Shown: positions 1 through 64,000 of the stretch, one piece after another
Layout of the letters: each line of letters begins with the position of its first letter
Position numbering within the stretch: position 1 is the first letter of the stretch
Assembly: GCA_902590505.1 (NCBI GenBank)
Contig: CACIWZ010000003.1
Location: forward strand, 62,001 to 126,000
From: an uncultured Pelagibacteraceae bacterium
Lineage (GTDB): Bacteria > Pseudomonadota > Alphaproteobacteria > Pelagibacterales > Pelagibacteraceae
Direction of reading: 5' to 3'
DNA: 64,000 nt
Made by a program: the position numbers and the translations under genes
Notes under the pieces: generated by a model
What the model was told of the DNA's origin: nothing
Database searches by the model: none
The model's input: only the letters and a program-made list of their open reading frames with translations

Positions 1-111
1 TAAATTACAAGGCTCATGCCCTAATATGTATTGAATGAAATAAGCTATAGCTAAAGATATAAAACTAAAAGCTAAAATACTGTTTAAAATTAACTTATTA
101 TTGTTCAACAT
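1..111 (-). CDS. dsbB: DsbB-like disulfide bond formation protein, N-terminal part only (runs off window start)
   Basis: Minus-strand translation MLNNNKLILNSILAFSFISLAIAYFIQYILGHEPCNL; TM helix followed by the EPC motif typical of DsbB; TAATG overlap with the upstream gene. Confidence 0.6.
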   Translation of the reverse strand, partial: MLNNNKLILNSILAFSFISLAIAYFIQYILGHEPCNL

Positions 112-710
112 TAGGTGAAAATTATATAAAGGACGACAGCTAAAACTACAATAAAGATTCCAGTCAAAGTAAACCATATCGCACCTCTTTTTTCGATAAA
201 TTCACCGAATTTTTTTCCAAAAAGAAATGTTAAATAAGAAACTAAGAAAAATCTTAGCCCTCTAGTAAATAAACATATAAAGAAAAAAACTGGAAGATTA
301 TAGGCGATCACTCCACTCGTAATAGTAAAAACTTTAAAAGGAAGCGGGGTAAAGCCAGCTAAAAACATAATTCCAAGCCAAGCTAAAAATCCACCTTTTG
401 TAGACATCTTATCTTGCATTTCAAAAACTCTTTCTTCATAACCGTAAAATTCAATAATCACCATCGATGCATCTAAAAAGAAAACTCCTAGCATGTATCC
501 AAATAATCCACCTAAAACAGAGCCCGTTGTAGCTATAAGAAATATTTTAAGATAATCCTCTCGCTTTGCTACTACCATTGGAACAATCATTAGGTCAGGT
601 GGAACTGGAAAAAAGAAACTTTCGATAAATGCTACAAAACCTAATAAAGGCTTTGAAAATTTATGTCTAGCAAGCTCAACGCATCTATCGTATAATTTTT
701 TTAAAATCAT
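111..710 (-). CDS. DedA/YqaA (SNARE-associated) family membrane protein; start trimmed to MILKKLYDRC
   Basis: Hydrophobic protein with ESFFFPVPPDLMIVPMV and LAGFTPLPFKVFTITSGV motifs typical of YqaA/DedA. Confidence 0.8.
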   Translation of the reverse strand: MILKKLYDRCVELARHKFSKPLLGFVAFIESFFFPVPPDLMIVPMVVAKREDYLKIFLIATTGSVLGGLFGYMLGVFFLDASMVIIEFYGYEERVFEMQDKMSTKGGFLAWLGIMFLAGFTPLPFKVFTITSGVIAYNLPVFFFICLFTRGLRFFLVSYLTFLFGKKFGEFIEKRGAIWFTLTGIFIVVLAVVLYIIFT

Positions 711-894
711 GAATTTAAAATGCACAATCCTTAGGTATCTGGCAAGTTTAATATTATCTACAGTTGCCATTTATTCAATCGTTATAGTTGCAGGAATGTT
801 TGGTGCTGATTACGGGTTTTCACCAGAGGGGACATTTATTATTTGGATTTTGATGGCTATTTTAATCAATCAAAGCGTAACGTGGAAAAAATAA
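709..894 (+). CDS. Small hydrophobic membrane protein (61 aa)
   Basis: Two predicted TM segments; stop immediately followed by ATG of the next gene (895); start codon overlaps divergent DedA start in CATG. Confidence 0.5.
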   Translation: MNLKCTILRYLASLILSTVAIYSIVIVAGMFGADYGFSPEGTFIIWILMAILINQSVTWKK

Positions 895-1944
895 ATGTCT
901 AAGCCAATAGATCTAAAAACTGTAAACATTTTCGAGCCTTTAAAAAAAAAACCATCTTTTGAAAACAAAATTTTTAATACATTAAATGCTGATGAGGTTT
1001 ATGATGTTTTATCCAGTCATTCTAATGAAACGGTAACTTTGTGGTTTAAATTGCAACAATCATGGTGCAATAACGCTTATAGAACGTTTAAAGATTATGA
1101 TAGTTACTTAATTTTAGTTTATCTAATTAACACTGTATTTCAAAAATATTCAGATCGTTTTCAGTATTTATCCTATACAGAATTTTATGAAAAAAATGAA
1201 CTTTTGATTGATAAAATTAACTTAATTGAAATTTCAAAAGAATTAAATATTCCGAAGGAAACTATAAGAAGAAAAGTAAATTTTTTACAAAATCAAAATA
1301 TTATATATAGAAAAGGAAAATCAATTTTCTTCAATAGAAAGTTAACAGAACTTCAAAGACCAGCAAATTCAAAAAGATTTATGGCTAGTTTTTTAGAAAA
1401 GACTAGTCAAATTCTCTCAAAAGAACCTTGGTTTGGTAGAGCATTTTCAAAAGAAGAAATAGAAGCATTTATTGATAAATATTTTACAATATGCTGGCAA
1501 CATTGGTTTAGAATGCAAATTCCCTTTTTAGTTAGACATAGGTCTTTTTTTGGTGACTTAGAAACCTGGAATGTATGGGGTGCAATAGGTATCTCACAAT
1601 TTACCGATTATTCAAAACAAGTAAAAAGCAGAGTTGTTGAGGATCCTCAAACTTACGCGGACTTATATTTACACCTTTTAAGGCATACTCCTAAAAATGG
1701 AATAAACGCCTCTTCTATTTCAGAAATTTCAACAATCCCAAGAGCTACAGTAATTAGAAAATTAAAGTATCTTATAAAAGAAAAGCTAGTAACGAAAAAT
1801 AAAAAGCTAGAATATATGCTTTTACCGTCTCCTAAAAATATCAAATCCTTCGAACAAAATTATATGCATAACCAAAAGCATAAAGCTGGATTTGTAACTA
1901 CTATTTTCGACCTCATGAAAAACTCTTCATTTAAAGTAGAATAG
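895..1944 (+). CDS. Putative transcriptional regulator with two winged-HTH-like segments
   Basis: ISKELNIPKETIRRKVNFLQNQNIIYRKGKS and ISEISTIPRATVIRKLKYLIKEKLVTKNKK both resemble wHTH recognition regions. Confidence 0.6.
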   Translation: MSKPIDLKTVNIFEPLKKKPSFENKIFNTLNADEVYDVLSSHSNETVTLWFKLQQSWCNNAYRTFKDYDSYLILVYLINTVFQKYSDRFQYLSYTEFYEKNELLIDKINLIEISKELNIPKETIRRKVNFLQNQNIIYRKGKSIFFNRKLTELQRPANSKRFMASFLEKTSQILSKEPWFGRAFSKEEIEAFIDKYFTICWQHWFRMQIPFLVRHRSFFGDLETWNVWGAIGISQFTDYSKQVKSRVVEDPQTYADLYLHLLRHTPKNGINASSISEISTIPRATVIRKLKYLIKEKLVTKNKKLEYMLLPSPKNIKSFEQNYMHNQKHKAGFVTTIFDLMKNSSFKVE

Positions 1945-1958
1945 GAACTTACAAAATT

Positions 1959-2804
1959 ATGGAAATCGTAACTACAATAGCACCCGTTTGTCTTGCCATA
2001 ATAATGTTCGGTTTAGGTCTTGGCTTAACAATTGGGGATTTTACAAGAGTGCTTAAAAACCCAAGAGATTTCCTAGTAGGTTTTTTATGTCAGGTTATTT
2101 TGCTTCCAATAATTGCTTTTATTTTAATTAGTATTATCTCACTACCACCAGAAATAGCTTTAGGAGTTATGGTAATAGCCGCTGCTCCAGGTGGTGTTAC
2201 TTCAAATATCCTTACTAAGTTTGCAGATGGAGATGTAGCTTTATCAGTCAGTTTGACAGCGATTGTCAGTTTATTAAGTATTTTCATCGTTCCTTTGATA
2301 GTTTTTAATTCTGCCGATTTTTTAGGGATTGAAACAGCAAAAGATATATCAATGCTCAATATTGCAATGAAGATGTTCCTTGTAGTAACTGTGCCTGTTA
2401 TTTTTGGAATGATTGTTAGAAGTTTAATGACTAATTTTATTATTTCTAAAACTCTTATTATTCAAAGATTATCAGTAATTTTATTCTTAATAGTATTTAT
2501 TGCAATTTGGGTAGAGGAATGGGATAGGATTGTTTCTTATATAACTAGAGCAGGTTTAATAGCTTTCATTTTGAATATGACTATGATTTTTGTTGGATAT
2601 TATGTTGCAAAATTTTGGACATCGGGTATCGCACAAAGAAAATGTATTTCATTAGAATGTGGCTTACAAAATGGAACTCTAGCAGTATTTGTAACTACAC
2701 AATTATTTGATGATATTGTATTCATGGTACCAACAGCAGCGTATGCTTTAATAATGTTTTGTACCTCTATTATTTTTGTTCTCATAGTAAGAAAAATCAA
2801 TTAA
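1959..2804 (+). CDS. Bile acid:sodium symporter (BASS) family transporter
   Basis: Multi-TM protein with AAAPGGVTSNILTKFADGDVALSVSLTA and ECGLQNGTLA motifs. Confidence 0.85.
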   Translation: MEIVTTIAPVCLAIIMFGLGLGLTIGDFTRVLKNPRDFLVGFLCQVILLPIIAFILISIISLPPEIALGVMVIAAAPGGVTSNILTKFADGDVALSVSLTAIVSLLSIFIVPLIVFNSADFLGIETAKDISMLNIAMKMFLVVTVPVIFGMIVRSLMTNFIISKTLIIQRLSVILFLIVFIAIWVEEWDRIVSYITRAGLIAFILNMTMIFVGYYVAKFWTSGIAQRKCISLECGLQNGTLAVFVTTQLFDDIVFMVPTAAYALIMFCTSIIFVLIVRKIN

Positions 2805-2819
2805 ATTGTTAAATAAAAA

Positions 2820-2906
2820 GGGCGAATGGTGGAACTGGTAGACGCGCCGGACTCAAAATCCGGTGGTAGCAATACCTTGAGAGTTCGAGTCTCTCTTCGC
2901 CCACCA
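2820..2906 (+). tRNA. tRNA-Leu(CAA)
   Basis: Acceptor GGGCGAA/TTCGCCC, anticodon loop CTCAAAA, long variable arm, T loop GTTCGAGTC, encoded CCA. Confidence 0.96.
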
Positions 2907-2910
2907 ATTT

Positions 2911-4587
2911 ATGGATATAAGTAAATTAAATAGCTTAGTTGAGCTTTACTTTAAAAAGACAGAAGAAGTTGATGGTAAAAGACCATTTTTAAAATGGTTA
3001 AAACCAGATAAACGAACTTATAATTGGGAAGATATAACTGAAAGAATTTATAAGCTTACAGTAAAAATAAAATCATTAATAAAACAAGGTGATAGATGTT
3101 TAATACTTTCTGAGAATAGACCTTATTGGTTAATGACCGATATTGCTATTATGAACGCTGGAGGAATTTCAGTTCCTATTTTTACAACTTATTCAGCAAA
3201 CGATTACGAGTATATTTTAAATGATTGTAAACCCTCGTTAATATTTGTCTCAAATCAAGATCAATTCAAAAAAATTAAAAACTTTATAAACAATGATGTT
3301 AAGAAAATAATATCTTTTGAAAAGATAGATACTGATAGTTTATTAATCAAAGAAATTTTAGATGAAGAAATAAAAGAAAAAATAGTAAATAAAGATTTAA
3401 AAAGAAATATGCCTGCTTGTATAATTTATACTTCAGGTACGTCAGGAAATCCTAAAGGAGTTGTTTTAAGTCACGGAGGTATTTTGTCAAACTGTGAAGG
3501 AGCAGTTGAGTTACTAGAAGTTTTAACTAAAAAACAAGATCCAGTATTTTTGACTTGGTTACCTTTATCGCATTCCTATGAACACACAGTTCAATTTATA
3601 CAAATTATAGTTGGAGCAAAAGTTTTTTATGCCGAAAGTTTAGAAAAACTGATCTCTAATATGGGAGTAGCAAAACCTACAATCATGACAGCCGTTCCTA
3701 GATTTTATCAAAATCTTTTTACAAAAATAAATATGAATTTTGAGAAGCAATCTGGATTAAAAAGAAAACTTATAAACCAGACATTAAATTTAGGTAAAAA
3801 AATACTCAAAAAAGAGAAATTTAAATTAAGCGAAAAAATCATAAATTTTTTATGTGAAAAATTAGTTAGAAAAAAAATCAGAAATCAGTTTGGAGGAAAT
3901 CTCCAAGCTTTCGTATCTGGGGGAGGGGCTTTAGATCAAAATATTGGAGAATTTCTAAATGCTGTCGGTTTACCCACATTACAAGGATATGGCTTAACCG
4001 AAGCTTCTCCGGTCGTTAGCTGTAATTTACCAGATCTAGTCAAGGTCGAGTCAGTAGGACCTCCGTTTAGGACAAATAAAGTCAAAATAGCAGAGGATGG
4101 AGAAATTCTTATTAAAGGTGAAAATGTTATGTTGGGATATTGGAATTTAAAAGAGGAGACAGAAAAAGTAATTAAAGATGGGTGGCTTCATACTGGGGAC
4201 ATAGGAGAACTTGATAATAATAATTATTTAAAAATTACAGATAGAAAAAAAGATATTATTGTGAGTCTTGGTGGAGATAATATTTCTCCGAGCAAAGTAG
4301 AAAATATTTTGTGTTTAAATGAAAACATTAAACAATCTTTTGTTTACGGAGATAAAAAAAATTATTTAGTTGCATTAATTGTTAGTGAAAAAGGAATTAA
4401 TAAAGAAAAAATTAAACTTATAATTGAAAACATAAATAAAAATTTAACATTAATAGAAAAAATTAAAAAATTTATCTTAATTTACGAGGAATTTACAATT
4501 GAAAACGGAATGTTAACACCAACTTTAAAGTTAAAAAGAAAAGAAATAATAAAAAATTATAAACAACAACTAGAAAATCTTTATTAA
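2911..4587 (+). CDS. AMP-dependent long-chain acyl-CoA synthetase/ligase
   Basis: YTSGTSGNPKGVVLSHGG, GYGLTEASPVVS and GWLHTGDIGELD motifs. Confidence 0.9.
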   Translation: MDISKLNSLVELYFKKTEEVDGKRPFLKWLKPDKRTYNWEDITERIYKLTVKIKSLIKQGDRCLILSENRPYWLMTDIAIMNAGGISVPIFTTYSANDYEYILNDCKPSLIFVSNQDQFKKIKNFINNDVKKIISFEKIDTDSLLIKEILDEEIKEKIVNKDLKRNMPACIIYTSGTSGNPKGVVLSHGGILSNCEGAVELLEVLTKKQDPVFLTWLPLSHSYEHTVQFIQIIVGAKVFYAESLEKLISNMGVAKPTIMTAVPRFYQNLFTKINMNFEKQSGLKRKLINQTLNLGKKILKKEKFKLSEKIINFLCEKLVRKKIRNQFGGNLQAFVSGGGALDQNIGEFLNAVGLPTLQGYGLTEASPVVSCNLPDLVKVESVGPPFRTNKVKIAEDGEILIKGENVMLGYWNLKEETEKVIKDGWLHTGDIGELDNNNYLKITDRKKDIIVSLGGDNISPSKVENILCLNENIKQSFVYGDKKNYLVALIVSEKGINKEKIKLIIENINKNLTLIEKIKKFILIYEEFTIENGMLTPTLKLKRKEIIKNYKQQLENLY

Positions 4588-4719
4588 AAATTAAATTAAA
4601 ACTTATTTAATTTGCTTAAAAAAACATTGATATTACTAACTTTTTTTTAATTTTATTAAAAATTAAAAAAATAATTAAAAAAATTAAATTTTGAATCAAA
4701 TTTGCAAACTAATTTATGT

Positions 4720-4750
4720 TTGACATGAATTTTTAATTAATTAATGTAAT
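4720..4750 (+). promoter_or_regulatory. Candidate promoter for the polybasic micropeptide gene
   Basis: TTGACA at 4720-4725 and TGTAAT at 4745-4750; 19-nt spacing is suboptimal. Confidence 0.35.
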
Positions 4751-4798
4751 TATTAACAAACGAATCATTAAGATTTGTTTACTAACAAGGGAGAAAAG

Positions 4799-4870
4799 AT
4801 GGCTAAAAGAAGAAAAAAAGCTAAAAAGAAAACTAAAAAGAAAGCAAAAAAGAGAAGAAGAAGAAGATAG
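4799..4870 (+). CDS. 23-aa polybasic micropeptide MAKRRKKAKKKTKKKAKKRRRRR
   Basis: ATG to TAG, AAGGGAG Shine-Dalgarno-like sequence 5 nt upstream of ATG, terminator just downstream; 18 of 23 residues Lys/Arg. Confidence 0.75.
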   Translation: MAKRRKKAKKKTKKKAKKRRRRR

Positions 4871-4886
4871 TTTTCTCTTTAACTAA

Positions 4887-4932
4887 GCGCCCTTTTTATA
4901 ATTTTTATAATGTAAAGAGGGCGTTTTTTTTA
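4887..4932. terminator. Rho-independent terminator, possibly bidirectional between the micropeptide gene and carD
   Basis: GCGCCCTTTTTA ... TAAAGAGGGCG stem followed by TTTTTTTT. Confidence 0.8.
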
Positions 4933-5601
4933 TGCGTCTTCTGAAATTTTAACTCTTCCTAAAGCTTTATCCATTTTTTTTTGTACTTCTTCAGGACTAA
5001 CTTTCAATACTGCTTCAAATTCAGATTTTAATCTTTCATAAGCCTTTTCAAATAACTGTCTCTCAGAATAAGACTGATCAGCTATAATGTCAGTATTTTT
5101 GTTAAGATCTTTTACAACCTCAGCTAATTCATAAATTTTTCCTGAATTTATTTTTTGATCATATTCTTGAGCACGTCTACTCCACATTGTTCTTTTAATT
5201 TTTGGTTTAGTTTTTAAAATTGATACACATTTATTAATCTGATTTATTGTAGCTATTGGTCTTAATTTAGACTGCTGATTTATTGGAACGGTAAGAGTTA
5301 ATTTCTCTTTCTCAACTAAAATTTTATAAAATTGAATATCAATTTCACCTATATTGGCTTTTTCGATCGCAGTAATTTTTCCAACACCATGTTTAGGATA
5401 AACAACAAAATCTTTCAAATTATATACTCTTTTTTCTGTAGGTTGTTTTTTAATTTTTTTTATTTCGGGTTTTTCATCTGGTCCAGAAATTGAAGTTTTT
5501 TTTTCGTTAGTTTTTAAAATTGATTTAGACTTAACTTTAGATTTACTTTTTTTTAAGATCTTTAAGTTTTTTATTTTTTTTGTTTTTTTCTTTTTAGGCA
5601 T
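4930..5601 (-). CDS. carD: CarD/CdnL family RNA polymerase-binding regulator with Lys-rich N-terminal extension
   Basis: YNLKDFVVYPKHGVGKITAIEKANIG...YKILVEKEKLTLTVPI is the CarD RNAP-interaction domain; about 65 aa of Lys-rich sequence precede it. Confidence 0.88.
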   Translation of the reverse strand: MPKKKKTKKIKNLKILKKSKSKVKSKSILKTNEKKTSISGPDEKPEIKKIKKQPTEKRVYNLKDFVVYPKHGVGKITAIEKANIGEIDIQFYKILVEKEKLTLTVPINQQSKLRPIATINQINKCVSILKTKPKIKRTMWSRRAQEYDQKINSGKIYELAEVVKDLNKNTDIIADQSYSERQLFEKAYERLKSEFEAVLKVSPEEVQKKMDKALGRVKISEDA

Positions 5602-5606
5602 ATATT

Positions 5607-5948
5607 TTATTGTCCTGGTTTTTCAGAAAAATATTTAGCATATTTATCAGTCTCATTTTCAAATTTTTTATGATCTGGCATAGGATCTTTTTTTTTAGAT
5701 ATATTTGGCCACACTCTTGAATATTTGTCATTTAATGAAAGCCATTTTTCCTTATCTTTTAAAGCTGGATCGTCATCTGATACGATTGCATCAATCGGAC
5801 ACTCAGGCTCACAGACTCCACAATCAATACATTCATCTGGATTTATCACAAGCATATTTTCACCTTCATAAAAACAATCTACAGGACACACTTCAACACA
5901 ATCAGTGAGTTTACATTTTATACATTCATCTTTTACAATATAAGTCAT
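5607..5948 (-). CDS. fdxA: Ferredoxin, 7Fe type
   Basis: [18 protein letters not shown] and [12 protein letters not shown] cysteine motifs. Confidence 0.93.
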
Positions 5949-6334
5949 TTCGTATTTAATAGTTTCAATTTTATTTCAGCGCTAATTTTATCAGGAACAT
6001 ATATCAAGCCACAAATTCTACGCAACAAATTTGATTCGAATTGATCGATGGTTTTATCAGAAATTACTATTTTCCATAAATGTTCCAGTATTTCTTTTTT
6101 TGTATCCATAGAGTTTTCTTTTATTATTTTGGTAAAACTTAATAATTGATTTGAATTATTTTCTATCTCTTCAGCCTTTGACAATATTTGACTAGTATCT
6201 TCATCTTTTAAATATGAATTTATGAAATTTTTTATCAAATTTTTTTCCGAATCAGAATAATGTTCATCTATCTTGGCTGCATGAACGAGTAGAGCTGAGA
6301 TACCAATTACACTTTCTTTATTAATTTTATTCAT
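5945..6334 (-). CDS. TerB-like family protein
   Basis: Helical protein with [16 protein letters not shown] and [18 protein letters not shown], TerB-like acidic repeats. Confidence 0.65.
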
Positions 6335-8800
6335 CTATTTAATATTTAAAGAAAGAAGCTTATTAAATGGATTTTCTTTTTTGTCAAACTGTATTATTTT
6401 CTTTTTTTTTCTTTTATCACCTTTAAAAATGTAAGTATCTACTGCTTTATCTTTTTTATAATCCATATATGTCATTAATTTGTAAAAATTTTCTTTAGAG
6501 CAGCCTAATAAATTCATCATATCAGCATTAACAGTGAATTTTTTATCTTTTGTACTATCAATTATCTTTAAAAATAATTTTTCTAAGATGTCTATTCTGA
6601 CAAAGAATTCTCTAAACTTTTCAAATCCACATAGTAAAAGAAAATCCTTGTCAAATTTAAGTCCAATTAAAAAATTAAGCCCTGATTTTGGAATTTTATT
6701 TTTAGCTGATAAATTATGATAGATTTTCCATAAACTAATTCTAAATTCAACAGCTTTAGGTTTTAGCATCTTTGGTAAGTAAATATGATATCTTCCTATC
6801 TTTATTCCCATACCCCACAATTTCTTTCTTTCCTCTGCAGGTATTAATTTAACAATTTTGTCTACATTGTTTCGTTTTATTACACCATTATTTTCATAAA
6901 GCTGAAATACTAAACCTCTAAGATATTGATTATTTATTTTGTATTTTGTAAGTTTTATTAGGTCACCCAATATTTCATTTATATATTCTGATAACCATGA
7001 ATTTAAAAATTTTACTAACTTAAGTTTTGAGTCTTCATTTAAAGATTCATCTGCAATAATGTCTATATCTGGGTTAAGATAATCATTTCCTTTTTTTAAT
7101 CTAGCTATAGGGTGGTTTTTCCAAATAATTTTACTTTCATGGTTTATCTTAATTTCTTTAGTTCTTAGGATTTCATCCACTCTTTTTACCAACTCTTCTT
7201 CCAAACCCTTCCTAGCAGCTTTTTTTATAGATTTTATATCAGTGTCCAAAGTCTTTGGCGTAATTTCGATTAAAAATTTTAAACCTTTCAATTCCCCGAC
7301 TAATTGATTGTCTATAAATATTTTATTTTCTTCATTTATTTCCGTATTTAAAACTAGATCTTGCTTTAAGCTTCTAGACAGCAAACTTATTTTTTTATCT
7401 ATAAAGCTTTTAGTTAGTTCTTCGTGTAATTTATCGGATAATTTATCCTCAATACTTTTTGTAAGTTGAACCCAATAGTCAGAATTTTCAACCCAATTTT
7501 TTTTATTAGCTACGTATGACCAAGTTCTTACATTTGAAAGTCTGTGAGAAAGCAAGTCAACATTTCCATGATCTTTTTCCAATCCTTTTAATTGTTCTTT
7601 CATAAATGTACTTGGAATTCTATTTTTTCGTGTTGATAAAAATTGAAAAACTTTATCAATAACATTTATATGCTGTCCATAAGCCTTCTTCTCAAAATCT
7701 GGTATTTGGCAACATTCCCAAAGTAATTCTAAGTTCTTGTGATAAATAATGTTATTTGAACCTTTTTTTAGAAAAAATCTTAGTACGCTTTCATCAAGAG
7801 AATCATTAGTTCTCAAAAGATTTTTATGATTAGGCTTACGTTCTAAAGAAGAAATAAGTTGTTCAGGATTTTTAAAATCTAATTTGGAATTTCTCCAAAA
7901 AATTGTTTTGGTTTCAGGCAATTGATGTTTTTCAATTTTCTCAATTTCATCGGAATTTAACGTTTCGCAGTCTCCCGTTGTTCCAAAACCACCATCATTT
8001 TTATATCTACCTGCTCTACCAGCAATTTGTGACATCTCAACTAAATTTAATCTTCTAGTTTTCTTGCCATCAAATTTTTTAAGATTAGAAAAATAAATTT
8101 CATTTATATCCATGTTTAATCCCATTCCAATTGCATCTGTAGCTATCAAATAATCAACGTCACCTGATTGATATAATCCCACCTGCGAGTTTCTGGTTTT
8201 TGGGCTTAATGATCCCATTATTAAAGCAGCCCCACCTTTTTGCCTCCTAACTAATTCAGCTATTGCGTAAACTTCTTCAATTGAAAAAGCAATTATTGCA
8301 ACTTTTCGATCAAGCCTTGAGATTTTTTTTATGCCGGTATAACTCAATTTTGAAAATCTCTCTTTTTTCTCAAACACTACATTTTTGACTAAATCATTTA
8401 TAATTTTCCCCATAATTTGTGAACCTAAAAACATAGTTAACTTATTACCTCTAGCTTCCAAAAGTCTTTCAGTAAAAATATGTCCTCTTTCACGATCAGC
8501 ACACATTTGTATTTCATCTATTGCAATAAAATCTACTTTTTTATCCTTTGGCATAGACTCGACGGTACATATGAAATAATTTGCAGTGCTTGGTATTATT
8601 TTTTCTTCACCTGTGATGAGTGCAACTTTTTCAACTCCAACTTTTTGAACACATTTATCGTAAACTTCTCTTGCTAAAAGTCTTAAAGGTAAACCAAATA
8701 TTCCTGTATCGAACTCAAGCATCTTTTCTATGGCAACGTATGTTTTGCCAGTATTAGTAGGTCCCAATAGCGCTATTATTTTTTGTTCAGAGGTATTCAT
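6335..8800 (-). CDS. SUV3-like / DEAD-box ATP-dependent RNA helicase
   Basis: Walker A GPTNTGKTYVAIE, DEIQM box, ATDAIGMGLNMDI, QIAGRAGR. Confidence 0.88.
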   Translation of the reverse strand: MNTSEQKIIALLGPTNTGKTYVAIEKMLEFDTGIFGLPLRLLAREVYDKCVQKVGVEKVALITGEEKIIPSTANYFICTVESMPKDKKVDFIAIDEIQMCADRERGHIFTERLLEARGNKLTMFLGSQIMGKIINDLVKNVVFEKKERFSKLSYTGIKKISRLDRKVAIIAFSIEEVYAIAELVRRQKGGAALIMGSLSPKTRNSQVGLYQSGDVDYLIATDAIGMGLNMDINEIYFSNLKKFDGKKTRRLNLVEMSQIAGRAGRYKNDGGFGTTGDCETLNSDEIEKIEKHQLPETKTIFWRNSKLDFKNPEQLISSLERKPNHKNLLRTNDSLDESVLRFFLKKGSNNIIYHKNLELLWECCQIPDFEKKAYGQHINVIDKVFQFLSTRKNRIPSTFMKEQLKGLEKDHGNVDLLSHRLSNVRTWSYVANKKNWVENSDYWVQLTKSIEDKLSDKLHEELTKSFIDKKISLLSRSLKQDLVLNTEINEENKIFIDNQLVGELKGLKFLIEITPKTLDTDIKSIKKAARKGLEEELVKRVDEILRTKEIKINHESKIIWKNHPIARLKKGNDYLNPDIDIIADESLNEDSKLKLVKFLNSWLSEYINEILGDLIKLTKYKINNQYLRGLVFQLYENNGVIKRNNVDKIVKLIPAEERKKLWGMGIKIGRYHIYLPKMLKPKAVEFRISLWKIYHNLSAKNKIPKSGLNFLIGLKFDKDFLLLCGFEKFREFFVRIDILEKLFLKIIDSTKDKKFTVNADMMNLLGCSKENFYKLMTYMDYKKDKAVDTYIFKGDKRKKKKIIQFDKKENPFNKLLSLNIK

Positions 8801-8959
8801 TTTTTGTGTTAGTTATTTTTTTTTATACTATATGTAGATCAAAGTTGAGAACAAAGTAAGATTAAAACATGACCGAATCGATTTGTCAAATGTTCCTATT
8901 TTTAAACAATTGATTTGACTTCCGATAGGCAGTCCCCGTATAGGTAATTCAAAGTTAAA

Positions 8960-10198
8960 ATGTCATCTAAAGTAAAAAAAAATATTTTAAAATTAAAAGA
9001 GTCCTCAACTTTAGCGATCAACGAAAAATCAAAAGAATTGATTAAGTCTGGTAAAAAAATTTACAGATTTGGTTTTGGCCAATCACCGTTTCAAATTCCA
9101 GAAAAAGTTGTTGATACGCTAAAACTTAATGCTCATAAAAAAGAGTACTTACCTATACAAGGTTTACCCGAATTAAGAGAGAAAATTTCTAATCATTTAT
9201 TTAAAAATACAGGCGTAAGATATTCAAAAGAAAATATCCTGATTACTCCTGGATCTAAAGAAGCTATGTTGTTAATGCACGTTACATTTAACGGAGAAAT
9301 TTTAACTCCAGCCCCAAGCTGGGTGTCTTATGAACCACAAGCACAAATAGGTTCTAATAAAGTTCATTGGCTAGAAACATCTAGAGAGAACAACTGGTTT
9401 CCAACAGCAATTGAACTTGAAAAAAAATTAAAGAAAATTGGAAAAAATAAAAATATTATTTTTATTTTAAACTCACCGAATAACCCTTCTGGTGCAATCT
9501 GTAAAAATTTGAAAGAATTAGCTCAAGTAGCTAAAAAATATAAACTAATAATTTTATCAGATGAAATATATACAGATCTCTCATTTGATAATAGGTACAA
9601 ATCTATTTCCGAATTTTACCCAAAAGCCACATTCATTAGTGGTGGATTAAGCAAATGGTGTGGTGCAGGAGGTTGGAGACTTGGGTTTTTAGCAGTCCCT
9701 AATGAATCAAAACAATTTATGAATAGTTTAAAATCATTAGCAAGTGAGTCATATTCGACTGTAAATACACCTACCCAATTTGCTGCGGTCGAAGCTTATA
9801 AAGGTGACTATGAGCAGTACAAACTCAAAGTAAGATCTATACTTAATTCAGTTGGAAACTATGTTTATAATAATCTTAAATCAAATAAAGTTATAATAAA
9901 TCCACCTCAAGGGGCTTTTTATTTGATGCCTGAATTTAAAAATAAAAAATTTAAAACTTCTTCAAAATTATGTGAAGTAATTTTAAACGAGACTGGAGTT
10001 GCTATGTTACCAGGCTCAGATTTTGGTTTTAAACCTGATAAAATGTTAACAAGATTGAGTTATACAGATTTTGATGGAACTCAATTCTTTAAAAATGTTA
10101 AAGATTATAAAACTATTAGTGATGAAATGGTCAGGAAGTATGCCCCAAATGTAGTTGAAGGCACTACTAAGCTCTCAAATTGGGCCAAAAATTTATAA
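8960..10198 (+). CDS. Class I/II pyridoxal-phosphate aminotransferase
   Basis: NSPNNPSGAI, SDEIYTDLSF, SGGLSKWCGAGGWRLGF (PLP lysine region). Confidence 0.9.
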   Translation: MSSKVKKNILKLKESSTLAINEKSKELIKSGKKIYRFGFGQSPFQIPEKVVDTLKLNAHKKEYLPIQGLPELREKISNHLFKNTGVRYSKENILITPGSKEAMLLMHVTFNGEILTPAPSWVSYEPQAQIGSNKVHWLETSRENNWFPTAIELEKKLKKIGKNKNIIFILNSPNNPSGAICKNLKELAQVAKKYKLIILSDEIYTDLSFDNRYKSISEFYPKATFISGGLSKWCGAGGWRLGFLAVPNESKQFMNSLKSLASESYSTVNTPTQFAAVEAYKGDYEQYKLKVRSILNSVGNYVYNNLKSNKVIINPPQGAFYLMPEFKNKKFKTSSKLCEVILNETGVAMLPGSDFGFKPDKMLTRLSYTDFDGTQFFKNVKDYKTISDEMVRKYAPNVVEGTTKLSNWAKNL

Positions 10199-10261
10199 GA
10201 ATCTCTTTGACCTCAATTAAATATCGTAGTTAAATTAATTATAAATAAAAGAGGAGTACAC

Positions 10262-11266
10262 ATGAAAAAAATGATGTCATTGATTTCAGCGGTATTAGTA
10301 ATGTTTGCTTTTTCAAGCCCCATTACATCAATCGCTAAATCAGCAGAGTTCTTTACTATAGGAACAGGCGGACCTACTGGAGTTTATTTCCAAACGGGTA
10401 ACGCTATATGTAAAATGTTACACAAATCAGCAATTAGTGCTGATCATGGTAGAAAGAAAGGTACAGCTAAAGCTTATAGATGTACTGCGCCTTCAACAGG
10501 TGGTTCTAACTACAATATTGGACAAATCAAAGATGGTGAGTTTCAATTTGGTGTTGCTCAGTCAGACTGGCAGTATCATGCTTACAATGGTTCAAGCAAA
10601 TGGGAGGGAAAACAGTTTAGCGATTTAAGAGCTGTATTTTCAGTCCACAATGAACCTTTTCAAATTTGGGCAAGTAAAAAATCTGGAATTAAAAATTTCA
10701 AAGGCCTAAAAGGAAAAACAGTAAACATCGGTAACCCAGGTTCTGGTCAAAGAGGAACTATGGAAGAATTAATGAAAGCTATGGGAGCAGATATGAGTAT
10801 GTTCAAAGCGACGACAGAACTTACTTCTTCTGAACAAGTAAAAGCTCTTTGTGACGGTAAAATAGATGCATTTGGTTATTCAGTAGGATTTCCAAATGGT
10901 GCTATGGAGCAAGCAGCTACTTGCAAAGCAAAAGCTAGCCCAATTAATTTAACTGGTGCACCAGTTCAAGGTTTAATTGATGGCGCAGACTATTATGCTA
11001 AAGCAGTTATTCCAAAAGGAACTTACTCAAACCAGAAAAAAGATGCTACAACATTTGGTGTAAAAGCTACTGTTGTAACAAGTGCTAATGTTTCTGAAGA
11101 GCTTGTATACTTAGTAACAAAAGCGGTAATGGAAAACTTTGATGATTTCAGAGCTCAACACCCTGCTTTTGGACCACTGGAAAAGAAAAACATGATAGCT
11201 GATGGATTATCAGCTCCGTTACATCCAGGTGCAATTAAGTACTACAAAGAAGCTGGATTAATGTAA
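10262..11266 (+). CDS. TAXI family TRAP transporter solute-binding protein
   Basis: Signal peptide then FTIGTGGPTGVYFQTGNAIC; adjacent to fused TRAP permease. Confidence 0.9.
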   Translation: MKKMMSLISAVLVMFAFSSPITSIAKSAEFFTIGTGGPTGVYFQTGNAICKMLHKSAISADHGRKKGTAKAYRCTAPSTGGSNYNIGQIKDGEFQFGVAQSDWQYHAYNGSSKWEGKQFSDLRAVFSVHNEPFQIWASKKSGIKNFKGLKGKTVNIGNPGSGQRGTMEELMKAMGADMSMFKATTELTSSEQVKALCDGKIDAFGYSVGFPNGAMEQAATCKAKASPINLTGAPVQGLIDGADYYAKAVIPKGTYSNQKKDATTFGVKATVVTSANVSEELVYLVTKAVMENFDDFRAQHPAFGPLEKKNMIADGLSAPLHPGAIKYYKEAGLM

Positions 11267-11287
11267 TTCAACTTTATAGTTAAATTA

Positions 11288-11320
11288 AAAAAGGCCCAAT
11301 ATTTTTTGGGCCTTTTTTTT
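11288..11320 (+). terminator. Rho-independent terminator
   Basis: AAAAGGCCCAATATTTTTTGGGCCTTTTTTTT hairpin plus U tract. Confidence 0.88.
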
Positions 11321-11343
11321 TAGAATAAGGTATCTTAGCTAAA

Positions 11344-13680
11344 ATGAATCAAAACATTCAAAGTAAGATAAAAGATAAAATACAAGAAGATATTTCTCCA
11401 ACTCGAAATTTATCAGGCATTCATTTAAAAATAGTTTTTGGAATTGCTATTCTTTGGACATTTTTTCAACTTTGGTATGCCTCTCCATTTCCTTTTTGGT
11501 TTAATTTTGGAATGTTCAAAGGTTTACCCGCAAGAGCTATTCACTTAGGTTTCGCTTTAACTTTAGCTTTTTTAATTTTTCCAGCAGTTAGAGGTAAAAA
11601 GATATCAGTAATTGATATTATCATTAGTATTACCGGGGCATTGAGTTGCTTATATATTTATTTTTTCTATGACGATTTAGTAAATAGAGGTGGTATTCTT
11701 TTAGTAAAAGAAATATTTGGTTTTAAAGTTCCAGTTGAACTTATAATTGGGGCCATAGGTATAGTAATTTTATTAGAAGCAACTAGACGAGCCATAGGCT
11801 TACCTTTAGTTATCATTGCAGTCTGTTTTCTCTTATTTTCTTATTTTGGAAAATATGCTCCTGATATTATTTCTCACGGCGGACTTTCTGTTAAAAGGTT
11901 AGTAGGATTTCAATGGTTTGATCAAGAAGCAATTTTTGGAATACCAATTGGAGTTTCAGTAGATTTTATATTTTTGTTTGTACTCTTTGGAGCTTTATTA
12001 GAAACCGCTGGTGGTGGAAAGTATTTTTTAGATTTAGCTTTTGCGATGGTTGGAAAAATGCGAGGAGGTCCAGCTAAAGCTGCAATATTAGGATCTGGAA
12101 TGACTGGTATGATTTCAGGTTCCTCAATTGCAAATACTGTGACAACAGGAACTTTTACGATTCCAATAATGAAAAAAACAGGTTTCTCTCAAGAAAAAGC
12201 AGGAGCTATTGAAGTTTCTTCATCTGTTAACGGACAAATAATGCCTCCGGTTATGGGAGCAGCTGCGTTTGTTATGGCAAGTTTTATAGGTGTTACTTAT
12301 TTTGAAGTCGTAAAACATGCTTTTTTACCAGCTATCATTTCATACATCGCTTTATTTTATATCTCTCATTTAGAAGCCCTTAAATTAGGATTAAAAGGAA
12401 TGGATGATGCTGATGTACCTCACTTAAAGAAAACTTTTTTGTCTGGTTTACATTTTTTAATACCCATTTTTGTTTTGATTTTTTTACTTGTTTACATGAG
12501 ATATACAGCGGGCTTTTCCATCTTTTACGCAACGTTATCTTTAATATTAGTTAACTTAGTAAGCCGTATTATCAAAAATCCAGATTTTAAAACTGGTTTA
12601 ATTGATTGGTACAATCAAACTATTGTTGGTCTACAAAAAGGTGCAATTAATATGGTAGGGGTAGGGATTGCAATCGCCACAGCAGGGATAATTGTTGGTG
12701 CAGTTGGATCTACAGGTCTAAGTACAAATTTAATCATAGTGATTGAGACAATTGCAAGAGACAATGTAATTATATTAATTTTATTAACTATTATACTTTG
12801 CTTGTTACTTGGTATGGGTCTTCCTACAACTGCAAACTATGTAGTAGTGGCTTCTCTAATGGCTACAGTTTTAGTTGATGTTGGAAATGCCTCTGGCTTT
12901 ATTTTTCCTTTAATTGCTGTTCACTTATTCGTATTTTATTTTGGATTGATGGCCGATGTAACACCCCCTGTTGGTTTAGCATCTTATGCAGCAGCTGCAA
13001 TTTCTGGTGGCGATCCTTTAAGAACAGGACTTCAAGCTATTTGGTATAGTTTAAGAACTGGAATTTTACCAATAGTCTTTTTGTTTAATCACGAGCTACT
13101 ATTAATAGGGGTAGATAGTATCTGGCAAGCTTTATTAGTTATAGTAACTTCATTGATTGGAATTTTAGTTTTTACTGCTGCTACACAACAATGGTTTATA
13201 AATAGATTAAGATGGTATGAGATCATAGCGTTTTTAATAATATCTTTATCTTTTTTAGCTCCAGATTATGTTTTAGGTAAATTCTATCCTAAATTTAATG
13301 AGCAAAAACTTTCGGCAGAAAGTATTCAAAATTTATCTTTTGACCCATCAAAAGAAGTTCATATAAAAGTTACACGAATTACTGAGTATGGTGAAAGATA
13401 TAAACTATTTGTTATTGATAAAGGGAAATTTGAAAATAATTATAACCTTGAAGAATATGGCGTAACATTAGTCGATCAGAATGATCAATTAACCGTTGAT
13501 AAGTTAAATTGGAAAGGGGAAGCAAAAAAATCTGGTATTCAAATGGGTGATATCATAAGTAATTTTAAAATTGAAAATCCAGAAAGACCAAATAAAGCAA
13601 TAGTATATCCTTTTGCATTATTATTTTTATTGGTTTTTGGATATTTAAATTATAGAAGCAAGTCTTCTCCAGCAACATAA
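11344..13680 (+). CDS. TRAP transporter fused permease with C-terminal DUF3394-like segment
   Basis: Large multi-TM protein; SGSSIANTVTTGTFTIPIMKKTGF, GMGLPTTANYVVVASL, DVTPPVGLASYAAAAIS. Confidence 0.92.
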   Translation: MNQNIQSKIKDKIQEDISPTRNLSGIHLKIVFGIAILWTFFQLWYASPFPFWFNFGMFKGLPARAIHLGFALTLAFLIFPAVRGKKISVIDIIISITGALSCLYIYFFYDDLVNRGGILLVKEIFGFKVPVELIIGAIGIVILLEATRRAIGLPLVIIAVCFLLFSYFGKYAPDIISHGGLSVKRLVGFQWFDQEAIFGIPIGVSVDFIFLFVLFGALLETAGGGKYFLDLAFAMVGKMRGGPAKAAILGSGMTGMISGSSIANTVTTGTFTIPIMKKTGFSQEKAGAIEVSSSVNGQIMPPVMGAAAFVMASFIGVTYFEVVKHAFLPAIISYIALFYISHLEALKLGLKGMDDADVPHLKKTFLSGLHFLIPIFVLIFLLVYMRYTAGFSIFYATLSLILVNLVSRIIKNPDFKTGLIDWYNQTIVGLQKGAINMVGVGIAIATAGIIVGAVGSTGLSTNLIIVIETIARDNVIILILLTIILCLLLGMGLPTTANYVVVASLMATVLVDVGNASGFIFPLIAVHLFVFYFGLMADVTPPVGLASYAAAAISGGDPLRTGLQAIWYSLRTGILPIVFLFNHELLLIGVDSIWQALLVIVTSLIGILVFTAATQQWFINRLRWYEIIAFLIISLSFLAPDYVLGKFYPKFNEQKLSAESIQNLSFDPSKEVHIKVTRITEYGERYKLFVIDKGKFENNYNLEEYGVTLVDQNDQLTVDKLNWKGEAKKSGIQMGDIISNFKIENPERPNKAIVYPFALLFLLVFGYLNYRSKSSPAT

Positions 13681-13721
13681 GAGCGCAGTGCTTTTATCTA
13701 AAAATCTATTTAAATAATTAA

Positions 13722-14420
13722 ATGAGAATTTTTTTAAAAGCTTTCATTTTTAGTGTATTTTTAAATTCGATTAGTTTTGCTGAAGTTAATTTTCAGCAAA
13801 AAAAATTTTATTACGAAAACCTCGTCAAAAATTGGTCTAAAATATTTCCAGACAGTAACAGGAATGCTGCAGGCCCAAGGTTTTTCAAGTATTTAATAGA
13901 TCAAGACTTAACTTATGAAGAGTTTAAAGAATATAATAAATTTTATTGCCCTGTTTCAGGTTCTTTAATAAATCCAGGAGAAAAACCTGATTATATCTAT
14001 GTTAAGGAGTTAAGAACACAAAAAAATATTTGTGGTGAGCTTTATAGATGTTGTTGGCCTTGTTCCTGTGATCTAATGAATTATACAAAAGTTAAAAAAA
14101 TTAAACACAAGTTTAAAGACGGTCTTAAAAAAATTGATGTTTTACTAATTAATAATCCTTGTTCAAAAAAAGATTTTCCTGCGGAAGTAAATAGAAATTA
14201 TTTTTGTAAAAATCAAAGACTAAATGATGACGAAGTATTTGTCGTCGACGGTAAGCTTGTGATAGGTCTTTTCTATGAAGCCAAAAAATGTCAAAAAGCT
14301 GATATCAAAAAGATAGAGGCCAATGAAATTACAGGTAGATTTTGTGCTTTTAAAAATGATATTCCGTTAGAAGAAATGAATATTGGTATGGGTGATATTT
14401 TTATTAGGATGGCGAGATAA
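13722..14420 (+). CDS. Secreted Cys-rich protein of unknown function
   Basis: N-terminal signal peptide MRIFLKAFIFSVFLNSISFAE; GELYRCCWPCSCDLMNYTKV cysteine cluster. Confidence 0.65.
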   Translation: MRIFLKAFIFSVFLNSISFAEVNFQQKKFYYENLVKNWSKIFPDSNRNAAGPRFFKYLIDQDLTYEEFKEYNKFYCPVSGSLINPGEKPDYIYVKELRTQKNICGELYRCCWPCSCDLMNYTKVKKIKHKFKDGLKKIDVLLINNPCSKKDFPAEVNRNYFCKNQRLNDDEVFVVDGKLVIGLFYEAKKCQKADIKKIEANEITGRFCAFKNDIPLEEMNIGMGDIFIRMAR

Positions 14421-15858
14421 TCATTTTACTTTGTTTAAAAATATAAGTCTTCCCTGTTTCTTTTATTTTATAATTATTTGTTTTCCCATTTGTCCATTTA
14501 ATTTGTACTTCAAAGTCTTTCTCACCATTTCTAATTCCATAATGGGCAACAGGCTCCATTTGGCATAGATATCCTGAACCAGAGTCTATTGTTTTAGAAT
14601 GTTTTCTTAAATTGGATGTTAGTGTCACTGTTGCACCTCTAGCTGGAGCTCCATTTTTATTCAAAGCTTTTATTCTTAAATAATTCTTATCTTTTTTTAC
14701 ATTTGCTTTGTAAAGTGTAAGTATTTGATTTCCTGTTTCTCCGTGGGCAATCAATAATTCTAAAATTCCGTCTTTATCAATGTCTGCTACAGCAGCACCA
14801 GTTCCAAGACCATTTGCTTCAGAGTTAGAAGTGATATCTATTTCCTCTAATTTTCCATTTTCCTTAATTTTGAATAATTTATTTGCTTCGCCGATATTAT
14901 TAAGAAATATTTCATCATATCCATCATTATCAAAATCAGCTGAGATAACCGTTCGAATTTTAGATGGCCTTTTAAAATTGCTATCGGCAATGTCTTTAAA
15001 AGAGTTTTCTTTCTTTATAAAAATACGGTGCTCTCCATCCCAATTTCCACTAACAATATCTAATTGACCTCTGTACAAAATATCACTTAACGCAGTTCCT
15101 CTTCCATTTTCATAAGGGTCTAAAACATTGTATCCTGATGCCACATCATAAAAAACACCATCAACATTCTTGTATAAAAAATTTACTCCTCTTTCATTAG
15201 CTGCGAAAATATCAATATTGTTTGATAATATATGTCCAGCAACGACTGCTCTTCCCCCAGTAACTTTATCCAAGCCAAACTCTGCTGCCCTATCTTTTAT
15301 TTTTCCCTTAAACTTTTCATAAAATCTTGTTGGACCTCCATAATTAGCAACATAAATACCATATTTTCCATTTCCGTTTCTATCAACACAAACAACGGAA
15401 CGACCAGCTGTAAAGTTTAAATCTATTTGATTCTTCTTTTGTTCAAAAAGATCAAAAAATTTTGTATTTTTTAAATCTATTAATCGGTCGGAATATTTTT
15501 TTTCACCACTATAAGTATCAGTATTTAAAAAATAAATCTCTTCGTATCCATCAGAATCAATATCGCAAGCAGCTACACCAATAGTAAAACTTCTTTTATC
15601 TGCAAACTTAGTATCATTTACAATATTTATTAGTTTATTATTTTTGTATGACAATGCTAAATTTTCACTTCCAAAACCAGCTACTATAAATTCATAAGTA
15701 CCGTCGTTATTAACATCAGCCACAGAAATACCATATCTAAGACTTTCGTAGTTGTTATCTATTAAATCTGTAATATTTTTAAAAAAATTCGCAGACGCAC
15801 TTTTAATTGAAATAAAAATAAATAAAATTGAAACGAAGACAGTTTTTGATTTCATCAA
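14404..15858 (-). CDS. FG-GAP/VCBS repeat protein with ASPIC/UnbV-like C-terminus
   Basis: Repeats such as VADVNNDGTYEFIV, ACDIDSDGYEEIYF, SADFDNDGYDEIFLNN, VADIDKDGILELLI; C-terminal GARVTLTS-like GAPARGATVTLTSN. Confidence 0.85.
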   Translation of the reverse strand: MMKSKTVFVSILFIFISIKSASANFFKNITDLIDNNYESLRYGISVADVNNDGTYEFIVAGFGSENLALSYKNNKLINIVNDTKFADKRSFTIGVAACDIDSDGYEEIYFLNTDTYSGEKKYSDRLIDLKNTKFFDLFEQKKNQIDLNFTAGRSVVCVDRNGNGKYGIYVANYGGPTRFYEKFKGKIKDRAAEFGLDKVTGGRAVVAGHILSNNIDIFAANERGVNFLYKNVDGVFYDVASGYNVLDPYENGRGTALSDILYRGQLDIVSGNWDGEHRIFIKKENSFKDIADSNFKRPSKIRTVISADFDNDGYDEIFLNNIGEANKLFKIKENGKLEEIDITSNSEANGLGTGAAVADIDKDGILELLIAHGETGNQILTLYKANVKKDKNYLRIKALNKNGAPARGATVTLTSNLRKHSKTIDSGSGYLCQMEPVAHYGIRNGEKDFEVQIKWTNGKTNNYKIKETGKTYIFKQSKMIISPS

Positions 15859-15861
15859 ATA

Positions 15862-16239
15862 CTATTGTAGTATTTTCCAAGTACCACTTGCAGAGGCAAC
15901 TATGTCGCTTGAATTTAAAATTTCACAAGAAATAAAAACCAGTGTTTTAGTTTTTTTTAATATTTTTACTTTTCCGGTAAGTTTATCACCAAGTTGGCCT
16001 ACAGAGATAAATTTCATATCTAAATTAATTGTTACACATCTCTTGTCGCCAGCAACTCTGTGAGCAGCAGTTCCCATACCAGTATCTGCTATAGTGGAAA
16101 GAAAACCACCATGTGCAATTTTACCAGTGTTTAAATGTATTTCTTTTACCTCTACTGTAAACTCATATTGAGTATCGCTAATTTTTTTTAGCTCTAACCC
16201 GCCAAGATGTTTCATAAACCCTTGATTAGACTCGTCCAT
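15862..16239 (-). CDS. PaaI/hotdog-fold thioesterase (start trimmed to MDESNQ)
   Basis: HLNTGKIAHGGFLSTIADTGMGTAAHRV hotdog motif. Confidence 0.85.
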   Translation of the reverse strand: MDESNQGFMKHLGGLELKKISDTQYEFTVEVKEIHLNTGKIAHGGFLSTIADTGMGTAAHRVAGDKRCVTINLDMKFISVGQLGDKLTGKVKILKKTKTLVFISCEILNSSDIVASASGTWKILQ

Positions 16240-17125
16240 ACTTTTTTTTATCATATAACGGAGCTAATTGTGAAAAAATAACTGCAAATAAAATAAGAAT
16301 TATTCCTATAATTTTAATTTCATTTAAAAACTGACTTAAAATAATCCATCCGAAAATTGAAGCGAATACACCTTCAAGCGAAAATATAATAGCTACAGGC
16401 GCTGGAGAAAGATTTTGTTGTCCGTAAATTTGAAGAAGAAAGGCTACTCCGCTCGAGAGAATTCCAGCGTATAACATCTCTTTTCCATCTAAAACCATAT
16501 TTGAAAATTTAACGCTTTCAAAAACAAAAGCTGGCATCAATGCAAATAAAGATGCAATTAAGCATTGAAGGCATGCAATAGTAATTGGATAATTAAATAT
16601 TCTCAAAAATCTTGAAATAAAAACAATGTGGAACGCCCAAAATAATGCATTAAAAACTGCAATACTATCTCCTATTCTTACTTGAATATTATCGAACTCG
16701 GTTAAAAGTATACCTCCAAATAAACAAATAATAATAGATAGCCAAACAGATTTATGAATATTTTTTGAAAAAAAATAGTAAGCAACAAATGGAACTAAAA
16801 CTACATAAAAAATTGTAAATACTGCTGTATTAGCTACATCTGTATAAAGTAGGGCATACTGCTGTAAAACATTACCCATTGAAAGAAGAAATCCAATTAG
16901 CAATAGATTTAAAATGTTAACTTTTTTAAAAATTATTGAACTAACCTTTTTATATTCGAAAATAAATAAAAATGGGAGTAGCGTAAGAAATCCAAGAAAA
17001 AGTCTGCCAAAAGTAAAAGTAAATGGTCCGTTATAATCCATTCCCATATCTTGAGCGACGAAAGCTGATCCCCAAATTAAAGAACAGCTAATAGCACAAA
17101 TAAGAGAGAAAACTTTTTTATTCAT
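16226..17125 (-). CDS. DMT/EamA family permease
   Basis: Ten TM-like segments; SLIWGSAFVAQDMGMDY and two EamA-like halves. Confidence 0.87.
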   Translation of the reverse strand: MNKKVFSLICAISCSLIWGSAFVAQDMGMDYNGPFTFTFGRLFLGFLTLLPFLFIFEYKKVSSIIFKKVNILNLLLIGFLLSMGNVLQQYALLYTDVANTAVFTIFYVVLVPFVAYYFFSKNIHKSVWLSIIICLFGGILLTEFDNIQVRIGDSIAVFNALFWAFHIVFISRFLRIFNYPITIACLQCLIASLFALMPAFVFESVKFSNMVLDGKEMLYAGILSSGVAFLLQIYGQQNLSPAPVAIIFSLEGVFASIFGWIILSQFLNEIKIIGIILILFAVIFSQLAPLYDKKKYGRV

Positions 17126-17148
17126 GCCTTGTACTATTTTATAATTGA

Positions 17149-18408
17149 TTAAACGGCAAGTTTAAAAGCGAAGTCCTTGCCAAGACATTTCCCTAGATAA
17201 ACGCAGAACCTAGCACCTTCCGCGCCATCAATTATTCTATGATCGTATGAGAGTGAAATAGGTAAAATTTTTCTTGAAACAAACTTGTCATTAACTTTTA
17301 CTAACCTGTCGAAACTTTTTCCAACCCCAAGTATTGCGACTTCAGGAGGATTTATAATTGGGGTAAAGAAAGTTCCTCCAATTCCACCCAAGCTTGATAT
17401 CGTCATCGACCCGCCAAAAAATTCCTTTTTATCAATTTTTAAATCTCTACACAGTCTACTTGTTTTCCTTAACGCGCTTCCGATTTCTTTTATACTCATT
17501 TGGTCAACATCTCTTATTTTGGGCACCATTAAACCATGAGGAGTATCTACTGCAAAACCAACATGAAAATATTTTTTATAAATGATTTTGTCATTAGCAC
17601 TATCAATTGAAGCATTAAAATTTGGAAATTTCTTCAAAGCACTGACAAGCGCTTTTGCTATAAAAGCAAGAGGTGTCACTTTTATTTTCTCACCAGTATA
17701 GTAATCATATAATGATGATCTAAATTGCTCCATTTCTGTTATATCAACTTCATCATGCTGTGTTACATGTGGAATTTCAGTCCAAGATCTTACTAAGTGA
17801 GGTCCAGATAATCTTTTAACTCTTGGTATATCTTTTAATTCGATTTCACCAAACTCTTCATGCGGATACTCTTCTTTATGGACTTTCTTTTCTATTTTTC
17901 CACCGCTGACTGTAACCTGAGATCTTACAAAATTTTTTACATCTTCCTCTGAAACTCTACCACCTCTTTGAGAACCAGGTATTTCAACTACATTGGCACC
18001 TAACTCTCTTGCAAATTTTCTAACTTTTGGACTAGCTGACTTACTACCTGATTGTAATGTAGGCGCTATAGGAATAATTTCTTTTAGTTTCTGAGGTTTG
18101 ATCTCTTTTATTTCTGTCTTTTCTACTTTTTTTTGCTCACTGACTTCTTCTTTTTTTTCCTCAGTAGCACTCTCTGCATTCAGACTAAGAATTAAGTCTC
18201 CCTTGTTAACTTTATCGCCTACTTTAATATTTATTTTTTCAATAACTCCTTCGTGAGTGGAAGGCACCTCAACGCTTGATTTGTCACTTTCCAATGTAAT
18301 TAGAGAATCATTTTTTTTTATTTGTTGACCCTCTTTGACTAGAACTTCAATAATCTCTACATCCTTGAAGTCACCCATATCTGGAACTAAAATTTTTGTA
18401 CTAGCCAT
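17149..18408 (-). CDS. aceF: Pyruvate dehydrogenase E2 (dihydrolipoamide acetyltransferase)
   Basis: Single N-terminal lipoyl domain (ITLESDKSSVEVPS), E3/E1-binding domain, catalytic SLSYDHRIIDGAEGARF. Confidence 0.92.
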   Translation of the reverse strand: MASTKILVPDMGDFKDVEIIEVLVKEGQQIKKNDSLITLESDKSSVEVPSTHEGVIEKINIKVGDKVNKGDLILSLNAESATEEKKEEVSEQKKVEKTEIKEIKPQKLKEIIPIAPTLQSGSKSASPKVRKFARELGANVVEIPGSQRGGRVSEEDVKNFVRSQVTVSGGKIEKKVHKEEYPHEEFGEIELKDIPRVKRLSGPHLVRSWTEIPHVTQHDEVDITEMEQFRSSLYDYYTGEKIKVTPLAFIAKALVSALKKFPNFNASIDSANDKIIYKKYFHVGFAVDTPHGLMVPKIRDVDQMSIKEIGSALRKTSRLCRDLKIDKKEFFGGSMTISSLGGIGGTFFTPIINPPEVAILGVGKSFDRLVKVNDKFVSRKILPISLSYDHRIIDGAEGARFCVYLGKCLGKDFAFKLAV

Positions 18409-18410
18409 AT

Positions 18411-21400
18411 TTATAAATTAGATGGAAAATCTCTATCTTTATCAATCTTAAATTTTTTCATCGCTTTCTCAGCTTTTTTAGTTTCAATTAATTGCTCTTT
18501 TGCTAGGGCACTTAAAGTATAAGCAACTATGTGTTCTTTATCGACTTCGAAAAATTTTCTTAGATTTTTTCTTGTGTCACTTCTTCCATAACCATCTGTA
18601 CCTAAAGAGTAAAACGGTTTTTCAACATAAGGTCTTATTTGATCAGAAAATGATCTTGTATAATCGGATGCAGCAATAATTGGTCCATCTCTTTTTGATA
18701 AACATTTTTGCACATAAGATTTTTTTCTTTTTTCATCTGGATTAAGAAGATTCCATCTTTCTGTCTCCATTCCGTCTCTTCTTAGTTCATTAAAACTTGT
18801 AACGCTCCAAACATCAGAGTCTATACCGTAATCCTTAGATAGAATTTCTGCTGCTGAAATTATTTCTCTTAAAATTGTTCCTGATCCTAAAAGCTGCACT
18901 TTAGTTTTATTGTTGTTTTTATTTTCTTTAAACAAATACATTCCCTTAAGAATTCCCTCATCTGAGCCCTCCGGTTTTTCCGGGTGAGAATAATTTTCAT
19001 TCATTGCTGTAATGTAATAGAAAATGTTTTCTTTTTTCTCATGCATTCTTTTCAGCCCGTCTCTAAGTATAACAGCCATTTCGTAAGCAAATGTGGGATC
19101 ATAACTAATACAGTTTGGAATATTTGATGCTAGCAAATGACTATGACCATCTTGGTGCTGAAGTCCTTCTCCAGCTAAAGTAGTTCTACCTGCAGTAGCC
19201 CCAATCAAGAAACCTCTTGCTTGAGAATCTCCAGCGGCCCAAGCCAAATCTCCAACCCTTTGAAAACCAAACATAGAGTAAAAAATATAAATTGGTATCA
19301 TTTCTAAATCATGATTTGTGTAAGCAGTGCCAGCTGCGATCCAAGATGACATTGCTCCTGACTCGTTTATTCCTTCTTCTAATACTTGGCCACTTTTATC
19401 TTCCCTGTAAGAGCTTAACTGTTCTGAGTCCACAGGCTCATATTTTTGACCTTCATGAGCATATATTCCAATTTTTTGGAAAAAACCTTCCATCCCAAAA
19501 GTTCTTGCTTCATCTGGGATGATAGGAACCAATCTTGGTGATATATTTTTATCTCTTAATAATGCAGTGAGCATTCTAACTAATGCCATCGTAGTCGACA
19601 TTTCTTTATCTCCTGTAGATTTCATAAAGTTATCGAAAATTTCCTTAGGAGGAGCTTTTATTTGTTTTGCAAATGAAGTTCTTTCTGGGATAAAACCACC
19701 AAGCTTAATTCTTTGATTTTTAAGATATTTAATTTCTTCAGAGTTTTCATCTGGTTTGTAATACTCAATATTTTTTACCTGTTTATCAGTGAGCGGCACA
19801 CCGAACCGATCTCTGTAATAAAGTAAATCCTCCTCATCTAATTTTTTTTGCTGGTGGGTTGTATTAATACTTTCACCAGATTTCCCCATACCGTAACCTT
19901 TAATGGTTTTAGCAAGAATAACAGTTGGAGAACCAGTGTGCTGCATTGCCGAATGGTAGGCAGCATAAACTTTATGTGGATCATGACCCCCTCTATTTAG
20001 TCTCCAAATGTCTTTGTCTGTCATAGTAGATACCATTTCTTTTAGTTCAGGATACTTGCCAAAGAATTTTTCCCGAACATATAAACCATCCTTCGCTTTA
20101 AAAGCCTGGTACTCTCCATCAACACATTCATTCATTCTTTTCACCAGAAGGCCAGACTTATCTTTCATTAATAGTTTATCCCAATAAGATCCCCAAATAA
20201 CTTTGATCACATTCCAACCTGTTCCTCTAAAACTTCCTTCAAGCTCTTGAATAATTTTTCCATTACCCCTTACTGGTCCATCAAGTCTTTGAAGGTTACA
20301 ATTAATTACAAATATTAAATTATCTAATTTTTCTCTTGCAGCCAAACCGATTGCTCCCATAGACTCCGGCTCATCCATTTCTCCATCTCCTAAGAATACC
20401 CAAATTTTTCTACCCTCATCTTTGACTAAACCTCTATTGATAAGATATTTTAAGAACCGAGCTTGATAAATTGCCATGATAGGACCAAGACCCATCGACA
20501 CTGTTGGAAATTGCCAAAAGTCGGGCATTAACCAAGGGTGAGGATAAGATGATAGACCATCTTTACCAACCTCTTGTCTAAATCCATCTAATTGTTTTGC
20601 AGAGAGTCGTCCTTCCAAAAAAGCTCTTGCGTACATACCTGGTGCAGAGTGACCTTGAAAATATACTAAGTCTCCACCAAATTTATTATTTTTTGCTCTC
20701 CAAAAATGATTCATACCAACATCATACAATGTTGCTGCTGACGCAAAAGTTCCAATGTGTCCGCCTAGTTCAGAACTTTTTTTATTAGCTTTTACAACCA
20801 TGGCAGCGGCATTCCATCTAATAATTGCTCTTAATTTTTTTTCAATATTTTGATCACCCGGGGATTTAGCTTCTGCCTCGGGTGGAATAGTATTTATATA
20901 TGGCGTTGTTCTAGTATCAGGCAAAACCAAACCAGATTTATAAGCTTGATCAATTACTTTATTTAATAGATAGCTTGCTCTTGGTGCTCCATCAGATTCA
21001 ATTACAGAGTTTAATGACTCTATCCATTCATTAGTTTCAACTGGATCAATGTCATCCTTTGAAGCTGGTTCTGCAAAAACTTTTTTAACTTGTTTTACAG
21101 GATTTAAGTTACCATTAGATTTTGGTTGTTCTTTAACCACCTCCTCTTTCACAGCTTCTTTTCTTATTTCTTGTTTTGGTGAAGAAGCTGCTTGACCATT
21201 TTCAATAGTTGCTAATAAGCTTCCCTCAGATACTTTATCTCCTATTTTTACTTTTAAATCTTTGATTAGGCCAGCTGAAGGAGATGGAATTTCTACACTA
21301 GATTTATCACTTTCAATGGTAACTATAGGATCGTTTTTATTTATTTGATCGCCAGGTTTGACTAAAATTTCTATTACTTCAACGTCTTTAAAATCACCTA

Positions 21401-21428
21401 TATCTGGAACTGAAATATTCTGAGCCAT
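18411..21428 (-). CDS. aceE: Homodimeric pyruvate dehydrogenase E1 with N-terminal lipoyl domain (start trimmed to MAQNIS)
   Basis: Lipoyl domain VTIESDKSSVEIPSP followed by AceE body (GHIGTFASAATLYDVGMNHFWRA, VFLGDGEMDEPESMGAIGLAAREKLDNLIFVINCNLQRLDGPVRGNGKIIQELE). Confidence 0.94.
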   Translation of the reverse strand: MAQNISVPDIGDFKDVEVIEILVKPGDQINKNDPIVTIESDKSSVEIPSPSAGLIKDLKVKIGDKVSEGSLLATIENGQAASSPKQEIRKEAVKEEVVKEQPKSNGNLNPVKQVKKVFAEPASKDDIDPVETNEWIESLNSVIESDGAPRASYLLNKVIDQAYKSGLVLPDTRTTPYINTIPPEAEAKSPGDQNIEKKLRAIIRWNAAAMVVKANKKSSELGGHIGTFASAATLYDVGMNHFWRAKNNKFGGDLVYFQGHSAPGMYARAFLEGRLSAKQLDGFRQEVGKDGLSSYPHPWLMPDFWQFPTVSMGLGPIMAIYQARFLKYLINRGLVKDEGRKIWVFLGDGEMDEPESMGAIGLAAREKLDNLIFVINCNLQRLDGPVRGNGKIIQELEGSFRGTGWNVIKVIWGSYWDKLLMKDKSGLLVKRMNECVDGEYQAFKAKDGLYVREKFFGKYPELKEMVSTMTDKDIWRLNRGGHDPHKVYAAYHSAMQHTGSPTVILAKTIKGYGMGKSGESINTTHQQKKLDEEDLLYYRDRFGVPLTDKQVKNIEYYKPDENSEEIKYLKNQRIKLGGFIPERTSFAKQIKAPPKEIFDNFMKSTGDKEMSTTMALVRMLTALLRDKNISPRLVPIIPDEARTFGMEGFFQKIGIYAHEGQKYEPVDSEQLSSYREDKSGQVLEEGINESGAMSSWIAAGTAYTNHDLEMIPIYIFYSMFGFQRVGDLAWAAGDSQARGFLIGATAGRTTLAGEGLQHQDGHSHLLASNIPNCISYDPTFAYEMAVILRDGLKRMHEKKENIFYYITAMNENYSHPEKPEGSDEGILKGMYLFKENKNNNKTKVQLLGSGTILREIISAAEILSKDYGIDSDVWSVTSFNELRRDGMETERWNLLNPDEKRKKSYVQKCLSKRDGPIIAASDYTRSFSDQIRPYVEKPFYSLGTDGYGRSDTRKNLRKFFEVDKEHIVAYTLSALAKEQLIETKKAEKAMKKFKIDKDRDFPSNL

Positions 21429-21695
21429 AACTCTATTATAAACTGGTTGGAACATATAAAAAAGTTATTGAATAATAAACTAGAAAGAATAGCGCTCATA
21501 AGTTGAATAGTTCAATTTTTGACACATTTTTTGCCATTTTTTGTCATGTCTGAATGTTTCTATTAAGTATGAAATGGTTAATTAATTTTTTGTTTAAAAA
21601 GAAGGAAATTAGAGGCAATCAAGGTCATATTGTTCAGAAATTTCTTCTAAAAAAATATATATTAAAATAATTTCATAAAAGCTAAGTTAGCTCTT

Positions 21696-23624
21696 ATGAA
21701 TAAACCTCTCTGGCAACCTTCTAAGAAGTTAAAACAGGACTCTATCTTACAAGATTTTTGCAATTATATAAATTTCAAATCCTCAAGTAATTTTAAAGAA
21801 TTGTGGCAATGGTCAGTAAAAAATCCTGAAGAGTTCTGGTCAAAGTTTTGGGATTACTCAAAAATTATAGGAGACAAAGGATCAGTAATAATTCAAAAAG
21901 ATAAAGTTTTTAACAAATCAAAATTTTTTCCAGACTCAAAATTAAATTACACGGAAAATATTCTTAAGAAAAAATCAAATGATATCGCTATAAACTTTTT
22001 GTCTGAAAAAGGTTTTGAAGAATATATAACTTGGAATAATTTATATGAAAAGGTTTGTAAATTTTCTAATTATCTCAAAAAGTTGAGTTTAAAAAAAGGT
22101 GATAGAGTTGCTGCGTATGTACCGAACAAAATAGAAACCATAATCAGTTTTTTAGCCTGTGCTAAAAATGGGATTATATGGTCATCGTGTTCCCCAGATT
22201 TTGGAGTTCAGGGTGTGGTTGATAGGTTTAAACAAATTGAGCCAAAAGTTTTAATTACAAGTGATTATTATTTTTATAATGGAAAAAAAATTAATATTTT
22301 AGACAAAGTTAATGAAGTGATTAAACAAATCCCATCGATTGAAAAAGTAATAGTTTATAGTTATTACAAAAATGAAAAAGAAAACTTAAAAAATTTTATC
22401 GATTTTGAAGAGGCTTTAAATATTGAGTCAGATGAAACTTTTGAAAGGTTTGAATTTAATCATCCAATTTATATTCTTTTTTCAAGTGGTACGACTGGAA
22501 AACCAAAATGTATTACTCATGGAACTGGAAATGTACTAATTGAACATAACAAAGAGTTCATGCTTCATTGTGATATAAAAGATAATGAAAAGTTATTTTA
22601 TTACACAACAACTGGATGGATGATGTGGAATTGGTTGATAGGGGGGCTTGCTACAGGATCATCAATTTTTCTTTTTGATGGAGCTCCAGTTTATCCGAAG
22701 ATCGATGTTCTGCTTGAGTATTGTCAAAACAAAAAAATTAATTTATTCGGTGTTAGTGCAAAATATATAGATCATTTAAAAAACGAAAATTACAACAGTA
22801 AAAATTTAGATTTAAATTCCATTAAAATTATAACCTCGACTGGCTCCCCGCTAGCAGAGGAAAGTTTTAAATATGTATACGATAATATTAAGAAAGATGT
22901 TCACCTTGCTTCCATTGCTGGAGGAACTGATTTAGTTGGATGTTTAATACTTGGAAATCTTTTTTCAAATGTTCATAAAGGTGAGATTCAAGGACAAAGT
23001 CTGGGTATTGATGTCGATGTCTTCACCGACAATGGAAATAGTGCAGCAGATGGAGATAAGGGAGAATTAGTTGTTAAACAACCTTTTCCATCTATGCCAA
23101 TTAAGTTTTGGGGAGATGATGATGGCCAAAAATATTACAACGCTTACTTCGCCAGATTTAAAAATATTTGGCATCACGGAGATTTTATTGAAAGAACTAA
23201 AAACAATGGATTTATTATGCGCGGCAGATCTGATGCTACACTAAATCCAGGAGGTGTGAGAATCGGGACCTCTGAAATTTACCAGCAAGTGGAAGACATA
23301 GATTTTATAACTGAGGGTTTGGTCGTGGGTCAAGATTTCGATGATGACGTTAGAATCATTCTTTTCGTTACAACTAAAAATGATCAGGATATAGATGAAG
23401 AAAAAATTAAATTAATAAAATCTAGAATAAGAAAAAATTGCTCTCCAAAACATGTTCCTTCAATAGTTATTAAAGTTCCGGAGATTCCAAGAACTAAAAG
23501 TGGAAAAATTGTAGAGTTAGCTGTGCGACAAGTAATTAATGGTGAAAAAATAAATAATAAAGAAGCTATAGCCAATCCAGAGTCTCTTGAGTTTTTTGCA
23601 AATCTGCCACAGCTAAAATTTTAG
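21696..23624 (+). CDS. Acetoacetate-CoA ligase (acetoacetyl-CoA synthetase)
   Basis: PLWQPSKKLKQDSILQDF N-terminus, ILFSSGTTGKPKCITHGTGN, GRSDATLNPGGVRIGTSEIYQ. Confidence 0.9.
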   Translation: MNKPLWQPSKKLKQDSILQDFCNYINFKSSSNFKELWQWSVKNPEEFWSKFWDYSKIIGDKGSVIIQKDKVFNKSKFFPDSKLNYTENILKKKSNDIAINFLSEKGFEEYITWNNLYEKVCKFSNYLKKLSLKKGDRVAAYVPNKIETIISFLACAKNGIIWSSCSPDFGVQGVVDRFKQIEPKVLITSDYYFYNGKKINILDKVNEVIKQIPSIEKVIVYSYYKNEKENLKNFIDFEEALNIESDETFERFEFNHPIYILFSSGTTGKPKCITHGTGNVLIEHNKEFMLHCDIKDNEKLFYYTTTGWMMWNWLIGGLATGSSIFLFDGAPVYPKIDVLLEYCQNKKINLFGVSAKYIDHLKNENYNSKNLDLNSIKIITSTGSPLAEESFKYVYDNIKKDVHLASIAGGTDLVGCLILGNLFSNVHKGEIQGQSLGIDVDVFTDNGNSAADGDKGELVVKQPFPSMPIKFWGDDDGQKYYNAYFARFKNIWHHGDFIERTKNNGFIMRGRSDATLNPGGVRIGTSEIYQQVEDIDFITEGLVVGQDFDDDVRIILFVTTKNDQDIDEEKIKLIKSRIRKNCSPKHVPSIVIKVPEIPRTKSGKIVELAVRQVINGEKINNKEAIANPESLEFFANLPQLKF

Positions 23625-23681
23625 TGCGTCAGAAATATTAATTAAATTAAATTCTGAAATTGAATAAACTGCAATTAATCT

Positions 23682-23717
23682 TGGCTCTAGTCCCTAAATT
23701 TAAGTCATCTAGAGCCA
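23682..23717. repeat. Perfect 9-bp inverted repeat, possible shared hairpin between convergent genes
   Basis: TGGCTCTAG - 18 nt - CTAGAGCCA; no U tract on + strand. Confidence 0.6.
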
Positions 23718-23724
23718 GGACCAA

Positions 23725-24618
23725 TTAAAAGTATTCAGCACAGTTTTTGTGTAACATTGAATGAAGCTCTATAAGTTTATCGAAACTATTGTTATAACCT
23801 CCGCCTAGAACACCACACAAAGGAATATTTTTTGAGTAGAAGTTTTCAATTACAATCTGATCTCTTTTGTTAATGCCCTCATCAGTTATTTTAAGTTTTC
23901 CCAACCTATCATTATGATGAATATCAACACCTGCAATATAAAAAACGAAATCATATTTGTTTTGATTTAATTTTTTTAGGTTTTCATTTAAAATATCAAG
24001 ATATTCATTATCTTCCATATTATCAGCGAGTTCAATATCGATATCACTTTTCGATTTTTTTGCAGGATAATTAGAGGCACAATGCATGCTAAAAGTAAGA
24101 ACATTCTTATCATTTTGAAATATTTCTGAATTTCCATTTCCTTGGTGAACATCTAAATCTAATATTAAAATCTTTTTTGCATGACCTTTACTTTTTAAAT
24201 AGTTTGCTGCAACTGCAGTATCATTAAAAACACAATATCCTGCTCCAAAATCAAAAGTTGCATGATGGCTGCCTCCTGCAGTATTACAAGCAAGCTTTGA
24301 GTCTAAAGCTAATTTACTTGCCAAAACAGTTCCCCCAGTTGCCACAAAAGATCTTCTTACAACACTATCATTTATTGGAAATCCAATTTTTTTTTGTGCT
24401 TTTATATCTAGTGTCTTATTTTTAATGTCGTTGATATATTTTAAAGAGTGAGAGGTTTTCATAGTTTCAATAGAGCACTCTTTAGGTATATGAAATTTTT
24501 TTACAATAGCAGCTTTTATAAGATGGTTAGCTAATGCACCGAATTTTTGTATTGGAAATTTATTATCATCATTTATTTTTGCAACATAGTCAGGATGATT
24601 TACAACTGGTAGCTCCAT
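23725..24618 (-). CDS. Histone deacetylase-superfamily (class II-like) hydrolase; start trimmed to MELPVV
   Basis: SHHATFDFGAGYCVFNDTAVAANYLKSKGHAKKILILDLDVHQGNGN. Confidence 0.9.
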   Translation of the reverse strand: MELPVVNHPDYVAKINDDNKFPIQKFGALANHLIKAAIVKKFHIPKECSIETMKTSHSLKYINDIKNKTLDIKAQKKIGFPINDSVVRRSFVATGGTVLASKLALDSKLACNTAGGSHHATFDFGAGYCVFNDTAVAANYLKSKGHAKKILILDLDVHQGNGNSEIFQNDKNVLTFSMHCASNYPAKKSKSDIDIELADNMEDNEYLDILNENLKKLNQNKYDFVFYIAGVDIHHNDRLGKLKITDEGINKRDQIVIENFYSKNIPLCGVLGGGYNNSFDKLIELHSMLHKNCAEYF

Positions 24619-24631
24619 TAAAAGATAATAT

Positions 24632-25804
24632 TTATCTTTCAACACACATTGCAATACCCATTCCACCACCGATACAAAGAGTCGCTAAACCTTTTTTGAC
24701 ATCTCTTTTGATCATTTCATGAATTAGAGTAACAAGAATTCTTGTCCCAGATGCGCCTATTGGATGACCTAAGGCAATTGCGCCACCATTTACATTTACT
24801 TTTTCACTCGGAATAGAAAGTGTTTTGATCACAGCTAAACTCTGGGCTGCAAAAGCTTCATTGATTTCAAATAAATCTACATCTTTGACCGTCCACCCAG
24901 CCAAATCTAAAGCTTTTTTTGCTGAAGGTATTGGACCTGTTCCCATTAAAGCTGGATCCACTCCACAACTAGCCCAAGATTTTATTGAAACTAATTTTTC
25001 TATATTTCTTTTTTCAGCTTCATCATTCGTCATAAGGGTAACAGCAGCTGCTCCATCATTAATTCCTGATGCGTTCCCTGCTGTAACAGTGCCATCTTTT
25101 TTAAATACTGGTTTCAATCTAGAAAGTACATCTAAACTAATCCCTTCTCTTGGGTGTTCATCTTTTTCAAAATCTAATTCAGCTTTTTTAGATTTAATTT
25201 TTAAATTTATTATTTCATCTTTAAACTTGCCGTCTTTCTGTGCTTTTAAAGCTTTTTCTTGAGAGTTTAGAGCAAATTTATCTTGTTCATCTCGTGTTAC
25301 TTGAAATTTTTCTGCAACATTCTCTGCTGTTATTCCCATGTGATAGCCATTAAACGCATCCCATAACCCGTCCTTAATCATCGTATCAATTAATTCTGCA
25401 TCCCCTAACTTTTTGCCGTCCCTTAAATGGATTACGTGAGGCGCTAATGACATGTTTTCTTGACCACCAGCGACAAGTATTTTTGCATCACCTGATTTAA
25501 TACTTTGAAAACCAGAAGCAACAGATCTTATACCTGAACCACAAACTTGATTTACAACGTAGGCAGGTTTTTCTTTTGGCACACCTGATTTCATTGCTGC
25601 TTGTCTAGCTGGATTTTGACCACTACCTCCTGTTAAAACTTGACCCATTATTATTTCATCTAAATCACTAGTCTTCAATTTAGATTGTACTACAGCGCCG
25701 GAAATAACAGTCGATCCTAAATCTTCCGCTTTAATATTTTTTAAAGATTTGCCTAGAGACCCAACAGCAGTTCTGATGGCGGATGTAATATAAATATTTT
25801 TCAT
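24632..25804 (-). CDS. Acetyl-CoA acetyltransferase (thiolase)
   Basis: NQVCGSGIRSVASGFQSI, NEAFAAQSLAVIKTL, NVNGGAIALGHPIGASG, LATLCIGGGMGIAMCVE. Confidence 0.94.
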   Translation of the reverse strand: MKNIYITSAIRTAVGSLGKSLKNIKAEDLGSTVISGAVVQSKLKTSDLDEIIMGQVLTGGSGQNPARQAAMKSGVPKEKPAYVVNQVCGSGIRSVASGFQSIKSGDAKILVAGGQENMSLAPHVIHLRDGKKLGDAELIDTMIKDGLWDAFNGYHMGITAENVAEKFQVTRDEQDKFALNSQEKALKAQKDGKFKDEIINLKIKSKKAELDFEKDEHPREGISLDVLSRLKPVFKKDGTVTAGNASGINDGAAAVTLMTNDEAEKRNIEKLVSIKSWASCGVDPALMGTGPIPSAKKALDLAGWTVKDVDLFEINEAFAAQSLAVIKTLSIPSEKVNVNGGAIALGHPIGASGTRILVTLIHEMIKRDVKKGLATLCIGGGMGIAMCVER

Positions 25805-25822
25805 TATTATAAATCTATATCT

Positions 25823-27139
25823 TTAATATTTCTTTTCAATTAAAATATCTTTTCTGGCTAGACCAATTAAAATTCCTATTAATAGGAATAAATATGTTGT
25901 GTTTCCAGTTGTAAAAAAACTTCCCGTACTTTTAATTGGAAAAATTTCAGCAATAAATAAAAAAATAAAAGCTATAATAATTTTATTATCATCTAATTTT
26001 GATTTCATGAAATATTTTTTTAAAAATGTAAGATACAAAATTATCATGAAAATAATAAATATTAGCAAAAATCCAACAATACCTGTTTCGGTAAGTATCT
26101 CTAAATAATAATTATGGGGGTGCATATTACAAATAAATTTTGAATCTTTATCAATATTAGATCTTTCATGACAATAATACCTAAAGTTTTTTATACCTCC
26201 TCCAATATATTTATTCATTAACCATGTGCCGTGAAATGAAGCGAATTCTTTAAGGTATGGAGGCATATTTTTATTATTAAAATCTTTATTTAAAACAATT
26301 ATAGTCATTGTGGAAACTTGACCGTAAAAACCTCCAAAATTTTCCCTTACTTTTGAATTAAAACTAAATAATAAATACAAAACTAGAGTAAAAGTAATGA
26401 TTGAGGGAAAAAAATATTTTCTAGTATGTTTTTGAAAAATGATAATCAGAGTGACTGTTAATAAAAATAACAATAGTGGCATTCTATTTCCAGATAACAC
26501 AATTGCTATTAAGAATATTATAAATAAAAAAGGTGTAGTAAATTTTAAATATTTCAAATATTTTTCAGAATAAAAAAGTGGGATTAAAAAAAAAGAAAAG
26601 ATAGAAAATCTTTGTATATATCCCCCTGCTATTAATTCATCACCAAAAGGGCCTCCAAGGTTATTCTTAATTCCCTTATGTCCAAAGATATCTGTTCCAT
26701 TGAAAAATTGATAAATAATATCAAAACTGACAAATAAAGACATCAGTGTACATGAAGTGAAAAAATACTTAAAATTTAAAGTATTTGTCTCAATTAAATA
26801 TCTTAAAACAATATAAAAAAGTAAATATTTTAAGAAAAAAACAGATTTTACAATTGTTGCAAAATATCCTTTCCACGCTAAACTTATAGAATAAAAATAG
26901 TAATCATTGACTATTCCAGTTAATAAAACCAAAAAAAAGAATGCAAAAAATAACTTATCTACAAGAAAATATTTAATTTTAAATACTTTTTTACCGTGTA
27001 AAAGTAATGTTGACAGAATTAACAATATTAAATTGATATTTATAATCATATTACCAGCAACAAAACTTACTGGAATAATAAATATTAGCAAATTCAAATA
27101 ATTTGATTTTGTAATGGGAAATTTTGATAATAAATACAT
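25823..27139 (-). CDS. O-antigen ligase family membrane protein
   Basis: Multi-TM; MHPHNYYLEILTETGIVGFLLI motif of Wzy/WaaL family. Confidence 0.8.
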   Translation of the reverse strand: MYLLSKFPITKSNYLNLLIFIIPVSFVAGNMIININLILLILSTLLLHGKKVFKIKYFLVDKLFFAFFFLVLLTGIVNDYYFYSISLAWKGYFATIVKSVFFLKYLLFYIVLRYLIETNTLNFKYFFTSCTLMSLFVSFDIIYQFFNGTDIFGHKGIKNNLGGPFGDELIAGGYIQRFSIFSFFLIPLFYSEKYLKYLKFTTPFLFIIFLIAIVLSGNRMPLLLFLLTVTLIIIFQKHTRKYFFPSIITFTLVLYLLFSFNSKVRENFGGFYGQVSTMTIIVLNKDFNNKNMPPYLKEFASFHGTWLMNKYIGGGIKNFRYYCHERSNIDKDSKFICNMHPHNYYLEILTETGIVGFLLIFIIFMIILYLTFLKKYFMKSKLDDNKIIIAFIFLFIAEIFPIKSTGSFFTTGNTTYLFLLIGILIGLARKDILIEKKY

Positions 27140-27215
27140 TTTTTAAAAACTATGTTATTTATTTATCACATGAAATAAATATAAAAAATTAAATTTAATA
27201 ATTTATATAAATACC

Positions 27216-27292
27216 GCGCCTGTAGCTCAACTGGATAGAGCGCTTGGCTACGGACCAGGAGGTTCTGGGTTCAAATCCTAGCAGGCGCGCCA
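27216..27292 (+). tRNA. tRNA-Arg(ACG)
   Basis: Acceptor GCGCCTG/CAGGCGC, anticodon loop CTACGGA, T loop GTTCAAATC, encoded CCA. Confidence 0.96.
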
Positions 27293-27295
27293 AAA

Positions 27296-28531
27296 ATGAA
27301 AAATATATTTAAACATAAAGAGATAATTTACCTTTTATTTGCAAGTTTTGTTGTAAGAGTTTTTGTATCTTATTTTTATTCAGATACTGTTTTGAAAAAT
27401 GAGTGGTCAATGATTCTTCACAATTATCAAATTTCAGGAATATTTGGATTTAATGTCGTCATTAGTGATAGTCTTGCAATTCCAAAGTTTGCAGAAATTG
27501 GTGAGAGAGTCTTGCCAACAGCTTTTATGCCACCATTATATTTATATTTTATTTATATTGTAAAAAATTTATCAAATGAATTAGTTGGTATAGCTCCTCT
27601 AATAGTTTTTTTACAAATTGTGTTGAGTTTAATCTCTATAATTATGATTTATAAAATTATTAAGAATCTTACAGAGAGTAAATTTTTAATAAGATTTTTG
27701 ACTATTGCTTTTGCTTTTTTTCCAATAAATATTTATGCGTCATCACAAATATCTTCAGTAAGTTTACAATTATTATTATCATTAATATTTTTTTATTACT
27801 TAATATTAATTTTAAAAAAAGATAAATTGAAGTATATCATAATTTTTTCAGTACTAGGTGGTTTGTTGATTTTAATTAGAGGTGAATTTTTAATACTGTA
27901 CTTTTTCACTTTATTCTACTTTTTTATTTTTTACAAAAGACAGTTAAAATTAATTTTAGTTTCTTTATCTTTAACGTTACTCACTATTTCACCATACCTC
28001 ATAAGAAACTATTTATATTTTGATAACTTAACTCTTACCAAATCATTTGGATATAATTTGCTTAAAGGCAACAACCCATCATTCAAAGTGGAGGGTGATA
28101 TAGAACTAATTGAAAAAATAAAAAAGGAAAACAATTTAGCATTAGACAATAATTATGAATTTGAGCTTGATAATATATTAAGAGATAAAGCTTTAAGTTT
28201 TATTAGAAATAATCCTATAGAATATTTTAAACTATATTTGCTAAAAATTTTTTCTTTCTTATTTTTTGATATTAACTCGTCATATCCACATTACTATAAC
28301 TTTTTTCACATAGTCCCGAAACTGATTATATCAATCACAAGTTTAGTCGGCGCCATTATAGCTATAAATAAAAAAGGATTCTTCCAGTACTTATCTTTAT
28401 ACTTTTTTTTAAATATTTTTTTATTTTCTGTTTTTTTTATTTTGCCGAGGTATAGTTTGATTCTACTACCGGTTCAAATTTTGTTATCAATCGATTTTAT
28501 TAAATATCTAAGAAGAAAATTCTTTGATTAA
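27296..28531 (+). CDS. Polytopic membrane glycosyltransferase-like (GT39/ArnT-like) protein
   Basis: Multi-TM protein with early VVRVFVS and later RGEFLILYFFTLFYFF ... ISPYLIRNYLYFDNLTLTKSFGYNLLKGNNP. Confidence 0.65.
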   Translation: MKNIFKHKEIIYLLFASFVVRVFVSYFYSDTVLKNEWSMILHNYQISGIFGFNVVISDSLAIPKFAEIGERVLPTAFMPPLYLYFIYIVKNLSNELVGIAPLIVFLQIVLSLISIIMIYKIIKNLTESKFLIRFLTIAFAFFPINIYASSQISSVSLQLLLSLIFFYYLILILKKDKLKYIIIFSVLGGLLILIRGEFLILYFFTLFYFFIFYKRQLKLILVSLSLTLLTISPYLIRNYLYFDNLTLTKSFGYNLLKGNNPSFKVEGDIELIEKIKKENNLALDNNYEFELDNILRDKALSFIRNNPIEYFKLYLLKIFSFLFFDINSSYPHYYNFFHIVPKLIISITSLVGAIIAINKKGFFQYLSLYFFLNIFLFSVFFILPRYSLILLPVQILLSIDFIKYLRRKFFD

Positions 28532-28598
28532 TTTTTTTATAATTATTTATATTGTTTTTTTGAGAAAATACTATTAAATATAAAAAAATAGATTAGTT

Positions 28599-28676
28599 AT
28601 GTCGTTACAAAAATCAGTAATTATATTTTTTATATTAGTATTAGTGATCTTATTAATTTTAACTTATATTTTATAA
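28599..28676 (+). CDS. Possible 25-aa single-TM micropeptide MSLQKSVIIFFILVLVILLILTYIL
   Basis: ATG to TAA ORF, entirely compatible with one TM helix; no clear RBS; 3' end overlaps uppP. Confidence 0.25.
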   Translation: MSLQKSVIIFFILVLVILLILTYIL

Positions 28677-29429
28677 GTAGCTTAAAAATAGCAAGATTAC
28701 ACCAAGTAATACTCTATAAATAACAAATATTTTTAAACTAAACTTTCTCACGAAATTTAAAAAATATTTTATTGTTAATATTGAGAATAAAAAAGATAAA
28801 ATAATACAAAGTATATTCGTTATTGAAAAATTCATATTGTTTGAAGACAATGTATTATTTAATCCAAAAAGTGATACAGCACCTAAAGTTGGCAAAGACA
28901 ATAGAAATGATATTTTTGCGGAGTCAAACCTATTGAAATTTAAGATCCTTGCAGCTGATAGGGTTATACCTGATCTACTTACGCCAGGAATCAAAGACAA
29001 AATTTGAAAAGTACCAATAAATATTGCTGATTTAAAACTAAAGTTACTTTCAATATTTTTACTTAGATCGCACTTATCACTAAAATATAGTATTATACCG
29101 AATATCAAAGTGGTCCATGCAATTACCTTTATGTTTCTTAAATTTTCAATTAAATTGGTTTCAACTAAAAAAAAACCAATTAACATTACTGGTATAGAGG
29201 AAATTAAGATCTTTAAAAAAAGAATTTTATTTTTTACAAAATCTAATATATCTTTATAGAAATAACAAAGTACTGCTAAAAAAGAACCAATATGTAAACT
29301 AACATCTACTAAAAGACTCTGTTCTTCAAAATTAGTATAACTTGAAAATAAAATTAAATGAGAAGAAGAGCTTACAGGTATAAACTCTGTTATTCCTTGA
29401 ATTAAAGATAATAAAAATATTTCAATCAT
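28671..29429 (-). CDS. uppP: Undecaprenyl-diphosphatase
   Basis: LSLIQGITEFIPVSSSSHLIL and LSLIPGVSRSGITLSAARILNF signature motifs. Confidence 0.94.
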   Translation of the reverse strand: MIEIFLLSLIQGITEFIPVSSSSHLILFSSYTNFEEQSLLVDVSLHIGSFLAVLCYFYKDILDFVKNKILFLKILISSIPVMLIGFFLVETNLIENLRNIKVIAWTTLIFGIILYFSDKCDLSKNIESNFSFKSAIFIGTFQILSLIPGVSRSGITLSAARILNFNRFDSAKISFLLSLPTLGAVSLFGLNNTLSSNNMNFSITNILCIILSFLFSILTIKYFLNFVRKFSLKIFVIYRVLLGVILLFLSYL

Positions 29430-29483
29430 AGTCTCTTAAAAATTAATAAAATTGAAGGTTGTTTTTTTGATGTCATTATAGAT

Positions 29484-29500
29484 TGCATATCAGGTATGCA
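29484..29500. promoter_or_regulatory. 17-bp inverted repeat upstream of gltD, NtrC-like candidate operator
   Basis: TGCATA-TCAGG-TATGCA, perfect 6-bp arms with 5-nt spacer. Confidence 0.4.
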
Positions 29501-29600
29501 TAAAAATACATTAAAAATAAAGGAATATTAAATTATTGGTAAATAATATTGACCTTAAAATTCTATTAATTTAAATATTTATTTACTATTTTGCAAAATT

Positions 29601-31040
29601 ATGAAGAAAAAAATGCTCCAATTTGTAGATTTAAATCAGGAAACACCGGTTAAAAGATCTACAGTAAAGAGAAAAAAAGATTTTAACGAGATTTATAATG
29701 AATTCGTTACTGAAAAAGCAAAAGAACAATCGAGCAGATGTTCACAATGCGGCGTACCTTTTTGCCAAATTCATTGTCCTCTAAGCAACAATATACCTGA
29801 TTGGTTAAAATTAACAGCCGAGGGAAGGTTAAAAGAGGCTTACGAAATTTCACAAAGCACAAATAATATGCCTGAAGTATGTGGAAGAATTTGTCCTCAA
29901 GATAGATTATGCGAAGGAAATTGCGTAATCGAACAATCTGGTCATGGAACAGTTACTATTGGTTCAGTAGAAAAATATATTAATGATACGGCTTGGGAGA
30001 AAGGTTGGGTAAAACCAATAAAAGTTAAGAAAGAGTTAAAACAGTCAATCGGAATTATAGGCGCAGGACCAGCTGGAATGGCATGTGCTGAAGAATTAAG
30101 AAAATCTGGTTACCAAGTTACTATATACGATAGATATGATAGACCAGGGGGACTTTTAATATACGGGATTCCAAACTTTAAGCTTGAAAAATTTGTTGTT
30201 GAGAGAAGAACTAAACTTTTAAAAGATAGTGGTATTAAGTTTGTTCAAAATTTCGAAGTTGGTAAAAATGATACACTTTATGGTCTAAAGAAAAAGCATG
30301 ATGCTGTTTTAATTGCAACTGGAGTTTACAAAGCTAGAGAAATCGACATTGAGGGTCATAGTTTGAAAAATATTTTCCCCGCTATGGATTTTTTAACAGC
30401 ATCAAATAGAAAAGGATTAGGAGATAAAGTTCAGTTATTCGACGACGGTACTTTAAACGCTGAAGGCAAAGATGTAGTAGTCATTGGTGGCGGAGATACT
30501 GCTATGGATTGTGTAAGAACATCTATAAGACAAAAAGCAAAATCAGTAAAATGTTTATATCGTAGGGATAGAGAAAATATGCCTGGTTCAGCAAGGGAAG
30601 TTGGTAATGCCATAGAAGAGGGAGTAGAGTTTGTATGGTTAACAAGCCCAAAGAGATTTATTGGAAATTCGAAAGTTGAAGAAGTAGAAGTGCTTAAAAT
30701 GAAATTAGGAGATCCAGATTCTTCAGGAAGAAGACGACCAGAAATACAATCAGGATCAGAATATAAAATAAAAGCAGACCTGGTGATAAAATCTCTGGGA
30801 TTTGATCCAGAAAATTTACCCAAATTATTTAATGCGGAAGAGTTAGTTATTTCAAAATGGGGAACAATAAAAATTGATCTTAAAACGATGCAGACAAATT
30901 TAGACGGTGTATTTGCTGCAGGAGATATAGTTAGAGGAGCTTCATTAGTAGTTTGGGCAATAAGAGATGGCAGAGATGCTGCAGTCCAAATTGAGAAATA
31001 TTTACAATCAAAAGAAAATAAATCAGTTAAAGCAGCTTAA
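29601..31040 (+). CDS. gltD: Glutamate synthase small subunit
   Basis: CSQCGVPFCQIHCPLSNNIPDWL, IGAGPAGMACAEELRKSGYQVTIYDR, VVIGGGDTAMDCVRTSIRQ. Confidence 0.95.
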   Translation: MKKKMLQFVDLNQETPVKRSTVKRKKDFNEIYNEFVTEKAKEQSSRCSQCGVPFCQIHCPLSNNIPDWLKLTAEGRLKEAYEISQSTNNMPEVCGRICPQDRLCEGNCVIEQSGHGTVTIGSVEKYINDTAWEKGWVKPIKVKKELKQSIGIIGAGPAGMACAEELRKSGYQVTIYDRYDRPGGLLIYGIPNFKLEKFVVERRTKLLKDSGIKFVQNFEVGKNDTLYGLKKKHDAVLIATGVYKAREIDIEGHSLKNIFPAMDFLTASNRKGLGDKVQLFDDGTLNAEGKDVVVIGGGDTAMDCVRTSIRQKAKSVKCLYRRDRENMPGSAREVGNAIEEGVEFVWLTSPKRFIGNSKVEEVEVLKMKLGDPDSSGRRRPEIQSGSEYKIKADLVIKSLGFDPENLPKLFNAEELVISKWGTIKIDLKTMQTNLDGVFAAGDIVRGASLVVWAIRDGRDAAVQIEKYLQSKENKSVKAA

Positions 31041-31041
31041 A

Positions 31042-34000
31042 ATGGATGCGTATAAAAAAAATAAATCTCTTTTAGAAAGAACTCATAATTATAAATCTGA
31101 TATGGAACATGATGCATGTGGTGTTGGACTTATTGCATCAACTAATGGAAAAAAAACTAGAAAAGTTGTTGAATACGGTATTGAAGCTTTAAAAGCCATT
31201 TGGCACCGAGGAGCAGTGGACGCAGATGGTAAATCTGGTGATGGGGCAGGCATACAAATAGAAATTGCCCCTGAATTTTTCAAGGAGAAAATTTTAGCTA
31301 CAGGCCATACACCAGATGACAATAACAGAATTTGCGTGGGAATGGTTTTCTTGCCAAGAACCGATTACTCAGAACAGGAAAAATGCAGGGAGATAATTGA
31401 GTCCGCCTTACTTGAAGGAAACTATTATATTTACGGATGGAGGCAGGTACCAATCAACCCTAGTGTTCTTGGAAAAACTGCTGATCAAAGTCGACCTGAA
31501 ATAGCCCAAGTAATGTTTAAAAAAAATGAAAATTTAGAAACTAATGACCTTGAAAGGGATCTTTTTGAAACTCGAAAGAAAATAGAGAAAATTGCGAGAA
31601 ATAGTCAACTAAAGGAATTCTATATTTGCTCGTTTAGTTCAAGATCTATCGTTTATAAAGGAATGTTTTTAGCAGAAATGCTCTCCGAATTCTATCCCGA
31701 CCTAAATGATAAAAAACTTACATCAAGATTTGCCGTTTTTCATCAAAGATATTCAACTAACACCTTTCCTAGTTGGGACCTGGCTCAACCATTTAGGACG
31801 CTGGCACATAATGGTGAAATCAATACTCTCAAAGGTAATATAAATTGGATGAAAATCCATGAGCAAGATATGTCTAGCTCATTATTTAAAAATGTAAAAA
31901 ACCTTCAACCTGTAATTAGAAGTACATCAGACTCAGGCGCACTTGATAACGTATTTGAATTGTTAGTACATTCTGGAAAGTTAGCTCCTCTGATAAAATT
32001 AATGATGATACCTGATGCTTGGTCGAAAAGAAGTAAAACAGTTCCAAAAAATCATCAGGACTTGTTTAACTTTTTAAATAGCACAATAGAACCTTGGGAT
32101 GGACCTGCTGCAATTTGTGCAACAGATGCAAAATGGGTTCTAGCATCATCGGATAGAAATGGGTTGAGACCACTTAGGTATACCATTACATCAGATAATT
32201 TATTTTTTGCCGGTTCAGAGACAGGAATGATTAAAATACCTGAGGAAAATATTATTGAAAAAGGAAAATTAGGTCCAGGTCAAATCATCGCGATTGATTT
32301 GAAAAAAGGCAAACTGTTCAAAGATAAAGAAATTAAAGATAAGTTAGCTAAAGATTATAAAAAATATAGTAAACAAATAATTGATTTAGAAAAGAAAATT
32401 TCAAATGAAAATGAGAAACCTAATTTTTTAAGTGAAGATTTAAGAAAGAGGCAATATTTATCAGGTTTAAGTGTAGAAGACTTAGAATTAATACTTCATC
32501 CAATGGCTGAAGAAGGAAAAGAGGCATCAGGCTCAATGGGGGACGATACCCCAGTTGCCGTGTTGTCTAGTCATTTCAGACCAGTATCTCATTATTTTAG
32601 ACAAAATTTTAGTCAGGTAACCAATCCACCAATCGACTCATTAAGAGAAAATAAGGTCATGAGTTTAAAAACAAGATTTGGAAATCTTGGTAATATTTTA
32701 GATTTTGACAACCTAACAGAGGAAAATATTTATGTGTTAGATAGCCCAATTCTTACAAATTCACAGCTTAAAAAATTTAAGAGGTTTTTTTCAAAAAAAA
32801 CAAAAGAAATTGATTGTACATTTGACATATCTTCTTCACTTAAAGATAGAATTGAACAAATTAGAGAGGAAGCTGAAACTTCTGTAAGAGAAGGAAGTAC
32901 TTGCCTAATTCTTTCTGATAAAAATATTTCAAATAAAAAAGCTAGCATACCAAGTATATTAACTGTGGGAGCAGTACACTCGCACTTAGTAAAGCTTGGT
33001 CTTAGAGGGTATTGTTCATTAAATGTTGAATGCGCTGATGCTTTAGACACACATTCTTTTGCAATTTTAATTGGAGTAGGAGCAACAACTATTAACCCAT
33101 ATTTAGCAATAGATAGTATTTATCAAAGATATGAAAAAAAATTATTTGGAAAATCTGATTTTGAAAGCTGTGTTGTTAAGTTTAAAAAATCAATTGATGC
33201 TGGTTTACTTAAAATAATGTCTAAAATGGGCATATCAGTGATAAGTTCATATAGAGGAGGATGTAATTTTGAAGCTGTTGGTCTTAGTAGAGCTATTGTG
33301 TCGGACTATTTTCCTGGCATGTCATCAAGAATATCGGGTATAGGGGTCATCGGGATAGAGAAAAAAATTAAAGAGCTCCATGCAAAATTTAATTCAAAAA
33401 ATGTTTTTACTTTACCTATCGGAGGTCTTTACAGATATAGAAAAAGCGGTGAAGATCATCAGTATCAAGGAAAACTTATTCATTTGCTTCAAAGTGCGGT
33501 GGGAAGTGGATCCTATGAACAATACAAAAGGTATTCGGCTGGAATACATAATCTACCACCAATAAATATTAGAGATTTATTAGAATTTAAAAAATCTAGA
33601 GATAAAATAAATATCGATGAAGTCGAACCACTAGAAAACATTTTGAAAAGATTTGGCAGCGGAAGTATGTCACACGGTGCTTTATCTGCTGAAGCTCATG
33701 AAACATTAGCAACAGGCATGAATAGGATCAAGGGTGCTTCTTGCAGTGGAGAAGGAGGTGAAGATGCTAAAAGATTTAAAGTTTTATCTAACGGTGATAG
33801 TGCAAATTCAAGAGTAAAGCAGATCGCTTCTGCGAGGTTTGGCGTAACAGTAGATTATTTAAATAATGCTAATGAAATAGAAATTAAAATTGCTCAAGGT
33901 GCGAAACCAGGAGAGGGAGGTCAGCTGCCAGGTTTTAAAGTAACTGATGAAATAGCTCGACTGAGACACTCTACACCTGGAGTAACTTTAATTTCTCCCC

Positions 34001-35538
34001 CTCCGCATCATGATATTTATTCTATAGAAGATTTGGCTCAATTAATTTACGATTTAAAACAAATTAATCCAAAAGCACGAGTAGGAGTTAAGCTTGTTGC
34101 ATCGACTGGAATTGGAACTATTGCTGCTGGAGTTGCAAAAGCAAAAGCAGATATAATCTTGATATCTGGTCATTCAGGTGGAACTGGAGCAAGCCCCCAA
34201 ACAAGCATCAAATATGCAGGAATACCTTGGGAGATGGGATTAACTGAAGCTAATCAGGTTTTAACTTTGAACAATTTAAGACACAACGTAACACTTCGTA
34301 CTGATGGAGGATTGAAAACCGGAAGAGACGTAGTAATTGCAGCAATGATGGGAGCAGAAGAATATGGTATGGGAACATCTTCATTGGTTGCAATGGGATG
34401 TATAATGGTAAGGCAATGTCACTCTAATACTTGTCCAGTTGGAGTTTGTAGTCAAGACACCTCTTTAAGGGAAAAATTTAGTGGCACTCCTGAAAAAGTT
34501 GTAAACTTATTCAAATTTGTAGCAACTGAAGTTAGAGAAATTTTAGCCTCGTTAGGATTTAAATCTATTAATGAAATTATTGGGCGCACTGATCTTCTTT
34601 CTCAAGTAAATAAAGGCGCGTCAAATTTGGACGATTTAGATTTAAATCCATTGCTAGTTCAAACAGACCCAGGAGAAAACTTAAGATATTGTAAAGATAA
34701 TCATATTAATAAAGTACCTGAAACATTAGATGAAAAGATTTGGTCTGAAATAAAAGACAAAATTAATACGTCTGCACAAAATAGTTTTGAATATGAGATT
34801 GAAAATACATCAAGATCTGTTGGTACGAGGCTATCTCATCATGTTTATAAAAAATATGGTAATGAAAAACTAAACGATGATACCATTAATATTAAATTAA
34901 CTGGTTCTGCTGGTCAGTCCTTAGGAGCCTTTTTAACTAAGGGAATAAGTTTAACAGTTGAAGGAGATTGTAATGATTATGTCGGCAAAGGGCTCTCAGG
35001 TGGTAAAATTATAGTAAAAACTTCAAAAAAGAGTAAATTAGTTGCTGATCAAAACACCATAATTGGAAATACGGTTTTATATGGAGCTACAAAAGGAAAA
35101 CTTTATGCATCTGGACAAGCAGGAGAAAGATTTGCAGTAAGAAATTCCGGAAGTTTTGCAATTGTTGAGGGATGTGGAGCACATGGATGTGAATACATGA
35201 CAGGCGGAACTGCGATTATCCTAGGCTCAGTTGGAGATAATTTCGGTGCTGGAATGACCGGCGGTATGGCGTTTATTTACGATGAAAAAAACGAATTTGA
35301 AAACTTTGCTAATCCCGCATCAATAATATGGCAATCTGTAGAAACTGACTATTGGAAAAAGTTCTTAAAAGAAAATATTAAAGATTTTGAAAATAAAACT
35401 TTTTCTTCAAAGGCAAATAAAATACTTAAAAATTTTGAGGCTGAATTAAAAAATTTCAAACAAGTTTGCCCTGTTGAAATGCTTGATAAGTTAGAAAATC
35501 CAATCAGTTTAAAGCCTCATATTAAGAAGGCTGGTTAA
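31042..35538 (+). CDS. gltB: Glutamate synthase large subunit (start trimmed to MDAYKK)
   Basis: CGVGLIAS Ntn amidotransferase start, HNGEINTLKGNINWM, GAKPGEGGQLPG, CHSNTCPVGV. Confidence 0.95.
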   Translation: MDAYKKNKSLLERTHNYKSDMEHDACGVGLIASTNGKKTRKVVEYGIEALKAIWHRGAVDADGKSGDGAGIQIEIAPEFFKEKILATGHTPDDNNRICVGMVFLPRTDYSEQEKCREIIESALLEGNYYIYGWRQVPINPSVLGKTADQSRPEIAQVMFKKNENLETNDLERDLFETRKKIEKIARNSQLKEFYICSFSSRSIVYKGMFLAEMLSEFYPDLNDKKLTSRFAVFHQRYSTNTFPSWDLAQPFRTLAHNGEINTLKGNINWMKIHEQDMSSSLFKNVKNLQPVIRSTSDSGALDNVFELLVHSGKLAPLIKLMMIPDAWSKRSKTVPKNHQDLFNFLNSTIEPWDGPAAICATDAKWVLASSDRNGLRPLRYTITSDNLFFAGSETGMIKIPEENIIEKGKLGPGQIIAIDLKKGKLFKDKEIKDKLAKDYKKYSKQIIDLEKKISNENEKPNFLSEDLRKRQYLSGLSVEDLELILHPMAEEGKEASGSMGDDTPVAVLSSHFRPVSHYFRQNFSQVTNPPIDSLRENKVMSLKTRFGNLGNILDFDNLTEENIYVLDSPILTNSQLKKFKRFFSKKTKEIDCTFDISSSLKDRIEQIREEAETSVREGSTCLILSDKNISNKKASIPSILTVGAVHSHLVKLGLRGYCSLNVECADALDTHSFAILIGVGATTINPYLAIDSIYQRYEKKLFGKSDFESCVVKFKKSIDAGLLKIMSKMGISVISSYRGGCNFEAVGLSRAIVSDYFPGMSSRISGIGVIGIEKKIKELHAKFNSKNVFTLPIGGLYRYRKSGEDHQYQGKLIHLLQSAVGSGSYEQYKRYSAGIHNLPPINIRDLLEFKKSRDKINIDEVEPLENILKRFGSGSMSHGALSAEAHETLATGMNRIKGASCSGEGGEDAKRFKVLSNGDSANSRVKQIASARFGVTVDYLNNANEIEIKIAQGAKPGEGGQLPGFKVTDEIARLRHSTPGVTLISPPPHHDIYSIEDLAQLIYDLKQINPKARVGVKLVASTGIGTIAAGVAKAKADIILISGHSGGTGASPQTSIKYAGIPWEMGLTEANQVLTLNNLRHNVTLRTDGGLKTGRDVVIAAMMGAEEYGMGTSSLVAMGCIMVRQCHSNTCPVGVCSQDTSLREKFSGTPEKVVNLFKFVATEVREILASLGFKSINEIIGRTDLLSQVNKGASNLDDLDLNPLLVQTDPGENLRYCKDNHINKVPETLDEKIWSEIKDKINTSAQNSFEYEIENTSRSVGTRLSHHVYKKYGNEKLNDDTINIKLTGSAGQSLGAFLTKGISLTVEGDCNDYVGKGLSGGKIIVKTSKKSKLVADQNTIIGNTVLYGATKGKLYASGQAGERFAVRNSGSFAIVEGCGAHGCEYMTGGTAIILGSVGDNFGAGMTGGMAFIYDEKNEFENFANPASIIWQSVETDYWKKFLKENIKDFENKTFSSKANKILKNFEAELKNFKQVCPVEMLDKLENPISLKPHIKKAG

Positions 35539-36416
35539 TGAGTAAATTAAAAGTCTTTTGCTTTGGCTTTGGACAGGTTGCAGAAAGTTTCATTAACAAA
35601 TTAATTATTGAGAAAAAAGATTTTGATTTAAGTATTACCTCAAGGCAAGAAACTCACCAAATAGAATTTAATAATTTGAAGATAACGTCCTTCTTTTTTA
35701 ATAATGATCAGTTTGACGATACTTTAATGACAAAACTAGAGGATGCGAATTACATATTAATTTCTATTCCACCTATAAACGGTGAAGATATAGTGGCAAA
35801 CTTTTTTAATACTCACTATAAAAAAATAGAAAATTGTAATTGGGTTACCTATCTATCAGCTACTAGCGTTTATGGTGACCACAAAGGTGACTGGGTAAAT
35901 GAAAAAAGTGAAACTAAACCAACATCACCAACTGGCATAAATAGATTAAAGGCAGAAAATATTTGGAAAAGTTTATCAAGTAAAAAAAATTTTCCGTTAC
36001 AAATTTTTAGATTAGCTGGAATTTATTCAAATAAGTTTAATATTTTAAAAAGATTACAAAATGGCAATGTTCAAATAATAGATAAAAAAAATCATTTTTT
36101 TTCAAGAATTCATGTTGAAGATATAGCTAATATTTTATTTAAGTCATTAGATAATTTTAAAAATAACGAGACATATAATATTTCTGACGATAAGCCAGCT
36201 TCACAATTTGATGTAGCCAACTACGGCGCAAGATTATTGAAATTAGATCTACCAAAATCAGTGAAACTCGAAGAAGTAGAAAGTGGAATGCTAAAAAATT
36301 TTTATAAAGACTCTAAAAAAGTGGATAATAAGAAAATGAAACTATTCTTCAATTACAATTTAAAATATCCAACTTACGAAGAGGGATTAAACAATATTTT
36401 TAACAATAATATTTAA
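35538..36416 (+). CDS. NAD-dependent epimerase/SDR-family (YeeZ-like) protein
   Basis: KVFCFGFGQVAESFINKL, YLSATSVYGDHKGDWVNEKSETKPTSPTGINRLKAE. Confidence 0.8.
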   Translation: MSKLKVFCFGFGQVAESFINKLIIEKKDFDLSITSRQETHQIEFNNLKITSFFFNNDQFDDTLMTKLEDANYILISIPPINGEDIVANFFNTHYKKIENCNWVTYLSATSVYGDHKGDWVNEKSETKPTSPTGINRLKAENIWKSLSSKKNFPLQIFRLAGIYSNKFNILKRLQNGNVQIIDKKNHFFSRIHVEDIANILFKSLDNFKNNETYNISDDKPASQFDVANYGARLLKLDLPKSVKLEEVESGMLKNFYKDSKKVDNKKMKLFFNYNLKYPTYEEGLNNIFNNNI

Positions 36417-37142
36417 TTCCTTAATTATTTTTCTTAATTGATTTTGATTAGATAAGCTATGGTCTCCACCTTTAATTATAACTATTTTCTTTTTTGCTTT
36501 ACTGAATAACTTTAAAACGTATTTAGAGAAAATAGTAGGCACAACTTCATCCTGTTGTCCGTGTATCATTGTAATACTAATATTTGAGTTTACTTTTTTA
36601 TGTAAAACTTTATTTTTTCTTCCATCCTTTATTAATTGTAAAGTAATTGGGTATTCATATCCTCCATTCTTTATTAAAACTTTTCCTGTTTTAAGTAACT
36701 CCTTCTTTGTTTTCATTGGAAATTTATTCCACATTAATCTTGTTAAAAATTCTGGAGCTGAACCTATTCCAACAAAACCTTTAATTTGTGATTTAAAGTA
36801 TTTGAATTGATTAATTGCAATCCAACTACCCATGCTAGATCCAATTAGAATAAAATTTTTCTTTTTGATAATTTTTTTAATTATTCTCTTTGTATCACTA
36901 GTCCAAATACTAATATTACCTTTAGTGAAAACTCCCGAGGACTTTCCATGCCCAGAGTATTCTAAACCTAAAAAGCCCAATTTGTTCTTTCTAGCAAACT
37001 CAAAAAAAGTTTGAGGTTTTTTGCCTTCTAAATCAGACATGAAACCATGTAAAAAAACCAAATAAATTTTTTCTTTAGAGTAATTATGAGAATATCTTAG
37101 CTTTTTAGTCTTTGAAAATTTTAAAAATTTAAATTTTTTCAT
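36387..37142 (-). CDS. Alpha/beta hydrolase
   Basis: FLHGFMSD, LEYSGHGKSSG, LIGSSMGSWIAI nucleophile elbow, MIHGQQDEVVP. Confidence 0.85.
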   Translation of the reverse strand: MKKFKFLKFSKTKKLRYSHNYSKEKIYLVFLHGFMSDLEGKKPQTFFEFARKNKLGFLGLEYSGHGKSSGVFTKGNISIWTSDTKRIIKKIIKKKNFILIGSSMGSWIAINQFKYFKSQIKGFVGIGSAPEFLTRLMWNKFPMKTKKELLKTGKVLIKNGGYEYPITLQLIKDGRKNKVLHKKVNSNISITMIHGQQDEVVPTIFSKYVLKLFSKAKKKIVIIKGGDHSLSNQNQLRKIIKELNIIVKNIV

Positions 37143-37179
37143 ATAACGAACACTTAATTTGTTATTATATATAAAGAAT

Positions 37180-38337
37180 ATGATTACTAAAATAAACGTT
37201 TTACAAGTTATTCCTAAACTTGGTTATGGAGGAGCCGAGACCGGTTGTTATGATATTGCTCATTTTTTGGCGGAACAAAACTGTGGTTCATTTATCGCAA
37301 CATCTGGTGGAGATTTATTGAAATTCGTAAAAAAAAATAAAGTAGGAATTTTTAAACTCCCTGTTCATTCAAAAAATCCAATCATGATTATTCTTAATTC
37401 CTTAATCCTATCTTTATTAATTCTTATAAAAAAAATAAATATTGTTCACGCAAGAAGCAGGGCACCAGCATGGTCTTGCTACTTTGCATGTTTAATGACT
37501 AATACAAATTTTGTTACCACTTTTCATGGCACTTATAATTTTAAAAGTAAGTTAAAAAAATTTTACAATAGTATAATGCTGAGATCAAAACTTACTATAG
37601 CGGGATCTAATTTTATTTTTGGACATATAAATGACAATTATAGTGAATATTTAAATAAAAAAAAAAAATTAAGAGTTATTTTTAGGGGTATTAATATTGA
37701 TTATTTTAATCCGAAAAATATTTCTATTTTGAAACAAGAAAAATTAAAAAAAGATTGGAATTTAGAGGCTAATAAATTTACTATTTTAATGCCAGGTAGA
37801 TTGACGTATTGGAAAGGACAAGATAAATTTATTGAAGCATTAAATATTCTAGTTGAAGACTACAACTTAACTAATTTCCAAGCTATTTTACTTGGTTCGG
37901 ATCAAGGAAGAAAGGTCTATACTAAAAAACTTTTAAGTTTAGTTGAAAGATATAGTCTTACAAAAAAAATTCATTTTATAAATCATTGTAAAGAAATGCC
38001 ATTAGCTTATTCTCTTGCTGATGTGGTAGTTTCTGCTTCAATTGAGCCAGAAGCATTTGGTCGAGTCGCAGTCGAGTCTCAGTCTATGGGAAAACCGATT
38101 GTTGCAAGCAATATTGGAGGATCAAAAGAAACAGTTTTAAATAAAAAATCTGGTTTTTTATACAAACATGACGATCCAAGAGAACTTGCTAAAAATTTAA
38201 ATACTGTTATTCAATTAAATCAAGAGGAGTTGAAATTAATGGGAAACGAGGGTAGAAAAAACGTTACTAAAAAGTTTGATGTTGATTTAATGTGTGACTC
38301 GAATTTAAGAGAATATAAAAAGTTATTAGTTAAATAA
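37180..38337 (+). CDS. Glycosyltransferase family 4 protein (start trimmed to MITKINVL)
   Basis: VIPKLGYGGAETGCYDIA, PGRLTYWKGQDKFIEAL, PEAFGRVAVESQSMGKPIVASNIGG. Confidence 0.9.
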   Translation: MITKINVLQVIPKLGYGGAETGCYDIAHFLAEQNCGSFIATSGGDLLKFVKKNKVGIFKLPVHSKNPIMIILNSLILSLLILIKKINIVHARSRAPAWSCYFACLMTNTNFVTTFHGTYNFKSKLKKFYNSIMLRSKLTIAGSNFIFGHINDNYSEYLNKKKKLRVIFRGINIDYFNPKNISILKQEKLKKDWNLEANKFTILMPGRLTYWKGQDKFIEALNILVEDYNLTNFQAILLGSDQGRKVYTKKLLSLVERYSLTKKIHFINHCKEMPLAYSLADVVVSASIEPEAFGRVAVESQSMGKPIVASNIGGSKETVLNKKSGFLYKHDDPRELAKNLNTVIQLNQEELKLMGNEGRKNVTKKFDVDLMCDSNLREYKKLLVK

Positions 38338-40256
38338 TGCCAGAAATTCAATTATTAGATGGAAAAAAAATTTCTTTTGTAAAATCTATTAGTGGATTTG
38401 AACTTACAAAAAAAATTAGTAAATCACTTGAGAAGTCAGCATTAATTATGGAAGTTGATGGTGAGTTAAAAGACCTTAGTCATGAAATAAAAAAAGATTC
38501 AAAAGTAAGACTTATAACTTCTAAAGATAAAGAAGGTTTAGAAGTCATAAGACATGATGCTGCCCATATTATGGCTATGGCTGTTCAAGAACTATATCCA
38601 GGTACCCAAGTGACTATTGGTCCTGTAATAGAAAATGGTTTTTATTATGATTTTGCAAGAAAAGAACCTTTTACTAGCGATGATTTAAAAAAAATTGAAA
38701 AAAGAATGTCTGAAATAATTGATAGAGATGTTAAAACTAAAAGAGAGGTTTGGAAAAGAGAAAAAGCTATAAAACATTTTAAAAATATTGGTGAAAAATA
38801 TAAAGCAGAAATTATTGAGAGCATTCCTTTGAACGAGGAACTTTCTATTTATCATCATGGAGATACTTGGCACGATCTGTGTAGAGGTCCACACCTAGCC
38901 TCATCAAGTAAAATTGGAAAAGCTTTCAAACTAACTAAAGTATCTGGAGCATATTGGCGAGGTAACTCTGATAACGAAATGTTGCAAAGAATTTATGGAA
39001 CTTGCTGGAGTTCTAAAAAAGAGTTAGACGAATATCTTCATCGTTTAGAAGAAGCTGAGAAAAGGGACCACAGAAAACTTGGTAAGGAGATGGACCTTTT
39101 TCACTTTAGGGAAGAGAGTCCAGGGTCAGTCTTTTGGCATGAGAAAGGTTGGCTATTATTTCAAAGACTAATCGAATATATGCGAATGAAACAACGTTTA
39201 GCAGGGTATAAAGAAATTAATACCCCTGAACTTTTAGATAAAACTTTATGGGAAAAATCTGGCCATTGGGAAAAGTTTGGCGAACATATGTTTACATCTG
39301 AAACTCCAGATGAAAAAACTTTTGCTGTAAAACCCATGAACTGTCCAGGATGTGTTCAGGTTTTTAACCAAGGTTTGAAAAGTTATAGAGATTTACCCTT
39401 GAAGCTTTCGGAGTTTGGAAAAGTTCATCGATATGAACCTTCGGGTGCCTTACATGGATTATTAAGAGTAAGAGCTTTTACGCAGGACGACGCTCATATA
39501 TTTTGTACAGAGGATCAAATTACAGAGGAGTCTTTATCAGTAACAAATTTAATTTTAGAAATATATAAAGATTTAGGTTTTAAAGATGTAATTTTGAAAT
39601 ACTCTGATAGACCAGAGCAAAGAGTTGGAGACGATAGTGTTTGGGATAAATCAGAGGCTGCCCTTCTAACTGCAATAAAAAAATCAAAGCTTGAATATAC
39701 AATAAATAAAGGAGAGGGCGCTTTTTATGGTCCTAAAATTGAATTTGTTTTAAGAGATGCTATCGGAAGAGACTGGCAATGTGGAACACTTCAAGTAGAT
39801 TTAAATTTACCTGGGAGGTTAGGTGCAACATACGTTGCTAAGGATGGGACTAAAAAAATTCCAGTAATGTTACATCGAGCTTTATTCGGCTCATTAGAGA
39901 GATTTATTGGAATTTTAATTGAAAACTACGCCGGTAAGTTGCCATTTTGGTTATCTCCAGCACAAGCTGTAGTATGTCCAATTGCCGAAGAGAACAATAA
40001 TTATGTTAAAAAGTTATTTGAAGATTTGTTTAAAGAAGGTATAAAATGTGAGATGGATTTAAGGAATGAAAAAATAAATTATAAAGTTAGAGAACATTCT
40101 CTTGCAAAAATTCCTTATATAATTGTCTGTGGAAAAAAAGAAGTTGCAGAAAATACTGTTACTGTTAGAAAACTTGGGTCAGACAATCAAGAAGTTATCA
40201 AAAGAGAAGATCTTATCAAAAATATGCTAGACCTAAATAAGTTGCCTTTAAATTAA
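38337..40256 (+). CDS. thrS: Threonyl-tRNA synthetase
   Basis: TGS domain, HDAAHIMAMAVQELYPG, MNCPGCVQVF, HRALFGSLERFIGILIENYAGKLPFWLSP. Confidence 0.97.
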   Translation: MPEIQLLDGKKISFVKSISGFELTKKISKSLEKSALIMEVDGELKDLSHEIKKDSKVRLITSKDKEGLEVIRHDAAHIMAMAVQELYPGTQVTIGPVIENGFYYDFARKEPFTSDDLKKIEKRMSEIIDRDVKTKREVWKREKAIKHFKNIGEKYKAEIIESIPLNEELSIYHHGDTWHDLCRGPHLASSSKIGKAFKLTKVSGAYWRGNSDNEMLQRIYGTCWSSKKELDEYLHRLEEAEKRDHRKLGKEMDLFHFREESPGSVFWHEKGWLLFQRLIEYMRMKQRLAGYKEINTPELLDKTLWEKSGHWEKFGEHMFTSETPDEKTFAVKPMNCPGCVQVFNQGLKSYRDLPLKLSEFGKVHRYEPSGALHGLLRVRAFTQDDAHIFCTEDQITEESLSVTNLILEIYKDLGFKDVILKYSDRPEQRVGDDSVWDKSEAALLTAIKKSKLEYTINKGEGAFYGPKIEFVLRDAIGRDWQCGTLQVDLNLPGRLGATYVAKDGTKKIPVMLHRALFGSLERFIGILIENYAGKLPFWLSPAQAVVCPIAEENNNYVKKLFEDLFKEGIKCEMDLRNEKINYKVREHSLAKIPYIIVCGKKEVAENTVTVRKLGSDNQEVIKREDLIKNMLDLNKLPLN

Positions 40257-40802
40257 GTGTCAAACTCAAAACCAAATTATTTTCAAAGAAGAACAAAGCC
40301 TCAAGGGCCAAGAGCTAATGAACGTATACGTGCTTTAGATGTGCAAGTTATTGGAAGTGATGGAACGAACCTTGGCGCTATGCCTTTAAAAAAAGCTATA
40401 GATTTAGCTAAACAGGAAGATTTAGATCTTATTGAAATATCGCCTAATGCTAATCCTCCAGTTTGCAAAATTATGGATATTGGAAAATATAAATATGATT
40501 TGCAAAAAAAAGCTAATTTAGCAAAGAAAAAACAAAAAACAGTTTCTCTTAAAGAAATTAAATTAAGACCAGGCACAGAGGCTCACGATTATAATTTCAA
40601 AATTAAAAATGCAAAAAAATTTATTAACAAAGGTGATAAGGTTAAATTTACTGTGAAATTTAAAGGAAGAGAAATGCAGCATACTGAACTTGGCAAAGAA
40701 TTAATGAATAGAATTATCGAGGAGATAAAAGATATTGCCAAGGTTGAGAGCCAGCCTAAATTTGAGGGTAAACAAATGGTTATGATCATTCAGCCTATTT
40801 AA
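40257..40802 (+). CDS. infC: Translation initiation factor IF-3 (GTG start)
   Basis: NERIRALDVQVIGSDGTNLG...DLIEISPNANPPVCKIMDIGKYKYD. Confidence 0.96.
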   Translation: MSNSKPNYFQRRTKPQGPRANERIRALDVQVIGSDGTNLGAMPLKKAIDLAKQEDLDLIEISPNANPPVCKIMDIGKYKYDLQKKANLAKKKQKTVSLKEIKLRPGTEAHDYNFKIKNAKKFINKGDKVKFTVKFKGREMQHTELGKELMNRIIEEIKDIAKVESQPKFEGKQMVMIIQPI

Positions 40803-40860
40803 TCAATCATAATAGCCACTTGCTAAGATATCTTAATATCTATATAAGTCCGGTTGATTT

Positions 40861-41067
40861 ATGCCAAAATTAAAAACAAAAAGCTCTGCAAAAAAAAGAT
40901 TTAGATTTACTGCCTCTGGAAAAATAAAAATGCCTCAGGCTGGAAAACGACACGGTATGATTAAAAGAACTAATTCACAAATAAGAAAACAAAGAGGTAC
41001 TACGATAATGTCAAAACAAGACACAAAAATTGTAAAATCGTATATGCCGTATAACTTAAGAGGGTAA
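40861..41067 (+). CDS. rpmI: 50S ribosomal protein L35
   Basis: [23 protein letters not shown]. Confidence 0.97.
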
Positions 41068-41068
41068 T

Positions 41069-41425
41069 ATGGCTAGAACTAAACGTGGTGTTGTAAGTAG
41101 AGCTAAACATAAAAAAGTTTTAAAGTCTGTTAAAGGTCAATACGGCAGAAGAAAAAACACTATCAGAATAGCTCGTCAGGCTATGGAAAAAGCAATGCAA
41201 TATGCATATAGAGATAGAAAAGCAAAAAAAAGAGAATTTAGATCTTTATGGATTCAAAGGATCAACGCAGGAGTGAGAGCTGAGGGCTTGACTTACGCAA
41301 AATTTATTAATGGTTTAGCTAAATCTAAAATAAAACTTGATAGAAAAGTTTTAGCTGAATTAGCTTACAACAATCCAGAAGTCTTTAAATCAGTGGTAAA
41401 AAAGGTTCAATCCTCCCTTAATTAA
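41069..41425 (+). CDS. rplT: 50S ribosomal protein L20
   Basis: [38 protein letters not shown]. Confidence 0.97.
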
Positions 41426-41474
41426 AAGGGTCTTTGATTTAAAGTAAACTTTAATATAAAAAATCAATTACCTA

Positions 41475-42542
41475 ATGAGTGATTTGGATAAAATAAATTC
41501 TATTTTCAACGCTAAAATTGATTCTGTTAAAACAAAGGAAGATTTACAAAATATAAAAACAGAGTTTTTTGGTAAAAATGGTGAAATTACAAAACAATTT
41601 AAAACTCTGAGTTCATTAGACCCTGACAAAAGAAAAGAGTTTGCTTCATATTTAAATAAAATAAAAGATGACCTGACCAATCAAATTAATCAAAAAGATT
41701 TTGAAATTAGCAATGTAGAAATAAACGAAAAATTAAAAAATGAAAAAGTTGATGTCACTTTACCGATTCGACCATACCAACAAGGAAAAATACACCCTGT
41801 ATCACAAGTTATTGATGAAATCTCTTCAATTTTTTCTGAGATAGGTTTTTCAGTTGCAGAGGGCCCTGATGTTGAGACGGAGTATAATAATTTTACAGCA
41901 TTAAATACTCCTGAAGACCATCCTGCAAGAGACATGCATGATACTTTTTATTTAGAAAAAAATAAGAAATTACTTTTGAGAACTCATACATCTCCTGTTC
42001 AAATTAGAACAATGCTTAATGGGAAACCGCCATTTAAAATTATTGTTCCTGGAAGAACTTATAGATGTGATAGTGATCAAACTCATGCTCCAATGTTTCA
42101 TCAACTTGAAGGTTTACATATAGATAAAAATATTACAATGGGCCATTTAAAAGGATGCCTAGATTATTTCATAAAAGAATTTTTTGAAGTCAAAAATGTG
42201 AAAATGAGATTTAGACCAAGTCATTTTCCATTCACCGAGCCTTCTGCCGAAGTAGATATTGGTTATAGAATAGAAAATGAAAAAATTGTCATTGGAGAAG
42301 GAGATAAATGGTTAGAAATTTTAGGGTGTGGGATGGTACATCCTAATGTACTCAAAAATGCAAAAGTAGATCCAAAAAAATATCAGGGATTTGCATTTGG
42401 TATGGGTATAGATCGATTAGCTATGTTAAAATATGGTATTAATGATTTAAGAGCTTTTTTTGAAACTGATTTTCGATGGTTAAGCCATTTTGGCTTTGAT
42501 CCCTTAGACGTACCTACAAATTATAGAGGTTTAAGCAAATGA
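41475..42542 (+). CDS. pheS: Phenylalanyl-tRNA synthetase alpha subunit
   Basis: [52 protein letters not shown]. Confidence 0.97.
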
Positions 42543-44941
42543 TTATTACTTTACCATGGTTAAAAGAACATTTGAAAACTAAAGCCAATGAAAATGAAAT
42601 TATAGAAAAACTTACTAACATTGGATTAGAAGTTGAGGGTATAAAAGAAAACGTTGGAGAGCTTGATAAATTTAAAATTGCAAAAATTATTAAAGCAGAA
42701 AAACATCCTAATGCAGATAAATTAAAAGTTTGCGAAGTAAGCATTGGTGGGAAAGAAACTTTTAAAGTTGTTTGTGGAGCACCTAATGCAAGAGACGGTT
42801 TGATAACAATTTATGCGCCACCTGGAGCAGTTATTCCTAAAACAAAATTTGAATTAAAAATTGCTAAGATTAGAGGTGTAGAGTCTTTGGGGATGTTGTG
42901 TTCTGAAAGTGAGTTAAATTTATCAAATGATAGTGAAGGGATCATAGAATTAAATAACAAAGAAAAAGAAATAGGAAAAAGTTATTTTAAAAGTAAAACA
43001 GAAAAAACTATTGATATCTCAATCACACCCAATAGACCAGATTGTTTAGGCATTAGAGGGATAGCAAGAGATTTATCATCTACAGGAATAGGAAAATTAA
43101 TACCTTTTAAAAAGAAAAATTTAAAACAAACTTTTAAGCATTATATTAAGACATCGATAACTAAAGATAAGCACCAAGGCTGCTTAACTTTTGGAAGTTG
43201 TTATATAAAAAATATAATTAACAAAGAAAGTCCAGATTGGTTAAAAAGTAAACTTCTTGCATTAGGTTTAAAACCAATTTCAGCTGTAGTTGATATTACA
43301 AATTATGTGATGTTTGACCTAAATCGACCTCTTCATGCTTATGATGCTGATAGAATTGATAAAGAGATTATAATTAGGGACTCAAAAGATGGTGAAGAGT
43401 TTGAAGCATTAGATAATAAAAAATATAAACTTAAAAAGGGAATGTGCGTTATTGCGGATAAATCTAGCGTCCTTGGTTTAGGAGGAATAATTGGAGGAAC
43501 AAAAACTTCGACAGAATTTGAGACCAAAAATATCTTACTTGAATCTGCTTATTTTCTACCATCATCAATTAGAAGAACATCTAGAGAATTATCTATTGAA
43601 ACTGACGCAAAATATAGATTTGAAAGAGGTATCGATCCTAACTCTGTTATAAAGGGCCTAGAAATTGCAACAGATCTAATACTTAAAATATGTGGCGGCC
43701 AAGCTAGTAAATTTACAATTACAGGTAAAAATTTTCAAAAAAATAAAATCATAAAATTTGAGCTAGAAAGCTTTGAGAGTTTGATTGGTATACCAATATC
43801 GATCAGCGAAGCACAAAAAATTTTAAATCAATTAGGTTTTAATTGTAAAAAAAATAAAAAAAATCTTTTAGTCGAAATTCCCTCATGGAGACCTGATATA
43901 GTTCAGAGTGTCGATTTAATTGAAGAACTTATTCGGATAAAAGGTTTTAAAAATATAAAATTAATTTCACCAGAAAGAAAAAGAGAAAATGAAACCTTAA
44001 ATTTTAAACAGAAATTATTTCATTTATCTCAACGATCCCTTGCATCAAAAGGATATCTCGAGACAGTTACCTGGTCATTTACTGACTCAAAAATTGATAA
44101 ACAATTTTCAAAAGAAGAGAATGAAATTAAAATCATAAATCCAATTTCTTCTGACTTAGATGTTTTAAGAAGATCAATCTTTTCAAACCTTGCAATTCAC
44201 CTTAAAAAAAATCAAGATAGAGGTTATGAGGATGTCTCTTTATTTGAAACAGGTCCTGTATTTTTTGGTAAAAATCCTGGTGAACAACAAATTGTCGTTG
44301 GAGCTTTAAAATCAGGAAAAGTGGGCAGAAAAAGCTGGATTGAGAAGGAGAGAAATATTGATGTGTTTGATATCAAAGGTGATGCAGTTAAAACTTTAAT
44401 CGAACTAGGTATCTCTGATCAAGATCTTTTTATAAGTGATATTACAAAACATTGTTACCACCCGGGAAGATCAGGATCTATTACTTATAAATCTGAAAAA
44501 GGTCCGCATCTAGCTTACTTTGGAGAAATACACCCAGCAATAATTAAGAAATTAGATTTTAAAGAACCTAATATTTATGGTTTAGAAATATTTTTAAAAA
44601 ATATCCCAGAACAAAATAAAAAAATTAGGCAAACAAAGAAAAGTTTTCAACCATCAGATTTTCAAAAATCTCAAAGAGACTTTGCTTTTGTAATTGATAA
44701 AATTTTCAAGATAGGTTTACTAGAAAAGATCATTAAAGAAATTGATAGTTCTATAATTCAAGACGTAACAACTTTTGACGTCTATGAGGGTGAAAATATT
44801 CCAAAAGGAAAAAAATCTGTAGCAATTAATGTCTCGTTGCAGGCAAAAAATAAAACTTTAAATGAAAAAGATTTAGATCAAATTAGTAAAAAAATAATTG
44901 ATATAGTCAAAGATAAAACAGGCGCTACAATTAGGTCCTAA
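42539..44941 (+). CDS. pheT: Phenylalanyl-tRNA synthetase beta subunit
   Basis: [13 protein letters not shown]-like tRNA-binding domain, [39 protein letters not shown]. Confidence 0.97.
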
Positions 44942-46749
44942 TGTCAGATATTAAAAGAATACGTAATTTTTCTATAATTGCGCATATTGATCATGGTAAA
45001 TCAACTATAGCAGACAGAATTATACATAAATGTGGTGGATTGACTGAAAGAGAAATGAAACAACAAGTTCTAGACTCAATGGATATAGAGAGAGAGCGAG
45101 GAATAACAATAAAAGCTCAAACAGTAAAATTAAATTACAAATCAAAAGATGGTAAAGATTATATATTGAACATTATAGATACACCTGGACATGTTGATTT
45201 TGGTTATGAGGTAAGTCGATCTTTATCTGCCTGTGAGGGCTCTCTTTTAATTGTCGATAGCACCCAAGGAGTAGAAGCACAAACCTTGGCTAATGTTTAT
45301 CAAGCACTTGAAATAAATCACGAGGTTATTCCTATTTTAAATAAGATTGATTTACCGGCTTCTGATGTTGAAAAAACAAAAAAAGAAATTGAAGACGTTG
45401 TCGGAATAGAAACAACAAATGCTATTTCTTGTTCAGGTAAAACCGGAGAGGGAATAGAAGATATTTTAGAAGCTATAATAGATAAGTTGCCACCACCAAA
45501 AGGACTACCTGTGGAAAAACTGAAATGTTTATTAGTAGATAGTTGGTATGATAGTTATTTGGGAGTAGTTATTTTAGTGAGAGTTATCAATGGAAAATTA
45601 AAAAAGAACATGAAAATAAAGCTAATGTCTAATGATCAGGAGCATGTAATCGAAAAAGTTGGAGTATTTACTCCAAAACCTAACGACATTGCTGAACTTA
45701 ACTCTGGAGAAATAGGGTTTATAATTACAGGTATTAAATCATTATCTGAAACAAAAGTGGGAGATACAATTTGTGATGCATCTAATCCAATTAATGAACC
45801 TTTACCAGGTTTTAAACCCAGTAAGCCAGTAGTATTTTGTGGACTTTTTCCAGTAGATAGTTCTGAATATCAAAAATTAAAAGATGGATTAGCTAAATTA
45901 AAGTTGAATGATGCCAGTTTTTCCTACGAACCAGAGTCATCAAGTGCACTTGGCTTGGGTTTTAGATGTGGATTTTTGGGATTGTTACATCTTGAAATTA
46001 TAACTGAGAGACTTGAGAGAGAATTTGACGTTAACTTAATCACAACGACTCCCGGTGTAATTTATAAAGTTCACACAACAAATGGTGAAATACTTGATTT
46101 ACAAAATCCATCAAATATGCCTGATCCTTCACAAATAGAAAAAATCGAAGAACCATGGATCAAATCTACAATAATCACACCTGATGAATATTTAGGTTCA
46201 ATAATCAAAATTTGCCAAGATAAAAGAGGCATACAAACAAATCTTTCCTATTCAGGAAATAGAGCTGTGCTCTCTTATGATTTACCTCTCAACGAAGTTG
46301 TTTTTGATTTTAACGATAGATTAAAATCTGTATCGAGTGGGTATGCAAGTTTTGATTATGAAATTTCTGGTTATAGAGAGGGAGATCTCGTTAAGTTAGG
46401 AATATTAGTAAATTCTGAACCAGTAGATGCTTTAGCAATGATCATACATAAAGATTTTGCTCAAAAAACAGGAAGACAAGTTTGTGAGAAATTAAAAGAT
46501 TTAATTCCAAGGCATAATTTCATGATACCCGTTCAAGCAGCAATCGGCGGAAAGATTGTAGCAAGAGAGTCTATAAAAGGATTCAAAAAAGATGTTTTAA
46601 CAAAAATTCATGGAGGTGGTGCGACTGATCGAAAAAGAAAACTTTTAGAAAAACAAAAAAGAGGAAAAGCAAGATCAAAACAATTTGGAAAGGTTGAGAT
46701 ACCACAAGAAGCTTTCATTGGGGTTTTGAAAATAAATAAAGAAACTTAA
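44941..46749 (+). CDS. lepA: Elongation factor 4
   Basis: [49 protein letters not shown]. Confidence 0.97.
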
Positions 46750-47768
46750 TGAAAAAAAAATTATTTATTTTTTCAAATGAAAGTATTTTTTCACAAGATG
46801 AAAAATTTTTCTGTGATAATATTGATATCAAATCAAGTCCGGAGGGTTTAAATAAAAAGTTCGAAGTTCATTTATTAGGAAGAAAGTCATATAAGAAAAG
46901 AGCTCACGAGATAAAATTAAAAAAGATTAAAATTTTTTCGAATATTTTTTCTTATCTATACGAGGTAATAAAATCTACAAAAATTGAAAATACGAAATAC
47001 TTAGTAATTTCTATTACTCCCTATACTCTTTTGATTTGTATATTTTTAAAACTTTTTGGAAAAACTCCAATAGTTTATTTAAGAAGTGACGGATATGGTG
47101 AATACAAGGCTATTTTTGGTACTTTCGGTAAAATAATTTATTATTTTTTGTTTACTTTCACATCACTTATTTCAAATTTTATAAGTTGTAGGAATTATAT
47201 TTTGAGAAAAAAAAAAGGCAAAGTTGTTTCTCCTTCTCAACTTGATTCTGTCTGGTTTAGAAAACCAAAGAGTCAAGAATTTAAAAAATTTAATCTCTTA
47301 TATGTTGGTAGAATTAGAGTAGAAAAAGGTATTTTTTCGCTTGCGAGTTTAATTAAAAACAAGAGAGATATCTCACTTACGATAGTTGGAGCAGAAAAGA
47401 ATACTTCTTATAAGATCAATCAAAGTAATATCAACATTCATCTTACGCAAAGTAACAAAGCCCGACTTATAAAATATTATGATGATCATGACATTTTTAT
47501 TCTACCGTCATTTACAGAGGGACATCCCATGGTGTTATTAGAGGCCTTAGCAAGAAGAAGACCTGTAATTGTTTTCAATGAAATTGAACATGTAGTTGGA
47601 AAAAAAAAAGGTATTTTTGTTACAAAGAGAAATTATTTAAATTTTTTTGGAACACTTAATTATATCAAGAAAAATTATAAAAAAATTCAAAAGGAAATGA
47701 TGAAGAATAAATTACCTACAAATAAAGAATTCATCGAAGAATTTGTTAAAGCTATTGATGAATATTAA
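46749..47768 (+). CDS. Glycosyltransferase (GT-B type)
   Basis: LLYVGRIRVEKGIFSLASLIK, DIFILPSFTEGHPMVLLEALARRRPVIV. Confidence 0.82.
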   Translation: MKKKLFIFSNESIFSQDEKFFCDNIDIKSSPEGLNKKFEVHLLGRKSYKKRAHEIKLKKIKIFSNIFSYLYEVIKSTKIENTKYLVISITPYTLLICIFLKLFGKTPIVYLRSDGYGEYKAIFGTFGKIIYYFLFTFTSLISNFISCRNYILRKKKGKVVSPSQLDSVWFRKPKSQEFKKFNLLYVGRIRVEKGIFSLASLIKNKRDISLTIVGAEKNTSYKINQSNINIHLTQSNKARLIKYYDDHDIFILPSFTEGHPMVLLEALARRRPVIVFNEIEHVVGKKKGIFVTKRNYLNFFGTLNYIKKNYKKIQKEMMKNKLPTNKEFIEEFVKAIDEY

Positions 47769-47836
47769 TAAGAGAGATTGAAAACTAATCAACAGTTGCT
47801 TTAATATTACAAAACGTTAAATTAAAAAAATAGCAA

Positions 47837-49159
47837 ATGAAACTCAAAGGTAGAATTTTTCCAACAATATTTTTTGTTTTGTCAGTATTTTTACTTCTTT
47901 ATACATTTTATAAATCTGAAGTTGTTTGGAAAGGAACACGTATAAACTATTATACACTTTATTATCTATTAGGTTTGATTTTATTAGTTTCTTCTATTTT
48001 TATTTTTTTTATAAATTATAAGATTAGAGAGTATTTTTTTATTATTTTTCTGAGTTTTTTATCTACCTTATATATTTTTGAATTTTATTTAAATTCCATA
48101 GAAAGTATTATTATAAGTAAAATTTACAAAGATAGAACTGGGGAAAAATTTGACGAAAGAGAAAAATTTGAGATTTATAGTGATTTAAAAAAAAATGATG
48201 AAAGTGTAGTTTTAAATGTAGCACCCGTTTTTCACTTAACAAATAATAAATTAATTCCATTATCTGGAGTATCAAACTCACAAACTATACATTGTAACGA
48301 AAATGGATATTATTCAATTTACCAAAGTGATCGATATGGTTTTAATAATCCAGATAGTGAGTGGGATCAAAAAGAAATAGAATATTTATTGGTAGGAGAT
48401 TCTTATGTTCACAGCGCTTGCGTTAATAGACCAAATGATATTACATCTGTTTTGAGAACTCTATCAAATAAATCTGCTTTGAATTTAGGATACGGTGGCA
48501 ATGGACCTTTGCTACAATACGCTGGTCTAAGAGAATACCTTAGCAAAAAGGTAAATAAAGTGGTTTGGGTTTATTTTGAGGGAAATGATTTAATCAATTT
48601 AAATAATGAGTTGGAGAGTAGAATTTTAAACTATTACTTAGATAATCAAAACTTTTCTCAGGATCTAAAGAACAAACAAAAGAAAATTGATGATATAAAT
48701 AATTTTGCTATAGAAAAAGAATTTAAAAGACTAAAAGAAAGAAATTTTTCCAATAAACTGAACATCTTAAAATTAAGTAAAGTAAGAACTACACTTTATA
48801 ATTATGTACCTGAAAAATATAAACCTAAGCCCCAGCCTAGACCCAAGCCGAGTAAAAAATTTTATGAAGTTCTTGCTTTAGCTAAAAACTTAGCATTAAA
48901 AAATAATTCTAAATTTTACTTTGTATATTTACCTGAATATAGTCGTTACAAAGATAATTATGACAATACAAATTATCGTGAAGTTAAAAAAATAGTAAAA
49001 CAATTACAAATACCTTTTATTGATATACATACTGAGGTATTTGAAAAAGAGGAAAATCCACTTAATCTCTTTCCCTTCAAATTAAGTGGACATTTAAATG
49101 TTGATGGTTACAAAAAAGTATCAGAAAAAATATATAAACTAACATCAGACAATAAATGA
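47837..49159 (+). CDS. Membrane-anchored SGNH-hydrolase-like protein, copy 1
   Basis: N-terminal TM helices; LVGDSYVHSACV (GDS motif); C-terminal SGHLNVDGYKKV; paralogous to next gene. Confidence 0.65.
   Translation: MKLKGRIFPTIFFVLSVFLLLYTFYKSEVVWKGTRINYYTLYYLLGLILLVSSIFIFFINYKIREYFFIIFLSFLSTLYIFEFYLNSIESIIISKIYKDRTGEKFDEREKFEIYSDLKKNDESVVLNVAPVFHLTNNKLIPLSGVSNSQTIHCNENGYYSIYQSDRYGFNNPDSEWDQKEIEYLLVGDSYVHSACVNRPNDITSVLRTLSNKSALNLGYGGNGPLLQYAGLREYLSKKVNKVVWVYFEGNDLINLNNELESRILNYYLDNQNFSQDLKNKQKKIDDINNFAIEKEFKRLKERNFSNKLNILKLSKVRTTLYNYVPEKYKPKPQPRPKPSKKFYEVLALAKNLALKNNSKFYFVYLPEYSRYKDNYDNTNYREVKKIVKQLQIPFIDIHTEVFEKEENPLNLFPFKLSGHLNVDGYKKVSEKIYKLTSDNK
48870..49085 (+). repeat. 216-bp block identical by eye to 50191-50406
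   Basis: Direct comparison of the two lines, constant offset 1321. Confidence 0.92.
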
Positions 49160-49160
49160 G

Positions 49161-50480
49161 ATGTTAAATTTTATTAAAAAAGTATTTTCACCAAGTTTTT
49201 TATTTTTTTCAATATTTTTATTGATATACACTTTTTATAAATCTGAAATAGTATGGAGTGGAAATAAAATTGATTATTATAAATTTTATTACATTCTATC
49301 AATTTTATTGATAGTGATAGCGATTATCTCTTTTTTTCTAAATGAAAAAATTAAATCTTTGCTTATCAAAATCATACTTTTTTTAATTTTTTTTGTCTAT
49401 TTAATAGAATTTTATATAATTTCTTATGATGGCTTTGCAAGAACACTTACTTACTATTTAAAAGAAGGTAAAAGTTATGAGGCCATAAGTATTATGGATA
49501 AATATAATAATTTGAAGCAAAAAGATAGTCAGGTTAAGTTAATTATTCGTCCACAATCACATTTAAAAAATACTGAAAAAAAACTGTTACCTTTATCTGG
49601 AATATCAAACTCACAAACTATACATTGTAACGAAAATGGATATTATTCAATTTACCAAAGTGATCGATATGGATTTAATAATCCAGATAGTGAGTGGGAT
49701 CAAAAAGAAATAGAATATCTGACGTTAGGAGACTCTTTTGTTCAGGGATCGTGTGTAAATAGACCAAATGATATTACATCTGTTTTGAGAACTCTATCAA
49801 ATAAATCTGCTTTGAATTTAGGATATGGTCTCAATGGACCTTTGCTACAATACGCTGGTCTAAGAGAATACTTAAGTAAAAACGTAAAGAACGTATTATG
49901 GTTTTATTATGAGGGTGATGATTTATTTAATTTAGAGATTTCATTAAAAAGTAAAATTTTAAATAAATATATAAATGATTTAAATTATTCACAAAATCTA
50001 AAAAAACTTCAGCCAGCAATAGATAATTTAAATGAGCTAAACATGAGTATTAAATTAAAAAATAATGAAAAATATGACTCTGAAATATCAAAGTCTAAAA
50101 TAACTAATTTTATAAAACTATATAGCTCTAGATCAAAATTTTTCTCAAAGTCAGATGATAAAGTTCTAAATAAAACGGAATTTAGTAAAATTCTTGCTTT
50201 AGCTAAAAACTTAGCATTAAAAAATAATTCTAAATTTTACTTTGTATATTTACCTGAATATAGTCGTTACAAAGATAATTATGACAATACAAATTATCGT
50301 GAAGTTAAAAAAATAGTAAAACAATTACAAATACCTTTTATTGATATACATACTGAGGTATTTGAAAAAGAGGAAAATCCACTTAATCTCTTTCCCTTCA
50401 AATTAAAAGGACATTATAATATTGAAGGATATAAGAAAATTGGAGTTAAAATAAATGAAATTACTAATATGTTAAATTAA
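49161..50480 (+). CDS. Membrane-anchored SGNH-hydrolase-like protein, copy 2
   Basis: N-terminal TM helices; LTLGDSFVQGSCV; shares near-identical nucleotide blocks with copy 1. Confidence 0.65.
   Translation: MLNFIKKVFSPSFLFFSIFLLIYTFYKSEIVWSGNKIDYYKFYYILSILLIVIAIISFFLNEKIKSLLIKIILFLIFFVYLIEFYIISYDGFARTLTYYLKEGKSYEAISIMDKYNNLKQKDSQVKLIIRPQSHLKNTEKKLLPLSGISNSQTIHCNENGYYSIYQSDRYGFNNPDSEWDQKEIEYLTLGDSFVQGSCVNRPNDITSVLRTLSNKSALNLGYGLNGPLLQYAGLREYLSKNVKNVLWFYYEGDDLFNLEISLKSKILNKYINDLNYSQNLKKLQPAIDNLNELNMSIKLKNNEKYDSEISKSKITNFIKLYSSRSKFFSKSDDKVLNKTEFSKILALAKNLALKNNSKFYFVYLPEYSRYKDNYDNTNYREVKKIVKQLQIPFIDIHTEVFEKEENPLNLFPFKLKGHYNIEGYKKIGVKINEITNMLN
50191..50406 (+). repeat. 216-bp block identical by eye to 48870-49085
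   Basis: Direct comparison, constant offset 1321. Confidence 0.92.
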
Positions 50481-50595
50481 TAAAAAAATACCAATAAAAC
50501 AGTGGCTTCACAGACTCAAAATAATTCTGTAAAATAAAACCATGCTAATGCTTAAAACACTTGCTATATCCTCCTGAAACTTTTGCTCACGCGTA

Positions 50596-50685
50596 GGAGA
50601 GGTGGCCGAGTGGTTGAAGGCGCACGCTTGGAAAGCGTGTAAACGGGAAACCGTTTCGAGGGTTCGAATCCCTCTCTCTCCGCCA
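50596..50685 (+). tRNA. tRNA-Ser(GGA)
   Basis: Acceptor GGAGAGG/TCTCTCC, anticodon loop TTGGAAA, long variable arm, T loop GTTCGAATC, encoded CCA. Confidence 0.96.
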
Positions 50686-50795
50686 TTTTCTATCCACACT
50701 CAACTAAAAAGAGTCTTAAGTTAAGAAAGAGAATCAAATAAACTATGTCTAAGGGCAGTGGAGGGAGACTGAAGCTGCCTTTGCATTTTAAAAAT

Positions 50796-51911
50796 CTAAA
50801 TTTTCTCAGCTTTAACAACAATGTTCATTACCTTCATAGAAGGATCGTAAGCATCTGCTAAAACATTCACTTTTTTAAAACCCACCATCTTCAACAAATA
50901 AACTAAACTTTTTGATGAATGTCTTACAAAACCATCTTCCTCGATTTTAGCATTCAAATATTTATCGTTTTTAATTCCTTGAGTTTCTAGAATTAAAGTT
51001 TCATTGGTAACTTTATATAAATTTTCTAGAGCTAAGTAAGGATTTTTTAAATGGTAAAGAACTCCAAAACAAAAAACAAAATCAAATTTTTCATTTGATA
51101 AATTATATATATTCTCATACTCAAACTTAAAATTTTTTTTATTTTGTAAAGAGTATTCTTTAATAAGAAATTCTTGAGTATTAAGTATGTCGTCTCTTTT
51201 TCTGGTCGTTATTTCTTCAGGACGAGAATGCTCAGGAAAAAAGTCATATTCTTTAGCTTCATCAATATTTAGGCCTTTTGCAAAATTTGCCCCTTTAATT
51301 AATGCATTGAAAACTGAGTATCCTTCTTCTGATCCAATGTCCAAAAAAGTTTTTCCAGTCAGATTTGGTATAAAATTTAATCTATTTTTTACATCGCCTC
51401 CGTCCCCAATAGTTTTACCACCAGAGGGTAAAATAAAAGTTCCATTAAAAACATAAGATCTATGCGCAGATCCAATATTACTGACTTTAAAATTTTTTTT
51501 AGTATAAAAGAATCGATGTGGATAATTTTTTATTGGGAATTTCTTAATATAATTTTCTAAAAAATCTATTGAAACTATTTCTGTATAATAGGTGTCATTC
51601 CCATCGTAAGCAACATCACACTTTTCATTTTTTATAAGAAGTAATAATTCTTCTAATTTTTTTACAGGATAATCTTTGATTGATTTATTATGCGATATTA
51701 GAAAATAATCGTAATTTATTTTAAGATTATTAAAATTAGATAAATTTAATCTTAAAACTTTGGCTTTTAGAATTTGATCAGACGAGAAGTCTAATTTAAT
51801 AGGTATAAAAAATACTCCAAAACTATAATTATAATATATTTTTCTTAAGGTTTTATTTATAAATGGAAAATATGAAATTATCTTTTTTATAAATAAAAAT
51901 TTGTTGTTCAT
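50796..51911 (-). CDS. SAM-dependent methyltransferase
   Basis: KTFLDIGSEEGYSVFNALIKGA and FDFVFCFGVLYHLKNPYLALENL. Confidence 0.82.
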   Translation of the reverse strand: MNNKFLFIKKIISYFPFINKTLRKIYYNYSFGVFFIPIKLDFSSDQILKAKVLRLNLSNFNNLKINYDYFLISHNKSIKDYPVKKLEELLLLIKNEKCDVAYDGNDTYYTEIVSIDFLENYIKKFPIKNYPHRFFYTKKNFKVSNIGSAHRSYVFNGTFILPSGGKTIGDGGDVKNRLNFIPNLTGKTFLDIGSEEGYSVFNALIKGANFAKGLNIDEAKEYDFFPEHSRPEEITTRKRDDILNTQEFLIKEYSLQNKKNFKFEYENIYNLSNEKFDFVFCFGVLYHLKNPYLALENLYKVTNETLILETQGIKNDKYLNAKIEEDGFVRHSSKSLVYLLKMVGFKKVNVLADAYDPSMKVMNIVVKAEKI

Positions 51912-52648
51912 ATTCTTTTGATGCCAATTACATTAAGATTAGCCGTTTTTTTTATTTTGTGAATTGTTTTATTTATATCCATAATAACAGTTTTTTTTAG
52001 TGGTCCATATGCATGAATTAGTTTCTTATCTGAAAGAGCTAATGCAACATGTCCTTTCCAAAAAATTATGTCATTTCTTCTTATATCCTCTAATTTTATA
52101 TTTTTCTTAAAAAATTTGACTTGGTCTTTTGCGTCCCTAGGACAAAATTTATTATTAAAATTAAAGAAAACTTGAATTAGTCCTGAGCAATCTATTCCTT
52201 TATAAGATTTTCCACCCCACTTATATTTTATATTTTTAAAGATAGATATTTTTCTAAAGATATTTTTCTCTTTATAATAAATAGGTTTGACATCTTTCTT
52301 ACTAATCCACCCTTTTGAAAATTTAAAAAACATTTTTTTACTGTCTAGTACCTTTATTTTTGAACCAAATGGTATTTTGTTTATTTTCATTTTTTTGTTC
52401 GGAAATTTGTATACGTTAGACTTTAAAATACTTACTTTATGTGTTGATTTTAACAATTTAGGAAAATTATTATTCTTTATATAGCCTTTATATCCATCTT
52501 CTTTGATTTTTATTTTAAGCCATTTTCCACTTTTTTTTAAGATTGAAAAGCTGTTTCCGTAAAGCATCTGAGTGACCACTTCTGATTTAATTGAAGGTTT
52601 TTTGTGAAGATTGATAATGACAAAATTATTTGTAAATTGTTTAGTCAT
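51908..52648 (-). CDS. SH3-domain plus NlpC/P60 peptidase
   Basis: YKWGGKSYKGIDCSGLIQVFFNF catalytic Cys, RRNDIIFWKGHVALALSDKKLIHAYG catalytic His. Confidence 0.9.
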   Translation of the reverse strand: MTKQFTNNFVIINLHKKPSIKSEVVTQMLYGNSFSILKKSGKWLKIKIKEDGYKGYIKNNNFPKLLKSTHKVSILKSNVYKFPNKKMKINKIPFGSKIKVLDSKKMFFKFSKGWISKKDVKPIYYKEKNIFRKISIFKNIKYKWGGKSYKGIDCSGLIQVFFNFNNKFCPRDAKDQVKFFKKNIKLEDIRRNDIIFWKGHVALALSDKKLIHAYGPLKKTVIMDINKTIHKIKKTANLNVIGIKRI

Positions 52649-54014
52649 TAAGCTTTAGCTTATCTTTGATCATATAAAGAAATATAAGAGAAGGTATTAC
52701 CATTATTGCAGTAATAATAAAAAATATTCCCCAATCTCCATTTAGCCAGTCAACTAATGCTCCTGATGAAGCTGCTAAAGTAGTTCTACCTGCGGTCCCA
52801 ATTGAGGCAAGAAGAGCATATTGAGTTGCAGTATAAGTTCTATCCACGAGCATAGAAATAAAAGCAACAAATGCAACTGTAGCAAAAGCTGCAGCCATAT
52901 CATCAAATATAACTGCGATAGCAAATAATAACTCAGACTTTCCTGACCAAGCTAGTAGCGAAAATAATAGATTTGTAGAAGCCATCATTATTCCAGAAAC
53001 AAACATTGCTTTTATAACACCTGAACGGATCGCAAATAACCCACCCAGTAATGTGAAAATTACAGTTGTTAACCAACCAAGTCCTTTAGAATATAAAGCG
53101 ATATCTGACTTGGTAAACCCTATTTCTTTATAAAAGATAACAGACATTCTACCCAAGAAAGCCTCACCTATTTTAAATAAAAAAACAAATCCTAAAATTG
53201 CTATGGCTATATTAAAGCCATTTTTCTTAAAGAAACTTATCACTGGACCAATTACGGTTCCTGTTAACCATGCAATAACTTTTGTGAATACATTAGAAGA
53301 ACCTAATTTACTCTCAATCATCCTATCAGTCCTCATTTGGTTTTCGGCTCTATTCACTTGCCGAGTCTCATTTACAAACATAAGACCAATATTGCATCCG
53401 ATTATTAGCACTCCCAAAACTAAAAAAGTTATTTGCCAATAATTTTCAAAACCTGCTTGTTGAAAAAACTCAGCTGAATTCAGAGCTACAACTCCACCTA
53501 ATTTATAACCAGTCCACCAACCAACTACTGACATTGCAGCGCCAGCTTGCATTGATTTACCTTCATTTTCACCAATTTGTTCAATTCTTAATGCATCTAC
53601 AGTGATATCTTGTGTTGCTGATGCTATTGCAATGATAAGCCCAATACTGATTACTAAAGCTAAATTTGCAGATGGATTTATTAAACTCCAAAAAATTAAA
53701 CAAATTAAAATTAAGGTTTGCATAGTGATTATCCAACCACGTCTATGGCCCACTTTATCTGTTAACCAAGGAATTTTAATTCTATCAACTAGTGGAGCCC
53801 AAAGATAATTAAAAGCGTATACAGCAAAAATTAAACCAGCCCATCCAATAGTACTTCTACTTAAACCGTCCTCTTTCAACCATAAGCTTAAACTACTTCC
53901 AATTATTACCCATGGAAAACCACTAATTGCTCCAAGCAATAATATTTTTATCATTCTCTGATCAAAATAAATTTTGAAAGCTTCAGTAATAGATTGTTTT
54001 TTATAAATTTCCAT
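52641..54014 (-). CDS. MFS transporter, AmpG-like permease
   Basis: LLGAISGFPWVIIGSSLSLWLKEDGLSRSTIGWAGLI, ATQDITVDALRIE. Confidence 0.85.
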   Translation of the reverse strand: MEIYKKQSITEAFKIYFDQRMIKILLLGAISGFPWVIIGSSLSLWLKEDGLSRSTIGWAGLIFAVYAFNYLWAPLVDRIKIPWLTDKVGHRRGWIITMQTLILICLIFWSLINPSANLALVISIGLIIAIASATQDITVDALRIEQIGENEGKSMQAGAAMSVVGWWTGYKLGGVVALNSAEFFQQAGFENYWQITFLVLGVLIIGCNIGLMFVNETRQVNRAENQMRTDRMIESKLGSSNVFTKVIAWLTGTVIGPVISFFKKNGFNIAIAILGFVFLFKIGEAFLGRMSVIFYKEIGFTKSDIALYSKGLGWLTTVIFTLLGGLFAIRSGVIKAMFVSGIMMASTNLLFSLLAWSGKSELLFAIAVIFDDMAAAFATVAFVAFISMLVDRTYTATQYALLASIGTAGRTTLAASSGALVDWLNGDWGIFFIITAIMVIPSLIFLYMIKDKLKLND

Positions 54015-54017
54015 TAT

Positions 54018-55466
54018 TTAATTTCTCCAAAAAGAAGGAAAGAATAAAACTAGTACCGCAAAGAGTTCTAGTCTACCTAATAACATTCCAGCTGACAAAA
54101 TCCATTTGGAAATATCTGGTATATCCTTATAATTTCCGTTTGGACCTATAATATCCCCTAGCCCGGGCCCAACATTTGAAATTGAACTTGCTGCACCAGA
54201 AATAGATGTAATAAAATCTAAACCGCTTATAGAGAGCAGCATAGCTATTATCAAAAAAATAAACAAAAAGGTGAAGATAAAGATTATGACTGAATTGATA
54301 AAGTTGTCAGATATTTTTTGATTATTATATTTTGTTATAATTACACTATTAGGAGAGATAAGTTTCTTAATTTGGTTTTTTAAAAAAATTAATAACATCT
54401 GCAATCTAAAAATTTTTATTCCGCATGCCGTAGAGCCTGCACAACCACCGATGAACATTAACAATAAGAAAAATACTAAAGAAAATTTTCCCCACAATCC
54501 GAAATCATCCGTGACATAACCTGTTCCTGATAATATTGAAATCACATTAAAAGAAGAAATTCTTATTTTATCAAATACACTACTTTCATAATTAATAGAT
54601 AAAAGATAAAGAAACATTATTATTATCGAACTAATAAGTAAATAAATTAAACCTTTTATTTGTACATCCTGAAAAAAAACTTTTTTGTTTCCTCTGGCAA
54701 ATTTTAAATAAGATATGAAAGGTATACTTCCTAGAATAATAAAAATGCTCGCTATTATTTCAATATTTGGGTTTTGAAAAAAACCTATAGAGTCATTATG
54801 CGTTGAAAAACCACCGGTAGCAATAGTTGTCATTGCATGACTCAGACTATCAAAAATTGTCATTCCGAAGATCCAATAAAAAAATCCGCACAATAGCGTG
54901 AGAATAATATAGACAGATATTATAATTGCAGCGACTTCAATTGTTCTAGGTAAAATTTTTTCAGTGCTATCAGGCCCTTCCATCTTAAACAATTGCATCC
55001 CACCGACTTTTAATAAAGGTAAAATAGTTATAGCCATGACTACTATTCCAATACCACCTAGCCATTGCATAATTGCTCTCCACAACAAAATACTTTTTGG
55101 ACTATTGTCTAGATCAGAAATTATTGTTGCGCCAGTGGTAGTAATGCCTGACATACTCTCGAAAAATGCTTCACTAAAACTAAAATTTTGAGTAGACAGT
55201 AAAAACGGCAAACTTCCAAATAGCGCAACCATAATCCACGCCAATGACGAAAATAGAAAAGTTTGTCTTAAATTTAATTTAAATTCTTTTTCTAGATTAG
55301 CTAGGATAAATAAAATACCAATGAAAATTGTAACAAATGACGAAGAAATAAAGCTATGACTACCTTCTTCAAAAATTATTTGCAAAGTATAAGGAGCCAA
55401 CATGGAAGCCCCTAAAACTATTAATAATATACCGATTAAAAAAAAGACTGTTTTGTTTGTGGACAT
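54018..55466 (-). CDS. trkH: TrkH family potassium uptake protein
   Basis: ESMSGITTTGATI, WLGGIGIVVMAITILPLLKVGGMQLF, TIATGGFSTHNDSIG. Confidence 0.92.
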   Translation of the reverse strand: MSTNKTVFFLIGILLIVLGASMLAPYTLQIIFEEGSHSFISSSFVTIFIGILFILANLEKEFKLNLRQTFLFSSLAWIMVALFGSLPFLLSTQNFSFSEAFFESMSGITTTGATIISDLDNSPKSILLWRAIMQWLGGIGIVVMAITILPLLKVGGMQLFKMEGPDSTEKILPRTIEVAAIIISVYIILTLLCGFFYWIFGMTIFDSLSHAMTTIATGGFSTHNDSIGFFQNPNIEIIASIFIILGSIPFISYLKFARGNKKVFFQDVQIKGLIYLLISSIIIMFLYLLSINYESSVFDKIRISSFNVISILSGTGYVTDDFGLWGKFSLVFFLLLMFIGGCAGSTACGIKIFRLQMLLIFLKNQIKKLISPNSVIITKYNNQKISDNFINSVIIFIFTFLFIFLIIAMLLSISGLDFITSISGAASSISNVGPGLGDIIGPNGNYKDIPDISKWILSAGMLLGRLELFAVLVLFFPSFWRN

Positions 55467-55559
55467 AAAAATTGAGATTATTTAAATAGTTTTAAAATTC
55501 AACTTAATATCATGCTATTATAACTGTATTTTGCGTATAAAATTTAATAAACCATAATA

Positions 55560-57122
55560 ATGCTTGATAATAACTTAATTCAATCAACTTCATCTTGGCC
55601 TTTTGTTGAAGTGAGAAAACTATTGAAGGATAGAAAAGACATTATAAAAAAAAATAATAAGATTACATTTCAAACAGGATACGGCCCAAGTGGGCTTCCT
55701 CACATTGGGACTTTTGGAGAAGTAGCAAGAACTACAATGATGATTAATGCGCTTAATCATATTCAAGATATAAAGCATGAGCTTATTACTTTTTCTGATG
55801 ATATGGATGGATTAAGAAAAGTCCCAGAAAATATTCCTAATGATGAGTTATTGAGAAAAAATTTAGGAAAACCCTTAACCTCGATTCCTGATCCTTTTAA
55901 AAAGTACAAAAGTTTTGGAGAGCACAACAATGAAATGCTAAAAGAATTTCTCAAAAACTTTAAATTTAAATTTAATTTTAAAAGCTCAACTGAAAATTAC
56001 CAAAAAGGAGTTTTCAATAATTCATTAATGCGAGTTTTAGAAAAATACGAGGAAATAATGAATATTATTTTACCAACTTTGAGACAAGAGAGACGAAAGA
56101 CTTATTGTCCCTTTTTACCTATTTGTCCAAAAACAGGCAAAGTTCTTGAGATACCTTTAATTAGTAAAGATTTAAAAAGTGGAAAAGTTATATTTGAAAA
56201 TGAAGGTAACAAATTTGAGACAAATATTTTAGATGGAAATTGTAAACTTCAATGGAAAGTAGATTGGGCAATGCGGTGGTTTACCTTTGATGTAGATTTT
56301 GAAATGTACGGAAAAGATTTAACTGAAAGCGCTATACTATCAAGTAAGATTTGTAGAACTCTTGGAAAAACCCCACCAAATGGCTTTGCTTACGAATTGT
56401 TTTTAGATGAAAATGGAGAAAAAATTTCTAAGTCGAAAGGTAATGGTATCTCAATAGAGCAATGGTTGAGATATGCTTCTCCCGAAAGTCTAGCTTTATA
56501 CATGTATCCAAATCCGAAAAGAGCTAAGAAACTATATTCTGAAGTCGTACCCAAAACTGTTGATGATTATCTTTTAAACATAGAGAAATATTCGTCTCAA
56601 GAAACAAAGGACAAAATAATAAATCCTGTATGGCACGTTCATAATGGTAAGCCGCCGCAAGAAAAAATTGTTATGCCTTTTTCAATGTTATTAAATTTAG
56701 TTGGCTCTAGTAATGCTGACACAAAGGAAGTGCTTTGGAAATTTATAAATAGGTTTCACAAAGAAATTAATCCTAAGGATCATAAAATTTTAAATCAACT
56801 CACTGAATATGCAATTAATTATTTTAAAGATAAAGTTGAACCTAATAAAAAATATAAAAAACCAAACAGCAGTGAAAAAAAAGCTTTAGAAAATTTAGTG
56901 AGAAAACTAAAGCAACTAGACCAATCGTTAAAGCCAGAAGAAATCCAAACCCAAGTTTATACGGTTGGAAAAGAAAATGGGTATAAAAAAAATTTGAGAG
57001 AATGGTTTAAACTTATTTATGAAGTTGTTTTTGGGGAAGAAAATGGACCAAGAATGGGATTTTTTATTAGTTTTTTTGGACTTAAACAAACAATTGATCT
57101 AATTAATGATAAAATAAAATAA
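55560..57122 (+). CDS. lysS: Class I lysyl-tRNA synthetase
   Basis: TGYGPSGLPHIGTFGEVARTTM (HIGH-like) and EKISKSKGNGISIEQWL (KMSKS-like); class I fold signature. Confidence 0.92.
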   Translation: MLDNNLIQSTSSWPFVEVRKLLKDRKDIIKKNNKITFQTGYGPSGLPHIGTFGEVARTTMMINALNHIQDIKHELITFSDDMDGLRKVPENIPNDELLRKNLGKPLTSIPDPFKKYKSFGEHNNEMLKEFLKNFKFKFNFKSSTENYQKGVFNNSLMRVLEKYEEIMNIILPTLRQERRKTYCPFLPICPKTGKVLEIPLISKDLKSGKVIFENEGNKFETNILDGNCKLQWKVDWAMRWFTFDVDFEMYGKDLTESAILSSKICRTLGKTPPNGFAYELFLDENGEKISKSKGNGISIEQWLRYASPESLALYMYPNPKRAKKLYSEVVPKTVDDYLLNIEKYSSQETKDKIINPVWHVHNGKPPQEKIVMPFSMLLNLVGSSNADTKEVLWKFINRFHKEINPKDHKILNQLTEYAINYFKDKVEPNKKYKKPNSSEKKALENLVRKLKQLDQSLKPEEIQTQVYTVGKENGYKKNLREWFKLIYEVVFGEENGPRMGFFISFFGLKQTIDLINDKIK

Positions 57123-58168
57123 TGTATTCAATATTTAAACCGTATATCTTTTCGTTAGATCCTGAAATTGCACATGATTTAGCAATTAAATCCTTGAAAT
57201 TTAATGTTTTACCTAAAAGTATTTTTAATGTGCAAGGCGAAGAACAATTAGAAACAAATTTATTAAATGAAAGAATTCCTAACCCGATTGGTCTTGCTGC
57301 TGGATTTGATAAGAGCGCAGAAGTCTATAACTCTTTATTTAAACTTGGATATGGATTTGTTGAAGTAGGGACTATAACTCCAAAAAGACAACTTGGTAAT
57401 TCAAAGCCAAGAGTTTTTAGATTGGAAAAAGATCGAGCCCTTATAAATCGTCTTGGCTTTAATAATCATGGTTCAGAAATTGTATCTAAAAGAATATCTG
57501 ATAACCTTCCAAGTGGTTTTTTAGGTATCAACATTGGTCCAAATAAAGATACTAAAAATAAAGATGAAGATTATTTTATATGTTTATCAAGACTTTCATC
57601 TTTTGCAGGGTATATAACAATAAATATATCTTCTCCTAATACCGAAGGTTTAAGAAATTTTCATGAAAAGAAAGCTCTAGAAAAACTTCTTCTTGGATTA
57701 AATAAAATTAAAAAAGATAAAAATATAGTTAAACCTTTAGTAGTAAAAATATCTCCAGATATAAAAGATAATGAAATTAGTATTATAATTGAATTAATTT
57801 TGAAACATAAAATTGAAGGTATAATTGTATCAAATACAACAGACTCTCACCGCGAAAAATTATCAGACATTCAGAAAAATGAAAAAGGAGGTTTGTCAGG
57901 CCAACCTCTAAAAGATCTTTCAACAAAGTTGATAAAAAAATTTTATAGAGAAACAAAAGGTAAAATTCAAATTATTGGAGTTGGAGGAGTTGACTCAGGT
58001 TATGCAGCCTTTGAAAAAATATGTGCTGGAGCTGATGCAGTCCAGTTATACACTGGTATGGTTTATAAAGGTCCAGGGATAGTAAAAGAGATGAAAAAAG
58101 AGTTAATTGCAATTTTAAAAAAAGAAAAATTGAAAAATATAAGTGAAGCAGTCGGAATTAATGCTTGA
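57122..58168 (+). CDS. pyrD: Dihydroorotate dehydrogenase (quinone)
   Basis: NPIGLAAGFDKSAEVYN, FVEVGTITPKRQLGNSKPRVFRL, GVGGVDSGYAAFEKICAGADAVQLYTG. Confidence 0.95.
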   Translation: MYSIFKPYIFSLDPEIAHDLAIKSLKFNVLPKSIFNVQGEEQLETNLLNERIPNPIGLAAGFDKSAEVYNSLFKLGYGFVEVGTITPKRQLGNSKPRVFRLEKDRALINRLGFNNHGSEIVSKRISDNLPSGFLGINIGPNKDTKNKDEDYFICLSRLSSFAGYITINISSPNTEGLRNFHEKKALEKLLLGLNKIKKDKNIVKPLVVKISPDIKDNEISIIIELILKHKIEGIIVSNTTDSHREKLSDIQKNEKGGLSGQPLKDLSTKLIKKFYRETKGKIQIIGVGGVDSGYAAFEKICAGADAVQLYTGMVYKGPGIVKEMKKELIAILKKEKLKNISEAVGINA

Positions 58169-58209
58169 CGGGTCGTAAGACTACTTTTATATAGCGTTAG
58201 GAAAATTTT

Positions 58210-58488
58210 ATGTCAAAAAGATGCGAGTTAACAGGAATATCACCTTTGAAAGGCCACAACGTAAGTCACGCAAAAAATAAAACTAAGAGAAGATTTTTGC
58301 CTAATCTAAAAAAAGTTATCTTCAGAAGTGATGTGCTGAAAAAAGATATAAAATTAAATGTTGCTAATGCAGCTTTGAGAACGGTTGATTTTAAAGGTGG
58401 ATTAGATAAATTTCTTAAGACTGCAAAAAACGCTAATTTGTCAAAGAAAGTAAAAAAAATCAAAGCCTCTATATCAGCAAAATTATAA
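58210..58488 (+). CDS. rpmB: 50S ribosomal protein L28
   Basis: MSKRCELTGISPLKGHNVSHAKNKTKRRFLPNL. Confidence 0.96.
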   Translation: MSKRCELTGISPLKGHNVSHAKNKTKRRFLPNLKKVIFRSDVLKKDIKLNVANAALRTVDFKGGLDKFLKTAKNANLSKKVKKIKASISAKL

Positions 58489-58489
58489 T

Positions 58490-59065
58490 ATGAATTTATA
58501 TTACAAACTGTCAATATTGATGGGAGTTGTAGTTGTAGTTTCTAATTATCTGGTCCAATTCCCTGTACAGCTGATGGGTTTGAACGAAATTTTAACATAT
58601 GGTGCTTTTAGTTATCCTGTTACATTTTTAATAACTGACTTAGCAAACCGTGCATATGGAAAAGCGGTAGCAAAAAAAGTTGTGTATGTAGGGTTTGTAA
58701 TTGGAATATTGCTTACGTTGTTTGTCTCAACTAATTTTGAAGATATAATTTCAATTAGAATTGCTATTGGATCAGGTGTAGCATTCTTTGTTGCACAAAA
58801 TTTAGATATTCAGATTTTTGATCAATTAAGGAAAAAAAGCTGGTTCGTAGCTCCACTATACTCATCTACTTTTGGATCATTAACGGATACTTTTTTATTT
58901 TTCTCAATATCATTTTATGCAACTGGAATTCCTTGGATAACATTAGCTCTAGGGGACCTGGCTGTTAAATTAATGATCACACTTGTAATGCTGATTCCTT
59001 TTAAATTTTTAATATTAAAAATTAGGGATTATACCGATACTTCTTCTTCTAAGTTTAAAGTTTAG
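58490..59065 (+). CDS. VUT family / queuosine precursor transporter-like protein
   Basis: [30 protein letters not shown]; multi-TM. Confidence 0.87.
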
Positions 59066-60861
59066 TGTATAGTTTTTTTATTTTTTTCTACAAATAATTC
59101 AGTTAATTGATTTATCATTACATCTCCTAAATCTTGGACATCTGTAATTTTAACTGCTCTATTATAATATCTTGTCACATCGTGACCTATACCTATCGCT
59201 AACAATTCAATATTTGATTTACTCTCAATCCACTTAACAGTTTTCTTTAAATTAGTTTCTAAATAGTCGCTTGTATTAGTAGATAATGTAGAGTCATCTA
59301 CAGGAGCACCGTCAGATATAACCATTAAAATTTTTCTATCCTCTTTTCTTTTATTCATTTTGTTGAAAGCCCATTTTAAAGCTTCCCCGTCAATATTCTC
59401 TTTTAATAAGCCTTCTTTCAACATTAAGCCCATATTATTTTTTGCTTGTCTCCATTGTGTATCTGCCGATTTATAAATAATGTGTCTTAAATCATTTAGT
59501 CTTCCAGGTAACACTGGCTTATTATTTTTCATCCATTTCTCTCTTGAAGAACCACCTTTCCAATGTTTGGTTGTAAATCCTAGTATCTCCACTTTAACCA
59601 TACATCTTTCTAAAGTTCTTGAGAGAATATCAGCGCAAATAGCTGCGACTGATATAGGTTTACCTCTCATAGAACCTGAATTATCTATAAGTATTGTGAC
59701 TAAAGTATCTTTAAATTCAATATCTTTTTCTTTTTTAAATGATAGTGAGTTAAAGGGATCCATAATTATCCTAGGAAGTTTTGAAGTATCTAATAACCCC
59801 TCTTCCAAGTCAAAATTCCAAGATCTATTTTGTTTTGCTAATAATTTTCTTTGTAATTTATTTGCTAATTTAGATATAAAGCTTTTTAGTTGATGGAGTT
59901 GTTGATCTAAGTTTTTTCTAAGCCTTGATAGTTCATCAGCACTTTCTAGTTCTTCAGCTTTAATAATTTCATCAAATTCTTCTGTATAAGTTTTATATTT
60001 CAGGTCTCCGAAATTCGTTTTCGCACTTTTTTTTAGCTCTGGCCTTGAACTATCCTCTATTTCTAATTCTTCATCTGCAATATCTGTATCTTTTGCCTCG
60101 TTCTCTAAATCTGGAACACCACTGTCTATAGACATTTCCTCATTTTTCTCATCTTTTTCTTTGGTTTTTTGTTCTTGATTCTGAGGTTTTGACTGCTTAT
60201 CGTCATTATCATTTTCTTCGTCTCTTTTCTCTTCTTGATTAATATTTTCATCTAAACTCATATCAGTTATCATTTTTGAAACTAAGGAATTAAATTTCTC
60301 TTGATCTAGGGCTAAATCTTTAAGTTCGTTTATTCTATTTTTTAATTGATCATTTAGATCTTTTTTAAAAGGTTTTAATCTTTTATCAATTTGACTTTCG
60401 TTTTTGAAATTAAGAAATTTTACCCTTAGATAATTCTCGAAAGACTCAACAATTTTATCTTCGCTACTTTTAAGGTCTAAACCAGATAATCTTTTATAAT
60501 AGTATTTTTCGATATTTTTTTTTACACCCTTAAAATAGCTTGTCCCAATTTTTTCACATCTTATCTTCTCAGAAATACTATAAAGCTTTTTTGAAATATT
60601 TCCTTCCGGCTCATATTTCTTTAAAGTTTTCACATTTGAAAATCTTAAATTTAATGATTTGGAGTCAGCAATTGCCCTTATTTTTTCATAGTTTAATTTA
60701 TTGCTACCTTGTTCCAAATCAGGCAATCTTAAAGAATTTTTAGATGATTTTATTGCTTGGTTTCCAAAAGAAATCTCTATCTCTTGAGAATTGGATAATG
60801 ACCTTACAGTAGAACTAATTGCTGTTTTAAAATCTTCCAGTTTTTCTTTCTTATTTTCCAC
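59062..60861 (-). CDS. cobT: CobT-like VWA-domain protein (probable GTG start at 60861)
   Basis: [53 protein letters not shown]; CobT-like N-terminus [14 protein letters not shown]. Confidence 0.88.
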
Positions 60862-60862
60862 T

Positions 60863-61840
60863 TTATATTGAGACGTTAATTGAAGACTCAGGCAGATCCT
60901 CGCCAAAACATCTTTGATAATATTCGGATATGATTTTTTTTTCTAAATCATCACATTTATTGAGAAATGTAATCCTAAAAGCATAACCTTTATCTTTAAA
61001 AATATCTGTATTTTCAGCCCAATGTAGTACCGTTCTAGGACTCATTACAGTTGATATGTCTCCATTAATAAATCCTTTTCTTGTTAAGTCCGCAACTTTT
61101 ATCATATTAGATAATAACTCTTTCCCTTCTTTGTTATTAAAAATTTTGTTTTTGGCTAAAACTATTTCTAATTCTTTTTCAAAAGAGAGATAATTTAAAG
61201 TTGAAACTATATTCCATCTGTCCATTTGACCTTGGTTGATTTGTTGAGTTCCGTGATAAAGCCCTGTTGTATCTCCTAAACCAACAGTGTTTGTAGTTGC
61301 AAATATTCTAAAAAAATCGTGCTGCTCTAAAATTTTGTTCTTATCTAATAAAGTGAAATTGCCCTCGCTTTCAAGAACTCTTTGAATTACAAACATTACA
61401 TCAGGTCTACCCGCGTCATACTCATCAAACACTAAAGCAACTGGATTTTGAATTGACCATGGTAGAATTCCTTCTTTAAATTCAGTAACTTGTTTACCAT
61501 CTTTTAAAACTATTGCATCCTTACCTATTAAGTCAATTCTACTGATATGGCTGTCCAAGTTAACTCTAATGCATGGCCAATTTAATCTGGCAGCAACCTG
61601 TTCTATGTGAGTGGACTTTCCAGTTCCATGATATCCTTGTATCAAAACTCGTTTGTTAAAAGAAAATCCAGCAAGGATTGCTAATGTAGTATCTTTATCA
61701 AATTTATAATCAGGATCTATTTTTGGAACATATTCATTCTTTTTTGAGAAAGCTCCAACTTTCATATCGCTGTCAAAACCAAAAGTCTGTTTAACAGATA
61801 ACTTAATGTCAGGTTTTTGCAATAATTGCTCTGAATTCAT
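60863..61840 (-). CDS. cobS: CobS-like AAA+ ATPase
   Basis: [68 protein letters not shown]. Confidence 0.93.
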
Positions 61841-62352
61841 TTTTTTCCTAAAGTTTTTTTTAATTGACTATAAGCTAAAGTAATTTTTTTTAATTTATCT
61901 TCAAATTTCTTATCGCCTTGATTTTTATCAGGATGATATTTTTTTACAAGCTCTTTAAATTTTGAGTGTATTTGTTCCCATTTTACATCATCATTTAACT
62001 CCATAACGGTTAAGGCGTCCCTATCTGTTTGTGAAACTTTTGTTTTTTTAAAATCTTTGAAATTCGAGCCATTGAAAATATTCATTTTATCGTCAAGTGC
62101 GTTATTCCACAAAATATTAAAAAAATTATCAGAAGACCCGAATTTCTTAGTAGTTTTGTGCCAGGTCAAATCAGACTTAATAAAGAACTCTATTTCATGG
62201 TCGTTCATATTTTCAAAATAATTCCAATTTTTGTTGAATTCTTTTATATGATTAAGGCATAGCAGCCTATATTTTTTGCTGTTATCCTTTTCAATAGGTG
62301 CTTTATAAGCTCCAATCTCTTTACAGTTTTTCCAATCACAAATTATTTTCAT
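61837..62352 (-). CDS. J-domain (DnaJ-like) protein
   Basis: C-terminal J domain with [34 protein letters not shown] (HPD motif). Confidence 0.88.
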
Positions 62353-62382
62353 TAATTAATTCTATATAGTAAAATTTAAATA

Positions 62383-62640
62383 ATGAAAAATTATTTTGAA
62401 GAAATTGAGAAAAAACTTAGAATGCAAGTAAAGTTTGAAAGCTTAGAGATTGTTGATAATTCACATAAACATAAAGGCCACAAGTTTTTTTCAGAAGAAA
62501 AATTTCATCTTCATTTAAAAATTAAATCTTTATATCTAAGTTCTATCTCTAGATTAAGTGCTCAAAAGTTAATCATGAAAGTTCTTAAAGATGATCTAAA
62601 ATCAAGAATTCATGCTTTAGAAATTAGTATCGAGCAATAA
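62383..62640 (+). CDS. BolA family protein
   Basis: FESLEIVDNSHKHKGHKFFSEEKFHLHLKIKS ... HALEISIEQ. Confidence 0.88.
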   Translation: MKNYFEEIEKKLRMQVKFESLEIVDNSHKHKGHKFFSEEKFHLHLKIKSLYLSSISRLSAQKLIMKVLKDDLKSRIHALEISIEQ

Positions 62641-63736
62641 ATTTTGACAATTTTTTTAATTTAGATATTGAAATCTTAAATTTGTTAGGCAGGGTAGTTT
62701 TTCCTATTCTTTTTAATAAAATAAAATTAATCTTATCATCATTGTTTTTTTTGTCATTTTTCAAATAAGGAATTAAGCTATTAATTTTATTTACATTTGA
62801 AAAATTTTTGAATGTATAAGAAAGAGAATTATTTTTATAAATTTCTTTTAATTGATTTAAAACACTTGAACTACATACTTTTTTAATCACTGATAACCTT
62901 GTAGCTAAGATCATCCCAGATAATACTGCTTCTCCGTGTGTAGTTTTTTTTGAAAATTTGTTCTTTGCTTCAATAGCATGGGCAAATGTATGTCCAAAAT
63001 TCAACATCATTCTTATTCCTTTTTCATTGACGTCTTTATTTACAAAAAAGATTTTTATTTCACAGCTTTTTTTAATGGCGTGAATAAGCTTTTTTTTATT
63101 TTTTGACAGAATTTTTTTTGTATTTTTTTTTAACCATTTAAAAAAATCTAAATCTTTAATTATTGAGTGTTTTAATATTTCAGCATAACCACAGATCATT
63201 TCTTTTTTAGGAAGAGAGTTTAAAAAAGAGGTATCACTTAAAACTAATTTTGGTTGGTAAAAAGAACCAATCAAGTTTTTTCCATAAATAGAATTAATTC
63301 CAGTTTTTCCACCTATGGCCGAATCAACTTGTGCTAACAAAGTTGTAGGAAGATTGATAAAATTTATACCTCTCTTAAATATACTTGCAACAAAGCCAAC
63401 TGTATCCCCAACTATTCCACCACCAACAGCAATTACTAAATCTGAACGATTAAAATTTCCTTGTAATAATTTATTCATATAAAATTCAACTGATTTTAAT
63501 GATTTAGTTTTTTCATTAGCATTGAATTTTAAAAATGTAATTTTGTAATTTCTTAATTTTGACTTTAAAGCATCTCTGAATTTTGAGGGAACTTTGCTAT
63601 CATAAATTATCGCGATTTGTTTTGTGTTTGGACATATTAATCTAATTTTCTTTTGAAGAACCCCAAAAAGATTATTTCCAATTATTATCGAGTATCTTTG
63701 ACAAGAGTCGTTAAATCTAATTTCCTGATTTTTCAT
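62624..63736 (-). CDS. aroB: 3-dehydroquinate synthase
   Basis: VIAVGGGIVGDTVGFVASIFKRGINFINLPTTLLAQVDSAIGGKTGIN, MMLNFGHTFAHAIEA. Confidence 0.95.
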   Translation of the reverse strand: MKNQEIRFNDSCQRYSIIIGNNLFGVLQKKIRLICPNTKQIAIIYDSKVPSKFRDALKSKLRNYKITFLKFNANEKTKSLKSVEFYMNKLLQGNFNRSDLVIAVGGGIVGDTVGFVASIFKRGINFINLPTTLLAQVDSAIGGKTGINSIYGKNLIGSFYQPKLVLSDTSFLNSLPKKEMICGYAEILKHSIIKDLDFFKWLKKNTKKILSKNKKKLIHAIKKSCEIKIFFVNKDVNEKGIRMMLNFGHTFAHAIEAKNKFSKKTTHGEAVLSGMILATRLSVIKKVCSSSVLNQLKEIYKNNSLSYTFKNFSNVNKINSLIPYLKNDKKNNDDKINFILLKRIGKTTLPNKFKISISKLKKLSKFIARY

Positions 63737-64000
63737 AAAGTTTTAAAATTTTGTCTACAATTTTGTCTGGGCCTAAAAAATTACATTTTATTCTAAAATC
63801 TGCTTCACTATAAGTTTTCTTCCGTTCCAAGTAAATTTTATTGACCGTGACATTTAAATTTTTATTATATAACAAAGGCCTTTTTTTAGTCTTTTTTAGT
63901 CTTTTTATTAATTCAGATACATCAACATCCAGCCAGAAACTTACAGATGTATTTTTAATTTCTCGCCTAATAGATTTATTAAGAAAAGCACCACCTCCTA
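63717..64000 (-). CDS. aroK: Shikimate kinase, C-terminal part (runs off window end)
   Basis: Minus translation GGGAFLNKSIRREIKNTSVSFWLDVDVSELIKRLKKTKKRPLLYNKN...; stop TAG at 63717; adjacent to aroB. Confidence 0.88.
   Translation of the reverse strand, partial: GGGAFLNKSIRREIKNTSVSFWLDVDVSELIKRLKKTKKRPLLYNKNLNVTVNKIYLERKKTYSEADFRIKCNFLGPDKIVDKILKLYEKSGN

Follow-up and report, generated by a model that had tools for sequence, protein, structure and literature searches.

The eukaryotic ribosomal protein eL41 has 25 residues and a fixed length, and bTHX and the actinobacterial bL37 are tiny, basic, and missed by gene callers, as is the SAR11 gene that we describe here. No sequence relation to bTHX or bL37 was found, and both composition and lineage differ. 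Among the H1-like proteins, Hc2 of Chlamydia has 165–237 residues, varies in length by repeat number, and binds DNA (PMC2848022), and AlgP, which also binds DNA, carries a tail of about 154 residues of repeats whose length likewise varies with repeat number (PMC9239181). Set beside these is a 23-residue open reading frame next to carD in Pelagibacteraceae, which is a real and overlooked gene as regards both its existence and its conservation.

The window, by which we mean the entire 64,000-nucleotide stretch of DNA that was analyzed, comes from an uncultured member of this family. The frame, peptide, and coordinates proposed in an earlier sequence-only reading proved exact when read again, and its AAGGGAG, upstream TTGACA, and downstream hairpin with a T tract could each be located (Table 1). 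Lysine and arginine make up 11 and seven of the 23 residues, respectively, and none is acidic; after the methionine, only K, R, A, and T occur, with three alanines and no proline. The MA[KR]5 start is found a single time in the source genome (1.04 Mb, 17 contigs). Around the gene are carD, the ferredoxin, a TerB-like gene, and the acyl-CoA synthetase.

Table 1. Features of the short gene and its surroundings in the window
Feature	Position	Strand	Basis or remark
AMP-binding acyl-CoA synthetase-like gene, upstream neighbor	2911..4587	+	Pfam; context
TTGACA, probable -35 element	4720..4725	+	Spacing to CGAATC kept in relatives
5'-leader hairpin AAACGAATC-ATTAA-GATTTGTTT, 9 pairs, 5-nt loop, holds CGAATC	4758..4780	+	Folding, conservation
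Shine-Dalgarno AAGGGAG	4787..4793	+	Sequence; 5 nt from ATG
CDS, 23-aa polycationic protein MAKRRKKAKKKTKKKAKKRRRRR	4799..4870	+	Sequence, synteny, purifying selection
Terminator hairpin, 14 pairs, then T8	about 4886..4931		Folding and covariation
carD (CarD_TRCF_RID and CarD_C), convergent neighbor, tail to tail	4930..5601	-	Pfam
4Fe-4S ferredoxin (Fer4, DUF3470), upstream of carD, same strand as carD	5607..5948	-	Pfam; context

A search for CarD found it in 96 of 118 family genomes, and we read 90 of those loci, from 12 genera. At 88 of the 90, and in all 12 genera, an intact K/R-rich frame of 19–58 residues lies convergently just past the carD stop codon. At one of the remaining two loci (L095) the frame is cut by the contig end, and at the other (L112) an extra A in a homopolymeric A run, which may be a sequencing error, causes a frameshift near the 3' end. 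Thus, the suggestion that an overlooked family is conserved in this lineage was borne out, here and in a sister family, and the contrary signs that had been named (no syntenic frame, or disrupted frames in relatives) did not materialize, the one frameshift apart. Moreover, among 50 named SAR11 loci, some from genomes that overlap with the family set, the frame is present in all 48 with room for it. The short gene is always adjoined by carD in SAR11, and the acyl-CoA synthetase lies upstream in all testable family loci but one.

It had also been proposed to check whether the ribosome-binding site, terminator, and length are conserved and codons vary synonymously; this holds for all but the length, which is not constant. 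Frames of 19–24 residues are found in genera g1, g2, g3, g6, g8, g11, and g13, and those of the others have 23–35 (g4), 20–32 (g5), 29–32 (g7), 29–41 (g9), and 34–58 (g12) residues. Past the start codon, the 88 sequences use only K, R, A, T, P, G, S, and V, with no acidic residue. Loss of the locus was considered for five genomes whose assemblies have neither carD nor the ferredoxin (L122–L126; G084, G064, G103, G077, and G113), and was rejected. Here, all the contigs stop at a common point within the acyl-CoA synthetase gene, and the absence is therefore an assembly gap. At L090 (G030 contig 6), carD and the short gene occur twice, inverted, on one contig, which is probably an assembly artefact.

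The expression signals of the short gene are conserved as well. The distance from TTGAC to CGAATC is 41 nt in the window and 39–42 nt wherever a family locus is long enough to show it; searched for as a pattern, this arrangement turned up at the locus in 20 of 20 genomes, drawn from two families. No convincing -10 box follows TTGACA, nor is there a clear -10 consensus in the relatives, and the TTGACA site received no call in a simple promoter scan. GGGAG or GGAG precedes the start codon in nearly all relatives. The leader contains a hairpin that was additional to the features of the sequence-only reading and that, as CGAATC...GATTYG, has one copy in the source genome. In both SAR11 families, CGAATC lies 36–63 nt upstream of the start codon, and in all genera examined it begins or overlaps the leader hairpin, the stem of which differs between genera. 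We saw no compensatory change in this stem within the main genera, and so covariation cannot decide between a DNA palindrome and an RNA structure. In g5, g7, g9, and g12, the position of the stem changes but CGAATC is retained; an RNA structure fits this better, and a palindromic operator is accordingly the less favored candidate. In the leaders of g7, g9, and g12 (L104, L092, and others), a conserved CTCC after the hairpin is complementary to the GGAG of the ribosome-binding site, and pairing between the two, which is absent in the window's genus, is a possible translation switch. The sister-family leaders (L185, L226, and others) have a strongly conserved ACCTCTAACNAAACCC before the ribosome-binding site, with which it can pair.

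This sister family, AG-422-B15 (per L334), is the second family of the order, and at the same spot it encodes proteins of 40–91 residues in 21 of 22 loci, the remaining locus being cut by a contig end. These proteins, of which one begins MEELKVIFAKARKKAKKKAAPKKKRKAAKRKPAKKK, are rich in KAAPKKK/KRKPAKKK repeats. The TTGACA/CGAATC leader is shared with the window's family, as is a convergent carD, again beside ferredoxin and TerB genes. The acyl-CoA synthetase is absent upstream in the sister family, and at the one locus checked the upstream neighbor is a CsaA-like tRNA-binding gene. We call the short and long genes homologous because leader and position are shared, the sequences themselves being too low in complexity to show homology. 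The two are bridged by the g12 forms of 34–58 residues (AAKKKAPAKKRKPAAKKK); close relatives differ in length through their number of repeats, and the order as a whole spans 19–91 residues. An AlphaFold model of an 85-residue relative, made from a single sequence, has helices without a fold (pTM 0.27) and carries little information. Taken together, this is an order-wide syntenic family of 19–91 residues with a conserved promoter, leader, and terminator, in which the short forms may derive from longer H1-tail-like ones. Beyond the order, we found no carD-adjacent frame of this kind in 69 loci of other families of Alphaproteobacteria, a few of which leave little space for one, or in 30 further named loci from other Alphaproteobacteria, 99 in total. 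A class-wide search with the 85-residue sister protein gave no match anywhere, even in the SAR11 genomes included, and hence is an empty result rather than evidence of absence elsewhere in Alphaproteobacteria. Members of 23, 38, 50, 58, 85, and 91 residues had no meaningful match in Pfam or NCBIfam, a test weakened by low complexity. The literature searched contains no description of a polycationic gene beside carD in SAR11, and the carD-flanking region is absent from the GC-rich intergenic table of the 2009 P. ubique intergenic RNA survey (PMC2704228).

With respect to function, the sequence-only reading had likened the peptide to histone H1-like tails, and the longer proteins at the syntenic position in the sister family lend this comparison support. 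In fact, the sister-family (40–91 residues) and g12 (34–58 residues) members have in common with Hc2, BpH1, and the tails of AlgP and PhaF a K/A/P low complexity and a variable repeat number. However, the SAR11 members are far smaller, the 23-residue form is almost pure K/R and, with its three alanines and no proline, less H1-like than its long relatives, and no profile match exists; the likeness is one of composition and repeats. Since the family matches the DNA-binding H1-like tails in composition, in lacking acidic residues, and in varying by repeat number, we favor, with moderate confidence, a free-standing SAR11-wide gene for a low-complexity H1-tail-like polycation that would act as a small nucleoid protein, probably by binding nucleic acid and most likely DNA. 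It is from this likeness that we infer both the binding of nucleic acid and DNA rather than RNA as the partner, though a polycation binding RNA or polyphosphate could also tolerate variation in length. Such a protein would bind nucleic acid by charge and with little sequence specificity, and, once bound, would screen the phosphates and help to compact or organize the nucleoid. The conserved leader hairpin might, as speculation, govern how stable the mRNA is or how well it is translated, possibly through autogenous feedback. More tentatively, and with considerable doubt, genome streamlining in SAR11 may have eroded a chromatin protein of the H1-tail kind to ~20 almost purely cationic residues, which would make it the smallest free-standing nucleoid protein known, with a dedicated promoter and a leader that may sense the peptide. 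Here is a gene below the usual limits of gene calling that has a promoter, leader, and terminator of its own and is kept in essentially all SAR11 genomes examined, and which therefore likely matters to the cell. Moreover, the series from 91 down to 19 residues amounts to a natural experiment on the minimum length of a functional polycationic nucleic-acid-binding protein.

The main rival, which we regard as unlikely, is a ribosome-associated micro-protein comparable to eL41 or bTHX, whose short basic helix would be embedded in rRNA. The short forms resemble eL41 very closely in size and K/R content, as they do in charge density and in probably being a single helix, and the strong Shine-Dalgarno sequence, constant promoter spacing, and structured leader would suit a ribosomal component. 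Yet, through differences in repeat number, members from a single order range over 19–91 residues, which is unlike ribosomal proteins that occupy a fixed site, and this variation weakens an eL41-like role. A PDB sequence search also returned no chain at E up to 10, albeit with little sensitivity for 23 low-complexity residues. Quite unlikely, in our view, is a polycation whose partner is some other polyanion (polyphosphate or RNA condensates, for instance), or which a streamlined cell uses as a counter-ion. The H1-like AlgP does associate with polyphosphate granules (PMC9239181), and we see no strict constraint on the family other than its composition, but none of the neighbors listed above suggests polyphosphate.

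That the product is a protein at all was judged from the pattern of substitution. In 16 independent close pairs, single-base codon differences comprise 31 synonymous and 10 non-synonymous changes, seven of the latter being K/R swaps. Random placement of the same changes predicts 13.5 ± 2.6 synonymous ones and did not reach 31 in any of 5000 shuffles; the placement model disregards context effects on mutation, though the margin is large. A looser test (136 synonymous against 99 expected) was dropped in favor of the strict pair test, as repeats were misaligned. The short frame is under purifying selection as a coding gene. As for the terminator hairpin, compensatory changes occur at seven of 11 pairs (35 sequences), and its end coincides with the carD stop codon on the converging strand, a point absent from the earlier reading. 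Together with T8, it forms the terminator of the 23-residue gene and probably acts on the opposite carD transcript as well. Synteny, synonymous skew, and the covarying terminator uphold the view that this is a discrete gene and not filler. It is highly improbable that the locus makes a small non-coding RNA in which the purine-rich stretch arose by chance and the frame is incidental. The region does fold better than shuffled sequences (z = -4.1) and has conserved hairpins on both sides of the frame, but the changes are strongly synonymous, the frame is kept through many changes of length, the start codon and Shine-Dalgarno sequence are conserved, and the hairpins are placed like a leader and a terminator. 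That the gene encodes an antimicrobial or toxic cationic peptide, or is what remains of a mobile element, is scarcely credible and disfavored by vertical conservation. The peptide is indeed short and highly basic, but is single-copy in an order-wide fixed synteny, has no hydrophobic face, and has no PHROG match.

Codon usage in the 88 sequences is 874 AAA and 306 AAG, with neither AAT nor AAC. In the window and its relatives, lysine is encoded by AAG at 20–32% in the short gene and at 13–17% in carD, and runs of A in the short gene reach nine at most; the higher share of AAG and the limited A runs may reflect selection against poly-A slippage. SAR11 CarD itself has a lysine-rich N-terminal extension (5490–5601 of the window, minus strand), and the carD open frames are longer still, at about 270–325 codons, in g4 and the sister family.
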